A DNA stretch of 64,000 nt, taken from Dehalococcoidia bacterium. GTDB lineage: Bacteria > Chloroflexota > Dehalococcoidia > Lucifugimonadales > UBA3495. The notes below the pieces were generated by a model that saw only the letters and a list, made by a program, of their open reading frames with translations, searched no databases and was not told the DNA's origin. The translations under genes and the position numbers were made by a program. Positions 1 to 64,000 of this stretch are shown piece by piece. The stretch is taken from the NCBI GenBank assembly GCA_012959605.1, contig DUCU01000032.1, positions 70,455 through 134,454 on the forward strand, given 5' to 3'. The first letter of the stretch is position 1. Each line of letters begins with the position of its first letter.

Positions 1-19
1 TGATTCAGGAGAGCATCCC

Positions 20-643
20 ATGGCTGACAACGGACACTCCCACGGCGACAACGCAGAATATTACGCACTACGGGCCGAGGCTATCCAAGCACTGCTGATT
101 GAGAAGGGCGTCTGCACCATGGACGATATTATGACCATGGCCGACAAGATTGACTCTCGCTCCCCCGCCGACGGCGCTAAGGTGCTAGCCCACGCCTGGG
201 TTGACCCGGAATACAAAGCCAGGCTCCTGGCCGACGCCGAGTCTGCCCTCCTAGAACTAGGCTATGACTTGCCGGAGACGGCTCCCAAACTCACGGTTTT
301 AGAGAACACGGACGACGTTCACAACATGGCCGTTTGCACGCTATGCTCCTGCTACCCCAGGGCCATCATTGGCCGACCACCCGCCTGGTACAAAGGCCTG
401 GCCTACCGCTCTAGGGTCGTCGTTGACCCACGGGGTGTGCTGCAGGAGTTTGGCACGGAGCTTGATGAGGACGTGCAAGTCCGAGTGATCGACAGCAGCG
501 CCGACTACCGCTATTTGGTCCTGCCCAAGCGCCCCGCCGGGACTGAAGGTATGAGCGAAGAAGACCTGGCCAAGTTGATCACCCAAGAAAGCATGATTGG
601 GGTTGGTTTGGCTCTGACGCCGGAGCAAGTTAGCGCCAGCTAG
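20..643 (+). CDS. Nitrile hydratase alpha subunit (cobalt-type motif)
   Basis: 207 aa; metal-binding motif VCTLCSCYP and the downstream PPAWYKGLAYRSRVVVDPRGVLQEFGTEL typical of NHase alpha. Confidence 0.9.
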   Translation: MADNGHSHGDNAEYYALRAEAIQALLIEKGVCTMDDIMTMADKIDSRSPADGAKVLAHAWVDPEYKARLLADAESALLELGYDLPETAPKLTVLENTDDVHNMAVCTLCSCYPRAIIGRPPAWYKGLAYRSRVVVDPRGVLQEFGTELDEDVQVRVIDSSADYRYLVLPKRPAGTEGMSEEDLAKLITQESMIGVGLALTPEQVSAS

Positions 644-662
644 CAATAATCGCCGTAAACCA

Positions 663-697
663 AAAAGTCATTCCAGATGCTATCTGGAATGACTTTT
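663..697 (+). terminator. Rho-independent terminator after the nitrile hydratase gene
   Basis: Perfect 16-bp stem AAAAGTCATTCCAGAT/ATCTGGAATGACTTTT, 3-nt loop, then TGTTTTT. Confidence 0.8.
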
Positions 698-727
698 GTT
701 TTTGCTGTGGTGACCCTGTAATCCGTA

Positions 728-1537
728 TTAGTCGGGTCTATCCAGCATCTGTTGGGGAATCTGTCCCAGCAGAATTTCAATGCCAGGCCTGGCCACGTCG
801 TTCCCAAGTCCGATATGTAGCGGCGTAATAGATATGCAGTTGCTCTTGATGGCCGCAATGTCGCTGTCCGGATGGGGTATCTCGGTGCTGGGTTTGTTCC
901 TGGAGATCCAGTACCGCTTCTCTGGCCCAACGTTCTCGGCACGAACGTTTTCCCCCCAGGACCGGCCACCCAAACTGGTAACTCGCACGCCGGCCACCTG
1001 GTTCATCTCGATCTTCGGGATATTAACGTTCAAAAACAGGGTGTCGCCGGTGTAGTCCACAAATTTCTCGGCCAGCGGCTTGAGGATCTTCTCGGCAATG
1101 TCGTACTTGGTGTTGGTCACCGCCGCCACGGAGATGGCAATCGTGTTTATACCGCGCACGAAGCTCTGTATTGCACCACCCACAGTCCCCGAGACCATCA
1201 CGTCATAGCCAACGTTGGAGCCGGCGTTCACTCCGGACACGACCAAGTCTACATTTTCAACCAGACTCTCTAAAGCCAGGATGCAGCTATCGCCGGGCGT
1301 GCCTTCCACTGAAAACGCGCTCACCGGGTATAAGCCATCGCCCTCACCCTGAAATTCTTGTCCGACTGTCCATTCGCCTGCTTTGACCGGCGCATGGAGG
1401 GTTAAACACGCCCCCACACCGCTCTGTTGACGGTCGGGCGCAACCACGACGACCTCACCAACCTGCCGCAGTGCCCGGGCGGCTGCCCAAATGCCTGGAG
1501 CATTGATCCCGTCATCGTTTATAACCAGTATTTTCAT
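728..1537 (-). CDS. surE: 5'/3'-nucleotidase SurE
   Basis: MKILVINDDGINAPGI N-terminus, SGVNAGSNVGYDVMVSGTVGGA motif; start trimmed from ORF track to ATG at 1537. Confidence 0.9.
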   Translation of the reverse strand: MKILVINDDGINAPGIWAAARALRQVGEVVVVAPDRQQSGVGACLTLHAPVKAGEWTVGQEFQGEGDGLYPVSAFSVEGTPGDSCILALESLVENVDLVVSGVNAGSNVGYDVMVSGTVGGAIQSFVRGINTIAISVAAVTNTKYDIAEKILKPLAEKFVDYTGDTLFLNVNIPKIEMNQVAGVRVTSLGGRSWGENVRAENVGPEKRYWISRNKPSTEIPHPDSDIAAIKSNCISITPLHIGLGNDVARPGIEILLGQIPQQMLDRPD

Positions 1538-1646
1538 GTGTCTTTTATGCCTAGACCGTGTATTTATCAATAATAATGGCCGGCCATTATTTTATCAGGT
1601 GCTTTTTCCAAACACAAAAGGGACGCGTCAGGTTACGTCACAATAT

Positions 1647-1746
1647 CAGTCATTCCGGGTAAAAGGCCGATTTCGTGCAATTGCGTGGAGATCTGCCGCC
1701 AGTAATGAGAATCTTCGTCGGCCTGCGGCACTCCTCAGAATGACAG
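1647..1746. repeat. Intergenic element with inverted termini (MITE/REP-like)
   Basis: CAGTCATTCC (1647-1656) and AGAATGACAG (1737-1746) are inverted (8/10) around about 80 nt of non-coding sequence. Confidence 0.5.
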
Positions 1747-1772
1747 GCGTTGGCGGGATCACGCTAATAAAA

Positions 1773-1804
1773 AAAGGGCACCCCACTTATGTGGGGTGCC
1801 CTTT
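1773..1804 (-). terminator. Rho-independent terminator of the cox-type operon
   Basis: Perfect 14-bp stem AAAGGGCACCCCAC/GTGGGGTGCCCTTT, 4-nt loop; T-run on the minus strand. Confidence 0.85.
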
Positions 1805-1827
1805 GTGAATGCTACCTTGTCGGTTGC

Positions 1828-2715
1828 TTAGTTGTGATGAGCAAAGCCTGTGGCGTGGTAGATCGCATGTTTCAGCTCGATGGCCGCCATGGCTTGGCGG
1901 TATTCAGCCGAGGCGAAAACATCTCCAAAGACGTCAGAACCCAAATCGTTATGGATCAGGCTTGTCGCCGCGACGATGTTCTCTTCGTTCAACTCTTTCC
2001 CGACGAGAGCTTGTTCGACAGAAGGCCCGCGTGTGGGAATTGGTGTGAACCCGCCTACCGCTACTCTAGCGGCAGTGCAGATGTTGTTCTCCACGGTCAC
2101 CACGATTCCAGCGCCCACCACGGCAAAGGACGTGGCCGGATGGGCCATTTTGGCGTACTCGGCATGCTGGTTGGCGGCCAAGACCGGCATCTCGATGGTT
2201 GTGAGAATCTCATTCTCTCCCAAGGCCGTCTCGAACGGACCAAGAAAGAAATCGTCGGCAGACACGGTTCGGGAACCGCCGCGCATGATGCCGCCAGTTC
2301 CCTGGATGGTGAACTTGGCGTCCATTACCTTCAGCACCGTGGGCAGGTCTGATGCAGGGTCCGCGTGGGAGATGTTCCCGCCGATGGTCCCTCGGTTCCT
2401 CACCTGAGGATCACCGATGCCGTACGCCGTTTCCCAGAGGATACCGGCATTGTCTTTTACGTCATGTGAGTCGGCGATCTCTGCGTGGGTGGTGAGAGCG
2501 CCGATGCGCAGGATGCCGTTTGCGACGGATATCCCCCGCATTTCCTCGATTCCGCCAATGTCGATCAGCATCAGAATGCTGGTCAGGCGCAATTTCATCA
2601 TCGGCAAGAGACTGTGGCCGCCAGCAATGATCTTGGCGCCGGGGTTGCTAGCTAGAAGCTGGATGGCTTCTGAGACGGAACTGGCTTTCTGGTAATCAAA
2701 TTTTGTTGCAAACAT
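1828..2715 (-). CDS. Molybdenum hydroxylase FAD-binding subunit (CoxM/CutM family)
   Basis: AGGHSLLPMMKLRL and NRGTIGGNISHADPASDLP motifs; adjacent to CoxL and CoxS homologs. Confidence 0.9.
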   Translation of the reverse strand: MFATKFDYQKASSVSEAIQLLASNPGAKIIAGGHSLLPMMKLRLTSILMLIDIGGIEEMRGISVANGILRIGALTTHAEIADSHDVKDNAGILWETAYGIGDPQVRNRGTIGGNISHADPASDLPTVLKVMDAKFTIQGTGGIMRGGSRTVSADDFFLGPFETALGENEILTTIEMPVLAANQHAEYAKMAHPATSFAVVGAGIVVTVENNICTAARVAVGGFTPIPTRGPSVEQALVGKELNEENIVAATSLIHNDLGSDVFGDVFASAEYRQAMAAIELKHAIYHATGFAHHN

Positions 2716-2718
2716 CGT

Positions 2719-5070
2719 TTAGCTCCCCTGTTGCTGGCGAATGGCCCGCCAGACTTTTTCCGGGGTTAGTGGCATTTCCAGGCTGGTGATGCCCAGTGGT
2801 CGCAGAGCGTCGATCACCGCGTTGTACACGGTAACCGTGGAGGCGATGGCCCCAGTCTCACCGATACCCTTTACGCCCAACGGGTTGTGGGGCGACGGCG
2901 TTTCGGTGCTAAGCACTTCCATGTTTGGCAGTAGGTGTGCCCGTGGCAGCGCGTAGTCGACCATGGAGCCAGTTATCAACTGGCCATCGTCGTTGTAGAC
3001 CGCGCCCTCCCACAGAGCCTGCCCAATGCCTTGTACAACTCCGCCGTGAACCTGGCCTTCAACAATCATCGGGTTTATTTGAGGACCGCAGTCGTCGCCG
3101 GCGATATACCGCCGAATTACGATATGTCCGTTGTCGGCATCTACATCTACCACTGCCAAGTGGGTGCCGAAAGGGTAAACGAAGTTTGGCGGGTCATAGA
3201 AGGCCGAAGCCTCAAGACCGGGCTCCATTCCTTCCGGCAGGTTCCAGGCCACGTTGGCCATGGTTGCCAACTCCTGGATTGACTTGGTCTGGTCTGGAGA
3301 TCCCTTTACGGTGAAATGGCCGTCGACGTATTCAACGTCGGCCTCCGCGGCTTCCAGCAGGTGGGCTGCCAAGAGTCGGGCCTTTTCTTTGATCTTTCGG
3401 GCCGCGAGGACCATGGCCGCCGCGCCGACTGCTGTGGTCCGGCTGCCGTAGGTTCCCCAGCCCATGGGGGTGTTGCTGGTGTCGCCGTGGACGATGGAAA
3501 CATCGTCCACATCAACGCCTAATTCGTCAGATATTATCTGGGCAAAGGTTGTTTCCTCTCCCTGACCGTGGGGGGAGATTCCGGAGTAGACATTGACCTT
3601 TCCGGTGGGATGGAACCGCACAATCGCGCTCTCCCACAGACCACCACCGAAACCAACCGCACCAGCGACCTGGGAAGGGCCAAGGCCGCAGATTTCGGCA
3701 TAGCAAGTAACACCGATGCCCATGTAATGGCCGCTCTCCTGCAACCTGGTCTGCTCTTGGCGCAGGGCCTGATAATCGGCCTGGCCTAGAACCATGTTCA
3801 ACAGCGGTTCGTAGTCGCCACTGTCGTAGGTGATACCGCTGGCAACGTCGTGTCCGTCTTCAAACTTGGGTATCAGGTTCTTCCGGCGCAGTTCAACGGG
3901 GTCAATACCCAGCTCGACTGCCAACAGGTCAACCAGTCGTTCCACCAAGAAGGTGGCTTCCGGACGACCCGCACCGCGGTAGGCATCCACCGGAGTAGTG
4001 TTGCTGAACACGCCGTAGACGTCGGCTTTGGTGGCTCCAATGTCGTAGGCGCCAGAGTAAATCAGCCCATGCAAAATGGTCGGCACACCGGGGCCGGCAG
4101 TGGAAAGGTAAGCCCCCATACCGGCGTAGATCTTGGTCCGGATGGCCGTGATCTTACCTTCTCGCGTCGCTGCCATCTCCACGTACTCAACATGGTCGCG
4201 GCCATGGATGGTAGACAAGAACCCCTCGGAACGGGTGGCGGTCCACTTGACCGGGAGGCCCAACTGCATGGAGCAGAAGGACGCGATCATCTCATCGGCG
4301 TACATGGGAATCTTGCTGCCAAACCCACCACCGACTTCAGTAGCAATAACCCGTATCTTATGCTCGCCAATACCAGTGACCAATGAAGCCAAAAAGCGGC
4401 AGATATGAGGATTTTGACTGGTGCTCCAGAGAGTCAATTCCCCCGTGGCTCTTGTCCAGCTAGCCACTGCAGAGCGAGGTTCCATGGCGTTGGGAATCAA
4501 CCGTTGTTGGATGATTTTGTCTTTAACAATCACATCGGCAGCTTCAAATGCGACATCGGTGTCGCCGCCTTCGGCCACCCAGTGAAAGGCCTGGTTATTG
4601 GGTGCGTCTTCGTGCAACTGAGGCGCGCCCGGCTGCATCGCTGCTTCAGGGTTGGTTACCGCCGGCAGCGGTGAATAATCAACGTTAATCAATTCCAGGG
4701 CATCTTCTGCCTGGTATCGGTCCTCAGCCACCACCACGGCCACGGCGTCACCCTGATAGCGGGCCACATCTTTAGCAATGGATGGGTGGGCGACAGCCAC
4801 CAAGTCTGCTCCCGGCGGAACCCAGGCGCAGGGGATGGGATTCAACACGCCGTCCGTATCAGCTCCGGTATATATCGCCACCACCCCTGGCGCTGCGGCC
4901 GCTGCGGAGGTATCTACACTATTAATCTTGGCGTGGGCGTGGGGACTGCGAAGGATGGCTGCGTAGAGCATCCCCGGAAGTTGAACATCGTCTGTGTAGG
5001 TTGCGCCGCCGGTGATTAACCTTGGGTCTTCACGGCGACGTATACCCGATCCAAATATTCTTGTCGTCAT
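2719..5070 (-). CDS. Molybdenum hydroxylase large subunit, form II CoxL-like
   Basis: 783 aa; AYRGAGRPEA active-site loop (form II type), GVKGIGETGAI near the C-terminus. Confidence 0.92.
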   Translation of the reverse strand: MTTRIFGSGIRRREDPRLITGGATYTDDVQLPGMLYAAILRSPHAHAKINSVDTSAAAAAPGVVAIYTGADTDGVLNPIPCAWVPPGADLVAVAHPSIAKDVARYQGDAVAVVVAEDRYQAEDALELINVDYSPLPAVTNPEAAMQPGAPQLHEDAPNNQAFHWVAEGGDTDVAFEAADVIVKDKIIQQRLIPNAMEPRSAVASWTRATGELTLWSTSQNPHICRFLASLVTGIGEHKIRVIATEVGGGFGSKIPMYADEMIASFCSMQLGLPVKWTATRSEGFLSTIHGRDHVEYVEMAATREGKITAIRTKIYAGMGAYLSTAGPGVPTILHGLIYSGAYDIGATKADVYGVFSNTTPVDAYRGAGRPEATFLVERLVDLLAVELGIDPVELRRKNLIPKFEDGHDVASGITYDSGDYEPLLNMVLGQADYQALRQEQTRLQESGHYMGIGVTCYAEICGLGPSQVAGAVGFGGGLWESAIVRFHPTGKVNVYSGISPHGQGEETTFAQIISDELGVDVDDVSIVHGDTSNTPMGWGTYGSRTTAVGAAAMVLAARKIKEKARLLAAHLLEAAEADVEYVDGHFTVKGSPDQTKSIQELATMANVAWNLPEGMEPGLEASAFYDPPNFVYPFGTHLAVVDVDADNGHIVIRRYIAGDDCGPQINPMIVEGQVHGGVVQGIGQALWEGAVYNDDGQLITGSMVDYALPRAHLLPNMEVLSTETPSPHNPLGVKGIGETGAIASTVTVYNAVIDALRPLGITSLEMPLTPEKVWRAIRQQQGS

Positions 5071-5072
5071 GG

Positions 5073-5537
5073 TTAGCTCCTCATTACTTCGGCGGCTGCC
5101 TGGATCGACTTAACGATGTTCTGGTAGCCGGTACAGCGACAGATGTTGCCCTTTAGTCCATCGCGGATTTCATCGTCAGATGGATTAGCATTTTTCTTGA
5201 GCAATTCCATCGTGGTGATGATCATTCCGGAGGTGCAGTAGCCGCATTGCAGGCCATGATTGTTCCAGAACGCCTCTTGCACCGGGTCTAATTCACCGTT
5301 ATTAGAGACGCCTTCGATAGTCGTAATCTCACTTCCATTGGCTTGGACTGCCAGACAGGTGCAGGATTTAACCGTCTTGCCGTCCATGCTCACCACACAT
5401 GCGCCACATTGGCTAGTGTCACAGCCAATCTTGGTGCCCGTCAGCCCCAGATCGTCTCTGATGAAATGAACTAGCAGTAAGCGTGGATCTACGTCTTTTT
5501 CTTGGACTTTTCCGTTTACGGTTAGCTGAATATTCAA
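5073..5537 (-). CDS. Molybdenum hydroxylase small [2Fe-2S] subunit (CoxS family)
   Basis: [11 protein letters not shown] and CGYCTSGMI...[12 protein letters not shown] motifs. Confidence 0.93.
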
Positions 5538-5796
5538 GATTGCTCCCTTGCGTGATGAATAAACGGTATATAAATGCCTTGGCCAGGCGTGGATTAAGCT
5601 CAGGCGGCAGAAGTGCCCAGAGTATATACTTGGCCAGATACAGCGTCAACGGCCTGTAGCCAGGCATGGATTCACGGCTGTAGTTGCGCAAATATTAGGC
5701 TGGCACTATCATTTTATCTGCGTCTAATTCACGGAGCCTAAATCCCCCGTCCTTTGGCTTTGATTTAAACCAAGCTCCAAACGGCCAATATTAAGG

Positions 5797-7110
5797 ATGA
5801 CAATGTTCCCTCAGAGTGTTTTTCCCGATAGCGCTGAAGTCGACTCGCAAGGCGAGCTGATTCTGGGCGGCTGCAAGGCCAGCGACTTAGCCGCAGAGTA
5901 CGGCACCCCGGTGTACGTGCTGGACGAAGACACCCTACGGGCTCGCTGCCGCAGCTTTATTGATGAGTTTCGCAAGATTTACCCCGCCACCAGCGTCTCT
6001 TACGCCTGCAAGGCCTACATCAATCCCATCTTAGCCAAACTATTTTTGGAAGAGGGCATGGGCTTTGACGTTGTATCCGGGGGTGAGTTAGCCACCACGG
6101 TCAGCGCGGGAATCCCCATGGATGAGGTCTATTTTCACGGCAACAATAAAACCCCTCAGGAGCTTGAAGAGGCGTTGGAACACTCCATTGGCTGGGTGGT
6201 TGTGGACAGCTTCCACGAGATTGAACTGCTGGACCGATTGGCCGGAGAGGCTGGAAAGACCCAGGACATTCTCATCAGAGTATCTCCGGGCGTTGACCCT
6301 CACACTCATGAGTACACCACCACCGGCATATTGGACTCTAAGTTTGGCTTTTCGATTCAGACAGGCCACGCTGCCGAAGCCATCCGTTTGGGCTTGGCCG
6401 CCAAGAACCTGAATCTGCACGGCCTGCATTTCCATTTGGGCTCCCCGATCTTTGAGTTGGAGCCGTACCGCGTGGCCGTTGACCTGGTGCTTAGATTTGC
6501 CGCCCAGTTCCGCGAAGAAGGACTTGAGCTGCAGCGTTTCAGCCCTGGTGGCGGGTTCGCCATTAGCTACAAGCGTGAGGATGAGCCACCCGCAGTGTCC
6601 GACTACGCCGAGGCGATTATCTCCACTATGACGGAAACCTGCCAAGACCTAGGCATGGAACTACCGTCTCTGGTGATTGAACCTGGCCGGGCGATCATCG
6701 GACCCGCCGGTGTTGCTCTCTACCGCGTTGGGGCGATTAAAGACGTGCCAGGTGTTAGGAAATTCGTCAGTGTTGACGGCGGCATGGGCGACAACATTAG
6801 GCCCGCGCTCTATCAAGCAGAATACGAAGTCCTTGCCGCCAACAAGGCCAATCAGGAGCTGGTGGAAAAAGTAACTATCGCCGGCAAGTACTGCGAATCT
6901 GGTGACCTTCTGGCCACGGACGTGATGATGCCTAAGCTGGAGGCTGGTGACCTGCTGGCAATACCTGCCGCCGGCGCCTACTGTCCCTCCATGGCCAGCA
7001 CCTACAACATGAACCCAAAGCCGCCAATGGTCCTGGTCAAAGACGGCAAAAGCCGCCTGATTCGCCGCAGAGAGACCTACCAAGATTTACTACACCTCGA
7101 CCTGGTATAA
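5797..7110 (+). CDS. lysA: Diaminopimelate decarboxylase
   Basis: 437 aa; SYACKAYINP PLP-lysine motif, GLHFHLGSPI, EPGRAIIGPAG, CESGDLLA. Confidence 0.93.
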   Translation: MTMFPQSVFPDSAEVDSQGELILGGCKASDLAAEYGTPVYVLDEDTLRARCRSFIDEFRKIYPATSVSYACKAYINPILAKLFLEEGMGFDVVSGGELATTVSAGIPMDEVYFHGNNKTPQELEEALEHSIGWVVVDSFHEIELLDRLAGEAGKTQDILIRVSPGVDPHTHEYTTTGILDSKFGFSIQTGHAAEAIRLGLAAKNLNLHGLHFHLGSPIFELEPYRVAVDLVLRFAAQFREEGLELQRFSPGGGFAISYKREDEPPAVSDYAEAIISTMTETCQDLGMELPSLVIEPGRAIIGPAGVALYRVGAIKDVPGVRKFVSVDGGMGDNIRPALYQAEYEVLAANKANQELVEKVTIAGKYCESGDLLATDVMMPKLEAGDLLAIPAAGAYCPSMASTYNMNPKPPMVLVKDGKSRLIRRRETYQDLLHLDLV

Positions 7111-7205
7111 ACCTGACTCATAGTGTCCTTGCGTTGTATTAATTGGTAGAATTCAGGTTGAATACAATATCCTTCAGTTTATAATCAAGTGGAAAGCAGG
7201 TTTTT

Positions 7206-8225
7206 ATGTGGACCATCTTTGGTCAAGATCATCTGCTCAAACGGCTTGAGCCAAGCCTCAAGCAACGGCGGCAGTCCCACGCCTACCTGCTGAGCGGCCC
7301 ATCTCATGTGGGCAAAATGGCACTTGCCACTAATATGTGCCAGGCCGTAAATTGTTTAGACGGATTCGGTGAGCCCTGCGGTTCTTGCACACAGTGCACC
7401 AGAATAGCCCAGGGGCATCATTCCGACATCCGAATTCTGGCTCCCGGCCAAGGTGAAGAAGGCCGGTCTGCCAAAACTATGATTGGCATCAACGAAATAA
7501 AAGAAGCACTGCGCCGCGTGCACTTAAACCCTTACGAGGGTTCCACAAGCGTAGTGATTATAGATGGCGCTGAATCCATGAGCGACGATGGCGCCAATGC
7601 TCTGTTAAAAACCCTGGAAGAACCGCCCCCGCAGGTCATGTTCCTGCTACTCACAGCCAATGAAGACGCCGTATTGCCCACGGTCCGATCACGCTGCCAA
7701 ACCATGATCTTGGTGCCGTTACCCAAAGACAAGATGATCGAACGGCTGGTCACCGATCACCAAGCAACGCCAGAGTTGGCGGAACAATTGTTCCGCCTCT
7801 CACGGGGTTGTCTTGGTTGGGCCATTGGCGCGTTGGAGAATTCGCAGGTATTGGAACAACGACAAGCAGACCTAGAGAAGATCAAAGAAACCCTGGATGC
7901 GGGACTGGAAACCCGTTTCACCTACGCCAACGAAGTTGCCTCCCTATTTGGCACCGACCGAGATGCCGCTAAGGACTTATTGGCCCTTTGGCTCCGTTGG
8001 TGGCGGGACCTTCTCTTAATCAAAGAGGGCGCGGAAGAATTTCTCCATAATTCGGACCACGCGGATTCCTTAAGGAACCAAGCGTCAGGCTTGAGCACGG
8101 CAGAAATCGTGCAGTTTATCAACCGGCTGATGCAAACGTTGTCGAATCTAGATAGTAACGTCAGCCCACGTCTGGCGATGGAAGTTTTAATGCTGAATCT
8201 ACCAATTGAAGCAGGCCAAGTATGA
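7206..8225 (+). CDS. holB: DNA polymerase III subunit delta'
   Basis: HAYLLSGPSHVGKMALA, zinc-binding CLDGFGEPCGSCTQC, EEPPPQVMFLLLT, RSRCQ. Confidence 0.88.
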   Translation: MWTIFGQDHLLKRLEPSLKQRRQSHAYLLSGPSHVGKMALATNMCQAVNCLDGFGEPCGSCTQCTRIAQGHHSDIRILAPGQGEEGRSAKTMIGINEIKEALRRVHLNPYEGSTSVVIIDGAESMSDDGANALLKTLEEPPPQVMFLLLTANEDAVLPTVRSRCQTMILVPLPKDKMIERLVTDHQATPELAEQLFRLSRGCLGWAIGALENSQVLEQRQADLEKIKETLDAGLETRFTYANEVASLFGTDRDAAKDLLALWLRWWRDLLLIKEGAEEFLHNSDHADSLRNQASGLSTAEIVQFINRLMQTLSNLDSNVSPRLAMEVLMLNLPIEAGQV

Positions 8226-9037
8226 CCCAAGTTGTGGGCGTACGCTGGAGAGAAGCAGACCCGGTGAGCTACGCCACTGCAGAAGATTTCACCCTGCCAA
8301 TGAAAAGCTACGTGGTTGTGCAGATGGAGAAATCCCAGGAATTAGCCAGGGTTTGCCGCGATAGCAAACAATTGGTGGCCTGCCTCCCCGATTCGGGCCT
8401 CGGAATGCGCGTCGTGCACAGGGCCCACGGCCGGTGACCTTGGCCGCTTGCAACAGAACCGTGAATCTGAAGAAGTGACCTTCAAGATTGCCCGTAAAAA
8501 GCCAGGGAATTAAACATTCCCATGAAGATCGTAGGCGCACATTACACCTTTCACCACTCTCGCATGGTGGTGACATTTGGCGCAGAGGGTCGGGTCGACT
8601 TTCGTCCGTTGATCCACGCATTGAGCTCAGCTACCGGTGGCCGAGTCGAATTGCGGCAGGTTGGCGACCGAGACATCGCCAAGCTGACTGGTGGAATTGG
8701 CCGTTGCGGAAACGAACTATGTTGCGTCAAATGGATAGACAAATTTGAATCCGCATCTGTTCGCATGGCCAAAGAACAGTCGCTGCCCATCAGTGCCGAG
8801 GGGCTTGCCGGCGCCTGTGGTCGACTGCGATGCTGCCTGCGGTTTGAGTACGACCAATACCGCCAGGTCAACAAGTTGCTGCCTAAGATTGGGGAATTGG
8901 TGGGGACGCCTTCAGGAGCAGCCACAGTAATCGTGGGACACCGGATGAAAGAAACAGTATCGGTCCGCTACGACGATGACCGGGTGTTGGAACTACCCCT
9001 GGCAGAAGTTGTCGCGAACCAACCTTCACGCAACTAA
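8222..9037 (+). pseudogene. PSP1 domain protein (RicT/YaaT family), interrupted by two apparent 1-nt indels
   Basis: N-part VVGVRWREADPVSY...MKSYVVVQME and C-part MKIVGAHYTFHHSRMVVTFGAEGRVDF...GGIGRCGNELCC belong to one family; the linker GDLGRLQQNRESEEVTFKIAR lies in another frame. Confidence 0.8.
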
Positions 9038-9041
9038 AAGT

Positions 9042-9662
9042 TTACTCGTTGGTCCCGTCTCTTATGGACCAGGGGATATAGAGCTTCCATTCTTCCAAGA
9101 TCACCCTATTCTGTAGTATCAGATAGGGGTTGGGGTCTGGAGCTCTCGGCGTTGTACCCAACCTCATTTTAGCCTCATCCGGAGTGCGCCCTGCTTTGTG
9201 CAGGTTGCAGCCGTTGCAGGCCGCCACCACATTCTCCCAGGTATTCGCGCCGTGCTGACGCCGGGGAATAACGTGATCCAGCGTTAGATCCCGGGGTTTC
9301 TTACCGCAGTACTGACAGGTGTACTTATCACGCAGAAAAACTTCCTTCTTGGACAGTTTCCTGGGTAGAAAGGGCCGCTTAACCATGTAGTCCAACCGAA
9401 TGATCGAAGGGGCGTCGATCTCTCGATCCACGGTGTGGAGATATCCGGGGTGGTTCTCGAGTAATTCGGCCTTTCCCTTGGTAACCAGGACAATCGCGCG
9501 GCGAACCGTGCAAATGTTCACGGGGACGTAATTCAGGTTCAACACCAGTACTGGCGCTCGGATTAAAACGTCAACGTCCACCGCCTCCGCAACTCCATCT
9601 TCTAAAGTGTCGCGGACTGCGCCATTCATCAAGGATCGTTTTATTTCCGCCTGTTTTACCAT
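9042..9662 (-). CDS. HNH endonuclease family protein
   Basis: CQYCGKKPRDLTLDHVIPRRQHGANTWENVVAACNGCNLHKAGRTP HNH motif. Confidence 0.88.
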   Translation of the reverse strand: MVKQAEIKRSLMNGAVRDTLEDGVAEAVDVDVLIRAPVLVLNLNYVPVNICTVRRAIVLVTKGKAELLENHPGYLHTVDREIDAPSIIRLDYMVKRPFLPRKLSKKEVFLRDKYTCQYCGKKPRDLTLDHVIPRRQHGANTWENVVAACNGCNLHKAGRTPDEAKMRLGTTPRAPDPNPYLILQNRVILEEWKLYIPWSIRDGTNE

Positions 9663-9871
9663 GTCGGCCGGCTACTGGTCCTCCCGCGTCTAGACTAAGG
9701 ACCCTCCTGGAAGCGTCCAGAAGAGCGATAGGGGGAAGTGCCACCCGGATGTCACCGGGGCCACCATAAATGCGCACAAGGCGCGCTACAAACCCAACCT
9801 GATTAAAGGCTATCGGGGAGCCTGCTGGCCAACATAGTAGCACATAGAGTTGGCCGGGTTATTTGAATTTA

Positions 9872-9911
9872 AAAGGCCCGGCAGAGGTTATCTGTCAGCG
9901 GCCCGGCCTTT
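9872..9911 (-). terminator. Putative terminator of the CvpA-family gene
   Basis: AAAGGCC/GGCCTTT base stem with imperfect GC-rich extension; TTTTAAATT on the minus strand. Confidence 0.5.
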
Positions 9912-10422
9912 ACTGTGTCAGGTTTTCCAATTCATCGTCCCAGTCACCCGGGAGAATTCCGACGCCTCTGATTACCACGTCAAATTGGTCGGCCAAGAAT
10001 GTACCTAATTTAGACTCGTCAATGTCCACTTCCAAGTCTTTGACCGGGTATTTTTGCACTGCGGTAAGAACCCCAGAGAGCAGCAGGAAACCGATTAACA
10101 CGCCCACGGCCATTCCGGCCATGCTGTTAACCAAGCCAAACAGCGGAATGATGCCAAGTATGGACCGGGCCATAAAGTTCAGGATTCCACCAATGATGAA
10201 CAGCACCCCGAAGACCAGGACGAACCCGGCCACGGTCTGGGCGTTTTCGTTATCGGTGACAACGGAGAACATGCCGCCAACCGAATCGGCGATGCGGCTG
10301 GAGAGTGCCAGACCGATTACCAGGGAAACAAGCGGTACAAGAACCCCCATCAGACCCTTGGAATAACCCCAAAGGGCTGTGACTCCCCAAACGACAAGGA
10401 TGGCGAAATCAATCCAGTTCAT
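9910..10422 (-). CDS. CvpA family membrane protein
   Basis: NWIDFAILVVWGVTALWGYSKGLMGVLVPLVSLVIG; four hydrophobic segments. Confidence 0.7.
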   Translation of the reverse strand: MNWIDFAILVVWGVTALWGYSKGLMGVLVPLVSLVIGLALSSRIADSVGGMFSVVTDNENAQTVAGFVLVFGVLFIIGGILNFMARSILGIIPLFGLVNSMAGMAVGVLIGFLLLSGVLTAVQKYPVKDLEVDIDESKLGTFLADQFDVVIRGVGILPGDWDDELENLTQ

Positions 10423-10495
10423 AAAACTTCACATTACGCGAGAGATAATTGCTAAGCCGAGTGTAGCACGAGGGGAATCTGGTCCGACAAGGAGA

Positions 10496-11146
10496 TTAAG
10501 GGTCAGATGCGACCGCGTTTCGGAGTCCAATCAAAGCCACCAATGCTAGCAATCCTGACATGTATGAGCCGATAACGTCGCTAGGCCAATGGACGCCCAT
10601 GTAAACCCGGGACATCCCCATGCCAATGATAACCAGAATAAGTGCGGCTTGGATTATGCGCCTAGCCAGAATCGGTTTTACCCACAACCCAACGAGATAA
10701 ATCAGTACACCGCCCAGAATTATGGCTAACAGTGAATGGCCGCTGGGAAAACTCAAGCTAGACTGAACCGGTTCAAAAATCTGGTGGTCGGGCCGGGGCC
10801 GGTCAACAATCAATTTTAGTCCGTTACCTGCGCCGATGATCATCAAGCTTACAAAGAGCATGAAAACATCCGCATAACGGCGTAGCAATAACAAACTTAC
10901 CATCAGCACACCAGCAGATGGCATGAACACCCAGAATAGTCCGAAGCTGGCAAACCATTTTGCGGTTTCATCCAACCAACCAGACCGAAACGATTGGATA
11001 CCCACCAAAATCCATTCGTCTCCAGGGAAAGTTGGATAGGCCCAAGCCAGGATATACAGGGTTAGAGTAGCCATTACCCCAAACGCCAATAGGCCCGGTT
11101 TTCCCGTAACGTTACGGAAATAAGAGTTTGTAACGATCGCTGCCAT
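10496..11146 (-). CDS. PAP2 superfamily phosphatase
   Basis: KLIVDRPRP, SFPSGHSLLA and SRVYMGVHWPSDVIG motifs. Confidence 0.88.
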   Translation of the reverse strand: MAAIVTNSYFRNVTGKPGLLAFGVMATLTLYILAWAYPTFPGDEWILVGIQSFRSGWLDETAKWFASFGLFWVFMPSAGVLMVSLLLLRRYADVFMLFVSLMIIGAGNGLKLIVDRPRPDHQIFEPVQSSLSFPSGHSLLAIILGGVLIYLVGLWVKPILARRIIQAALILVIIGMGMSRVYMGVHWPSDVIGSYMSGLLALVALIGLRNAVASDP

Positions 11147-11351
11147 TAATAATCACCGGTAAATTTTGCCGGTACCAATACCGACATTGATACTTGCGCT
11201 ATAGTTTATCGTCCAGAGTCTAATCTAACCCCGGTAGTCCGATAACTGCAAGGTAACTTCTTCAAACACGCGGTGTATAATGCCGGTGCGTAGCTATTAC
11301 GCACAAAATCATTGTTTTAGAACCGGGTAACAACACCGGCAGAGGTAGCAA

Positions 11352-12020
11352 TTGGCCCACGGAGTGACCGTAATCGCAATCGATGGCCCAGTCGCCGCCG
11401 GCAAGACGGCCGTGGGGCGAAAATTGGCTCAGTCTTTGGGCTTTGCGTATCTGGACACCGGTATCATGTACCGCGCCATCACCTGGCTGGCCCTGAAAAA
11501 TGACGTACCTGTCGAAGATGAAGCAGCCCTAGGCGATCTAGCTCGCACCAGCCCAATTGAATTGGTGGGGACCAATAGCGACCACGTTTCAGTTGCCGGG
11601 CATACCCTGGGCCCAGAACTGAGGGAATCTCCAGTAGACCGAAATGTCTCCGTTGTCTCCAAAGCTACCTCAGTGCGAACCGAAATGGTCGCCCAACAGC
11701 GGAAGATCGCCGACCAGAGCAATATAGTCATGATTGGCCGGGACATTGGCACCGTGGTACTTCCGGACGCCGACCTCAAAATATACCTAACGGCCTCGCC
11801 TGAGAACCGGGCCAAACGACGCTGGCAAGAGATGCAGGACCGCGGACAGGTCGTAGAGCTGATGACGGTCTTGAGCGAGACCCTCAAGCGCGACGAGATT
11901 GATACGGGCCGAGAAAATTCCCCTCTGAAACCCGGCGAAGACGCCTGGGAGCTAAACACCGACGGCCTGAACATCCAGCAGGTGGTGCAACAAATCATCA
12001 CCCGGGCAGAAAACTTGTGA
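11352..12020 (+). CDS. cmk: Cytidylate kinase
   Basis: IAIDGPVAAGKTAVGRKLAQSLGFAYLDTGIMYRA; RDIGTVVLPDADLKIYLTAS; TTG start. Confidence 0.92.
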   Translation: MAHGVTVIAIDGPVAAGKTAVGRKLAQSLGFAYLDTGIMYRAITWLALKNDVPVEDEAALGDLARTSPIELVGTNSDHVSVAGHTLGPELRESPVDRNVSVVSKATSVRTEMVAQQRKIADQSNIVMIGRDIGTVVLPDADLKIYLTASPENRAKRRWQEMQDRGQVVELMTVLSETLKRDEIDTGRENSPLKPGEDAWELNTDGLNIQQVVQQIITRAENL

Positions 12021-12700
12021 ACGGTTCTAAGGATGCCAATCTCCTCTATCGAATTGGGCACTTTTTAGTCCGTTTTTGTTTCCGCGTCTTCGGCCGAATC
12101 GACGTAGTTGGCACCGAATGTGTGCCAACCTTCGGCCCGGTAATAGTCGTATCCAATCATTTGTCTCTAAACGACCCCCCTTTGTTGGTGGCCGCTATCC
12201 CCAGGCCTCTGTACTTCATTGGAAAACAAGAATTGTTCGGTAACCCTGTTTTCCGGTTTTTGATGCGGGGATTCCACGTGTCACCCTTCAACCGTTCGTC
12301 CGCTGGGATTGACGCAATGCGCGCCCTGATGCAAAATCTGGAACGCGACAGGGCGGTTGTAATCTTCCCTGAAGGCACCAGAAGCCCGGACCACACCCTG
12401 CAAAAAGGTATGCTAGGCGTGGTCTACCTGGCCATGAAATCACAAGCGCCGATATTACCGGTGGCGGTCATCGGCACCAATAAATTTCCGCTTTGGCGGA
12501 TTCCGTTTCCGTTCAAAAAGATGAAAGCTTCAATCGGCCCGCCATTCACCCTGCCAATCATAGAAGGCAAGCCCAGCAGAGCGGTGATGAACAGTCTGTT
12601 GGACATGGTCATGGGCCGCATAGCAGACCAGTTGCCGCCGGAGCTTCACGGTGTTTACAGCAGAAAAAGAATCACCAACACAGCGGAACCAACCGGCTAA
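12017..12700 (+). CDS. 1-acyl-sn-glycerol-3-phosphate acyltransferase (PlsC family)
   Basis: VSNHLSLNDPP (NHxxxxD) and FPEGTRSPD motifs; overlaps the cmk stop. Confidence 0.9.
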   Translation: MNGSKDANLLYRIGHFLVRFCFRVFGRIDVVGTECVPTFGPVIVVSNHLSLNDPPLLVAAIPRPLYFIGKQELFGNPVFRFLMRGFHVSPFNRSSAGIDAMRALMQNLERDRAVVIFPEGTRSPDHTLQKGMLGVVYLAMKSQAPILPVAVIGTNKFPLWRIPFPFKKMKASIGPPFTLPIIEGKPSRAVMNSLLDMVMGRIADQLPPELHGVYSRKRITNTAEPTG

Positions 12701-12771
12701 ATCGCCAGGCTAAATCAAGGGATAATAATTTTGGGCAACATTTTGCCCCAACAAATATCTGGGAGAGACTC

Positions 12772-12990
12772 ATGCAGCAAGCATCTAAATTCGGCATCTA
12801 CTTGAACGCCAATGACAATCAGGTGGTGCGCATCAATTCGCCCTACTGGCTTCCAGAGGAGCCAGACTGGGTTTTCTTGACCAACGAGGTCAATGCCACC
12901 CTGCTAAACATCCGCTCTATGATCCAAGAAAAAGGCCTTTCCAAAGACTCAGGCGCAATCACCTGGGGCACAATTCCCCTCAAAGACTAA
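12772..12990 (+). CDS. Hypothetical protein, 72 aa
   Basis: ATG at 12772 with upstream GGGAGAG ribosome-binding-like sequence. Confidence 0.6.
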   Translation: MQQASKFGIYLNANDNQVVRINSPYWLPEEPDWVFLTNEVNATLLNIRSMIQEKGLSKDSGAITWGTIPLKD

Positions 12991-13052
12991 TCTCAATATG
13001 AATCGGTCACAGGGTGGTTGTTAGTCATGGTGGGTAGCGGGGTAGATATTTA

Positions 13053-14150
13053 ATGGGAATAGGTCCGGTGGAAAAATTGCAGGTGCGTCAACGGCTGGAA
13101 GCCCTGGAGGAGAACCTATCTCCATACGCCAGCCGATCCAGCCGGTCCTTGGGCCGCGAACGGGATGAGACGCCCTCTCCCCTGCGCACCGAATACCAAC
13201 GCGACCGCGACCGGATCATCCACACCAACGCCTTCCGGCGTCTGAAACACAAGACTCAGGTCTTCTTGGCACCCTCCGGCGACCATTACGTAACCCGACT
13301 GACTCATACGCTGGAAGTTGCCCAGGTAGGCCGCACCATCGCCAGGGCACTGAATCTGAATGAAGACCTGGTTGAGGCCATGTCCTACGGCCACGATCTT
13401 GGCCACACCCCCTTTGGACACCTCGGAGAAGAAACCCTGGATCAGGTCTACGCCCCCGGGTTCACCCACAGCGCCCAGAGCTTGCGTATCGTGGAGCGTC
13501 TGGCTAGGGAGGGGGAGGGTCTAAATCTCACCTGGGAAGTACGCCAGGGGATTATTTCCCATTCCAAACCCCAGGGCGATTTCCTAGACATCAAGCTGGA
13601 TGAATCATTAACTCTGGAAGCTCAAGTCCTGCGGCTCGCTGACTCCGTTGCTTACTTGAACCATGACATCGCCGACGCCATTCGCGCCGGGATGCTGAAG
13701 GTAGAAGACCTGCCGGAGCGCGCCAATCGAGTGCTGGGAACAACCCACTCCGAAAGGCTGGATGCTCTGATAACAGCCATCGTTCAAGAGTCTTGGCCTG
13801 CCTCTGGGTTGTCCGGCGAGGAATCAGACACCAAACCAGTGATTAGCATGGACCAGGAAACCCGCGACGCCATGATGGAACTGCGAGACTACATGTTCCA
13901 GAACATCTATCTGCCGTTGGGCGACACTAGACAATCTGAGGTTGGTCGGGACGTGGTCAAGCTGCTCTACCACTACTTTGTGACGAACGCAGAAGAAATT
14001 CCCCCGCCGTATTTCAGCCCCGGTACCGACCCTGAACGCGCCGCCGTGGACTACGTGGCCGGTATGACCGACCACTACGCCATTCGCCAAGCCGAAAAGC
14101 TGCAATCAGGCATCACTCAGAATGTCTTCCACAACGTTCCGCTGGAGTAG
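13053..14150 (+). CDS. dgt: Deoxyguanosinetriphosphate triphosphohydrolase-like protein (HD domain)
   Basis: RTEYQRDRDRIIHTNAFRRLKHKTQVF...TRLTHTLEVAQ...YGHDLGHTPFGHLGE. Confidence 0.92.
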   Translation: MGIGPVEKLQVRQRLEALEENLSPYASRSSRSLGRERDETPSPLRTEYQRDRDRIIHTNAFRRLKHKTQVFLAPSGDHYVTRLTHTLEVAQVGRTIARALNLNEDLVEAMSYGHDLGHTPFGHLGEETLDQVYAPGFTHSAQSLRIVERLAREGEGLNLTWEVRQGIISHSKPQGDFLDIKLDESLTLEAQVLRLADSVAYLNHDIADAIRAGMLKVEDLPERANRVLGTTHSERLDALITAIVQESWPASGLSGEESDTKPVISMDQETRDAMMELRDYMFQNIYLPLGDTRQSEVGRDVVKLLYHYFVTNAEEIPPPYFSPGTDPERAAVDYVAGMTDHYAIRQAEKLQSGITQNVFHNVPLE

Positions 14151-14157
14151 CATCCCA

Positions 14158-15309
14158 CTATCTCTTGAACGAGGGCATCACCTCTTCTGAGATTATGCTC
14201 AGTTGGTCTTTGAAGACTTCTAGCGGCATTCCCATCACCGCGCCGATGTTGACTCGCTCCACGCCGGGGTATTTTTCTTCTATGCCCTTGAAGTGCTCAA
14301 CCACGTCTGCGGAAGTTCCGCAGAGCCACGAGCCTGCGGCAACCGCTTCATCCAGCGTAGGCAGAGCAACACCCGGGGTTTGACCCTTGTTGACCACCGA
14401 TGCGTTTTGCTCCGACGTCAACGGCATCACACCGAGAGGGCCAGCAAACTTCATGGCTTCCTCAAAGTAGGGACGGGCCTGTTTGATGGCCCTCTCTTTG
14501 GTCTCCGCGATGAATATGCGAAATCCCAGGGCCATGTCTTCGCCCAGTTCTGTCTCCCGACCGTATTTGGCGCGGGCTGATTGCAGCAGTTGCAGTTTTT
14601 CTTCCAGGGCGGCAGGCGGGTTGTTGGCGATCAACGGCTTGATGCCCATCTTCGCCAGGAAGTCGATGCCCCTGGGATTTGCGCTAACTAGCGGCTGCCA
14701 AATCTCCACCGGTTGGGTTATCGGACGGGGCACCAACGTCAGTTCTTTGAGCTGGTAGCCGCGATACGGAACCTCTGGAGGCAGAGTATAGTGTTTCCCC
14801 TGGTGGGAGAATTTTTCCTGACTGAAGGCCTTGGTGAGCACTTCCAACTGTTCTTCAAACAACTCGCGGTTGGCGTCGGAGTCCCGCATCGGCGCGCCGA
14901 AGGTCTCCACTTCCCTGGTGTGATAGCCGCGGCCAACGCCGAATATGATGCGGCCCTTGCTCAGGATATCGGCCATGGCAAAGTCTTCCGCCAGGCGCAG
15001 TGGGTGCCACATCGGCACAATGTTGAACCCGCAGCCAAACTTCAATGTCTCAGTCTGGGTCGACAGATAGAGTCCCAACATCAACAGGTTTGGGATGGCT
15101 TCATAGCCCTCTGGCTGAAAATGGTGTTCCGCCATCCAAAATTCTTGGAAGCCCAATTTCTCCAAATGCTTGGAGATGTCCAAGGCCCAATCAAAGGTCT
15201 GGATCAGTTGTTCGTTGGTGTAGTTGCGTTCGTTAGCCGGGATGCCTTCCAGGCCTATTTCGGTGTCGATCACATGCCCGGCATAAGACGCTGAAAAGTT
15301 CACTATCAT
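14158..15309 (-). CDS. LLM class flavin-dependent oxidoreductase (luciferase-like)
   Basis: EFWMAEHHFQPEG, GKGRIIFGVGRGYH-type motif (LSKGRIIFGVGRGYHTRE); start set at ATG 15309. Confidence 0.88.
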   Translation of the reverse strand: MIVNFSASYAGHVIDTEIGLEGIPANERNYTNEQLIQTFDWALDISKHLEKLGFQEFWMAEHHFQPEGYEAIPNLLMLGLYLSTQTETLKFGCGFNIVPMWHPLRLAEDFAMADILSKGRIIFGVGRGYHTREVETFGAPMRDSDANRELFEEQLEVLTKAFSQEKFSHQGKHYTLPPEVPYRGYQLKELTLVPRPITQPVEIWQPLVSANPRGIDFLAKMGIKPLIANNPPAALEEKLQLLQSARAKYGRETELGEDMALGFRIFIAETKERAIKQARPYFEEAMKFAGPLGVMPLTSEQNASVVNKGQTPGVALPTLDEAVAAGSWLCGTSADVVEHFKGIEEKYPGVERVNIGAVMGMPLEVFKDQLSIISEEVMPSFKR

Positions 15310-15350
15310 TGGTAAATCCTTAAGATAATTGTAGTGGGTTTTAATAGACG

Positions 15351-15372
15351 GAGGCCCCATTTCTGGGGCCTC
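15351..15372 (-). terminator. Putative terminator hairpin
   Basis: GAGGCCCCA/TGGGGCCTC perfect 9-bp stem downstream of the minus-strand SDR; T-run weak. Confidence 0.45.
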
Positions 15373-15420
15373 TTGTTTATCGATAGGGAATTGACTGGAC
15401 CAAAGAAACGCGACGCGTCG

Positions 15421-16341
15421 CTATTCTTTGGGAACTTGGCTGGGGGCCGGGTTGACCAGTTCTATGCCGATGGTCACCGGGAACACCCGTACCAGCTCTT
15501 CAACTGTCCACTTCCCGTCCTTCTGGATGGTCCGTGTCGGCTCAGGTTCATTGAGCAATGTCACCAGACCCTCTGTGACGTGGAATACGTGGCCATTTAC
15601 GTGCGCGGCATCGTCAGACGCCAGCCAGGTCACCATGGGGGCTATATCGTCGGCTCCGCCCCGGAGTGTTAACGCTGCTCCGGTGCTGATACCCCGCGCT
15701 GCCCGTAATTCACGAGCATCATCGGGGATGCTGCCAATCATCCTGGTGGCGGCGCTGGGGGAGATGGCGTTGGCGGTCACACCGTAACGGCCCAGGTCTC
15801 TGGCAACTACGCGGGTGAACCCTGCGATGCCATCCTTGGCTGCGCCGTAGTTGGCCTGTCCGGAGTTACCGTACAGTCCGGTTGTGGAGCTGAAGGTGAT
15901 GATCCGGCCTGACTTCTGCTGTCGGAAGAGCACACTGGCGTTCTTCACGATCGAGAAAGTCCCCTTCAAGTGCACGGCAATGACGTCGTCCCACTCCTGT
16001 TCTGACATATTGAAAATCATCCGGTCTCGGAGAATTCCGGCCACTGTGACCACAATGTCTAATTTCCCATAATTGTCCAGGGCAGTCTGAATAATCTTCT
16101 CGCCGCCGGACATGGTTGCGACCGATTCCAGGCAGGCGACGCCTTCGCCACCATCGGCCTTAATCTCATTCACCACGTCTTGGGCAAAGGATGAGTCGGC
16201 GCCGGTGCCGTCCACGTTCACGCCGGGGTCAACCACCACAACCTTGGCCCCTTGGGCGGCCATCAGTTTGGCAACACCACGGCCGATTCCGCGGCCCGAG
16301 CCGGTTATGATCGCCACTTTGTCTTTTAACATTTCCGCCAT
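15421..16341 (-). CDS. SDR family oxidoreductase (paralog A; Hsd4A/HSD17B4-like)
   Basis: TGSGRGIGRG, GILRDRMIFNMSEQEWD, YGAAKDGIAGFT; 306 aa. Confidence 0.88.
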   Translation of the reverse strand: MAEMLKDKVAIITGSGRGIGRGVAKLMAAQGAKVVVVDPGVNVDGTGADSSFAQDVVNEIKADGGEGVACLESVATMSGGEKIIQTALDNYGKLDIVVTVAGILRDRMIFNMSEQEWDDVIAVHLKGTFSIVKNASVLFRQQKSGRIITFSSTTGLYGNSGQANYGAAKDGIAGFTRVVARDLGRYGVTANAISPSAATRMIGSIPDDARELRAARGISTGAALTLRGGADDIAPMVTWLASDDAAHVNGHVFHVTEGLVTLLNEPEPTRTIQKDGKWTVEELVRVFPVTIGIELVNPAPSQVPKE

Positions 16342-16373
16342 CAGATTCTCTCCATCTGCTTACTTGTCATGTA

Positions 16374-16808
16374 TTAGGCCCGCTTCCACAGTAGGGTCAC
16401 GGTTAGGTCTGCTCTAGCCCCTTTAATGGGCTGGGTGTTCAGGCGAAGCTTCTCGCCTTCAAACTCGTAATTCCTGGTCTGGATATCGCCGACCCAGTTA
16501 GGGAACAACCCGTTTTCCACATGGTGGGTTACCTGGCTGTTGGCCTCATCTACCTCGTAGGTCCCGTAGTAGGCGATATATCCCTCAAATGCTTTTTTAA
16601 TCTCTTCGGGAGTCCCCTTCAGAAGATTGCCCGACTCAAATGCTGGTCTGCCGCTGCCCGCTATCTGGCCAGAAAAATTACCGTGGTCGTTGTACATCAG
16701 TTGACCCTCGGCTTTTTCACCATAGGGATAGGTGATGCGGCCGTCGGTCCATTTCCCATAGCAGTCCAACAACCGCCAGGTGGTGCCGGCAAACTTGTCT
16801 TTAGCCAA
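16374..16808 (-). CDS. Lipocalin-like domain protein
   Basis: GTTWRLLDCYGKWTDGRITYPYGEKAEGQLMYNDHGNFSGQIAG resembles the bacterial lipocalin-like (Lipocalin_5) pattern. Confidence 0.6.
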   Translation of the reverse strand: MAKDKFAGTTWRLLDCYGKWTDGRITYPYGEKAEGQLMYNDHGNFSGQIAGSGRPAFESGNLLKGTPEEIKKAFEGYIAYYGTYEVDEANSQVTHHVENGLFPNWVGDIQTRNYEFEGEKLRLNTQPIKGARADLTVTLLWKRA

Positions 16809-16816
16809 CTTGGTCT

Positions 16817-17737
16817 CTACTCTCTGGCCGGGGCTGGGTTATCGATGTCCTTGGTCAGGACGTCGCGGGCCTGGATGGCCAACTTATCAACGTCCCAGGT
16901 TCCGGACGGCTCGTAGATCGCCCGCATTGGCCTCGGCTGTGACACCAACGATATGGTGTCGCCGTAGACCAAGAAGGTCTGGCCATTTACGTTCTCTGCG
17001 AAATCGCTAGCCAAGTAGGCTACGAACGGCGCGATATGATCCGGATCCATGCTGGCCAGGTCTTCCTCGCCGGCGATGGGAGCCACGCCGCTGCGTGCGC
17101 GAATCTCCGATGCGCTGCCGGGAATATCAGCAATCATGCGGGTGCTGGCACGTGGGGCAATGGCATTGACTGTGACGCCGTAGCGTCCCAAGTCCTTGGC
17201 AATGACCTTGGTGAACCCGGCGATGCCGGATTTGGCTGCGCCGTAGTTGGCCTGGCCGGAGTTGCCCATGAGACCGGACTCGGATGTAAAGGTGATGATG
17301 CGACCGGAGCGTTGTTGGCGCATCAGGATGCTGGCATTCTTTACTACGGTGAACGTGCCCTTCAGGTGAACGGCAATTACGTCGTCCCACTCCTGTTCAG
17401 ACATGTTGAAGATCATGCGGTCCCGGAGGATGCCGGCGCAGGTTACAACTATGTCCAGCTTGCCGAAGTTATCCACGGCAGCCTGGATAATCTTCTCTCC
17501 GCCTTCCATCTCGGTGACTGATTCCATGCAGGCGATGGCGTTACCACCCTCAGCTTTAATCTCAGCGACAACCTGTTCTGCGACGGACTGGTCGGCGCCG
17601 CTGCCATCAACGTTCACGCCTGGGTCAACCACCACAACGCTAGCCCCTTCTGAAGCCATGAATTTGGCAATCCCTCGGCCAATACCTCGGCCTGAGCCGG
17701 TGACTATGGCCACTTTGCCGTTCAACATTTCCGCCAT
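16817..17737 (-). CDS. SDR family oxidoreductase (paralog B; Hsd4A/HSD17B4-like)
   Basis: Same length and core motifs as the 15421..16341 product, including identical GILRDRMIFNMSEQEWDDVIAVHLKGTF. Confidence 0.88.
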   Translation of the reverse strand: MAEMLNGKVAIVTGSGRGIGRGIAKFMASEGASVVVVDPGVNVDGSGADQSVAEQVVAEIKAEGGNAIACMESVTEMEGGEKIIQAAVDNFGKLDIVVTCAGILRDRMIFNMSEQEWDDVIAVHLKGTFTVVKNASILMRQQRSGRIITFTSESGLMGNSGQANYGAAKSGIAGFTKVIAKDLGRYGVTVNAIAPRASTRMIADIPGSASEIRARSGVAPIAGEEDLASMDPDHIAPFVAYLASDFAENVNGQTFLVYGDTISLVSQPRPMRAIYEPSGTWDVDKLAIQARDVLTKDIDNPAPARE

Positions 17738-17817
17738 TATTGCCTCCCTAGGCCCTTTGTTCTAAATCTATTTAAATTATTTGTCGGCAGGCGCGGCTGC
17801 CTTTTTGAGTCAGATGC

Positions 17818-18246
17818 TTAGATAGAAGGTAACGCCACGATTGCTGAGCCTGGCGTCGTCTTCTCTCCCTTTTCATTTTCAAGCCAGATGTCGCATTCGA
17901 CGATGTTTGCGCCATTTTCTTGGTATTTCTTGGTCACAACGCCTTTGGCGGTGACTGGAGTTCCGGGTATGTCCATGCCTCGGTACTGAGCAATCAAGCG
18001 TTTCAGGTCACCGTCCGGCCCTATCCATTTGGTGACCAGATGGCCCAAGAATGCATTCTTGAGCGCACCGTGCAGAATAACGTCTTCCAGGTCATTATTC
18101 TTGGCAAAACCCTGGTCGTAATGGATCTGGTAGTAATCACCGGACGCTCCGGCGTACTTCACCAACTGTTGGGTGGTTGGGTTCTTCACAACTTCTGGCA
18201 ATTCCATGCCTTCTGTTACGTCGTCCCAATAGACTTGATCAGCCAT
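17818..18246 (-). CDS. MaoC-like dehydratase (hotdog fold)
   Basis: YAGASGDYYQIHYDQGFAKNNDLEDVILHGALKNAFLG hydratase-2-type motif; start set at ATG 18246. Confidence 0.82.
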   Translation of the reverse strand: MADQVYWDDVTEGMELPEVVKNPTTQQLVKYAGASGDYYQIHYDQGFAKNNDLEDVILHGALKNAFLGHLVTKWIGPDGDLKRLIAQYRGMDIPGTPVTAKGVVTKKYQENGANIVECDIWLENEKGEKTTPGSAIVALPSI

Positions 18247-18274
18247 TTTAGGCTCCCATCGCCGTTCCAGGCGT

Positions 18275-18733
18275 TTAGTATCGAATCGAAGTGCTAGTCT
18301 GGGTGGCGGCAATCTGGTCAAACTGGTTGCGGTAGGTCACCACAATCGAGGTGATAATCATCAGACCCATGCGTCCGGTGCGCTCATTGATGTCGGCAAT
18401 CTCAGAGATGGCCGTGATGCGGTCACCAGCCCGTACCGGGTGGAAGTATTCCCAGTCGCTGCCGCCGTCCAACAGCCGATTAAAAGGCATGTCGAAGGGA
18501 TATTCCGGACGATCCACTCCCACGGAACGTAGGAAGGTGGGCGGCGCAATTAGCCCGCCGTACCGGCTCTCCCGGGCGGCCATTTCATCGTTGAAAACAG
18601 GGTTGTCGTCTTCAATCGCCTGGGCGAACTTGATAATGGCACCTTTCTCAATATCTATAGAGCGCGGCGCACTCTTCTGGCCAATGGCCTGTTTACGCAT
18701 TTCTTCGGTCAAAAATGACGCAGGAGTAGTCAC
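18275..18733 (-). CDS. MaoC N-terminal / FAS1-type dehydratase
   Basis: IKFAQAIEDDNPVFNDE...GGLIAPPTFLRSVG; paired with 17818..18246. Confidence 0.82.
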   Translation of the reverse strand: MTTPASFLTEEMRKQAIGQKSAPRSIDIEKGAIIKFAQAIEDDNPVFNDEMAARESRYGGLIAPPTFLRSVGVDRPEYPFDMPFNRLLDGGSDWEYFHPVRAGDRITAISEIADINERTGRMGLMIITSIVVTYRNQFDQIAATQTSTSIRY

Positions 18734-18954
18734 AAAAACCTCCAGTTCCAGTGCTCCGCAAGTCTACAAGTCACCCCCTATGGTGTCAAATATTCTAGAG
18801 TTTGGGCACGCCTGCGTTTCATACATAATTAATTGGACACGCTAGCTACGCCGATATATAGTTCCCGTAACGATTTTCCAGCCTGGAATGTACCTCTGTA
18901 TAAAGACATTTTCCGGGTGTTTAGAAAGAATAAACTCGTCACGGAGCGTTGGCC

Positions 18955-19902
18955 ATGGAATACGGCTTTTATCTCCCAAACAGCGGTTCTTCGATCAATC
19001 CTGATGCTCTCACCAACATCGCAAAGCTGGGCGACCGATTGGGGTTCTTTTGCATGGTCATGCCAGACCATGTGCTGCAACCGAACAAGGTCAGTTCACC
19101 CTATCCCTACAGTGTCACCGGCGACATCTTGGAAGCTGGGCAGTCAGGCGACGGCGAATGGCCGGAGCAGATTACCACCTTGGCCTACTTGGCCGGTGTC
19201 ACAGAGCGCATCCGCCTAGTCACCAGCGTGATGATTATTCCATACCGCAACCCGATCCTTACGGCCAAGATGTTGTCCACTCTGGATATGCTCTCCAAGG
19301 GCCGTTTAATTCTTGGCGCAGGTGTAGGCTGGATGGAAGAAGAGTTTGAATTGCTGAACGCCGAACCCTTTGCCGAGCGTGGAGCGGTGACCAACGAATA
19401 CCTACAAGCGTTTATAGAACTGTGGACAAGTGACAACCCCACTTTCACGGGTAAATACGTACATTTCTCGGATATAACCTTCCTGCCCAAGCCCGTGCAA
19501 AAGCCGCATCCACCCATCTGGATCGGCGGTCAGAGCAAACCCGCCATCAGGCGTGCAGCCCGATTGGGCAACGCCTGGCATCCTGTGGGCGCGATTCCGG
19601 CCACACCACTGGAACCTGAAGAACTTGCCGAGAACCTGGTACTCCTGCGAGAGTACGCGGTGAAGGCTGGCCGAGATCCGTCAACTATTGACGTTTCAGT
19701 GAAAGCCCCGCTGTATGACGCCAGTAATACCAGTGGTCCTAGGCGCAGGTTCACCGGCCCACCCGACGAGGTTTGCCAAGATGTACAGACCTACGCTGAC
19801 GTGGGAGTCACACACCTGATATTTGACTTCAGAACGTCTGACCCAAACCAGACTGAAGACCGGATGGCCAAATTCGCCGAAGAAGTAATGGCAGTCACTT
19901 AA
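18955..19902 (+). CDS. LLM class oxidoreductase, F420-dependent-like (paralog 1)
   Basis: MEYGFYLPNSG..., LSKGRLILGAGVGWMEEEFELL; start chosen by alignment to paralog 2. Confidence 0.88.
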   Translation: MEYGFYLPNSGSSINPDALTNIAKLGDRLGFFCMVMPDHVLQPNKVSSPYPYSVTGDILEAGQSGDGEWPEQITTLAYLAGVTERIRLVTSVMIIPYRNPILTAKMLSTLDMLSKGRLILGAGVGWMEEEFELLNAEPFAERGAVTNEYLQAFIELWTSDNPTFTGKYVHFSDITFLPKPVQKPHPPIWIGGQSKPAIRRAARLGNAWHPVGAIPATPLEPEELAENLVLLREYAVKAGRDPSTIDVSVKAPLYDASNTSGPRRRFTGPPDEVCQDVQTYADVGVTHLIFDFRTSDPNQTEDRMAKFAEEVMAVT

Positions 19903-19925
19903 CCAGGCATTTTGAGGAGTTTTTA

Positions 19926-20873
19926 ATGGAGTACGGGTTTTACCTTCCCAGCGGCGGGCCAGCCGCCCAGCCCGACGCCCTGGCCAGTATCGCAAAACAG
20001 GGAGACGATCTAGGGTTCTTCTGCATGGTCATGCCAGACCACGTGGTCCAGCCAAGAAGCGTGGAGTCCCAGTATCCCTACAGCCTGACCGGTGACTTGC
20101 ACAAGGCCCACGATGCCGCAGTAGAAGAACGGCTGGAGCAGGTAACCACCCTGGCTTTCCTGGCCGGTATCACAGAACGCATCCGACTGGTCACCAGCGT
20201 GATGATCATTCCCTATCGCAACCCCATTCTCACAGCCAAGATGCTGTCCACTCTGGACATGCTCTCCAAGGGCCGTCTGATCCTGGGCGCCGGCGTTGGC
20301 TGGATGGAAGAAGAGTTTGAACTGCTAAACGCAGAGCCATTCGCTGAGCGCGGGGCGGTGACCAACGAGTACCTAAAGGCGTTCATCGAGCTCTGGACCA
20401 GTGACAACCCCACGTTTGAGGGTAAATACGTCAACTTCTCGGATATAACGTTCTTGCCCAAGCCAGTGCAGAAGCCCTATCCGCCCATCTGGATCGGCGG
20501 TGGCAGCAGGCCAGCCATCAGACGCGCCGCCCAGATAGGAGATTGCTGGCACCCCGTTGGCGCAATTCCCGCCGCTCCTCTGGAGCCTGAGGAGTTAGCC
20601 GAAAAACTGGCGCTACTGCGCCAAGATGCTGAGAAGGTTGGCCGAGACCCGGCCAGCCTCCAAGTTTCGGTCAAAGCGCCGCTCTATGATTCTAGCGACA
20701 CCAGCGGCCCCAGGCGCAGATTCACAGGCTCGCCGGATGAGGTGCGGCAGGACGTACAGACCTATGCCGACGTTGGCGTAACCCACCTGATATTTGACTT
20801 CCGGGTCGAGTCTGCCAACGAGACCAATGACCGGATGGCCAAGTTCGCCGAAGAAGTCATGGCCGTTACCTAA
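19926..20873 (+). CDS. LLM class oxidoreductase, F420-dependent-like (paralog 2)
   Basis: Shares an identical 66-aa run (RIRLVTSVMI...AVTNEYL) with paralog 1. Confidence 0.88.
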   Translation: MEYGFYLPSGGPAAQPDALASIAKQGDDLGFFCMVMPDHVVQPRSVESQYPYSLTGDLHKAHDAAVEERLEQVTTLAFLAGITERIRLVTSVMIIPYRNPILTAKMLSTLDMLSKGRLILGAGVGWMEEEFELLNAEPFAERGAVTNEYLKAFIELWTSDNPTFEGKYVNFSDITFLPKPVQKPYPPIWIGGGSRPAIRRAAQIGDCWHPVGAIPAAPLEPEELAEKLALLRQDAEKVGRDPASLQVSVKAPLYDSSDTSGPRRRFTGSPDEVRQDVQTYADVGVTHLIFDFRVESANETNDRMAKFAEEVMAVT

Positions 20874-20932
20874 TCCAATAACGCTGGAACAACGGCCCTG
20901 GAAAACAATCTATTCACTCAGGAAGGCACAAC

Positions 20933-21300
20933 ATGGACTCATTGGACCAACGCTTTGAAGATGGCCAGGCCATCCGAGCCCAAATGGCTCAAGACGATCC
21001 CAGTCAATATTCTTTACCAGGTATAGAAGGCGAAGTCGAACGTTTAATCTACGAAAACCATTGGAATACTATCTAGACTCGGTGAGCCGCGCTATCTGCG
21101 CCCTCTCCGCTATGACTGTATTAGGCCAGCACAATCGCCAGATTCGCCGCCGTATTGAGTGCGCCCTCAAGGTGGGAGTCACACCACGACAGATCTTGGA
21201 AGTGTTTGTGAACTTGATTCTCTACGGCGGGTATATCAACTCAAGAACTTCCATGCCGGTAGCCCGCTCGGTGTTCACAGACCAGAGCCTCACTGTCTAG
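20933..21300 (+). pseudogene. Carboxymuconolactone decarboxylase family gene, disrupted
   Basis: 5' part MDSLDQRFEDGQAIRAQ...EVERLIYENHWNTI ends at TAG 21074-21076; CMD core AICALSAMTVLGQHNRQIRRRIECALKVGVTPRQILEVFVNLILYGG continues in another frame. Confidence 0.7.
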
Positions 21301-21355
21301 ATAAACCCAAGAGACCAGCAGTAACAAAACAAATCTCCCAACACGGAAGTAAAAA

Positions 21356-22147
21356 ATGAAAATGAAACTAGACGATGGTATAGAACTTTTTTACACCATC
21401 GATGACTTCACTGATCCTTGGACCGAGCCTGAGACCGTGGTCATGCACCACGGTATGGCCAAAAGCCACAAAATGTGGTTTGGCTGGGTGCCGATCATCG
21501 CCCGACACTACCGCGTCATTCGTTTTGATATGCGGGGCATGGGAATGTCTGGTGTGTCCGGGCCGGAGCACGATTACACCCTGGACACATTCACCGCCGA
21601 CTTGAAAGAATTCGTCGATAAGACGGAACTGGATACGTTCCATCTAATTGGCGAGACGGTGGGTGGTTCTATCTCCATGAATTTTTCCATCAAGAACCAA
21701 GAACGGCTGAAGTCGCTCACCGTCTGCACCTCACCCACCAATTTTGACGCCCACCACAAAGAAAGCGCAGAGTTGATTGAGCGTGAGGGCATCAACGTGT
21801 GGGTGGAAGACTCCATTGGTCGCCGGCTGGATCCGCAGATAGTCGACCCTGCTTATATCCGTTGGTACGCGGAGCAAATGAAGGCCACCGCGCCCCACGT
21901 GGTCGCAGGATTCCAGCGCACCGCTGGCGGCGATATTGGCCCCATGCTGAAAGATGTTCAAACGCCGATGCTGATGCTGGCCGCAGCAACACTGCGGGAA
22001 GAAGTCTTGGGGGATTTCAGGGGAGCTTCTGATCTGTTCCCCAACGGCCAAAAGATCATCTTTCCAGGCGTTCAAGGGTTCGTCCAGCACATCATGCCGG
22101 TACAGTGCGCCCGGGTTTGGTTGGACTTTGCCCAAAGGCTCGGCTAG
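21356..22147 (+). CDS. Alpha/beta hydrolase (3-oxoadipate enol-lactonase-like)
   Basis: VVMHHGMAKSHKMWFGWVPIIARHYRVIRFDMRGMGMS; nucleophile-elbow position HLIGETVGG. Confidence 0.75.
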   Translation: MKMKLDDGIELFYTIDDFTDPWTEPETVVMHHGMAKSHKMWFGWVPIIARHYRVIRFDMRGMGMSGVSGPEHDYTLDTFTADLKEFVDKTELDTFHLIGETVGGSISMNFSIKNQERLKSLTVCTSPTNFDAHHKESAELIEREGINVWVEDSIGRRLDPQIVDPAYIRWYAEQMKATAPHVVAGFQRTAGGDIGPMLKDVQTPMLMLAAATLREEVLGDFRGASDLFPNGQKIIFPGVQGFVQHIMPVQCARVWLDFAQRLG

Positions 22148-22168
22148 TTAGGTAGTTGGAAATTTCAT

Positions 22169-22792
22169 TTGTCTGATGAAGAAACACAAGGTGGAGAGTC
22201 AGATTCTTTAAGCCAGTCTGGCCAATCACTTGAACACGAGGCCTGGAACCGACAGGGGATTTTGGAATTGCTGCGCCAAGAAAGCAGCCCCCACCTTTTC
22301 GACCCAAAATTCCGCCGCCATTACCGGCAGTACATTTTCCAAGCAGTATTGGCCACCGTCACAATGGTCATTGTGCTGCTATTTGTTGATTCCCTGGCTA
22401 CCGCAGCCATCGCGGCAGGCTTGGGGTCAAGTGTGATTGGCATCTTCATCAACCCATCCGGGCCCACAGCTAGGTTACGGGCGGTGGTGGGTGGGCACAC
22501 CATGGCCCTGCTTATCGGTTCAGCGCTTTCTTTAATTCTTTTTTCTAGCTCGATGGAATCATTCACAGTCTCCCATACTGAATTCCATACGCTGATAATG
22601 GCCATCTCGGTTGGACTCCTGATGCTGGTGATGGCCGTTACCGACACTGAGCACCCACCCGCCGCCGGAATCGCCATCGGGATGACCAGTCGAGAGTGGA
22701 CACCCGAGGTATTCGGGGCCATCCTTGGTGCCCTAGTCGTCCTGGCGGTGATAAAAATCGTCCTGCGACGTCATCTGCACGACCTGTTGTAA
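22169..22792 (+). CDS. HPP family membrane protein
   Basis: DTEHPPAAGIAIG motif plus several TM segments; TTG start. Confidence 0.75.
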   Translation: MSDEETQGGESDSLSQSGQSLEHEAWNRQGILELLRQESSPHLFDPKFRRHYRQYIFQAVLATVTMVIVLLFVDSLATAAIAAGLGSSVIGIFINPSGPTARLRAVVGGHTMALLIGSALSLILFSSSMESFTVSHTEFHTLIMAISVGLLMLVMAVTDTEHPPAAGIAIGMTSREWTPEVFGAILGALVVLAVIKIVLRRHLHDLL

Positions 22793-23110
22793 TCCACCTG
22801 ACAACAACGGCTACAGCAACGCTGACGTCCTTCGCCGTCCGTTGACCCCAATATAACCATTATCACCAAGTCTGGAGACGTATTCACCGGCGAACTAGAT
22901 GGTAACGAACTGAAATCGGACTTGGCAACCGCAACGGCACGATTCAGCGTATTGTTTGAAGACTTGGTTTCGATTGCAAGCAAATTAGACCAAGAATCAT
23001 CCATCGCCGGGCTCATCAGTACTTGCGTGCCGGCGTAGATGCACTAGTATTTCCCTGTCAGGCAGGCTCAAACGAACAATCATACTGAAATTCAGGAGAA
23101 GCCAAATAGC

Positions 23111-23905
23111 ATGAACCTTTTACTTGAGGGCAAAATTGCAATCGTGACCGGCAGCAGCAAAGGCATCGGTCGCGCAACGGCATTGGCGCTGGCGGAAGAA
23201 GGCGTGGACGTAACCATCTGCGCCAGAGGAATGGCTGACCTAGAAGACGCTGCGGCTGAGATTCGTGCCGCCACCGGCCGCAAGGTGCTGGCGGTCCAGG
23301 CTGATATGAGCGACCCGGAAGCAATCAAAAATCTGGTGGCCGCCACAGTGACCGAGTTTGGTGGCGTAGACATACTCGTCAACAACGCGGTCAACTCCAG
23401 AGCCGCACCATTCATGGAATTAGCCGACGAAGACTGGCTGAACCACATCACCGTCAAGGTAATGGGCTACGTACGCTGCTCTAGGGAGGTCATCCCCCAC
23501 ATGCAGGCGCGAGGCGGTGGACGAATCATAAACATCGGCGGGATGGCCGCCCGAGCTGCCAACACCTTGGCCAATAGCAACGGTGTGACCAACTCGTCAG
23601 TCTCCAACATGGCCAAGAACCTGTCAGATGCCTTTGCTTCCGATGGCATCCTGGTCAATTGCATCCACCCCGGTACCACGAGGACCGAGAGGCAAGAGCG
23701 GAGCCTGCAAGCCCGCGCCGAACACGCCAGCATCTCGGTTAAAGAAGCCGAGGAGTTGGCAGTTGCCAGCATACCCATTGGCCGGATGGTGGAGTCCAAA
23801 GACATCGCGGATTTAATCCTGTTCCTGGTCTCCGACCGGGCAGGTGCGATCACCGGCCAAACCATCGCTGTTGAGGGTGGAGCAGGCCGAGGCATGAATT
23901 ACTAG
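23111..23905 (+). CDS. SDR family oxidoreductase
   Basis: VTGSSKGIGRATALALAEEGVDVTICARG...ILVNNAVN; Ser-Tyr-Lys position atypical (SNSNGVTNSSVSNMAK). Confidence 0.82.
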   Translation: MNLLLEGKIAIVTGSSKGIGRATALALAEEGVDVTICARGMADLEDAAAEIRAATGRKVLAVQADMSDPEAIKNLVAATVTEFGGVDILVNNAVNSRAAPFMELADEDWLNHITVKVMGYVRCSREVIPHMQARGGGRIINIGGMAARAANTLANSNGVTNSSVSNMAKNLSDAFASDGILVNCIHPGTTRTERQERSLQARAEHASISVKEAEELAVASIPIGRMVESKDIADLILFLVSDRAGAITGQTIAVEGGAGRGMNY

Positions 23906-24064
23906 CAAGTTTCGCCATTAGACACTGCATCTGTTAGGGTCGATAGCGCATTCAAATTACTGATTAGCAAACTTTGCGCGTCCGCGCGTCCGTTAGATGA
24001 GCTCGCCTGTAACACCACGGCAATCAATATGCTAATTAGAACTGACAAATTAAGGAACAAATAG

Positions 24065-25003
24065 ATGCTTATTCCGGGCAACCAACTTGAAACAATCTCG
24101 CGGGCGCTCAACCTTCGTACACTTTTGGTTTTGGTGCCCTTGTTGCTGTTGTTGGCAGCAGCCTGTTCTTCTGACTCAGAGGATCCGATAATCTCCAGCG
24201 AACAGGAAGCCGGCGGCCCGGAGTACTCCGGCACAATCATCACCACCGACCTGGCTGTGGGCGTTAATCGGCTGCTATTTGGAGTGGTTGACCGCAAAGG
24301 TATGCCCGTAATCGGCGACTCTGCAGACGTGGGTGTCTTCTTCTTAGTTCCAAGAGAAGACGCCAGGGAACTACGGCAACAGGTCACCGCTGATTTCATA
24401 TCCTGGCCCACAGTGATCGGTGGGGTTTTCGGGGCCGAGGTAGACATTCCCCTTGGCGGAGTCTACGAACTTGATATCCGTTACACGTCCAGTGATGGCG
24501 TGGAGGTCTTCGCCCAAACTAGTTTCTTGGTTAAAGACGAGTCTGAAACCCCGTCCGTTGGCTCGCCCGCACCGACCAGCGTGACCCACACCCTTGCCGA
24601 CGCTGAAGAAATTAGCCACATCACCAGTTCGTCTGAGCCGGACCCGGAGCTTTATCAACTATCCATTGACGAGGCATTATCCGAGCACAAGCCGCTGGTA
24701 ATAGTGTTCGCCACGCCCGCCTTCTGCGTCAGCGCAACTTGCGGTCCCCAGGTGGGGGAGATAACCAAGGTGAAAGCCATCGTGGGAGACCAAGCGAACT
24801 TCATCCACGTGGAGGTTTTTGAAGACCCCCACCTGATAGAAAATTCCAGACACGCTGGTCAATTGGTGCCGGCAGTGTTGGAATGGGGACTGCCCACAGA
24901 GCCGTGGGTTTTCATAGTGGATAAAGATGGCCTGGTCAGCGCCAAGTTTGAACAATTCACAACCGCCGGTGAGATCGAGGCTAAGCTTCTGGAGATTCTC
25001 TAG
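24065..25003 (+). CDS. Lipoprotein with C-terminal thioredoxin-like domain
   Basis: LLLLLAAACSSDS lipobox; VIVFATPAFCVSATCGPQVGEI thioredoxin-like segment. Confidence 0.7.
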   Translation: MLIPGNQLETISRALNLRTLLVLVPLLLLLAAACSSDSEDPIISSEQEAGGPEYSGTIITTDLAVGVNRLLFGVVDRKGMPVIGDSADVGVFFLVPREDARELRQQVTADFISWPTVIGGVFGAEVDIPLGGVYELDIRYTSSDGVEVFAQTSFLVKDESETPSVGSPAPTSVTHTLADAEEISHITSSSEPDPELYQLSIDEALSEHKPLVIVFATPAFCVSATCGPQVGEITKVKAIVGDQANFIHVEVFEDPHLIENSRHAGQLVPAVLEWGLPTEPWVFIVDKDGLVSAKFEQFTTAGEIEAKLLEIL

Positions 25004-25008
25004 AGGGT

Positions 25009-25332
25009 TTATCCGCCCGGTTCTACAGCGTCGCGGACGTCGGAAGCAATAAACTGTCCACCGATTTTCCGATAGGTCACCTCGATTTTTGCACCCAGAG
25101 CCTGGTGTTGTCTCAAGTGACCCATGCTAATACCAACTGGACCATTAGTAGTGAATTCCCAGATTTGGCTATCGGCGTCTCGCATGGTCAGTGACTCAAT
25201 CTCGACGATATTTCGGGCAATGGCATCAACCACTCGCCCTACTACAACCTGCTCGCCGCTGTCATCACCACACGCCACTGCAATCAACAAAATTGTGACG
25301 CTTGCCAGGGCGAGTAGTGTTATTTTTTTCAT
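25009..25332 (-). CDS. Small lipoprotein
   Basis: MKKITLLALASVTILLIAVACGDD signal peptide and lipobox. Confidence 0.7.
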   Translation of the reverse strand: MKKITLLALASVTILLIAVACGDDSGEQVVVGRVVDAIARNIVEIESLTMRDADSQIWEFTTNGPVGISMGHLRQHQALGAKIEVTYRKIGGQFIASDVRDAVEPGG

Positions 25333-25346
25333 TTCCGTTCTTCTCG

Positions 25347-26417
25347 CTAACCGAACTTGAACACTTTAATCGCGCCTACTGCTGTAACTACCACCCAGGC
25401 GCCCATGGCCGCCAGATACGGCCAGGTTTCCCAAATCGGTTCGCTATCAATGGCAACCTCGCGCAGCGCGGCCACCATTGGTGTCAGTGGCAGAGCTTGG
25501 GCGATTTCAGGTAGCACCCACGGCAGCGCAGCCGTCGAGAAGAATGCCCCGCCCAGGAACATCATGGGCATGGCCACAGCATTACCCATACCAGATGCCG
25601 CTGCCGGTGACTTGGCCCACGCCGAAAGGATGAACCCAATGTTCAAGAAGACGACACTACCCAGCGCCGTGATCGCAAAGACCCAAAGAATGTTGCCATG
25701 GACATGCCCACCAAAGACGAAGACGCCCAATGCCAGGATGATTCCAGCCTGAACCAGTGCCAACAATACGTGGGCGGTTATCTCAGCGGCAAAAAATTTC
25801 CAGATTGGAAGCGGTGTCACCAACAGTCGCTTCAGAATGGACTGGTTTCTGAAAGTACTGATCCTAACCGCAATTGAAATAATGGAGTTCATCATGATGC
25901 CCAACGCCAAAAGGCCAAGCAGCACGTTGTCGAAATAGTCCACCTCGGGCACCTCAATCACGTCCGCCATGAGTAGTTCGGACGGGACAACAGGGCCGCT
26001 GTTGGATTGAATCTCAGAAACCAGGTTCCGTACCGCACCATCCACCAATTGATTACGGTCTGGATTCCGTGTGCTGTAAACCAAGTTCACTTTAGAGCTG
26101 ATTGCCGGGTCGTCAAACGATGCGGGTATCACTATAAGGTAGCCAAGATCACCGTCGGCGACTTTGTCCCAAGCCTCGCTGAATCCAATCTCATCAGACT
26201 CAAGTTCCAGGAATTCAATTTCGTTGAACCGTTCTAGTAGCAGCTCTGAATTGGAGCCTTCAGACTGGTCAATCACCACTACATCAGCGGAGCCAACGCC
26301 GTTGACTTCAAATAACCCAAACACGACCACCAACATCAGGGGAAAGAATAAAGCCCAAAAGATGGCTTGACGATTTCGCGCCATCATCTTGATATTGGCC
26401 AGGGTTAAGGCAACCAT
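25347..26417 (-). CDS. ABC-2 type transporter permease
   Basis: C-terminal six-TM region, large periplasmic loop, adjacent ATPase gene. Confidence 0.85.
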   Translation of the reverse strand: MVALTLANIKMMARNRQAIFWALFFPLMLVVVFGLFEVNGVGSADVVVIDQSEGSNSELLLERFNEIEFLELESDEIGFSEAWDKVADGDLGYLIVIPASFDDPAISSKVNLVYSTRNPDRNQLVDGAVRNLVSEIQSNSGPVVPSELLMADVIEVPEVDYFDNVLLGLLALGIMMNSIISIAVRISTFRNQSILKRLLVTPLPIWKFFAAEITAHVLLALVQAGIILALGVFVFGGHVHGNILWVFAITALGSVVFLNIGFILSAWAKSPAAASGMGNAVAMPMMFLGGAFFSTAALPWVLPEIAQALPLTPMVAALREVAIDSEPIWETWPYLAAMGAWVVVTAVGAIKVFKFG

Positions 26418-26420
26418 TGG

Positions 26421-27386
26421 TTAGTCTCGTAGCTCAGTGCCAGTCAGTTCTAGGAACACATCTTCCAAAGTGACCGGGGTGATTTGAAGGTTTTCCAGAC
26501 CTAGACCGGTCTTAGCGATCTCGTCCAGCATGGATTTTAGGGCTGAAGGGCTGTTTGCCAGGCGCAACAGGTACGTGTTCTCTGCGATGTTGCTTTCTTG
26601 GTCCTCTGCTGCCGGGTCGTTTTGTTCGCCAGACTGTAGAACCTCTACGCGGCCGTTCAGGGCTTCCAACTGGGCCATGGTCATGGGCCGGTCCATGGTC
26701 AGTTTCACCGCATAGCTGGCTTCCAGCTTATTGATCAAGTTTCTGGGGGTGTCAACTGCCAGTAGCTTGCCCTGGTCCATGATTGCCAGTCTGCTACAAA
26801 GCAATTCGGCTTCATCCATGGCATGGGTGGTGAGCACTACCGTGACCCCGCGTTGGTTAACCTCTTTGATGAGACTCCAGAGGTTACGGCGTGCCTGAGG
26901 GTCTAGACCGGTAGTCGGTTCATCCAACACAACCAATTCAGGGTTGTTGACCAGGCTGGCCGCTACTGCGAATCGCTGCTTTTGGCCACCGGATAGCTCC
27001 GCGACACGGTTGACCGCCTTGTCTGACAATCCCACCTGTTCCAGCAGAGTGGCAGGCGCGGCCTTGTTGGGGTAAAAGCTGCCTAGAAGGGCTAAAATCT
27101 CCGTGAGATTTAGGTAATCGTAGTAGGCGGAGGCCTGGAGTTGAACTCCGATACGTGCTTTCACCTCAGCTGCTTTGGACTGTAGATCCAGTCCTAAAAC
27201 GCTGACTCGGCCTTCCGTTGGCTTCTGGAGACTCTCAATAATCTCCAACGTAGTAGTCTTACCAGCCCCGTTAGGGCCCAATATCCCAAAGACTTCACCA
27301 CGTTCAACAGCAAAAGTCACCCCGTCTAACGCGGTGAAGGTACCGAATCGTTTAACTAAATTTTCAACTTGGACTGCAGGCTCCAT
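26421..27386 (-). CDS. ABC transporter ATP-binding protein
   Basis: GPNGAGKTTTLE Walker A, LSGGQKQR signature, LVVLDEPTTGLDP Walker B; start set at ATG 27386. Confidence 0.93.
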   Translation of the reverse strand: MEPAVQVENLVKRFGTFTALDGVTFAVERGEVFGILGPNGAGKTTTLEIIESLQKPTEGRVSVLGLDLQSKAAEVKARIGVQLQASAYYDYLNLTEILALLGSFYPNKAAPATLLEQVGLSDKAVNRVAELSGGQKQRFAVAASLVNNPELVVLDEPTTGLDPQARRNLWSLIKEVNQRGVTVVLTTHAMDEAELLCSRLAIMDQGKLLAVDTPRNLINKLEASYAVKLTMDRPMTMAQLEALNGRVEVLQSGEQNDPAAEDQESNIAENTYLLRLANSPSALKSMLDEIAKTGLGLENLQITPVTLEDVFLELTGTELRD

Positions 27387-27800
27387 AATAGCGCAGAAAA
27401 TCATATCACAGTCTGGGCTAAAAACTGACATCCAAGGCCAGGAATTTGAACATCACATTAATATCGTGGGGGTCTTTTATCATCCAACCGCCGACCGGTT
27501 TGGCCGTGCGTGAGCAGGCACGAATTTAATTGACATCAATTTACCCCTATGATAACGTTCGATTCGTTACGGCAAGACATTTCAGCCCCGTTGAAAACAC
27601 CGCTGAATTAGCGGCGGTGATAATATAACTCCACCGATTTACGACCACCCAACACCCACCAGGAACCCAATGAGACCCAGCATCCAGCTGATATCCATTC
27701 ACCGCCACGCCTCATGTATATCTGACTCTAGCTATTCGTATGTTTTTGACTCAAGCTGTTCATTGTACTGTGGGGAGAACCCTCTGATCGGACTTCAGTC

Positions 27801-28748
27801 ATGGAACTAAATCAGAGCAACCAGTTTCACAACTGGTTCAGGGGAATATCGGCATTCACCGTGTTGGCAACCTTTGGTTTGGTAATTCTAGGCGGAGTGG
27901 TTCGGGTCACTGATTCTGGCCTTGGCTGTCCCGACTGGCCAGCCTGCCACGGCGGAATTTTCCCTCCCCTTGAGACCAAAGCCATAATTGAATATTCCCA
28001 CCGGATAACAGCGTCATTTCTGGTTGGCCCGCTGATTCTGTTTCTATTCATCGCCTCCTGGATGCGTTACCGGCAGGAAAAATGGATCCTGATTCCTGCA
28101 TCATTGGCCTTTATCCTGGTCATTGCCCAAGCCATGCTGGGCGGCGCAACGGTGCTGGCGGAACTTCCCGGGGCAACCATAATGGCGCACCTAGCTGTGG
28201 GAGAAACCCTGGTCGCAACTTTGGTAGTAATTGCCGTGGTTGCCTACCGCGGCCCTCTCAGCCTCAAGATACCTGATTGGGGAGTGGGCAAAGTGCGCAG
28301 GTTCCCCGTCTTGGTAAGTATTGCCGGAGTGGCAGTTTTCATCCTTCTGCTTTCAGGCTCATATGTGACAATCACTGGTGCATTTGGCGCCTGTACTGAA
28401 TGGCCGGTCTGCAATGGTGATGTCATCCCGGAATTTAGACTACAGATGAATCATATGTTCCACCGCTATGTTGCCGCCGTGGTTGGGCTTTTTGTTTTGT
28501 ATAGTCTGCACCTCGGCTTTAGAGGCCGGACGCAGCCAATAGAGATTAGAGTCCTTTCTATGTCGGCCGTGGCGCTCTTCGTTGCCCAGGTCCTGGTTGG
28601 CGCGTTCGTTATTTGGGCGGACTTTGCCCAAGATATACGGGCACTACACCTAGCGATGGCCACCGCCGTGTGGATTGCTGTGTCAGCGTTGGTCGTAATG
28701 ACTTTCTCCAGCCCCGGCAGTCGATGGAGCGGAGCTTCTAATGGCTGA
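27801..28748 (+). CDS. ctaA: Heme A synthase (COX15/CtaA family)
   Basis: LGGVVRVTDSGLGCPDWPACHGG; GACTEWPVCNG; MNHMFHRYVAA. Confidence 0.9.
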   Translation: MELNQSNQFHNWFRGISAFTVLATFGLVILGGVVRVTDSGLGCPDWPACHGGIFPPLETKAIIEYSHRITASFLVGPLILFLFIASWMRYRQEKWILIPASLAFILVIAQAMLGGATVLAELPGATIMAHLAVGETLVATLVVIAVVAYRGPLSLKIPDWGVGKVRRFPVLVSIAGVAVFILLLSGSYVTITGAFGACTEWPVCNGDVIPEFRLQMNHMFHRYVAAVVGLFVLYSLHLGFRGRTQPIEIRVLSMSAVALFVAQVLVGAFVIWADFAQDIRALHLAMATAVWIAVSALVVMTFSSPGSRWSGASNG

Positions 28749-29685
28749 AAGCACAGATTCCGGACAATCAACAATCAATAACCCTGAAGGTCAATCTGGA
28801 ACAGGGAACGCTGGTGGTCTCAAGGGTTTATTAAATGACTATGTGACGCTCACCAAGCCGCCAATAATCTCACTGCTACTGATCACAGCGATCGGCGGCA
28901 TGTTCTTGGCCGCAGAGGGGGTACCATCCCTGACTACTCTGCTCCTGGTCTGCGTGGGCGGAGCATTGGGAGCCGGTGGCGCCAACGCCATCAACCATTT
29001 CTTGGACCAAGACATTGACGCCATAATGTCTCGGACCATCAAACGACCGGTGGCCAGCAACCGCATCTCTCCGATGCATGCACTGATCTTTGGCATTGCG
29101 CTGAACGTTGGCGCATTCTTTGTTCTGACCTATTGGGTGAACCTGATAGCAGCCGTCCTCACCCTAGCTGCCACACTCTTCTACGTACTGGTCTACACCG
29201 GCTGGCTCAAACGCAATACACCGCAAAACATTGTCATCGGCGGCGCTGCAGGGGCCATACCGCCAATGGTGGGCTGGGCAGCGGTCACGGGCAGTGTGGA
29301 TTTGCCCGCCTTGTATCTGTTTACCATAGTTTTCTTTTGGACGCCGCCCCATTTTTGGGCACTGGCTCTGATGATTCAAGACGACTACGCGGAGGCTCGA
29401 GTGCCCATGCTGCCGGTGGTGGTGGGTGAAGAACGCACTGTGCAGAACATTTTCATGTATAGCCTGGCATTGATCGCACTGACGATACTTTTTGCAGCTT
29501 CCGACGCTGTGGGCCTAATCTACCTTGGGTCAGCAGCAGTTCTTGGGGCGTTTTTCATCCATCTGGCTTGGAAGTTGAAACAGGATTACAGCATCCGCAG
29601 GGCCAAACATCTGTATCTTTACTCCCTGCTATATCTGGCGCTTTTATTTGCAGTGATGCTGCCAGACAGCGTCTTCCACTTTTAA
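28741..29685 (+). CDS. ctaB: Protoheme IX farnesyltransferase
   Basis: NHFLDQDIDAIMSRTIKRPVASNRI; GGAAGAIPPMVGWAAVTG; overlaps the ctaA end. Confidence 0.93.
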   Translation: MAESTDSGQSTINNPEGQSGTGNAGGLKGLLNDYVTLTKPPIISLLLITAIGGMFLAAEGVPSLTTLLLVCVGGALGAGGANAINHFLDQDIDAIMSRTIKRPVASNRISPMHALIFGIALNVGAFFVLTYWVNLIAAVLTLAATLFYVLVYTGWLKRNTPQNIVIGGAAGAIPPMVGWAAVTGSVDLPALYLFTIVFFWTPPHFWALALMIQDDYAEARVPMLPVVVGEERTVQNIFMYSLALIALTILFAASDAVGLIYLGSAAVLGAFFIHLAWKLKQDYSIRRAKHLYLYSLLYLALLFAVMLPDSVFHF

Positions 29686-29940
29686 CCGATAAAACACCCC
29701 GTTTTAGGCGTACCATTATGTCTTTACTAAGCCCAAAACGCGTTGACAGGCCACTTGAGGCTGTGATAGTGTCGGCAAGGTTAGTGAAATTTGGCACACA
29801 CACGCTCAAGAAGTGGTCATTTTGAGGGCGATTTAGCCTAAAATAATGAACAACTTCGAGGCGTGATTACCAGGCTAAATAAAACTCCGGGGAGTCAACA
29901 AATGGGGCTGCCGCCCTTCCGACGGGCAGGATCCCTTCCC

Positions 29941-31095
29941 ATGCAACCCTCTTCGAAATCCAATCAACCCACGGGACGCCGCAGTAGTCTAAAGAACCGA
30001 TCGGTTCTCTTTGGTCTAATGGCGGCCCTTTTCTTGTTCGCGGTTGGTTGTACCAAAGACGGCCAATCAACCTGGGAAGCATTTGGTCCTGTCGCACAAA
30101 AGCAATTAGACCTTTTCAACGTCATTCTATGGGTCATGGTCGCCGTCTTCATCTTAGTAGAGGGCGTACTCGTCTACGCAATCGTCCGTTATCGCCGACG
30201 TCCAGGAGACGCCAAGCCACCACAGATCCACGGCAACAACACGTTGGAAATCACCCTGACCATCATTCCAACGATTCTAGTGCTCGCTTTAGGAATCTGG
30301 TCGGTATTCGCCCTCTTTGAAATCGACAAGCCGCCTGAAGACGGACCAGCGCCGCTCCAGGTAACCGTAACCGGCCACCAGTGGTGGTTTGAGTTTGAAT
30401 ACCCCGATGCTGGCAACGGTAAGAAGATTATCACCGCTAACGAGATGAGAATCCCGGTTGACCGTCCAATCCAGATAAGCCTGGAGTCAGACGATGTGAT
30501 TCACAGCTTCTGGGTTCCCAAGCTTGCTGGTAAATTAGACATGGTTCCAACTCACATCAATAAGATGTGGTTTCAAGCTGACTCAGACAAGATCACAGAT
30601 GACTTGCCAGTCACATTGTATGGACAATGCGCTGAATTGTGCGGCCTAGCCCATGCCTTAATGCGCTTCCGTGTCACAGTCATGGAACAAGATGATTTCG
30701 ATTCCTGGGTAGCTGCTTACGGGCCGCCGCCTACCAACACAGCCAAAGCCAAACAGGGCGCACAGATCTTTGCACACCACTGCACCCTATGTCACACGAT
30801 AGACGGCCCTGACGACCCGGCCCTCTCAGCCAGCCGTTTGACCGGGTTCCTGACCGGTGGGGACATAACCCCGGTGCCTGCGCCGAACCTGACAGACCTA
30901 AGAACTCGCAACACACTTGCAGCGGGCATCGTCGACCTGAATGAGACGACCTTGAGACAATGGCTACACAACCCAGAAGACGTGAAGCCCGGCAACTATA
31001 TGTCGGAACGCGCGGTCTTGTACCAAGACGGGCCCGCAAACCTACCCGATGAAGCGATAGATGCCCTAATTGGGTATCTGCTAGACCTGCGGTAG
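29941..31095 (+). CDS. ctaC: Cytochrome c oxidase subunit II with C-terminal cytochrome c domain
   Basis: GHQWWFEFEYPD, CuA-site YGQCAELCGLAHALMRF, heme site CTLCH; start chosen at ATG 29941 before the lipoprotein signal. Confidence 0.92.
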   Translation: MQPSSKSNQPTGRRSSLKNRSVLFGLMAALFLFAVGCTKDGQSTWEAFGPVAQKQLDLFNVILWVMVAVFILVEGVLVYAIVRYRRRPGDAKPPQIHGNNTLEITLTIIPTILVLALGIWSVFALFEIDKPPEDGPAPLQVTVTGHQWWFEFEYPDAGNGKKIITANEMRIPVDRPIQISLESDDVIHSFWVPKLAGKLDMVPTHINKMWFQADSDKITDDLPVTLYGQCAELCGLAHALMRFRVTVMEQDDFDSWVAAYGPPPTNTAKAKQGAQIFAHHCTLCHTIDGPDDPALSASRLTGFLTGGDITPVPAPNLTDLRTRNTLAAGIVDLNETTLRQWLHNPEDVKPGNYMSERAVLYQDGPANLPDEAIDALIGYLLDLR

Positions 31096-31168
31096 ATTCT
31101 ACCAATAGGAGCAAAGACCGTGGCGTTCTCGATGGCTTAGCCTGAGAAGACCCCGGACAAAGCAAAAG

Positions 31169-33007
31169 ATGGCAGCGATAACCGGCGTAATTCCACGACC
31201 AACAAGCTATGCGGGCATATGGGGCTGGATGACAACAGTCGACCATAAGCGCATCGCTGTGCTTTACGGCGTAACTGCATTTATTTTCATGTTGATTGCG
31301 GGCGTAGAAGCCGGCGTCATACGGTTGCAGTTGGCTTCAGCCGACAGCGACTTAATCGGTCCTGGCCGTTTCAACCAGATGTTTACCATGCACGCCACCA
31401 CGATGGTATTCATGGTCATCATGCCGCTAGGTGTCAGCTTCTTTAACTTCGTAATACCATTGGCCATTGGCGCCCGAGACGTGGCGTTCCCAAGGCTAAA
31501 TGCCCTCAGCTTTTGGCTCTTCCTGTTCGGTGGAATACTCATGCACGTGAGTTTCCTTGTAGATCAGGTTCCGGACGCTGGTTGGTTCTCTTACGCCAAC
31601 CTCACAGAAAAACCCTTCAGCATGAACAGAGGCTTGGACTACTGGGCCATCAGCCTTTTGGTCATGGGTTCTGCATCAGTTGCTGGTGGGCTTAACTTCG
31701 TGGTGACAATAATCAACTTGCGGGCGCCGGGCATGTCTATGATGCGAATGCCGGTTTTTGTTTGGATGACCTTAATCACATCCATCCTATTGGTGCTGGC
31801 CTTCCCAGTGATTACCGTAGGGTTGATTGAACTAGTCATGGACCGTAACTTCGGTACCCACTTCTTCATTCCTTCTGAAGGTGGTGACCCGGTTCTCTGG
31901 CAGCATCTGTTCTGGGTGTTTGGCCATCCTGAAGTGTACATTCTGATTCTTCCACCAATGGGAATAGTTTCAGAAGTTCTACCGACGTTCTCCCGGAAGC
32001 CCCTGTTCGGCTACCCGTTCGTCATTTTCTCTGGAATAGTCATCGGAATCATGGGATGGGCGGTATGGAGCCACCATATGTTCACCGTGGGTCTTGGCCC
32101 AGTGGCGAACTCGGTCTTCACTATCACCACCATGTTAATTGCAGTGCCAACCGGCGTGAAAATCTTTAACTGGATTGGAACGCTGTGGAGGGGCTCCATC
32201 GAGTTTACGACTTCGATGATGTTTGCCCTCGGATTTGTAGCTCTGTTCATCGTTGGTGGACTGAGCGGTGTGTCCCATGCTGTGTCGCCTTCAGACTTCC
32301 AGCAACAAGACACTTACTACATCGTCGCCCATATTCACTATGTACTATTTGGTGGATCAATCTTCGGTATCTTCGCTGGCATCTACTACTGGTGGCCGAA
32401 GATAACCGGCAAGATGCTCAATGAAACCTTAGGTCGGCTGAACTTCTGGCTGATGTTCATCGGAATGAACCTCACGTTCTTCCCAATGCATTACCTCGGT
32501 CTGAACGGCATGCCCCGCAGGATATACACCTACTCTGCAGAGTTCGGCTGGGAGCATCTGAACCAGTTAGCCAGCGTCGGCTACGTAGTATTATTCGTAT
32601 CCTTCCTGATTTTCATCCTCAACGTTTTGCAAACCCGTAATTCACGTAAGGTTAGCCACGACCCATGGGATGCCCCGGGTATTGAGTGGAGCATCGCTTC
32701 CCCGCCCCCTCCGTATAACTTTGCTGAGCTACCTGAGGTCGAGGGACGGGACCATTATTGGATTTTGAAAGATCGGGCTGAGGCCGCCGGAACCCCGATT
32801 ACAGAACCGGAAGCCCTGGTTGACGAAAGCACTATCCATATGCCTAGCCCGTCTTACTGGCCGATATTAATAGCAGCGGGCGTGGCACTGATCGGCGGTG
32901 GGCTTCTGTCCCACTACGCCCTCAGCTTTGTTGGCGGAGCCATAGCCATGATGGGCGCTGTAGGCTGGAGCAATGAACCCCCAGCCGCACCCAGCGAGCA
33001 CCACTAG
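31169..33007 (+). CDS. ctaD: Cytochrome c oxidase subunit I
   Basis: WQHLFWVFGHPEVYILILP, THDTYYIVAHIHYV-type segment QQDTYYIVAHIHYVLFGG. Confidence 0.96.
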   Translation: MAAITGVIPRPTSYAGIWGWMTTVDHKRIAVLYGVTAFIFMLIAGVEAGVIRLQLASADSDLIGPGRFNQMFTMHATTMVFMVIMPLGVSFFNFVIPLAIGARDVAFPRLNALSFWLFLFGGILMHVSFLVDQVPDAGWFSYANLTEKPFSMNRGLDYWAISLLVMGSASVAGGLNFVVTIINLRAPGMSMMRMPVFVWMTLITSILLVLAFPVITVGLIELVMDRNFGTHFFIPSEGGDPVLWQHLFWVFGHPEVYILILPPMGIVSEVLPTFSRKPLFGYPFVIFSGIVIGIMGWAVWSHHMFTVGLGPVANSVFTITTMLIAVPTGVKIFNWIGTLWRGSIEFTTSMMFALGFVALFIVGGLSGVSHAVSPSDFQQQDTYYIVAHIHYVLFGGSIFGIFAGIYYWWPKITGKMLNETLGRLNFWLMFIGMNLTFFPMHYLGLNGMPRRIYTYSAEFGWEHLNQLASVGYVVLFVSFLIFILNVLQTRNSRKVSHDPWDAPGIEWSIASPPPPYNFAELPEVEGRDHYWILKDRAEAAGTPITEPEALVDESTIHMPSPSYWPILIAAGVALIGGGLLSHYALSFVGGAIAMMGAVGWSNEPPAAPSEHH

Positions 33008-33019
33008 GAGACTGAGAAC

Positions 33020-33640
33020 GTGGCCCACGCAGTAGAACACGAATATACAACCACTGGTTTAAACCACCGGAAAATGCTCATGTGGGTGTTTTTGGGGTCG
33101 GACTGTCTTTTCTTCGGCTCTTTGATCGCCACCTACATGGTCTATCGCGGCCAGAGTTTGGTCGGACCTTATCCCATCGACATCATCGATGTCCCGCTAA
33201 CAACCGTCAGTACCTTTGTCTTGTTGATGAGCAGCTTCGCCATGGTGCAAGCCTTATCGGCAACCCAAGCAGATAATAAGAAAGGACTCGTTACCTGGCT
33301 GCTGATTACAGCAGGGCTCGGAGCGATCTTCATAGGGTTCCAGATCTACGAGTTCAACTCTTTCAAGAATGAGGGCCTGACCTTGGGCGGCAACCTATTC
33401 GGTGCCACATTCTTTACGCTTACTGGCTTCCACGGCGCTCACGTGACCCTGGGAATCATTTGGCTGTTGGCCATGGCCTACATTGGCGGCAAAGGTCGCT
33501 TGGGCCCCAACACAGTTCTAGATGTTGAACTCCTGGGCTTGTACTGGCACTTTGTTGACATTGTTTGGATTGTAATTTTCACTCTGTTGTACCTTATCGG
33601 CGGGTTCGATGCCGGTCCAGTGCCTATCCCAAGCCCATAA
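33020..33640 (+). CDS. ctaE: Cytochrome c oxidase subunit III
   Basis: FLGSDCLFFGSLIATYMVYRG; FTLTGFHGAHVTLGIIWLL; YWHFVDIVWIVIFTLLYL. Confidence 0.93.
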   Translation: MAHAVEHEYTTTGLNHRKMLMWVFLGSDCLFFGSLIATYMVYRGQSLVGPYPIDIIDVPLTTVSTFVLLMSSFAMVQALSATQADNKKGLVTWLLITAGLGAIFIGFQIYEFNSFKNEGLTLGGNLFGATFFTLTGFHGAHVTLGIIWLLAMAYIGGKGRLGPNTVLDVELLGLYWHFVDIVWIVIFTLLYLIGGFDAGPVPIPSP

Positions 33641-33685
33641 AACCCATTCTGGACCGAACTCCATTAGGAGTCTCTAAGAAGTAAT

Positions 33686-34483
33686 ATGGCCCACGAAACC
33701 GAACATACATCGAATCACCCCACATTCAATCAATATGTGTTTATCGCGATTGTCCTTTTCGCGATCACCATTGTTGAATTCGGACTGATCTGGGACCGGA
33801 TTGGCATCGCAGACGACTTGGGTGTCACCAAAATTCCGATACTGATTGGTCTCTCGGCGATAAAATTCGCCATCGTAATCATGTATTACATGCACTTGAA
33901 GTTTGATGATCGATTCTTCGGGACCGTCTTCATTGCCGGTTTGGTACTCGCGTTCGTGGTTGGTGGAGCTTTAATAACGCTTTTCATCGGTTTTGAAGCC
34001 AAGCCTCGTGAATACGCCTTGGCCCACGCTGTCCCATACGAAGGACATGAAGCTGCTGAAGAGCACGCAGCCGAAGTTGTCGAGCCTGGCACTGGCGCAG
34101 AAACGACCGTAGCATCCGGGCCCGTGGAGTTAGCTGTTGGCGTAGTGGGTGAAACACTCGCTTTCGACACGGCCAACATTACCGCAAAATCGGGTTCTGA
34201 AGTAACGATTACTTTCAAAAACTCTTCAGCTAACAACCAGCACAACCTGGTAATTGTTCAAGACGGGACCAAAGACGAGGTTGCCACCGACGGCACGACA
34301 GCCGGTCCTGACAACGACTGGGTAGCGCCCGGCGATGCCAGGGTGGTTGCCAACACTCCGCTATTGGCTTCGGGAGCCTCAGGCGAGGTGATTTTCACCG
34401 CTCCGGCCCCAGGCACCTATCAGTTCGTTTGTACCTTCCCAGGACATAACTTCACCATGTTCGGAGACTTCATAGTCAACTAA
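33686..34483 (+). CDS. Cytochrome c oxidase subunit IV fused to azurin-like cupredoxin domain
   Basis: N-terminal three TM helices with IKFAIVIMYYMHLKFDDRFF; C-terminal NNQHNLVIV and CTFPGHNFTM type-1 Cu ligand pattern. Confidence 0.85.
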   Translation: MAHETEHTSNHPTFNQYVFIAIVLFAITIVEFGLIWDRIGIADDLGVTKIPILIGLSAIKFAIVIMYYMHLKFDDRFFGTVFIAGLVLAFVVGGALITLFIGFEAKPREYALAHAVPYEGHEAAEEHAAEVVEPGTGAETTVASGPVELAVGVVGETLAFDTANITAKSGSEVTITFKNSSANNQHNLVIVQDGTKDEVATDGTTAGPDNDWVAPGDARVVANTPLLASGASGEVIFTAPAPGTYQFVCTFPGHNFTMFGDFIVN

Positions 34484-34510
34484 TCCCGGTGAGCCCCGCT
34501 TTAATTGAGT

Positions 34511-34553
34511 AATGTAAAAGACCCTCCTGTATCACAGGAGGGTCTTTTACATT
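34511..34553. terminator. Bidirectional terminator between convergent genes
   Basis: Perfect 20-bp stem AATGTAAAAGACCCTCCTGT/ACAGGAGGGTCTTTTACATT, 3-nt loop. Confidence 0.88.
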
Positions 34554-34596
34554 GTCTCTTTATGTTCGTCGCTCTTACGTATTGGTCTGATTACCG

Positions 34597-35538
34597 CTAG
34601 ACGGCATACCCTCCCAGAAACCCATCTTTAATTGGTTCGACTATTCTTTCGCCCATTTGTCTGGCGGCCGTCTTGAGCCCCTGTTGCGCAAAGAGTAGGT
34701 CCCTAGATGTAATCTCCAATTTGGATGATGCGGCCAGTTTTACGGCATAGTCGGCCAGGAACCGGTCCACATGTGACTCGTCCTCAGCCATGCTTCTAAA
34801 AACCCGGTACATGGGCAGTGTCCGAACAAAGTTATGCACTTCATCTCGTGTCAGTTCAGGGTGTTGGTCGAGATTCAGTGAAATGCCAAAATCAATCAAG
34901 CGACAGGCTCCATTTAAGGCCACTAAAAGATGCGAGCGACCCTTGGGGTCGGAAAAGGTCACATCGTTGTAGTAAATGTCAGCCTGGTGCAATTGGCGGA
35001 GCATTTTGCCCACTTGAAAGCCAATTTGAGTTAAATGGTCATCTGTCTGCCGTTCTTCGGGTAATTCGGTGAAAAACGTCCCGGAAACAAATTCTTCGGT
35101 CAGGTAACCCGGCAAGGTTTCCAACTGAACCGGCCCAACGCCAATCTGCCCGGCGATGAGAGCCAGCTGGTCTTCCCTGACGCTCTGTAGCGGTTTGATG
35201 ACAACCGCCCGGTCGGCAAAGATCAGCGTGACCACCATTCCTCTGGCGCGGCCGGAGAATTCCAACTTTGGCAGGTCCGATCCAGACCGCAGCCGCTCGA
35301 ACACTTCTGGGAAGAACGCATAACGGGAGAGCGCTTTTACCGTAGGGTCTGCAGTGAGACGCAGAAACAACGGTAGCTCCAAATCAAATAATTTCCAGAA
35401 GGGCGGCATATGCTCGGGAACAGGCATCCCCGGAGCCGGCCGCATTGCGTCGATCACTTCTTCGGGCGGCTTTGGTGGTGAAGGTGCAATAGCACGTCTA
35501 ATGACCGCTACTTCTTCAGGTGAGTAGTCCAGTGGCAT
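34597..35538 (-). CDS. Protein-kinase-like / Bud32-like fold protein
   Basis: RQLHQADIYYNDVTFSDPKGRSHLLV...CRLIDFGIS resembles catalytic loop and DFG segment. Confidence 0.5.
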   Translation of the reverse strand: MPLDYSPEEVAVIRRAIAPSPPKPPEEVIDAMRPAPGMPVPEHMPPFWKLFDLELPLFLRLTADPTVKALSRYAFFPEVFERLRSGSDLPKLEFSGRARGMVVTLIFADRAVVIKPLQSVREDQLALIAGQIGVGPVQLETLPGYLTEEFVSGTFFTELPEERQTDDHLTQIGFQVGKMLRQLHQADIYYNDVTFSDPKGRSHLLVALNGACRLIDFGISLNLDQHPELTRDEVHNFVRTLPMYRVFRSMAEDESHVDRFLADYAVKLAASSKLEITSRDLLFAQQGLKTAARQMGERIVEPIKDGFLGGYAV

Positions 35539-35873
35539 CAGTTTTCCAGAAAATGCACGCCATTGGCATCCACCTGCAGAATCCTCTCTCGAACCACCGC
35601 GCCGGCGTTCAACATCCCATAGATGTGGGGGTAGATCTCACCCGACCTACTCGGTTCTTCTTTAAGCGGAGATGTCAGCTTATCCCGGTCCACGTCCAAC
35701 ACCAAAAGGTTTTTATCGCCGGGATACAGACGCTCGGAAACCTTGAGCAGCTGGGGGATATCTTTAGAACAGTGGATGAACCCCTCTTCTGCCAAACTCG
35801 GCGCGGAATATTCACCGGTGGGCTTGGCGGTCTCCCAAGTGTCTTTGTAGGTCAAGTGAAAGATCAAAGCCAT
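35538..35873 (-). CDS. DUF952 domain protein
   Basis: IFHLTYKDTWETA...YSAPSLAEEGFIHCSKDIPQL...EIYPHIYGMLNAGAV. Confidence 0.8.
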   Translation of the reverse strand: MALIFHLTYKDTWETAKPTGEYSAPSLAEEGFIHCSKDIPQLLKVSERLYPGDKNLLVLDVDRDKLTSPLKEEPSRSGEIYPHIYGMLNAGAVVRERILQVDANGVHFLEN

Positions 35874-35986
35874 TAATAAACCTCCCTGGGTTATAAGTGG
35901 TCAATCACAAACTATCGCGGAAAATTGTACCTCAGAACTGCCAGTGTTAGGATGATACCCGCAAACAAACGGGGAGGTCATCCAGT

Positions 35987-36667
35987 ATGCGGGGCGAGAT
36001 ACACGAAGGAACCGGACTTCAGTACGTAACAATGGTACCGGACGAGTACACGTCGGACTCGTCCTATCCTCTGGTGATAATGCTCCATGGGTTTGGCGCA
36101 AACATGCAGGACCTGGCAGGCCTGGCACCCGTGATCAACGACACCGACTACGTTTACGCCTGTCCCAACGCACCAATTCCCTTTGAACTTGGGCCAGGGC
36201 AAACCGGGTTCGGGTGGATGACACCCCGTGGCGGCGGCACTCCTGACGAAACAGCCAACTCTGTGAAGTTGGTCGGCGATTTCTTCGATTCTATCTTCAA
36301 GGAATTCAACGTCGCGCCCGGAAACGCGCTATTGTTGGGCTTCTCCCAGGGCGGAGGAATGACCTACCGTTGTGGACTGAGCCGGGCCGACAAGTTCGCC
36401 GGCCTAGTTGCCTTGAGCGCCACCCTCCCCGAGCAGGAAGAATTGGCTGCTGGATTGCCAGAAAAACGCACTCAACCCATCTTCATCGCCCAAGGCAGGC
36501 ACGACCAGATGGTCTCTGAGGATACCGCCCATTCTGCCAAAGCGTTTTTGGAAAGCAACGGGTACAGCCCAGATTTCCATCTCTACGACATGGGTCACGA
36601 GATCAGCAACGAAGTGCTGCAAGACCTCATTCCTTGGGTCGCAAAAGTCCTCCCGCCTAAGGCCTAA
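35987..36667 (+). CDS. Phospholipase/carboxylesterase family alpha/beta hydrolase
   Basis: LVIMLHGFGANMQDL, LLGFSQGGGMTYR nucleophile elbow, HDQMV, GHEIS. Confidence 0.85.
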   Translation: MRGEIHEGTGLQYVTMVPDEYTSDSSYPLVIMLHGFGANMQDLAGLAPVINDTDYVYACPNAPIPFELGPGQTGFGWMTPRGGGTPDETANSVKLVGDFFDSIFKEFNVAPGNALLLGFSQGGGMTYRCGLSRADKFAGLVALSATLPEQEELAAGLPEKRTQPIFIAQGRHDQMVSEDTAHSAKAFLESNGYSPDFHLYDMGHEISNEVLQDLIPWVAKVLPPKA

Positions 36668-36681
36668 CAGAACAAGCCAGG

Positions 36682-37119
36682 CTAGAGATCAGTGTCGTCC
36701 TTCCACGAGATTATCTTGTTGATGGAAATCTCGATTAAGACCATGCGCTGTTGTCCTAGTAGTTCCTTGGCAAATTCAGCCCCCCTGGTCGGTCCGTCGT
36801 AGAGTAGGCACATCCGCTCCACGATATCGTCTAGACCATCAGATGTCACCCTGGCTTGGCCCTCCAACAACAAGTAAGACAATGGCCGTTCCGGAGTGGC
36901 GATTGATAATGCCACCGCCGGGTTCTGTTTGATATTTTTGACCTTTACTGTGCTAGTGTCGGCCATGACCCAGGCCCTCCCTTTACTACCGGTTGCCTGT
37001 TCCCATAAGAACCAAACGGGCGCAACGTGGGGCCTGCCCCCCGTGCGAACGGTAACAAAATGGGCGATTCTTGCCTCGGATAGAAATGAATCTTGTTCTT
37101 CTTGACTCAGTCTGGCCAT
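36682..37119 (-). CDS. PPOX/F420-type split beta-barrel protein
   Basis: FLSEARIAHFVTVRTGGRPHVAPVWFLWE; VKVKNIKQNPAVALSI. Confidence 0.8.
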   Translation of the reverse strand: MARLSQEEQDSFLSEARIAHFVTVRTGGRPHVAPVWFLWEQATGSKGRAWVMADTSTVKVKNIKQNPAVALSIATPERPLSYLLLEGQARVTSDGLDDIVERMCLLYDGPTRGAEFAKELLGQQRMVLIEISINKIISWKDDTDL

Positions 37120-37241
37120 TGGTTTTCTCCGTATAATCTTAGGTCCGGGACCGGCCTAATATATCAGCTTGGTCAATCACACTCCTACCGGAGCCTCATA
37201 TTCATTTCAAACTCAAAAAATTCCTAGCGTTTGCCTTTAGT

Positions 37242-38282
37242 TTGGTCATGTTGGCGGCTATTGCTTGCAGCGGCTCTCCCACACCAGAAAGCCAAACCAG
37301 CTCCGGGCTGCTGGTGAACCTGCCGCAAGACGAAGCGCCGCACGATGCCGGCATCGAATGGTGGTACTTCAACGGGCTATTCACCGACGACCTTGGTCAG
37401 GAATACAGCTACCATTATGTTACGTTCCAGAGTGAAGCCATGGAGTCGGCTGTGCCACACCTATTACAGGCCAGCTTGGGCGTCCACAGCTCCGGCAAAC
37501 ACATGACAGGCGAGAAGATAATCCTAGACACTTTCAGTGCCGACGCAGTAGGTATTGACATCGCAGTCAACGGCTGGGAAATGCTGGGCGACGGCGAGTT
37601 CTACAGCCTGGAATTTGACCTGGATGAATACGCTTTGGACCTGAAGGCCATCCCCGTACGCCCTCCAATCCTGCACCAAGATGGTCTGGTAAACCTGGGG
37701 CCCGCCGGTGACACGTTCTACTACTCCCGAACCCGCTTGGACACCACAGGCAGCATTACCGTGGCCGGTGAACAGCGAGAAATCACCGGGGTTAGCTGGA
37801 TGGATCACCAGTGGGGGGACGTTATTGGCCAGCAGGTTGGCTGGGACTGGGCCAGCGTCCAACTGGACGACGGCAGTGACCTGATGGCAGTTATGGTCTG
37901 GAACCCGGCCAACAGGGAACCGTTCTCCGGGTATGCCACCCTGGTATCACCCGATGGCACAACATCGACCCTGGAGCAACCTGATGTGTCCATTACCTCA
38001 ATTGAAACCTGGACCAGCCCCGTCACTGGGATCAAATACCCCAGCGGCTGGAAGATAGACATCAGTTCCCTGAATTTAAGCCTCGAGCTGAAGCCGGTGC
38101 TCCTGAATTCGGAGTTCGCCGGCAGCCGATACACGCCAGCGGCATATTGGGAAGGGGAAGTACGAGTGGTTGGAACTCGCGAGGGGAAAGATGTTACCGG
38201 TAGAGGCTTTGTGGAGTTGGTTGGTTACGATCCCACCCAATTAGACAGCCCGGCCGACCCGGCCCTGTACCCGCGACGGTAA
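37242..38282 (+). CDS. CrtC/AttH lipocalin-like family lipoprotein
   Basis: LPQDEAPHDAGIEWWYFNGLFTD, GVSWMDHQWGD; lipobox LAAIAC; true start may lie upstream with a rare start codon. Confidence 0.75.
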   Translation: MVMLAAIACSGSPTPESQTSSGLLVNLPQDEAPHDAGIEWWYFNGLFTDDLGQEYSYHYVTFQSEAMESAVPHLLQASLGVHSSGKHMTGEKIILDTFSADAVGIDIAVNGWEMLGDGEFYSLEFDLDEYALDLKAIPVRPPILHQDGLVNLGPAGDTFYYSRTRLDTTGSITVAGEQREITGVSWMDHQWGDVIGQQVGWDWASVQLDDGSDLMAVMVWNPANREPFSGYATLVSPDGTTSTLEQPDVSITSIETWTSPVTGIKYPSGWKIDISSLNLSLELKPVLLNSEFAGSRYTPAAYWEGEVRVVGTREGKDVTGRGFVELVGYDPTQLDSPADPALYPRR

Positions 38283-38522
38283 TTAGGAAGCGAACAGCCC
38301 TTTAATTACCTCGGCTACACGAGCCTGTTGCGCTGGGATATCGTCGGGTTGGACCGGTATGGGAAGGACATTAAGCTCAGCCAGCACCTGCCCCGTCAGT
38401 AGAACGGATTCTTCCTCGGAGAGAGCCCATTTGCTGGCGATGTCTGCGGCTCCGTAGAGCACTGCCTGTCGAAAGCCGTAGTCGGCCACGGCGCGGTTGG
38501 CTATATCGATTAATTTGTCCAT
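38283..38522 (-). CDS. Hypothetical protein, 79 aa
   Basis: Intact ORF immediately downstream of the SDR on the same strand. Confidence 0.5.
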   Translation of the reverse strand: MDKLIDIANRAVADYGFRQAVLYGAADIASKWALSEEESVLLTGQVLAELNVLPIPVQPDDIPAQQARVAEVIKGLFAS

Positions 38523-38551
38523 GAATCTCTCGTCTTAAAGTAATCGCCAGG

Positions 38552-39316
38552 CTAAGTAGCCGAGGCCATGGCCCCGCCATCAATGGTATAGGTGCTGCCG
38601 CTTACATAAGAAGCTTCGTCAGACGCCAACCACAAGACTAAGTTGGCCATCTCATCGGCGCTCCCAACGCGACCCATCGGATGACCTTGGTTCCGGTCGT
38701 TAAAAACCTCCGCGCTGGCCGTGCTGCCCCGCATCTGAGGTGTGTCCACGCCACCGGGGGCGATGCAGTTGACCCGCACGCCCTGGGATGTGTACTGGGC
38801 CGCCGCAACGGTGGTCAGGTGAATCACTCCGGCCTTGCTCACGGCGTAAGGCACCGAATAGCCAACCCCGCGCAATCCGGACAGCGATGAGATGTTCACT
38901 ATCGAACCGCCGCCGTTGTTGATCATGGCCGGGATGGCGTACTTACAACAGAGAAACACACCTTTAACGTTGGTCTCCATGGTCAAGTCCCAAAGCACTT
39001 CATCCACGTCCACCAAAGGCGGCGTCCGTATCAAGATGGCGGCCCCGTTAATCAGGATGTCTAACCGGCCAAAGTGGGTGACCACGGATTCGACCATGCG
39101 CTCAACTTGAAACGCGTCGGAGATGCTGACATCGACCATCATGCCGTTGCCTGGCGTGGCGTTCATCAACGTTAGAGTCTCTTCGGCCCCGGCGATGTTC
39201 CGGTCGGCAACCGCAACCTTGGCGCCCTCGCGGGCAAAACGCTGGCAGATGGCCCGGCCGATGCCCGATGCGCCACCTGTGACGATCGCAACTTTATCTT
39301 CTAGCCTACCAGTCAA
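38552..39316 (-). CDS. SDR family oxidoreductase
   Basis: VTGGASGIGRAICQRFAREGAKVAVADRN, PYAVSKAGVIHLT. Confidence 0.9.
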   Translation of the reverse strand: MTGRLEDKVAIVTGGASGIGRAICQRFAREGAKVAVADRNIAGAEETLTLMNATPGNGMMVDVSISDAFQVERMVESVVTHFGRLDILINGAAILIRTPPLVDVDEVLWDLTMETNVKGVFLCCKYAIPAMINNGGGSIVNISSLSGLRGVGYSVPYAVSKAGVIHLTTVAAAQYTSQGVRVNCIAPGGVDTPQMRGSTASAEVFNDRNQGHPMGRVGSADEMANLVLWLASDEASYVSGSTYTIDGGAMASAT

Positions 39317-39508
39317 TTTCAGTCTCCCTAAAGACGGTCATTAAGACCACTATTAAAACGGCTAACGGTCCGTGGCTGGTTGGCACAGATTGTAGCACAC
39401 GCTCATGCCGCTGCCCTTGCCTCAAAACCAGGCAGCAGGTATGATTCTTCCCGCGCCTGTCGCACGTGGGGTTTTCACGTGCGAAACATCTGCCAAAGTG
39501 ACAATAAA

Positions 39509-40612
39509 TTGACTGAAGATAACCTTAAAACTGCCCTCCATCGCACCCATGTAACGCTGGGTGGCCGCATGGTGCCCTTTGGCGGTTGGGATATGCCTGT
39601 TCAATACCCAGCCGGCATCCTGGCTGAAGTGCATGCCGTGCGTAATGCCACCGGGATCTTCGACGTTTCCCACATGGGCCGCCTCTATCTATCTGGCCCC
39701 AAGGCCACAGAATTCCTGGACTGGGTGCTCACGGGCTCTGCGGCATCGCTGCGGGTGGGCCGAGCCCGTTACTGCATGATCTGCAACGAGAAGGGCGGCG
39801 TCATTGATGACACCATCTTCTACCGCCTGGCTGAGGACCGTTATCTGCTGATTCCCAACGCCGGCAACCGACCAGCAGTGGTTGCCTGGTTCCAGCGTTG
39901 GATCGGCGAAAAATTCTCCCCCGGCTGCATTATGGAAGATGTAACAGACACGACAGGCCTAATCGCCTTCCAGGGCCCCGGCGCGGTGAATGCCATCGAC
40001 AAGATAGCCGACACGCCTTTGTCTGAAATGCGACCATTCTCTTGGGCCGAAGCCACCATCCAAGGCGCTCCCGTGCTGGTGGGTCGCACCGGCTACACCG
40101 GCGAGGACGGTTTCGAGATGCTCGTCCAGGGCGAGGACGTGGTCAAGGTCTGGCAGATACTTGCCGACTCTGGCGCAACGCCCTGCGGACTGGGTGCCCG
40201 AGACGTCTTACGCCTGGAAGCCGGCCTTCCGCTCCACGGCCATGAAATTGATGAAGTGACCACACCCATAGAAGCCGGCCTAGACCGATTTGTCCGGTTC
40301 GATAAAGAATACGTGGGCTCTGATGTATTGAAAGGCCAACAAGATAATGGTGTTGAACGAAAACTGGTCGGAATAACCCTCCCTGGCCGCAGCGCACCAC
40401 GCGCCGGATACAACATCCTGCACGAGGGCGAAACCATTGGAACCGTGACCAGTGGAAGCTTCTCCCCAACCCTTGACACCAGCATCGGCATGGGCTACGT
40501 TTTGGAACGTTATGTCGAGCCCGGCGCCGCACTAGATTTAGATATCAGAGGCCGTACCGTCCAGGTGACAGTGACGGAACTCCCGTTCTACAAACGCCCC
40601 AGGAGGACCTAG
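39509..40612 (+). CDS. gcvT: Glycine cleavage system T protein (aminomethyltransferase)
   Basis: LHRTHVTLGGRMVPFGGWDMPVQY; GRTGYTGEDGFE; start uncertain (TTG 39509, GTG 39479 or 39380). Confidence 0.92.
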   Translation: MTEDNLKTALHRTHVTLGGRMVPFGGWDMPVQYPAGILAEVHAVRNATGIFDVSHMGRLYLSGPKATEFLDWVLTGSAASLRVGRARYCMICNEKGGVIDDTIFYRLAEDRYLLIPNAGNRPAVVAWFQRWIGEKFSPGCIMEDVTDTTGLIAFQGPGAVNAIDKIADTPLSEMRPFSWAEATIQGAPVLVGRTGYTGEDGFEMLVQGEDVVKVWQILADSGATPCGLGARDVLRLEAGLPLHGHEIDEVTTPIEAGLDRFVRFDKEYVGSDVLKGQQDNGVERKLVGITLPGRSAPRAGYNILHEGETIGTVTSGSFSPTLDTSIGMGYVLERYVEPGAALDLDIRGRTVQVTVTELPFYKRPRRT

Positions 40613-40617
40613 TCAAA

Positions 40618-41007
40618 ATGAGTCCTGAAGACCGCAAATTTACTCAAGAACACGAATGGGTGATGGTAGACCCTGCCGCTGCTGGCACTGCCATCGCGGG
40701 TATCACCGAGTACGCCCAGGATCAACTGGGAGACATTGTCTTCTTTGAACTACCCAAGGTTGGTGACGCCGTGGCCCATCTGGGCAAGATGGGAGAGGTT
40801 GAATCGGTAAAGGCCGTTTCAGACCTGTTCTCCCCGATCAACGGCACAGTTACTGAGATTAATGAAAAACTTTTGGACCATCCTGAGCTGGTTAACGAAG
40901 ACCCCTTCGGCGAAGGTTGGCTCATCAAGGTTGCCATGACAGACGCTGCGGAGTTGGACGGTCTAATGTCGTCCCAAGACTACGACGCCTTCATCGCTGG
41001 ATTATAA
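40618..41007 (+). CDS. gcvH: Glycine cleavage system H protein
   Basis: HEWVMVDP...GITEYAQDQLGDIVFFELP; lipoyl-lysine segment EVESVKAVSDLFSPINGTV. Confidence 0.94.
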   Translation: MSPEDRKFTQEHEWVMVDPAAAGTAIAGITEYAQDQLGDIVFFELPKVGDAVAHLGKMGEVESVKAVSDLFSPINGTVTEINEKLLDHPELVNEDPFGEGWLIKVAMTDAAELDGLMSSQDYDAFIAGL

Positions 41008-42359
41008 TGACCGCTACTCGACCTAACACTTCAGGAACCAACGAGGAGCACTTCCAGTCCCACTACATACCTAGCACTATGGACGAACAGGCTGCGATGC
41101 TCGCCGCCCTTGGCATCGATAGCATTGACCAGCTCTTTACCGATATCCCAGACGAGTTCCGCAACCCTATTCTGAACCTGCCTGCTCCGCTTTCCGAACT
41201 GGAGATTCAGCAGGGACTGGGCCAGATGGCCGGTAAGAACCGTCCCTTGAGCAGCGGGCCTTCATTCCTAGGTGCGGGGTCGTACCACCACTTTATCCCC
41301 TCCATCGTTAAAGCGTTGATAACTCGCGGTGAGTTCCTCACCGCCTACACCCCCTACCAGGCAGAGGCCAGCCAGGGAACACTGCAGGTTATCTACGAGT
41401 TCCAGACCCTGATTTGCAACCTATATGGCATGGAAGTGGCCAACGCCGGCATGTATGACGGCGCCACCAGCCTGGCCGAGGCCACTCTAATGGCCTGCCG
41501 GGTGACCAAGCGAGAGAAAGTAGTCTTGGCCGATACCATCTCTCCGGCTTACATAGACGTAATTCGTACCTATTGTCAGTCTCAAGACATTGCGGTGGAG
41601 GTCGTTGACCCTTCCAACCCCGCGTTGGACAACGAGACTGCCTGTCTGGTGCTCCAGTATCCCAATTATTACGGATACATAGAAGACCAGAAAAAGCTGG
41701 TGGATGCCGCCCACGCCCAAGGCGCATTGGCAGTGGTCTCCTGTGATCCCACAGCCATGGGCATGTTGCAGACCCCGGGCCACTACGGCGCGGACATCGT
41801 CACCGGCGACGGCCAGCCTTTGGGCATCCCCACCAGCTACGGTGGACCCTACGTTGGCCTTTTCGCTGCCAAACAAGAATTCATCCGTCAGATGCCCAGT
41901 CGGTTATCTGGTCGGACGTTGGACAAGAACGGCAAGACTGGCTATGTGCTCACCCTGCAAACCAGGGAGCAGCACATCCGCCGGGAGCGCGCCACTTCCA
42001 ACATCTGCACCAACGAGGCTCTCTACGCCCTGGCCGCCACCATTTACCTGGCCGCCTTGGGCAAACAGGGAATGCGTCAGGTGGCCGAGTTGTGCTACCA
42101 CAAGGCGCATTACGCCGCCGCCCAGATTGGCCAACTGCCCGGTTATTCCCTGCCGATAAACGGCCCATTCTTCCAAGAATTTGTCGTTCAGTGCCCAGCG
42201 TCCCCTACCGAGATAAACAAAAAATTGATGGATCGGAACATTCTAGGCGGTCTGGACGTAAGCGAAAAAGTACCCAACGGCATGCTTCTATGCGTTACCG
42301 AGATGAACTCCAAAGAGGACATCGACGCCTTAGTAGCAGCCCTGTCGGAGATCAAGTAA
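41007..42359 (+). CDS. gcvPA: Glycine dehydrogenase (decarboxylating) subunit 1
   Basis: HYIPSTMDEQAAMLAALGI; YTPYQAEASQGTLQVIYEFQTLICNLYGMEVANAGMYDGATSLAEA; ATG overlaps the gcvH stop. Confidence 0.94.
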   Translation: MTATRPNTSGTNEEHFQSHYIPSTMDEQAAMLAALGIDSIDQLFTDIPDEFRNPILNLPAPLSELEIQQGLGQMAGKNRPLSSGPSFLGAGSYHHFIPSIVKALITRGEFLTAYTPYQAEASQGTLQVIYEFQTLICNLYGMEVANAGMYDGATSLAEATLMACRVTKREKVVLADTISPAYIDVIRTYCQSQDIAVEVVDPSNPALDNETACLVLQYPNYYGYIEDQKKLVDAAHAQGALAVVSCDPTAMGMLQTPGHYGADIVTGDGQPLGIPTSYGGPYVGLFAAKQEFIRQMPSRLSGRTLDKNGKTGYVLTLQTREQHIRRERATSNICTNEALYALAATIYLAALGKQGMRQVAELCYHKAHYAAAQIGQLPGYSLPINGPFFQEFVVQCPASPTEINKKLMDRNILGGLDVSEKVPNGMLLCVTEMNSKEDIDALVAALSEIK

Positions 42360-43825
42360 TGCAGCAAGGTGGAAACCGGCAGACTGAAAAACTGCTACTA
42401 CAGCGCAGCGTGCCAGGCCGTGTCGGCGTGGTACTACCGGGACTAGACGTCCCAGCCCAGCCGATGCCGGCCAATTCTTTGCTGCGAAATGAATTGGCGT
42501 TACCTGAGTTGTCAGAACCAGAGGTGGTTCAGTACTTCACCGGACTGAGCCTGAAAAATTTCTCGATCGACACTCATTTCTACCCGTTGGGCAGTTGTAC
42601 CATGAAGTACAACCCCAAGATTAATGACGAAATTGCTTTCCAGGCCGGATTTGCTGGCATTCATCCCTTGCAGCCCGTCGAACAGTCCCAGGGCGCTTTG
42701 GAATTGCTGTACAAGCTGCAGGGTTTCTTGGGCGAAATCACAGGACTACCCGCCGTCAGCCTGGCCACACTGGCTGGAGCCCACGGGGAGCTTGGCGGCA
42801 TGCTGATGATTCGGGCCCAACACCTGGCCAACGGCGAGACAGGTCGACTTAAAGTCGCAATCCCAGACAGCGCCCACGGCACCAACCCCGCGTCGGCCGC
42901 CATGGCCGGCTTCGAGGTTGTGGAACTAGCATCTGACAATGATGGCAACGTCGATCTGGGCGCCCTACGCAGCGTTGCTGGACCCGATCTGGCCGGTGTG
43001 ATGATTACTCTGCCCAGCACTCTGGGTCTGTTTGATACTAATATCCTTGAGGTTTGCCGCATCGTCCACGAGGCTGGCGGGCTGGTCTACGGCGATGGCG
43101 CCAACATGAACGCGCTACTCGGCCGAGTTAAGCTGGGTGATCTTGGCTTTGATGTGTGCCACCTAAACCTGCACAAGACCTTCAGCACCCCCCACGGCGG
43201 TGGTGGACCCGGCGCCGGGCCGGTGTGTTGCACTGAACAGCTAGCCCCCTATTTGGCAGCGCCAATGGTTACTCAAAACGGCGACTCCTATGACCTATTC
43301 ACACCAGAAAAAAGCATCGGGAAGCTAAGCGGTTTCCACGGGAACTTTGGTGTGCTGGTGCGGGCCTACACCTATATCAGGACACTGGGCGATGCCGGGA
43401 TAAAGTCCATCAGCGGCAATGCGGTGTTGAGCGCTAACTACATGATGAATGCTCTGCGCGGCGTCTATCACCTGCCCTATGACCGCACCTGCATGCACGA
43501 GGCGGTGTTCTCAGCCGACTTCCAGAAGGAACGCGGTTCAAGCGGATTGGAGATTGCCAAGCGGTTGTTGGACTATGGCTTCCACGCACCGACGATGTAC
43601 TTCCCTCTGATCGTCCACGAGGCGCTCATGATTGAGCCAACCGAGTCGGAGACCAAGGAAACCATCGACGCGTTCATCCAGGCCCTGATCGACATCGACC
43701 GCGAGGTCACCGAAGACACAGAGTTGGTGAACAACGCCCCCCACACCACGCCGGTGGCCAGGCTGGACGAAGCCAAAGCCGCCCGCCAACCCGACCTACG
43801 CTGGCAACCAGAAGCCGCCGACTAG
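42359..43825 (+). CDS. gcvPB: Glycine dehydrogenase (decarboxylating) subunit 2
   Basis: PLGSCTMKYNPKINDE; DVCHLNLHKTFSTPHGGGGPGAGPV PLP-lysine; ATG overlaps the gcvPA stop. Confidence 0.94.
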   Translation: MQQGGNRQTEKLLLQRSVPGRVGVVLPGLDVPAQPMPANSLLRNELALPELSEPEVVQYFTGLSLKNFSIDTHFYPLGSCTMKYNPKINDEIAFQAGFAGIHPLQPVEQSQGALELLYKLQGFLGEITGLPAVSLATLAGAHGELGGMLMIRAQHLANGETGRLKVAIPDSAHGTNPASAAMAGFEVVELASDNDGNVDLGALRSVAGPDLAGVMITLPSTLGLFDTNILEVCRIVHEAGGLVYGDGANMNALLGRVKLGDLGFDVCHLNLHKTFSTPHGGGGPGAGPVCCTEQLAPYLAAPMVTQNGDSYDLFTPEKSIGKLSGFHGNFGVLVRAYTYIRTLGDAGIKSISGNAVLSANYMMNALRGVYHLPYDRTCMHEAVFSADFQKERGSSGLEIAKRLLDYGFHAPTMYFPLIVHEALMIEPTESETKETIDAFIQALIDIDREVTEDTELVNNAPHTTPVARLDEAKAARQPDLRWQPEAAD

Positions 43826-43868
43826 GTTTTCTGACTGAGAGGAACGAGCGGCAACGACTTCTCATTCC

Positions 43869-43892
43869 GCTCATCCTGAGCCTGTCGAAGGA
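43869..43892. repeat. Intergenic repeat-like motif GCTCATCCTGAGCCTGTCGAAGGA
   Basis: Matches a short sequence I recognise as recurring in intergenic regions of many bacteria; only one copy seen here. Confidence 0.4.
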
Positions 43893-43902
43893 CCTGTTCT
43901 CC

Positions 43903-44838
43903 TTAACCGTTCTTCTCGGCGTCCAGAATCGCCTTGATGGCAGCTTCGTCAGCCCGAACCTCTACTCCGGCCCGCTCTTCCTGTAGCAGCATTGCCACCC
44001 TGGAATCACGGTCGCCCCAGCCCCGGTTGATAGCCTCGGTCATCTCCGCCAAAGCCAGGTTGGCCAGGCGCATGGGAACGTCATATTCCCGACCCACGGA
44101 AACAGCAAGATCCACGTCTTTACGGGCCAGGTTCAGCGCGAAGTCCGGCGGGTCGAACTTCCCGGGCAGCAGATGCTCCGCCAGACCTTCAAACGTTCCG
44201 CGTCGGCCCTGTGCTCCCTTCCGCACCGCCTGCCATAGAGCCAGAGGCTCCACACCGGCTTTGACGCCCATTGTGAATACCTCCGCCAGGGCTGCCTGCA
44301 CTACGTATCCCGCGCAGTTGTGCACCAACTTGGCCACCGCACCGCTGCCGATTGGGCCAACGTAATAGGCCTGGTCACCGATCGCATCCAAAACGGGTTT
44401 GCAGCGGTCGAAAACATCCTTGTCGCCACCAACCCAGATGGCTAGCCGACCACTCTCTGCGCCTCTGGGGCCGCCGCTTACAGGGGCGTCCAGAACTTCT
44501 ATGCCGCGCGCCGCTGCTTCCGCGTGTATCTTGCGAATCATGCCGGGGGTGCTGGTACTCAGGTCAAAATAGACTTTGCCTGCGCTCATCCCTTCCATGA
44601 TGCCCGACTCGCCCAAAGCCACTGCTTCCACCTGCGTGGGGCCAGGCAGCGATGTGAAAACAATCTCCGATTGCTCAGCCACTGCTTTCGGGTTATCGGC
44701 CCACGTAGCGCCGGCTTCCAGATGACGCGCGGCCGCAGCCTGGTTGATGTCATGTACAACCAGCTCATTACCGCCGTTCAGGGCGTTGTAGGCCATGTGC
44801 CCGCCCATGGTGCCAAGTCCAATAAACCCTACCTTCAT
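43903..44838 (-). CDS. NAD(P)-dependent oxidoreductase, 3-hydroxyisobutyrate dehydrogenase family
   Basis: VGFIGLGTMGGHMAYN; DAPVSGGPRGAESGRLAIWVGG. Confidence 0.9.
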   Translation of the reverse strand: MKVGFIGLGTMGGHMAYNALNGGNELVVHDINQAAAARHLEAGATWADNPKAVAEQSEIVFTSLPGPTQVEAVALGESGIMEGMSAGKVYFDLSTSTPGMIRKIHAEAAARGIEVLDAPVSGGPRGAESGRLAIWVGGDKDVFDRCKPVLDAIGDQAYYVGPIGSGAVAKLVHNCAGYVVQAALAEVFTMGVKAGVEPLALWQAVRKGAQGRRGTFEGLAEHLLPGKFDPPDFALNLARKDVDLAVSVGREYDVPMRLANLALAEMTEAINRGWGDRDSRVAMLLQEERAGVEVRADEAAIKAILDAEKNG

Positions 44839-44994
44839 TCTTCCTCCGCAGCGGGAACCCCGCGCAATTTATTCACTTTTAATCGTGGATAACATAGCAT
44901 GGTCAGCTGCACATGCACCACCGAAGCCATAACACTTGAGGTGCGCTAGAATGTAGTCACAAATAATCAGGCTAAAACTGGAGCGTAACCGAGC

Positions 44995-45969
44995 ATGGTG
45001 GAACATCAGGAAAAACTGTGGACATTTGATGCGGTGGAAGCGGGGCAGATTGGTAACGAAACTACCGTAGAAATTACTGCGGAAAATATCGCTGGGTACG
45101 CCCGAATTGCGTTGAACTCTGACCCCTTTTACCAGTCGGGCGGCAGCGACCTGGTTGCCATGCCGACCATGGTGATGTCTTACGCACCGCTGCTCCGAGA
45201 AGAGATTGCAGACGCCAACGGGTTTGTCGCCTTTGAAGTTTCCGAGACAGCCCGCAGTCAAACTCCGTTCGCCAAATGCGAAGCTCGTTGGTTCTTGCCG
45301 GTGATGCCTGGGGATGTCATCACCGGACGCCGAAAGGTGCTGGAGAAGTACGAGCGTCGGGGCAGCAAGTTTGTCACCTTCCGGGTGGAGGCCATCAACC
45401 AGCGGGGCGAGAAGGCCGCTGAGTACGACTACACCTGCATTTTTGAGTACGCCAAGGGGCAGCGAACTGTTCCGGCCAAAAACGACGGCCCTTCATCTAA
45501 GGCCACTCCAGAAACACCGCAGTCATCTAACTCTGGCTTTTTGGAATTCAACTCGGCGTCCATCGGTAACGTTTTAGCAGAGTTGGCAATCACCGAGAGC
45601 GAAGAAATCATGATTCGGAAGAACGATTTCCGCCTAGCTGGCCGCAAGAATGACAGCAACATCCACACCGATGAGGATTTTGCCAAACAGAACATCTTTG
45701 CCGGCGTGACTAACTCGGGTCCTGCCACCATGTCCTACGTAGACCAGAACCTGGCGATGTCCTTCCCTGTCAGCAGTTTTTATTCGGGCGGCAGCTTACT
45801 CATGCGGGCTATCACACCCTTCCGAGGCGGCGACACAGTCACCTTTCAAGGCGAAATAACTGGCAAGAGCGAAGAAGGCGGCAAGAAGCTGCTGGAAGTC
45901 CGTGTCAAAGGTATCAACCAGCGGGGCGAGTTGGTCAGCCTATCAGACGCTAGTCTCCCGTTCGCGTAA
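44995..45969 (+). CDS. Tandem-hotdog MaoC-like protein
   Basis: Two related halves each ending in VxGINQRGE... (FRVEAINQRGEKAAEY; EVRVKGINQRGELVSL). Confidence 0.65.
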   Translation: MVEHQEKLWTFDAVEAGQIGNETTVEITAENIAGYARIALNSDPFYQSGGSDLVAMPTMVMSYAPLLREEIADANGFVAFEVSETARSQTPFAKCEARWFLPVMPGDVITGRRKVLEKYERRGSKFVTFRVEAINQRGEKAAEYDYTCIFEYAKGQRTVPAKNDGPSSKATPETPQSSNSGFLEFNSASIGNVLAELAITESEEIMIRKNDFRLAGRKNDSNIHTDEDFAKQNIFAGVTNSGPATMSYVDQNLAMSFPVSSFYSGGSLLMRAITPFRGGDTVTFQGEITGKSEEGGKKLLEVRVKGINQRGELVSLSDASLPFA

Positions 45970-45972
45970 CCC

Positions 45973-46395
45973 CTACCTAAGCTTCCCGTACACTCGATCG
46001 GGCTTGACCAGGACTATCACTGCGTCTTGTTTAACCATAGCTTGGTCGTATTCTTCCCAGTCTGGGTGGTCTTTATCGCCACAGACGCGAAAGACTTCGC
46101 GGAGTTCCACTCGCATTTTTTCCGGGTCAGTGTTGTGGTAGTCCATCAGCGTCGCTTGGCCCTCAACCACCGCACACGTGCGCCAGTTTTCAGTCACCGA
46201 CATCACGGTACAGCGAGGATCCCTCCGCAGATTGCGGACCTTGGCCGAGGTGCCGTTCACGATTACAAAAGCGGCGTTCCCTTGATAGGCCCCACAGACC
46301 ACTATGCTGGAATGACCGGCCCCATTGGCCTGGAATGTCGTTATCACTCCGCGGTGATTGGTTTCAAAATGGCTCTGAACGTCTTTGAACTCCAT
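45973..46395 (-). CDS. PPOX/F420-type split beta-barrel protein
   Basis: FQANGAGHSSIVVCGAYQGNAAFVIVNGTSAKVRNLRRDPRCTVMS; start set at ATG 46395. Confidence 0.8.
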   Translation of the reverse strand: MEFKDVQSHFETNHRGVITTFQANGAGHSSIVVCGAYQGNAAFVIVNGTSAKVRNLRRDPRCTVMSVTENWRTCAVVEGQATLMDYHNTDPEKMRVELREVFRVCGDKDHPDWEEYDQAMVKQDAVIVLVKPDRVYGKLR

Positions 46396-46521
46396 AACTG
46401 CACCTCGCTGAATTTTCCTGGGCTGAATCATTCCTGAATCCTGTTGGTAGTACTTTACGGCATTTGGTATACCATAGCAGCCATTGAATCGACACGCGAG
46501 ACCAGGCACGGGGGTGTTCAC

Positions 46522-47328
46522 TTGGAATATCGGGAATTGGGCAACACTGGCGAGATGGTGCCGGAGATTGGCCTAGGCACCTGGAGATATAAGGGCGGGC
46601 CAGAACCACTGCAAAAGGGCATCGACCTGGGCGCGTATCTGATCGACACCGCCGAGATGTACAAGACCGAAGATGCGGTAGGCGCCGCGATTAAAGACCG
46701 GCGTGACAAAGTATTTTTGGCCACCAAAGTCCTAGGCAGCAACCTTCGTCACGATGACGTCCTACGGGCTGCGGAAAAGAGCCTACGCCTGCTCAATGAC
46801 AATGTTATCGACCTCTACCAGATTCACTGGTCCGACCGGTCGGTGCCCATCGCTGAGACCATGGGAGCCATGGAGGATTTGGTGACGCGGGGAATGGTGC
46901 GCTACATCGGAGTAAGCAACTTCTCAGTTGCCGAGATGCAAGACGCGCAACAGGTCATGACCAACAACCCAATCGTCTCCAACCAAGTGCTCTACAACCT
47001 CAAACGCAGAGATATCGAGTACGACCTGATTCCTTATTGTGTGGACAACGACGTCACCATCATTGCATACACTCCCCTGGCTGACGGATCGCTTTCAGGA
47101 AAGTCACGCTACCGACCCGACAAGGGCGGCTTGGTTCTAATGCGGGTGGCCGAAGAAGTGGGCAAGACAGCGGCGCAGGTGGCCCTCAACTGGTGCCTGT
47201 CCCGACCCAACGTAATTGTCATACCCAAGACCAACAGCGTCGCCCGCACAATAGAAAATTGCGAGGCATCGAGCTGGTTACTCACTGCCGAACAAGTCGC
47301 CGCGCTAGACGAGGCTTTCCCCCTCTAA
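46522..47328 (+). CDS. Aldo/keto reductase
   Basis: YRELGNTGEMVPEIGLGTWRY; IDTAEMY; DLYQIHW; NWCLSRPNVIVIPKTNS; TTG start. Confidence 0.9.
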   Translation: MEYRELGNTGEMVPEIGLGTWRYKGGPEPLQKGIDLGAYLIDTAEMYKTEDAVGAAIKDRRDKVFLATKVLGSNLRHDDVLRAAEKSLRLLNDNVIDLYQIHWSDRSVPIAETMGAMEDLVTRGMVRYIGVSNFSVAEMQDAQQVMTNNPIVSNQVLYNLKRRDIEYDLIPYCVDNDVTIIAYTPLADGSLSGKSRYRPDKGGLVLMRVAEEVGKTAAQVALNWCLSRPNVIVIPKTNSVARTIENCEASSWLLTAEQVAALDEAFPL

Positions 47329-48794
47329 GGTTCTCGTTTACCTCGTGCCATGCCCAGCGCTGGCACGATTGCGATTACTGAGATCAGGGAAGCTGTCAGG
47401 AAGAACCGTTGGAACAGTTCAAGTCCCGCGTTGTTAACGTTGGATGAGTACTCAGCAGCACGGGCTTCAAAGACGGTGGTTTCCTCTCCCGCCAGCGAAA
47501 AGGGAAACTCCAGCCCGGCGGTGAGCCCCTGAAAATGCTCCACTCCCCAGGCTGACAGGGTAGCCAAGCCAAGTGTCATGCCCATCATGCGAGAGACTAC
47601 CACCAACGACGCCGCTGTCCCTCGATAGTCGTCGTCTGCCGAACTGAGCGCCTGCACGGTAATTGGCGCAATCACCAGGCCAAACCCGAACCCGGCAATC
47701 AGCAGATGGATCGTCAACGCCGGGTCAGCGATACCCAACTCCCAACCGCTGGCCAAGAACATGCCAACCGCCATCATCGCCAACCCAACCACGGTCAGCG
47801 GACTAGAACCAAATCGGTTGACCATCAACCCCCCAGCCACTGCCCCCAACGGGATGGCGCCGGTCAAACGCAGCAACCAGAGTGCCCCGGTAAAGGGCGA
47901 TTTTCCCATGACGGTGTTGGCCATCAGCGGCACAGTCACCATGGCAACAATCAATGCCACACCCACGAGCACCTGGGTCAAATTGGACGTTAAAAACGAC
48001 CAGGAACGAAACAATGCTGGAGCTAGCAATGGCTGATACGCCCTGGCTTCAACCAAAACCAGCAAAGCAACCAGACCGACGCCTACTGCCGCCAATAAGA
48101 ACGGATACGGCGAATCTAAGGTGAAGAGGCTGGTCCGAGACAGAGCAAGCGAGAGCGCCAACAGCGCGGCTACCAGGACTACCCCACCCATGTAGTCCAC
48201 TTTGGCTGTTACGTCACGGCGATTGGGCAGCCAGAATAAGGCGGCAAAAATCACCGCGCTCTGAGGCACGTTCAGCCAGAAGATCCAACGCCAGTTCAAG
48301 GCTTCAACTATCGTCCCGCCGTAGGCCGGACCCAACATAGATCCGGCTTCCGCAGATCCTCCGACGATTCCTAGCGCCAATCCTCTCTGCCCTTTGGGAA
48401 CAAGGGTGGTGGCCAGGGCCATGCCGATGGGGACAGTTGCGCCGCCGCCCACCGCTTGTATGACCCTCGCACCGACCATCCACTCGAGACTTGATGAGAC
48501 TGCCACTAGGCAAGTACCGATACAAAAGACTACTAATGAAGCCTGATAGACACGTGGGTAGCCGTAAACGTCGCCCAGGCGGCCGATCAAGGGCATGGCC
48601 ACAGTGTACCCAAGCAGATAGGCGGTGATGATCCAAGAGACTCGGTCCAATTGGGTTATGGGGATTTTCAGATCCAGCATCACACTGGGCAGCGCCGTCA
48701 CCACCACCGTCTGATCAAGGGCGGTGATGAATGTCCCAAGGCCGATAATTGCCAGGACAAACGGAATTGGCAGTTCTCGGTCTTTTCCCAGCAT
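47325..48794 (-). CDS. MFS transporter, DHA2 (EmrB/QacA-like) family
   Basis: TFITALDQTVVVTALPSVMLDL; WIITAYLLGYTVAMPLIGRLGDVYG; start set at ATG 48794. Confidence 0.88.
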   Translation of the reverse strand: MLGKDRELPIPFVLAIIGLGTFITALDQTVVVTALPSVMLDLKIPITQLDRVSWIITAYLLGYTVAMPLIGRLGDVYGYPRVYQASLVVFCIGTCLVAVSSSLEWMVGARVIQAVGGGATVPIGMALATTLVPKGQRGLALGIVGGSAEAGSMLGPAYGGTIVEALNWRWIFWLNVPQSAVIFAALFWLPNRRDVTAKVDYMGGVVLVAALLALSLALSRTSLFTLDSPYPFLLAAVGVGLVALLVLVEARAYQPLLAPALFRSWSFLTSNLTQVLVGVALIVAMVTVPLMANTVMGKSPFTGALWLLRLTGAIPLGAVAGGLMVNRFGSSPLTVVGLAMMAVGMFLASGWELGIADPALTIHLLIAGFGFGLVIAPITVQALSSADDDYRGTAASLVVVSRMMGMTLGLATLSAWGVEHFQGLTAGLEFPFSLAGEETTVFEARAAEYSSNVNNAGLELFQRFFLTASLISVIAIVPALGMARGKREP

Positions 48795-48810
48795 TGCTAT
48801 GGCTTTAACC

Positions 48811-49536
48811 CTAGTGATCGTCCGGCGGTTCAATCACCACCGGCTGGTTGATATCTTCAAGGATCAATTGGCGAACAGTGTTTTTTTCATCAGTAGGCAC
48901 GACTCGGCCAATTATATGCACCTGCTGTAAAAGGCCTTGGCTCTGGTCCAACCAAAGCTCAAGCTGAACCGGAAATCCCTGCCCCGCTCCAGGCACCAAT
49001 TCTGAAAGGTCTTCAGAGGCTATTTGGCCCTTGATGTAAAGTGTATCCAAATCGCCTCGTCGTTCTTCACCAATGACCATGGGTCCTTGTACCGCTTCTA
49101 CGATGTCGGCGAGGGTCTGCCCCAAGCCGGAGAGATTAAAGGGGAGACTGTCGGCGGAGATTTGATTCCAACGTCCGCTGAGGATATTGGTCATGTAGGC
49201 CGTGTCATCAATAGTGATGATGCTGATCTCAATGTACGACTTGGGAAACTCCGATTCCGCTTCAATCGTAACGCTGAACCGGCCGGGGATCGACACCTCT
49301 CCCGAGACCTTGGTCATAAGGACTCCAGGAACCAATATTGTGCTGCCTTCCAAATGGTCCAGGGTAAATGATGCCGATTCCAAGGCCAACAATTGGGCCA
49401 CGGCCTGACTCATCGCTGGACCAGGGTCGATGTCAGAAAATTCCGCCTGGGTAGTGCGATCCGAGCCACAGGCAACCAACAAAACGGCCACCATCAACGC
49501 AACAATTAGAAGCTTGTACCTTAGTTCCACGACCAA
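48811..49536 (-). CDS. LppX/LprAFG-like lipoprotein
   Basis: MVAVLLVACGSD lipobox; ESASFTLDHLEG...SGEVSIPGRFSVTIEAE. Confidence 0.7.
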   Translation of the reverse strand: MVVELRYKLLIVALMVAVLLVACGSDRTTQAEFSDIDPGPAMSQAVAQLLALESASFTLDHLEGSTILVPGVLMTKVSGEVSIPGRFSVTIEAESEFPKSYIEISIITIDDTAYMTNILSGRWNQISADSLPFNLSGLGQTLADIVEAVQGPMVIGEERRGDLDTLYIKGQIASEDLSELVPGAGQGFPVQLELWLDQSQGLLQQVHIIGRVVPTDEKNTVRQLILEDINQPVVIEPPDDH

Positions 49537-50750
49537 ACAGCCAGAACGCCTGCACCCAAATCGCAGGGTCCTTCATCGCCTTCTACATCCAACACGTAGA
49601 CGCGGTCGCCTGTGGGGGTGCGCCCGTTATTTCTCAGAGCCACTTTTCCCTTGGTGCCAGCCACAACCAGCCACTTTCCGTCCGGGGACCACGGAGAATG
49701 CGAGTAGGCATACTGATCAAAAAAACTGAGCATAATGAATACTTCAGATGATGGCTGGAAGCTGAACAATCGCTTGTTATCGGAGCCGTCGCTGGGAGAT
49801 ACCACCCACTCCAGTTCCTGTTCTTGGGCGTTCACCGATACCCAAGCCAGCTTGTCGCCAGCCGGGGACCAGAAAAACGCCCAGACCTCACTAGAGCCAG
49901 CACCAGAGGTTAACGTAGTTACCAGGCCACCGTCCAGAGGCACCAACATCAACCGGTCAAAGAGGGGGGCCCTGGGGTTCGACTGGTCGGCCACTGCCAA
50001 CTGTGTACCGTCCGGTGACCACATAAATGCGGCATTGGGTCCAACCTCAATCAATTTCTTGCCTTGATTGAGGTTGTTGGTGGCTGAGATGTAGAGTGCA
50101 ATCTCTGAGTCTCCTTCATCCACATAAGCCAGACTAGCGCCATCTGGCGAGATTGCCAAAGCACGAAAATTGCCCGGTGACCGGAACGACTCACGAGGAC
50201 CATCTTTCATCAGTGGTTTGGCCCAAATAATCTCCGGGCCAAGATGGATCGCCATCGCTTGAGCGTCGTTTGACCACTGGTAATACAGCGGTGCACCCCG
50301 ATCGATTACTCCAGGAGAGTTCCCGGTCACTCCATCCCACACGAAAAGGGAGAGACCTTCTGGAGTAGAAGCCAAGAAGGACAGTTGATCACCGGTTGGC
50401 GCCCAGTAGATGTAGTGCGGGGCACCCTCAGCAACCAGTCCAGCCAGACCGTTTTCATAAATTGTCTCGCTACGGCCGGTCATCGAGTCCATCACTTCTA
50501 CTGAGATGTCCGACCCATCTGTTTCGAGAGTAACTTTTGAAACAGCCAATTTAGTCCCGTCAGCAGACCAGGTTGGCCAGGTATAGTACTCATTCATTTG
50601 GAATGGCTGGGCCTGAATACCTCCGCCTGAACTCGGATCTGGAATGTCACTTTGAGCTTGACGGCTCCCAGTCAGCTGGGAGAGACCATTCCCGTCTGGG
50701 TCCACCGTAAATAGGTTGCCATTGGGACTAACGTACGCTATCCGGTTCAC
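49521..50750 (-). CDS. TolB/WD40-like beta-propeller protein
   Basis: Repeated WSPDGTQLAVAD / WSADGTKLAVS / SPDGASLAYVD; GTG start preceded in frame by TAG and a lipoprotein-like leader. Confidence 0.8.
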   Translation of the reverse strand: MNRIAYVSPNGNLFTVDPDGNGLSQLTGSRQAQSDIPDPSSGGGIQAQPFQMNEYYTWPTWSADGTKLAVSKVTLETDGSDISVEVMDSMTGRSETIYENGLAGLVAEGAPHYIYWAPTGDQLSFLASTPEGLSLFVWDGVTGNSPGVIDRGAPLYYQWSNDAQAMAIHLGPEIIWAKPLMKDGPRESFRSPGNFRALAISPDGASLAYVDEGDSEIALYISATNNLNQGKKLIEVGPNAAFMWSPDGTQLAVADQSNPRAPLFDRLMLVPLDGGLVTTLTSGAGSSEVWAFFWSPAGDKLAWVSVNAQEQELEWVVSPSDGSDNKRLFSFQPSSEVFIMLSFFDQYAYSHSPWSPDGKWLVVAGTKGKVALRNNGRTPTGDRVYVLDVEGDEGPCDLGAGVLAVWSWN

Positions 50751-51217
50751 CTAATCGATCTCTCCACCAGTTTTATTATCTAATTGCTCGGCAATTGTCG
50801 GCATTGGAACGCTAGTAGAGCCAGAGCAAGAAACAACCACTATTCCAAGCAGACCAGCTAGATAAATTAGATTAATTCTCGCATCAAGAATTTACGCCCA
50901 ATCCACTTCTACGTTACGACTAATTTAGGATAACACCACAGTTGTTGCGCTGTGGGCAACTATTTGGTTCAAGTGGATAACCAGAGACGATCCAGATTTT
51001 AACCTGGGATAAATCTGTTTGCCTTACTTTCATTCTCAAATTTAACAACCACGCGCCTTGATTCATTCTCAACTGTTTAAATGGTTATCAACATAGTTTA
51101 TTGACCACTCCATGTTAAAATACATCTACTCAACCATTTACCAGGCGCACCCATGCCTATCTATCAACTAATCCACTCTCTTATGACTATTACTGTTCTA
51201 CTAAATAAATAAATTCG

Positions 51218-52501
51218 ATGATTGATACAGTTAGATTAAATATCAACGCTGGATCCGGTGGAAACGGATGCAGCAGCTTTCTCCGCGAGAAATACCGACC
51301 AAAAGGTGGTCCCAATGGGGGCGATGGTGGGGATGGTGGAAGTGCGTATATTGTCGGTGATTCATCGATCAATACTTTGTTGCATATCAAGTTCAACAGT
51401 ACGATTTATGTCATTCATGGCGGACACGGCGGAGGCAAGAATAAGCGGGGTGCTAATGGTGATGACAAAAAGATAATGGTTCCAATGGGAACGGTTGTTT
51501 ACCGAATGTATCCGGATGGCGAAAAAGAATATGTTGACGATATTACCACTGAGAATCCCAGGCTTGTAGCTGTGGGTGGTCGCGGTGGTTGGGGTAATTC
51601 CAGATTCGCGAGTGCAACCAACCAGCAACCTGTTCTTGCCCAACGTGGTGAGAAGGGTGAGCGGGTAGTCCTGTTCCTGGAATTGAAGTTGTTGGCCGAT
51701 GTTGGTTTGCTGGCAAAGCCAAATGCAGGCAAGTCGACCTTAATATCAATGTGTTCAGCAGCGAAAGCCAAAGTAGCTGATTATCCCTTTACGACAGTGG
51801 AACCGATATTGGGTGTGGTGAAGGTTGGTCGGAACGACTTTGTTATGATGGAAGTGCCGGGACTGTTGGAAGGAGCACATGAAGGTATTGGGTTGGGTCA
51901 CGAATTTTTGAGACATGCAGAAAGAGCGCGACTTTACGTGCATATGCTGGACGGAATGTCTGAAGATCCGGTGGAGGACTACTTGATGATTAATCAGGAG
52001 TTGGAACAGTTCAACCCTGAGATGGCAAGTAAAAACCAGCTGGTTGTTGTTAACAAGCTTGATGTCACTGAGGTTCGAGAAACTCAGGAAGATCTTAAAG
52101 TTCGTTTGCTGCACGCGATTGGTAACAAGGGTTCCAGTGTGCAATTCATATCTGCTGCCACTGGTGAAGGGGTCGATAAATTGATGGGCAACATCCTGGG
52201 TGCGCTTAACGACCTCCCTAAGGAAGAACCTATAGAAGGCCCCCAAGTCGAACCGATGCGTTTTCGCCCACAGCGATCTTCAACCAAAGAGGCAGTTTGG
52301 AGGGATGCGCGCGGCGTGTACGTAGTAGAGTCAGAATCTATGGAACGTTTGACGGCCTACGCAGATACAAAGGATCAGCGGGTTTTATTGCAACTATGGC
52401 GGGAGATGCGACGCTCCGGCCTGGCCAACTCGCTGATTGACGCTGGGATTGAAGCTGGCGACACCATTCGGTTCGGCGAAGTTGAACTAACTTGGTTCTG
52501 A
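51218..52501 (+). CDS. obg: GTPase Obg
   Basis: AGSGGNGCSSFLREKYRPKGGPNGGDGGDGG; PNAGKST; PGLLEGAHEGIGLGHEFLRH; NKLD; C-terminal OCT-like domain. Confidence 0.93.
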   Translation: MIDTVRLNINAGSGGNGCSSFLREKYRPKGGPNGGDGGDGGSAYIVGDSSINTLLHIKFNSTIYVIHGGHGGGKNKRGANGDDKKIMVPMGTVVYRMYPDGEKEYVDDITTENPRLVAVGGRGGWGNSRFASATNQQPVLAQRGEKGERVVLFLELKLLADVGLLAKPNAGKSTLISMCSAAKAKVADYPFTTVEPILGVVKVGRNDFVMMEVPGLLEGAHEGIGLGHEFLRHAERARLYVHMLDGMSEDPVEDYLMINQELEQFNPEMASKNQLVVVNKLDVTEVRETQEDLKVRLLHAIGNKGSSVQFISAATGEGVDKLMGNILGALNDLPKEEPIEGPQVEPMRFRPQRSSTKEAVWRDARGVYVVESESMERLTAYADTKDQRVLLQLWREMRRSGLANSLIDAGIEAGDTIRFGEVELTWF

Positions 52502-52514
52502 GCGCCCGCTAGCC

Positions 52515-53141
52515 GTGAATATCGGCATTCTCGGCGGAACGTTTGACCCGATTCATCTAGGGCATCTGGGTATTGCTAATGTCGCCAAGGACCAAGCATC
52601 GCTAGATCGCGTGCTATTTATCCCCGCCGGCCATCCTAGACTGAAACAAGCAGAACCCTTGGCAATCGTGGAACATCGTCTGGAGATGGTCCGGTTGGCA
52701 GTCTCTGATACCGCAGGTTTTGAGGTCTGTGACATTGAAGCCCACGGCCCTGGCCCCACGTATAGCGTCGACACTTTAGTAGAACTTTCGGCCAATTTGG
52801 GACCGTCAGCGAGTTTGTTCTTCATCCTGGGTATGGACGTGCTGGGTCAGTTGCACCGTTGGAAGGATCCGGAGCGGGTGTTGGCCCTCTGCCAATTGTT
52901 GGTATTGGACCGTCCCGGAGAGGAGGATTTTGATTGGGATGAGTTCTACCAACGCATGCCAGAAGCCAAAGGGCGAATCCAGGTAGTTAATGCACCGCTG
53001 TTCGATGTCAGCGCTACCACACTAAGACAAAAAGCTGCTACGAACGATTCGCTGGTTGGGCTGGTGCCGGACGCAGTTGACGAGTATATTCGCAAGCAGA
53101 AACTTTATCTGACTGCAGGGGAAGGGAGGACGGCGAGTTGA
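52515..53141 (+). CDS. nadD: Nicotinate-nucleotide adenylyltransferase
   Basis: NIGILGGTFDPIHLGHLGIA; FILGMDVLGQLHRWKDPERVL; DVSATTLR; GTG start. Confidence 0.93.
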   Translation: MNIGILGGTFDPIHLGHLGIANVAKDQASLDRVLFIPAGHPRLKQAEPLAIVEHRLEMVRLAVSDTAGFEVCDIEAHGPGPTYSVDTLVELSANLGPSASLFFILGMDVLGQLHRWKDPERVLALCQLLVLDRPGEEDFDWDEFYQRMPEAKGRIQVVNAPLFDVSATTLRQKAATNDSLVGLVPDAVDEYIRKQKLYLTAGEGRTAS

Positions 53142-53701
53142 GCGAAACAGTTGACCGACTCTTGGAATTGGCGTTGGACCGTGGCGCGATTAAATACGGC
53201 GATTTCACCCTCACATCTGGGAAAAAGAGCAGTTATTACTTTGACGGCAGACTGCTTAGCCTGGATCCGGAGGGAGCTCATCTGATTTCCCAAGCCCTAC
53301 TTCCCTTGTTGCAGCACGCTGGGGCGGCAGCCATTGGCGGAACAACGTTGGGGGCTGATCCCATCGTGACTGCAGTGGCGTTAGCCAGCCACCTGGCCGG
53401 TGGTTCGATTCCGGCATTCATCGTGCGGAAAGAGAGCAAAGACCACGGCATGAAACAGAACATCGAGGGGCCGTTGGTGGCCGGCAGCAAGGTTGCCATC
53501 GTAGACGACGTTTGCACCACCGGTGGTTCGCTTTTCCACGCGATTGAAGCTGCTGAGGCAGCGGGCTGCACCGTGGTGAAAGTGGTCTCGCTTCTGGATC
53601 GAAATGAAGGTGGTTCTGAGGAGATGCGGAAACGCGGGTACGACTTCTCGGCCCTGTTATCCGCAACAGCAGACGGCAAGATAGAGCCTTCAACTGATTA
53701 A
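53138..53701 (+). CDS. pyrE: Orotate phosphoribosyltransferase
   Basis: GDFTLTSGKKSSYYFDGRLLSLDPEG; VAIVDDVCTTGGSLFHAIEAAEAAG PRPP loop; TTG start. Confidence 0.92.
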   Translation: MSETVDRLLELALDRGAIKYGDFTLTSGKKSSYYFDGRLLSLDPEGAHLISQALLPLLQHAGAAAIGGTTLGADPIVTAVALASHLAGGSIPAFIVRKESKDHGMKQNIEGPLVAGSKVAIVDDVCTTGGSLFHAIEAAEAAGCTVVKVVSLLDRNEGGSEEMRKRGYDFSALLSATADGKIEPSTD

Positions 53702-53705
53702 ATAA

Positions 53706-54773
53706 TCAGTCTTTGGCCGGGCCGTAGGGTTGGGCAAAGGCCAGAATCTCCGCTGAGCCAGTTTCTGACCCTGTTATGTTCAGTTGGGTTCCAGGGACTG
53801 CCATCGCCGCTTTAACGTAGCCCAGGCCCTTCAAAACTCCGTCTGTGGCCTCTGGAGCAACGGACGTAACCGTTCCCACGGGCTGTCCGTCTTGCATTAG
53901 CTCATCCCCCGGATTTGCTGTAGTGTCGAAACGCAGGGAGACCAAGTACTTCTGAATCTTCTTGTAGCTATCCAGCCGGGCGATGACCTCCTGCCCAATA
54001 TAGCAACCCTTGGTGAAGTCCACGGACCCAATCAGCCCGGCTTCCAACGGATTGAAAGGCTCACCAAGCTCCGGGCCGAACTCGGGTACTGCAAAGTTAA
54101 CCCGCACCGCGTCTATGGCGATTGCACCGACTGGAGTTGCGCCAATCTCTGTTAGGTGCTGCCATACTCCGGATGCGGCGTCCGGCTCGGTGATTAACCA
54201 ATACCGAGACAAGGTACCGAGAGGCTGCTCAATGGCCAGCACATCGAGACCGCCTAAGTTCAAAGATTGAATCGTGAGCTGGTCTGGAGAGATAGGCTTC
54301 GGGGCCGCTGTTAAGCCCAAAAGGTTACCTGCGCCCGGGCCAATCAATGCCAGCATGGTGGTTTCGTACGAAACGTCATTTATGACCAAGTCTTCCATGA
54401 TGGTGTATTTATCTAGCCAATCAATCACTGCCTGCTGACGGCCGGGGCTAGTCAACAGAATCACATGATCGCCCTGGTTCACAACTCCCAATACATCAAT
54501 GATGCGGCCTCGGTCGGTTGTGAGGACAGTGACCGCGCCCTCGCCTGCGCTAAGGTCCACAACTTTGTTGGTGGACATGCGGTTCAGCAGGTCCAAACCA
54601 TCTTCACCGGTGGCTTTTAAACGGCCCATGTATGAGGCGTCATGGATGGCCACAGTTGTGGTGGCGGCAGAGTATTCGGCGACGAAGTCAGAGTAGACGG
54701 CGGGCAGTTGAAAGCCGTGCCGCTCAACAAAGATGGCTGCGCCGGTCTGGAACGATGATTCTTGCAAGGCCAT
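53706..54773 (-). CDS. GcvT-like folate-binding protein (YgfZ family)
   Basis: LKATGEDGLDLLNRMSTNKV; FTKGCYIGQEVIARLDSY (K-G-C-Y-x-G-Q-E). Confidence 0.9.
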   Translation of the reverse strand: MALQESSFQTGAAIFVERHGFQLPAVYSDFVAEYSAATTTVAIHDASYMGRLKATGEDGLDLLNRMSTNKVVDLSAGEGAVTVLTTDRGRIIDVLGVVNQGDHVILLTSPGRQQAVIDWLDKYTIMEDLVINDVSYETTMLALIGPGAGNLLGLTAAPKPISPDQLTIQSLNLGGLDVLAIEQPLGTLSRYWLITEPDAASGVWQHLTEIGATPVGAIAIDAVRVNFAVPEFGPELGEPFNPLEAGLIGSVDFTKGCYIGQEVIARLDSYKKIQKYLVSLRFDTTANPGDELMQDGQPVGTVTSVAPEATDGVLKGLGYVKAAMAVPGTQLNITGSETGSAEILAFAQPYGPAKD

Positions 54774-54828
54774 CGGTTACTTTCCCTTAGGGTTCATTTC
54801 GATTTGTGAAAAATTGGGCTGTAATAAA

Positions 54829-54863
54829 CAAGCGCCGCTTTTGCTTCGGCAAAGCGGCGCTTG
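54829..54863 (-). terminator. Rho-independent terminator of the erpA-like gene
   Basis: 13-bp stem CAAGCGCCGCTTT/AAAGCGGCGCTTG with TTTATTA on the minus strand. Confidence 0.8.
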
Positions 54864-54890
54864 TGGTTTCCTGGTTAGGTGCGGAGCGTA

Positions 54891-55253
54891 CTAGACACTA
54901 AATGAAGTGCCGCAGCCGCAGGCTTTCGTAGCGTTGGGGTTCTGAAAGACGAAACCCTTGCCGTTCAAGCCATCGGAGAAGTCTAGTTCGGTGCCTACCA
55001 AGTAGATGTAGCTCTTCTTATCGACGATGACTTTGACGCCGTGCTGCTCGACAACTTTGTCGGCGTCGGTAAAGGTCGCGCCATCAGTAATCTTCAGGTC
55101 ATAGGTTAGACCAGAGCAACCACCGCCTTTGACGGCAACTTGGATGCCTACGTCATCGTTAATGCCGTCTTTCTCGGCAAAGTATTTAATCTTTTCGGCC
55201 GCTTTCTCAGAAATCGCGACTGTTAGTTCCACGCCATTCTGCGTTATGGGCAT
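54891..55253 (-). CDS. erpA: Iron-sulfur cluster insertion protein (HesB/IscA/ErpA family)
   Basis: VKGGGCSGLTYDL, NPNATKACGCGTSF three-Cys pattern. Confidence 0.9.
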   Translation of the reverse strand: MPITQNGVELTVAISEKAAEKIKYFAEKDGINDDVGIQVAVKGGGCSGLTYDLKITDGATFTDADKVVEQHGVKVIVDKKSYIYLVGTELDFSDGLNGKGFVFQNPNATKACGCGTSFSV

Positions 55254-55394
55254 ATTATTCTCCCCGGCGATTTAGTGGCGCTGTTTGGGGTCAGTTTCAA
55301 TCGGCAGCTCCAATAAGGAGCGTAGACGGCTATTGTAGGGGTTGGTATCTCGCTCAGTCAAGAATGTGAGCCTAGGTTCCGTATTAATACAGGC

Positions 55395-56342
55395 TTAGCT
55401 GATAAGTTGCTGCAGTGCGTCGGCACCCAGGTACTGGTCTAACAAACCAGTGAAGTGGTTTGCTTTGGTGATTGTGCGGGCGTCGGTTCGGTCCAGCAGT
55501 CCGGCCAATGACTCAGCTGTGTCCATTGTGTTGGTGCGCACCTGAATCAGTGGCACCTCCCGTTTCAGGGCTTCGGCTTTAATGTACTCGGTGGGTTCGC
55601 CGGGTCCGGTCAATACGATACAGCAGGTTTTGTCACACATGGAGGCCATCTGGATGTCTGGGCGTTCCACGCGGGTTATCACGGCTTGGTTGGGGTAGCG
55701 GTCAAAGTAGGTGGGGCCTTCATCCATGATGTTGCCGCCAATCATGAATCGTTCTACTGGAACGTCGGCATGCACCGGGTCCAGCACCCATTGTCCGCCC
55801 AGGTGGTTCGCCAGTTGTTCTATAGTCACAGTTAGCATTCCGCGACTTTCGGGTATCACGGCAACCGGCAGGGCTTGTCCGGCCAGGTCACGGGCAGCTT
55901 CGTTGCGGCGGTGAATAGGTGTTGCATTGACGATAATCCCAGCGAGCAAAGGCCCGGCTTGGGAGACTGAGTCAGAGATGAAAGCTTGCTGGGAGTATCT
56001 GTGTACCAGCACAACTTTGCCGCCGATATCTAGGGGTGTGGCAGCGTCGGGACCTTCAACGATTACCAGATCAACCTCGGATTGAAGGCTGGCAATGGCT
56101 GCCTGGGTGTTCGCTAAGTCGTGAGCGTCGATTGGCTTACCCGGAGTTGGCACCGATGGTCCACCATGAGATTGGAGTAACAAGCCGATGAAAGCGGCAT
56201 CTGCGTCCAAGCCCGGCGCGTCGGAGAACGCCTTATAGTAGGCAGCCTTCTTCCCAGCGGCGTTGGCTGCTACCAGCAACGCTGCTGCCAGGCTGGTCTT
56301 GCCAGCGCCAGACTGATTTCCCACTATCTGAAGGACGGCCAC
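55395..56342 (-). CDS. BioD-like P-loop / DRTGG domain protein
   Basis: GNQSGAGKTSLAAALL P-loop; MIGGNIMDEGPTYFDRYPNQAVITRVERPDIQMASM DRTGG-like. Confidence 0.75.
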   Translation of the reverse strand: MAVLQIVGNQSGAGKTSLAAALLVAANAAGKKAAYYKAFSDAPGLDADAAFIGLLLQSHGGPSVPTPGKPIDAHDLANTQAAIASLQSEVDLVIVEGPDAATPLDIGGKVVLVHRYSQQAFISDSVSQAGPLLAGIIVNATPIHRRNEAARDLAGQALPVAVIPESRGMLTVTIEQLANHLGGQWVLDPVHADVPVERFMIGGNIMDEGPTYFDRYPNQAVITRVERPDIQMASMCDKTCCIVLTGPGEPTEYIKAEALKREVPLIQVRTNTMDTAESLAGLLDRTDARTITKANHFTGLLDQYLGADALQQLIS

Positions 56343-56427
56343 AGAGTCTCCTTGATGCTTTACTGCCAGGTGTTTCTAGCCGAAATAATTCTAGCATAGT
56401 GGCCGTTTGCCACCGGCGAAGGGGATG

Positions 56428-57129
56428 CTACTCGTTCACGTCTTTGGGGCCGGTGTTCTCGGGGTCGAAATTATCCGGGAAAGTAGTGGTGTTGTCCCAC
56501 TTGGCTAGATTGAAGTCAGACCGGTGTAGGCTGGCCTGGGTGAAGCTGGCGCCGCGGAGGTCGGTGGCGACCCACATGGAGTCGCGGATCATAGCCAAGT
56601 GGAAGTCTGCGCCGACCATGTTGGCTCGGCTGAGGTCCGCTCCATTCATCATGGAAGAGTGGAAGCGTGTGTTGGTCATGTTGGTGTTTCTGAGGTCGGC
56701 CTCAATCATGTTGGACTGACTGAAATCGGCGTTGGTCAGGTCGGCCCCGATCAGGTTGACTCGATTCATGCGGCAACCCTTGACCTCAGCGCCCTTCATG
56801 CTGGCGCCTTTCATGTCGGTCCAGAAGAAATTTACGTTGTTTACGGTAGCACCAGACAGGTCAACGCCGGCCATGCCAGCTTGGCCAAAGTCTGCTTCGC
56901 TCAGGTCGGCGCCCGTGAGGTCTGAACCAGCCAGATTGGCCTTGCTTAGTCGGGCTTTGGTCAGATTTGCGCCCTTGAGGTTAGCTTCGTGGATCTTGGT
57001 TCCGGCTAGGTTTACGCCACTGAGATCGGCTCCTTCCAGGTCCAATTTCACATCGGGGTTGTTTTCTCGCCAGGAGTCCAGGGCATCCGGGCCGCTGGAG
57101 GCCAGTTTTACATGTTCTTGGTTAGCCAA
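56428..57129 (-). CDS. Pentapeptide repeat protein
   Basis: A(D/N)LxxA pentapeptide series (ANLKGANLTKARLSKANLAGSDLTGADLSEADF...). Confidence 0.92.
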   Translation of the reverse strand: MANQEHVKLASSGPDALDSWRENNPDVKLDLEGADLSGVNLAGTKIHEANLKGANLTKARLSKANLAGSDLTGADLSEADFGQAGMAGVDLSGATVNNVNFFWTDMKGASMKGAEVKGCRMNRVNLIGADLTNADFSQSNMIEADLRNTNMTNTRFHSSMMNGADLSRANMVGADFHLAMIRDSMWVATDLRGASFTQASLHRSDFNLAKWDNTTTFPDNFDPENTGPKDVNE

Positions 57130-57183
57130 AGTGTCGTACTCCGTTTACTGATCGTGGGGCTGAGCAGTTTGTTCACAAAAACA

Positions 57184-57208
57184 CAGCCCAGGATTTGCTC
57201 CCAGGCTG
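57184..57208 (-). terminator. Terminator after the SelW-like gene
   Basis: Minus strand CAGCCTGGGA-GCAAA-TCCTGGGCTG (10 pairs incl. two G-U), then TGTTTTT. Confidence 0.6.
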
Positions 57209-57240
57209 CGTAGTCCGGGCCATCGAGTTGGTTAGGGAAT

Positions 57241-57525
57241 TTAGGCTTCTTCAACCTCGAAAATTCTCTCGGCGATGGCCATTTTCAGTTCGTTGACCTT
57301 GCTCAAGTCGGGAAATGCTCCGGCTTCTTTTCGGTCGAAGATCTTTTCGCCATCCAGGAACACTTCCAGGCGTCCTTTATCTGAGGGAGTCATAGTGATG
57401 GCCACATCACCCGGTGCGTCGGACTTGAAGAATTCGTTCGCCAACCACGTGGCGACTGGGAAGTAGCCTCAAGCTACACAATAGATGATTTCAGCTTGTA
57501 CTTTTCCGTGTTCTGACCCTGCCAT
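57241..57525 (-). CDS. Rdx/SelW-like selenoprotein with in-frame UGA (Sec) in CVAU motif
   Basis: MAGSEHGKVQAEIIYCVA[U]GYFPVATWLANEFFKSDAPGDVAITMTPSDKGRLEVFLDGEKIFDRKEAGAFPDLSKVNELKMAIAERIFEVEEA; TGA at 57471-57469; the ORF track lists only the part after the TGA. Confidence 0.82.
57438..57455 (-). promoter_or_regulatory. Putative bacterial SECIS hairpin
   Basis: TCGCCA-CGTGGT-TGGCGA: 6-bp stem, 6-nt G-containing loop, starting 13 nt after the UGA. Confidence 0.55.
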
Positions 57526-57577
57526 TTGATCCTCCAATGTGTTGGTTCGCCGCCGGGTATATTCGAAGTATTAAATG

Positions 57578-58003
57578 TTAATTGATGACTGCAGTGCCGA
57601 TACCAACCGCAGTCCGGTTGCCATCCTGGTTATCGCAAAAGAGGTCAACGGATACTCTCGTGCCATTTGCAGTGTCTTCTGAACCGCTGACGGCTCCGGT
57701 GACGGTGATGGTATCGCCAGCCTTAACTGGCCTGAGGAATTTCAGGTTTACAGTGCCAGTGTGGTTGAAAACATCAGGTCCGAAGAATTTTCGCAAGCAC
57801 TCAGTGGCAAATGTAATCGACATGCGGCCTGAGGCTAGCGTGTAGGTGGTACCCAGCCGCTTGGCTGCCAACTCGGGGTTGTTGTGGATATTCTCCAAGT
57901 TTAGAATCCCAGTGGATTCAAACCCAAGAATAGATTTTTCCGTGATTTCTTTGGCGACGGAAGGAATCGTTTGCCCAGGTTCTATTTCTGTTCTGGATGC
58001 CAT
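57578..58003 (-). CDS. MaoC-like dehydratase
   Basis: LRKFFGPDVFNHTGTVNLKFLRPVKAGDTITVTGAVSG hotdog pattern. Confidence 0.75.
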   Translation of the reverse strand: MASRTEIEPGQTIPSVAKEITEKSILGFESTGILNLENIHNNPELAAKRLGTTYTLASGRMSITFATECLRKFFGPDVFNHTGTVNLKFLRPVKAGDTITVTGAVSGSEDTANGTRVSVDLFCDNQDGNRTAVGIGTAVIN

Positions 58004-58410
58004 TTTTTCCCCAACTCATCAGGCTTCTTTAGTTGATAGGTACTAAGTTTTTCGAGCATGCGACCGTCTTCATCGATGGCGGTCGCTTCAATGACGATGT
58101 AGGGTTTATCCCGGCGCAGGTATTTATCCGCGATGCGGCCGGTGACGATGATCTTCTTTCCGACCACCGGTGGGTTGAAAAACTCCACTTCGTTCCCGGC
58201 GTTCACGGTGCCTATGGGATCGGTATAGACCATGGCAAAGGCGGTGGCGTCGTGCTTCACGCCCAGGGTCGGAAATGACGCTTCCAGGTCGTCCACGGAG
58301 GCGCGGAAAGCATCCACCATCTCTTGGGTCAGAATGTATTCGTAAGACCCCAGTTCCTCGCCAATGACAACCTTGTCATAGCTAAATACTTTAAGTTCTG
58401 TATCGGCCAT
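57982..58410 (-). CDS. MaoC N-terminal-like hotdog protein
   Basis: GSYEYILTQEMVDAFRASV...EFFNPPVVGKKIIVTGRIADKYLRRDKPYIVIEATAIDEDG; overlaps the downstream MaoC gene. Confidence 0.7.
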   Translation of the reverse strand: MADTELKVFSYDKVVIGEELGSYEYILTQEMVDAFRASVDDLEASFPTLGVKHDATAFAMVYTDPIGTVNAGNEVEFFNPPVVGKKIIVTGRIADKYLRRDKPYIVIEATAIDEDGRMLEKLSTYQLKKPDELGKKWHPEQK

Positions 58411-58564
58411 TTCTGGCTCCTTGCAAGCTCAGGCAGGTCTCACGTTCGACTGTGCCGGGCACGTTGCTCCTACAATACTTAGTTTGGCTTTCGTAGTCAA
58501 CGCGAAGGCACGGGAATGAAACGACTCTGGGCGTGGTGAGTAAATCGCCTTTGCCCTATAATGG

Positions 58565-59416
58565 GTGATGACATTTGTCGTTGAGGGCGTGACGCACATG
58601 GACCTGGTTTTTGAAAAGGGCGACTCACAAAATCCTAGAGGGCATGCCTTACTTTATTTTCGAGTAGATACAGAGAAGGACACGGTGTATGCCACCTATG
58701 TGGTGACGCTGCCGGTGAAGTCGGACCTCACCAAGTACGTACCGCCGTTCCTGGCCTCTCATTTGGGCAACATGCCCCTCAGTGATCTATCTGCCTTTGC
58801 CATGCCCCCCGTTCCGGAAGCCCTAGGCACCTTCTCTGAGTTAGAGCGTCTTAGCGAACTGAGACAGGATGACCTGGTCTACGGCGGCAGCATGTTTTCC
58901 TTTGATCTGCCCAGGATGATGGAAATGGCCACAGAGGCTGTGCAGGTCTACTCCGGCCTATGTTCCGACTCCTTGGCCATGAACAGTACCCCGGCTGAGG
59001 GCGCCGCCGCTGCTATCAGCGAAGAACTCAGAGAGACGCTGGATATGCCGGCGGCCCAAGAACCGGAGCCTGAGCCCGACGATTCATACAATGTGAATGA
59101 AGTGCTTTTTAGCTTCATGAGCGAGTCCGATAAACTGGGCGAACTGTCAAAACTACTGGGCCGAATGCGGTTTGCCGTTGATGGCGCAGACACGACAGCG
59201 GCAGATGAGGTCGGCGCAGAGATAACCGTGTTGGCGCGGCATCTCCCCGAGAATTACAAGGTGGCTGACCTGTTGGTCGCTGCCAAAGACAACTCAGACC
59301 GCAGTTCCCAGTTGGCTAAACTCTACATTGACCGCTGCTTCCGGCTCTCCGCGGGTGAAGCCGGGGCCGCCACCGCGTTGGACGCCCAGATCCAGCTGCT
59401 GCGAGACCAAGGTTAG
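58565..59416 (+). CDS. Conserved-looking hypothetical protein
   Basis: 283 aa ORF; DTVYATYVVTLPVKSDLTKYVPPFLASHL; no family confidently recognised. Confidence 0.6.
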   Translation: MMTFVVEGVTHMDLVFEKGDSQNPRGHALLYFRVDTEKDTVYATYVVTLPVKSDLTKYVPPFLASHLGNMPLSDLSAFAMPPVPEALGTFSELERLSELRQDDLVYGGSMFSFDLPRMMEMATEAVQVYSGLCSDSLAMNSTPAEGAAAAISEELRETLDMPAAQEPEPEPDDSYNVNEVLFSFMSESDKLGELSKLLGRMRFAVDGADTTAADEVGAEITVLARHLPENYKVADLLVAAKDNSDRSSQLAKLYIDRCFRLSAGEAGAATALDAQIQLLRDQG

Positions 59417-59518
59417 TCCGGCGGATTCATAGATTAGCTCTCGGCTCTCCAATTTACGCGTTCTGATTTAACGCGCCCCTAATTAGCGAACATCGAATAA
59501 TGGGAGGAACACGACAGG

Positions 59519-60739
59519 TTGGCATACCTCTCCCGACTTCGGTTAACCAATTTTCGTAACCTCACCCGGCTAGATCTTGGGCTATCTCCAGGTGTCACGG
59601 TCTACTACGGCCCCAACGCCCAGGGCAAAACGACCCTTTTAGAAGCTGTGTATCTGCTTTGTATTGCACGTTCGTTCCGCGCTGAGAATGAACGTGAGGT
59701 CGTTACATTCCAAGCGGCCAATGCTGGCGAGCAAACGTTGGTGGACGGGACCATCGAAAAAAATGGCCAGCGTCTCCGCGTCATTGTTGGTTATCAACCC
59801 ACTCACCGTTCTGGAAACGACGCTAACGGCCTTGCTTACAACGTGCGTAAGGACATTAGGGTCAACCGCATAAAACGCACCGCTGGGGAGCTTATTGGCC
59901 AAGTGAACGCGGTGCTGTTCAGTGCCGCCGATATTGAGCTGGTTCAGGGCCCGCCATCAGGCCGCAGGCGTTTTCTGGATATTCTCCTGTCCCAGGCTGA
60001 CAATTTCTATCTGAAAGGATTGCAGCGGTATCAAAAAATCGTTCAGCAACGGAACCAGCTCCTGCGATTGGTCCGGGAGGGCCGGGCAAAAGCGGACGAG
60101 CTGACCTTTTGGAACGACGAGTTGGTGCGCGAGGGGGCCTGGATCACCTGGCGACGCTATGAAGCCATGCGCCAACTGACCCCGGCTTGCGTGCAGCACC
60201 ATGAAGATCTCAGCGGGCCCGAGGAAAACCTGGAAGTTGCGTATCGGCCCAGTGTCCTATTGGGTGGTGACCTTTCGGAGACGGAGAATAACTTTAGAGA
60301 AGCATTGGCCGCAGTGTCTTACCGAGAGAGAGCCCGCCCAGTTACTGCGGTTGGTCCCCACCGTGACGACTTCAATTTAATGATTGACGATGCAGATATG
60401 GGAATCTTTGCCTCCAGAGGCCAAGCACGGACTTTGGCGTTGACTCTGAGATTGGCCGAAGCTGAGTTTTTGTCTTCGGCCAGGGGTGAAGGACCAGTTG
60501 TGTTGTTTGACGATGCTTTTTCAGAGATGGACAGCTCCCGGCGGCACCGGCTCCTGGAGAAAGCCACCCACTACGAACAGGTTTTGATCACCACAACTGA
60601 CCTGGAACAAGTTAGTGAATTTTTCGGCTCCGGGGCCAACTATAATTACATCGCAAAGGGCCAGGTTTGGCCTTCAGATCAGGACGGCAATGTTTCTGAA
60701 AATCCGGTTACCTATGAAGATGAACCCGAGGCCGGATAG
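59519..60739 (+). CDS. recF: DNA replication and repair protein RecF
   Basis: LRLTNFRNLTRLDLGLSPGVTVYYGPNAQGKTTLLEAVYLL; GPPSGRRRFLDILLSQ; GPHRDDFNLMI; SRGQARTLALTLRLAE; TTG start. Confidence 0.92.
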   Translation: MAYLSRLRLTNFRNLTRLDLGLSPGVTVYYGPNAQGKTTLLEAVYLLCIARSFRAENEREVVTFQAANAGEQTLVDGTIEKNGQRLRVIVGYQPTHRSGNDANGLAYNVRKDIRVNRIKRTAGELIGQVNAVLFSAADIELVQGPPSGRRRFLDILLSQADNFYLKGLQRYQKIVQQRNQLLRLVREGRAKADELTFWNDELVREGAWITWRRYEAMRQLTPACVQHHEDLSGPEENLEVAYRPSVLLGGDLSETENNFREALAAVSYRERARPVTAVGPHRDDFNLMIDDADMGIFASRGQARTLALTLRLAEAEFLSSARGEGPVVLFDDAFSEMDSSRRHRLLEKATHYEQVLITTTDLEQVSEFFGSGANYNYIAKGQVWPSDQDGNVSENPVTYEDEPEAG

Positions 60740-60846
60740 GCTATCGACGAAACGGCGTGACCGGTGTATACATCATCCGTAAATGGTAAATAAATTAGCA
60801 GTTTGCCGACGTATCGATTTCGGGTTTGAGTAAAGGTATGAGTTAG

Positions 60847-63069
60847 ATGGCGGTGACCCAAGAAACACTGGACGAGATTGCGCTTTCTCGAGCCGAGTAC
60901 AACCTGATATTGGAGCGCCTGGAGCGGGAGCCAAACGCGGTTGAGTTGGGCATGTTTGGCGCGCTCTGGAGCGAACATTGCGGCTACAAGCATTCGCGGC
61001 CGCTCTTGCGCTTGTTCGCTCAAGATGAATCAACTCGGGCGGCAAGCCGTGTTCTCTCTCAAACCGGTGCGGAAAATGCCGGGGCAGTGGGTATTGGCGA
61101 CGGGTTGGCTGTGGTATTCAAAGTGGAGTCCCACAACCATCCCTCGGCAGTTGAGCCGCTCCAGGGTGCTGCGACCGGCGTGGGCGGCATTGTGAGAGAT
61201 ATCTTAGCCATGGGTGCGCGTCCCATTGCCTTGCTCAACTCGCTACGCTTTGGCCCCCTAAAAGATCCGCAAAACAGGCATCTTTTCCACGGCGTGGTCG
61301 GTGGTATCTCTTGGTATGGCAACTGCATTGGCGTGCCCGACGTCGCCGGTGAGATTTGCTTTGACGAGTCCTATTCCGGAAACCCTTTGGTCAACGCTAT
61401 GTGTGTAGGCCTGGTCCGCGCCGATAACATCGCAACCGCCGCAGCCAGTGAAGTGGACAACATCATGCTGCTGGTGGGCGCCGGAACCGGCCGTGACGGC
61501 ATCCACGGTGCGTCCGGGTTGGCGTCTCGGACCTTCGAAGAAGAAGTTGAGTTGCGCCCCACCGTTCAGGTAGGAAACCCGTTCCTAGAAAAAGTCCTGA
61601 TTGAAGCCTGCTTGGAAGCGCTGAGCACTGGTCTGGTCAATGCGATTCAAGACCTGGGTGCTGCAGGTTTGACTAGCGCGGCGATTGAGTCTGCGGCTAG
61701 CGGAGGCCGGGGAATTCGCCTTGATCTGGCCCAGGTGCACCAACGGGAGCAGGGCATGAGCCCTTACGAGGTGATGCTCTCCGAATCCCAAGAGCGAATG
61801 CTGTTGGTGGTTGCGCCGGAAAACGTGGCGGTCATCAAGGCGGTGATGGAGAAATGGGACGTGACCTGCCATGAGATTGGTCAGGTCATCGCCGAACAGA
61901 TTGCTCAGGTGTCCGTTGGCCCTGAGCTAGTGGCTGATCTGCCGATTGGACCGCTCTCGAAAGCACCTGAATACCGCTTGGAAGGGAAACCGTCTCAAGC
62001 AGATATCGACCGACTAGTTTTGGAACTGGATTCTGTTCCGCTGCCCAAGGACGGATCGCAAGAGACGTTGTTGCGGCTTTTGGCCTCGCCCAACATCGCC
62101 AACAAACAGGGCGTTTACCGTCAGTACGACCATCAGGTTCAGACCAATACCGTGGTTGGGCCGGGCAGCGACGCCGCAGTCCTGCGGATTAAAGGCACCA
62201 AGAAGGCCATCGCTGTCACCATTGACGGGAATGGCCGGTTCTGTCAGCTGGATCCGTATCAAGGCGGCCTGATCGTTGTGGCTGAGGTCTGCCGCAACCT
62301 GAGTTGTTCCGGCGCGTTGCCCTTGGCGATGACTGACTGTCTGAACTTTGGCAGTCCGGAGCGACCCGAAATATACCATCAGTTGGAACAATGCATATTG
62401 GGCATCACAGAAGCCTGCCGAGTACTAGAAGCTCCGGTGGTCAGCGGCAATGTGAGCTTGTACAACGAGTCCAGAGGTCAGGCGATATTCCCTACTCCAG
62501 TTTTGGGCGGCCTGGGCTTGTTGGAAGACGTCGCCAAGGCAACCAGATCGGCATTCGCCGGCGAAGGCTTAATGGTTGCTTTGTTGGGCGCAGATACCGA
62601 TCAGATAGACGTAAATGACCTGGCCGGGAGCGAGTACCTGAAATGCGTTCACGGGCGTGTTGCGGGTAGCCCAAAGATAGATATCAACCTGGAAAAGCGG
62701 GTGCAGCAGGCGTGTCGTGACGCGATCGGACGAGGTTTAATCTCATCGGCCCATGACTGCTCGGAAGGCGGACTGGCTGTGGCATTGGCTGAGTGTTCCA
62801 TCCAGGGTGGCACCGGCTTCACTGGGGACTTTACGGTTGATAACCGTTGGGACGCCGTCCTGTTTGGAGAGCGCCAATCCCGCATCGTGGTCAGCTTGCC
62901 TGAAAACGATTGGGATGCTCTGGCAAACCTCGCTGCAAGTATTGATGTGCCATTGCTGAAACTTGGCACCACCGGCGGTGACCGCTTCCAAATCAATGGA
63001 CAGGTGGACTTACCCGTCTCAAAGATTGCTGATGTGTGGAATAACGGTTTGGAATTGGCTGGTGGATAG
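60847..63069 (+). CDS. purL: Phosphoribosylformylglycinamidine synthase subunit PurL
   Basis: EHCGYKHSRPLLR; VESHNHPSAVEPLQGAATGVGGIVRDILAMGARPIALL. Confidence 0.95.
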   Translation: MAVTQETLDEIALSRAEYNLILERLEREPNAVELGMFGALWSEHCGYKHSRPLLRLFAQDESTRAASRVLSQTGAENAGAVGIGDGLAVVFKVESHNHPSAVEPLQGAATGVGGIVRDILAMGARPIALLNSLRFGPLKDPQNRHLFHGVVGGISWYGNCIGVPDVAGEICFDESYSGNPLVNAMCVGLVRADNIATAAASEVDNIMLLVGAGTGRDGIHGASGLASRTFEEEVELRPTVQVGNPFLEKVLIEACLEALSTGLVNAIQDLGAAGLTSAAIESAASGGRGIRLDLAQVHQREQGMSPYEVMLSESQERMLLVVAPENVAVIKAVMEKWDVTCHEIGQVIAEQIAQVSVGPELVADLPIGPLSKAPEYRLEGKPSQADIDRLVLELDSVPLPKDGSQETLLRLLASPNIANKQGVYRQYDHQVQTNTVVGPGSDAAVLRIKGTKKAIAVTIDGNGRFCQLDPYQGGLIVVAEVCRNLSCSGALPLAMTDCLNFGSPERPEIYHQLEQCILGITEACRVLEAPVVSGNVSLYNESRGQAIFPTPVLGGLGLLEDVAKATRSAFAGEGLMVALLGADTDQIDVNDLAGSEYLKCVHGRVAGSPKIDINLEKRVQQACRDAIGRGLISSAHDCSEGGLAVALAECSIQGGTGFTGDFTVDNRWDAVLFGERQSRIVVSLPENDWDALANLAASIDVPLLKLGTTGGDRFQINGQVDLPVSKIADVWNNGLELAGG

Positions 63070-64000
63070 CGCTCGGCTGCGGGTACTTTTCCTCACCCCC
63101 TATTTCCGGCCTTATTTGGGGGGTATTGAGCGTGCGATAGAACAGCTATCGTTCCAGATGCAGCAGTCGGACGCCGTGGAAGCTGTGGGTGTGCTCACCA
63201 CCAAGTACTCGTTCCCCCGCCGTCCCCAGCCCACCTGGGAAGATCAAGAGACGACGCCCGAGGGCATAGCGATTTACCGGTTGTCCGGGTTCCCTCGCCG
63301 GTCGTTACCGCTGCACTCGGTGCCGCTGGTCTGGTTCTCGCCCCTAAAGCTGAAGAAATACCTGGACGAGTTCAAGCCAGACGTGATCCATTTTGTTGGC
63401 GATGGCTGGTTCTGGGGGCATTTGTGGGCGTGGTTATTGTTCCGTGGTCGAGCCAAGTTCGTGTTTACGCCGTCGTACCACACACTGCCGCCGAGCAAAT
63501 GGTGGTTGAAGCCGATTAACGCTTTCTTATGTCACATCTCAGACCAGGTGGTGGCATTGACCAGCAGTGAAGCAGAGGGAGTGCACCGGGCTTATCTGGC
63601 CCCCAAAGACAAACTCGGTGTGATTGGCTGGGGGGCGTCCATTTACGAAAAAAGCGATTCAATCGAAGCCGACTCCACTCAGCAACGCGAACATGGGATG
63701 CCGCTGACTGTGTTGTGCGTTGGTCGTGTTGGAAGTCATAAGGGCCAACGTTGGTTGCTCGACACTTATATGCGGGCCCGTACTCAGTTCAACCGACCGG
63801 TTCGCCTGGTATTGGTTGGCCGGGATGAGGGAGGAACCACCAAGATTGAGAGTTTCATTTCCCGCAACGGACTCCATGATGAAATCATCGTCACTGGAGA
63901 GGTCTCTGATAGCAAACTGGCGGAGTGGTACGCAGAAGCTGACCTGTTTGCCCTATTCTCCCGCTTTGAGGCGTTTGGGTTGGTGTTCTTAGAAGCTATG
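63062..64000 (+). CDS. Glycosyltransferase family 4 protein (partial at window end)
   Basis: My own translation, absent from the ORF track because no stop falls in the window: VDSARLRVLFLTPYFRPYLGGIERAIEQL...VLCVGRVGSHKGQ...EADLFALFSRFEAFGLVFLEAM. Confidence 0.88.
   Translation, partial: MDSARLRVLFLTPYFRPYLGGIERAIEQLSFQMQQSDAVEAVGVLTTKYSFPRRPQPTWEDQETTPEGIAIYRLSGFPRRSLPLHSVPLVWFSPLKLKKYLDEFKPDVIHFVGDGWFWGHLWAWLLFRGRAKFVFTPSYHTLPPSKWWLKPINAFLCHISDQVVALTSSEAEGVHRAYLAPKDKLGVIGWGASIYEKSDSIEADSTQQREHGMPLTVLCVGRVGSHKGQRWLLDTYMRARTQFNRPVRLVLVGRDEGGTTKIESFISRNGLHDEIIVTGEVSDSKLAEWYAEADLFALFSRFEAFGLVFLEAM

Follow-up and report, generated by a model that had tools for sequence, protein, structure and literature searches.

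The gene at 57241-57525 on the minus strand of the window (the whole 64,000-nucleotide stretch of Dehalococcoidia DNA analysed) is very probably a SelW-like selenoprotein of the Rdx family, and we infer that its UGA codon 19 is decoded as selenocysteine (Sec) via SelB, tRNA-Sec and a hairpin, a reading to which we assign a probability of about 0.97. The features of the gene and of its surroundings on which the description relies are listed below.

57241..57525 (-), Rdx/SelW-like gene, putative selenoprotein of 94 aa (MAGSEHGKVQAEIIYCVAU...), stop TAA; from the read-through translation, Pfam Rdx and TIGR02174
57469..57471 (-), in-frame TGA at codon 19, predicted to encode the U (Sec) of C-V-A-U; TGA in 14 of 14 close loci, Cys in homologues from Bacteroidota and in same-order genomes that lack selA
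57438..57455 (-), candidate bacterial SECIS starting 13 nt after the TGA, with a 6-bp stem and a 6-nt loop, CGTGGT, whose second base is G
57531..57535 (-), Shine-Dalgarno-like GGAGG, 5 nt 5' of the ATG; read from the sequence
57578..58003 (-), MaoC-like protein, upstream neighbour; Pfam MaoC_dehydratas 32.4 bits (cut-off 27); upstream in 13 related loci
57982..58410 (-), 142-aa protein, upstream neighbour; no Pfam match, a hydratase-like partner being a guess only
56428..57129 (-), pentapeptide-repeat protein, downstream neighbour; Pfam Pentapeptide 141 bits; adjoins the gene in 12 related loci

Reading frame and family assignment

The frame opens at an ATG at 57525 (-) and runs to a TAA ending at 57241, with the triplet 57471-57469 as its sole in-frame TGA; the list of open reading frames obtained with translation table 11 holds just a 67-aa frame from a TTG at 57444. 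A reading made earlier from the sequence alone (the sequence-only reading) had given this ATG, the TGA at 57469-57471 and the short TTG frame, all of which were confirmed by direct reading. It had also named the gene as Rdx/SelW-like, and this identity is borne out by two profiles that the read-through protein matches above their curated cut-offs, Pfam Rdx (PF10262; 52.4 bits, cut-off 22.6) and NCBIfam TIGR02174 CXXU_selWTH (47.4 bits, cut-off 34.2). The score against the equivalog SelTWH_Campy (NF041051) was 51.8 bits where more than 88 are required, and the gene was not filed under that subfamily. The C-V-A-U motif occupies residues 16-19 of the 94-aa protein, near the N-terminus of the Rdx domain. 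Solved SelW-related proteins also matched, the best being 2p0g (E = 1.1e-9), with the U column paired with Cys.

That the true product is the 67-aa frame from TTG 57444 alone, as table 11 delivers it, is hardly credible, given that this frame is devoid of the N-terminal Rdx part and of the redox motif, that the protein upstream of the TGA is conserved in relatives, that GGAGG precedes the ATG at 57525 and that the TTG lies at the 3' side of the hairpin loop.

Seven other in-frame TGA candidates with redox-like motifs emerged when the window was scanned; by eye they look like out-of-frame or intergenic chance matches, and they were set aside.

Conservation of the TGA and of the hairpin

The scan for relatives, taking one genome per GTDB species, yielded 21 loci. 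Fourteen came from Chloroflexota/SAR202/Dehalococcoidia metagenome-assembled genomes (MAGs), two of them from one and the same MAG, with protein identities of 46-91%, and in every one of these 14 the corresponding codon is TGA, the motif reading CVAU, CVSU or CVPU. The remaining seven loci, from Bacteroidota (Foetidibacter, Larkinella, Chitinophaga), read CPKC. Two genomes of the same order as the window's host (G202 and G098), in which selA is absent, have the motif CVPC, with Cys at this site where the machinery is missing. The column is thus occupied by Sec (TGA) or by Cys in homologues, in agreement with the earlier proposal that the TGA stands at the second Cys of a CxxC motif and turns it into CxxU, and the reading frame and protein are conserved in relatives, as had been claimed from the homology continuing in one frame on both sides of the TGA.

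The co-occurrence of such TGA codons with selA was examined across 301 sampled Chloroflexota genomes, 112 of which matched the window protein. At least one TGA-bearing Rdx match was present in 87 of the 112, all 87 with selA, and selA was missing from 7 of the 25 genomes without a TGA-bearing match (Fisher p = 1.3e-5, from counts tallied by hand and optimistic because the test takes no account of kinship among the genomes). Wherever a TGA-bearing locus was read, this codon fell within CxxU.

The hairpin TCGCCA-CGTGGT-TGGCGA occupies 57455-57438 (-), and its position 13 nt after the TGA and the G near the start of its loop are as the sequence-only reading had described them. Bacterial SECIS elements are described as having a guanosine in a small apical loop (PMC1088965), and the window hairpin shows this feature. 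The hairpin is embedded in a longer fold of the surrounding 54 nt, of which the apical hairpin is the conserved part. On its own merits the hairpin is only moderately unusual and not decisive: dinucleotide shuffling placed the 54-nt region at z = -1.87, and a hairpin of equal or greater stability arose in 64 of 1000 synonymous recodings. An Rfam search over 57000-58000 matched no family. Its synonymous sites, on the other hand, are nearly frozen in relatives. Among 12 sequences, three of the four stem codons for invariant residues never change, versus 2 of 42 such codons elsewhere in the gene, and mean codon entropy is 0.20 bits in the stem versus 1.14 bits elsewhere (Mann-Whitney p = 0.002). 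The stem codon that does vary (TTG/CTG) alters the last base of the loop, and a single position varies in the two stem arms across the 13 loci aligned. A paralogue on another contig of the same genome, described below, keeps GTCGCCACGTGGATGGCG despite 46% protein identity. The observation exceeds chance because the TGA and the stem are conserved in related MAGs and the genome holds complete Sec machinery.

A more distant Rdx homologue (L036:2001-2246) has retained the TGA, as CVPU, with a downstream hairpin that is different and weaker.

These data bear on the possibility of a pseudogene or sequencing error, in which the TGA would be a broken Cys codon. Gene callers would indeed split a gene at such a TGA, and broken genes had been described elsewhere in the window. 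Against this stand the recurrence of this codon at 14 loci in related MAGs, the conservation of frame and protein on either side of it, the conserved hairpin and the complete Sec system. A sequencing error is very improbable when 14 related loci, spread over 13 other MAGs, share the TGA, and we consider a broken gene of either origin exceedingly improbable.

Selenocysteine machinery in the genome

The assembly holding the window is a fragmented draft (2.8 Mb in 134 contigs, about 92% complete). It encodes SelA (563 bits), a 621-aa SelB (350 bits, cut-off 242), SelD (375 bits) and a tRNA-Sec (67 bits, gathering threshold 47), for which ARAGORN gave the anticodon TCA (UCA) and which is located at a contig end. 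The suggestion of the sequence-only reading that this organism decodes Sec is therefore upheld by the presence of selA, selB, selD and tRNA-Sec (UCA) in the genome. Given the fragmented draft and the position of tRNA-Sec at a contig end, mis-binning of single sel genes is formally possible.

The selD gene has an in-frame TGA of its own, in MAKSKVRLTELSHCAGU, at a site for which Sec is known from other SelD proteins. This gene (L077:3378-4424, on contig C133) is itself likely a selenoprotein gene, with the motif HCAGU. A second Rdx gene, on contig C108 (L074:3017-3301, minus strand), encodes MEGKFQIEITYCVSUQHH...; it matches Pfam Rdx, and its TGA likewise falls within CxxU. The hairpin of this CVSU paralogue has nearly the same sequence as that of the window gene.

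A genome-wide reassignment of UGA (to Trp or Gly, for instance) in place of local recoding could not be told apart from Sec decoding on the basis of one gene with an in-frame TGA. It is, though, scarcely compatible with the remaining evidence and highly unlikely: table 11 gives normal reading and normal ends for the long frames of the window, TGA occurs at known Sec sites (HCAGU in SelD, CxxU in Rdx) and a tRNA-Sec with UCA is present.

Under the selenoprotein reading, UGA codon 19 would be translated as Sec by SelB and tRNA-Sec (UCA), with the hairpin directly downstream acting as the bacterial SECIS that directs decoding. Many marine bacteria read UGA in this way. The product is predicted from its sequence to be a small thioredoxin-fold protein with C-V-A-U as its redox centre, and redox activity would be expected of it as a CxxU protein. 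By analogy with SelW, it is likely to form a selenenylsulfide and to undergo exchange with thiols.

Genomic context and comparison with known systems

The gene lies in a block (window 55395-58410) in which the 142-aa protein, the MaoC-like protein, the Rdx protein, the pentapeptide-repeat protein and a 315-aa protein with a P-loop-like start, also downstream of the Rdx gene, follow one another in an order kept in most related MAGs. It is conceivable, but rather unlikely, that the selenoprotein serves a specific redox step tied to this conserved block in SAR202-type Chloroflexota rather than a general thiol role.

A SAR202-like lineage of Chloroflexota thus carries a Sec system, and at least three of its genes, the two Rdx paralogues and that for SelD, have TGA at Sec positions and are of the kind that ordinary gene callers truncate. 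For SelW-like selenoproteins the figure given for the GOS set is 427 (PMC2398784), and three selenoproteins were tabulated for Chloroflexi in 2006 (PMC1794560). A limited literature search found no paper discussing selenoproteins in SAR202; the few SAR202 papers mentioning selenocysteine or selenium contained each term once. The window gene provides a named host group for a family known as the dominant one in ocean selenoproteomes, and could be of use in assigning SelW-like sequences of marine metagenomes.

Among characterized relatives, Cys-form SelW-related proteins such as those of PDB entries 2p0g and 2fa8 align over residues 8-84 of the window protein and have Cys where the latter would have Sec. 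Mammalian selenoprotein W (PDB 2npb), a protein with a CxxU motif, matched weakly by sequence across the domain (E = 0.006). Eukaryotes have the SECIS in the 3' UTR (PMC1088965), whereas the hairpin of the window gene lies within the coding sequence. The closest counterparts are bacterial SelW-like selenoproteins (Rdx, CxxU), which share the profile family, the CxxU motif and the UGA with a hairpin directly downstream. No difference in kind separates the window gene from these, its particulars being a SAR202-like Chloroflexota host and a lineage-specific hairpin sequence, and its classification as a further example of the known SelW-like family, and not as a new kind of thing, is well supported.
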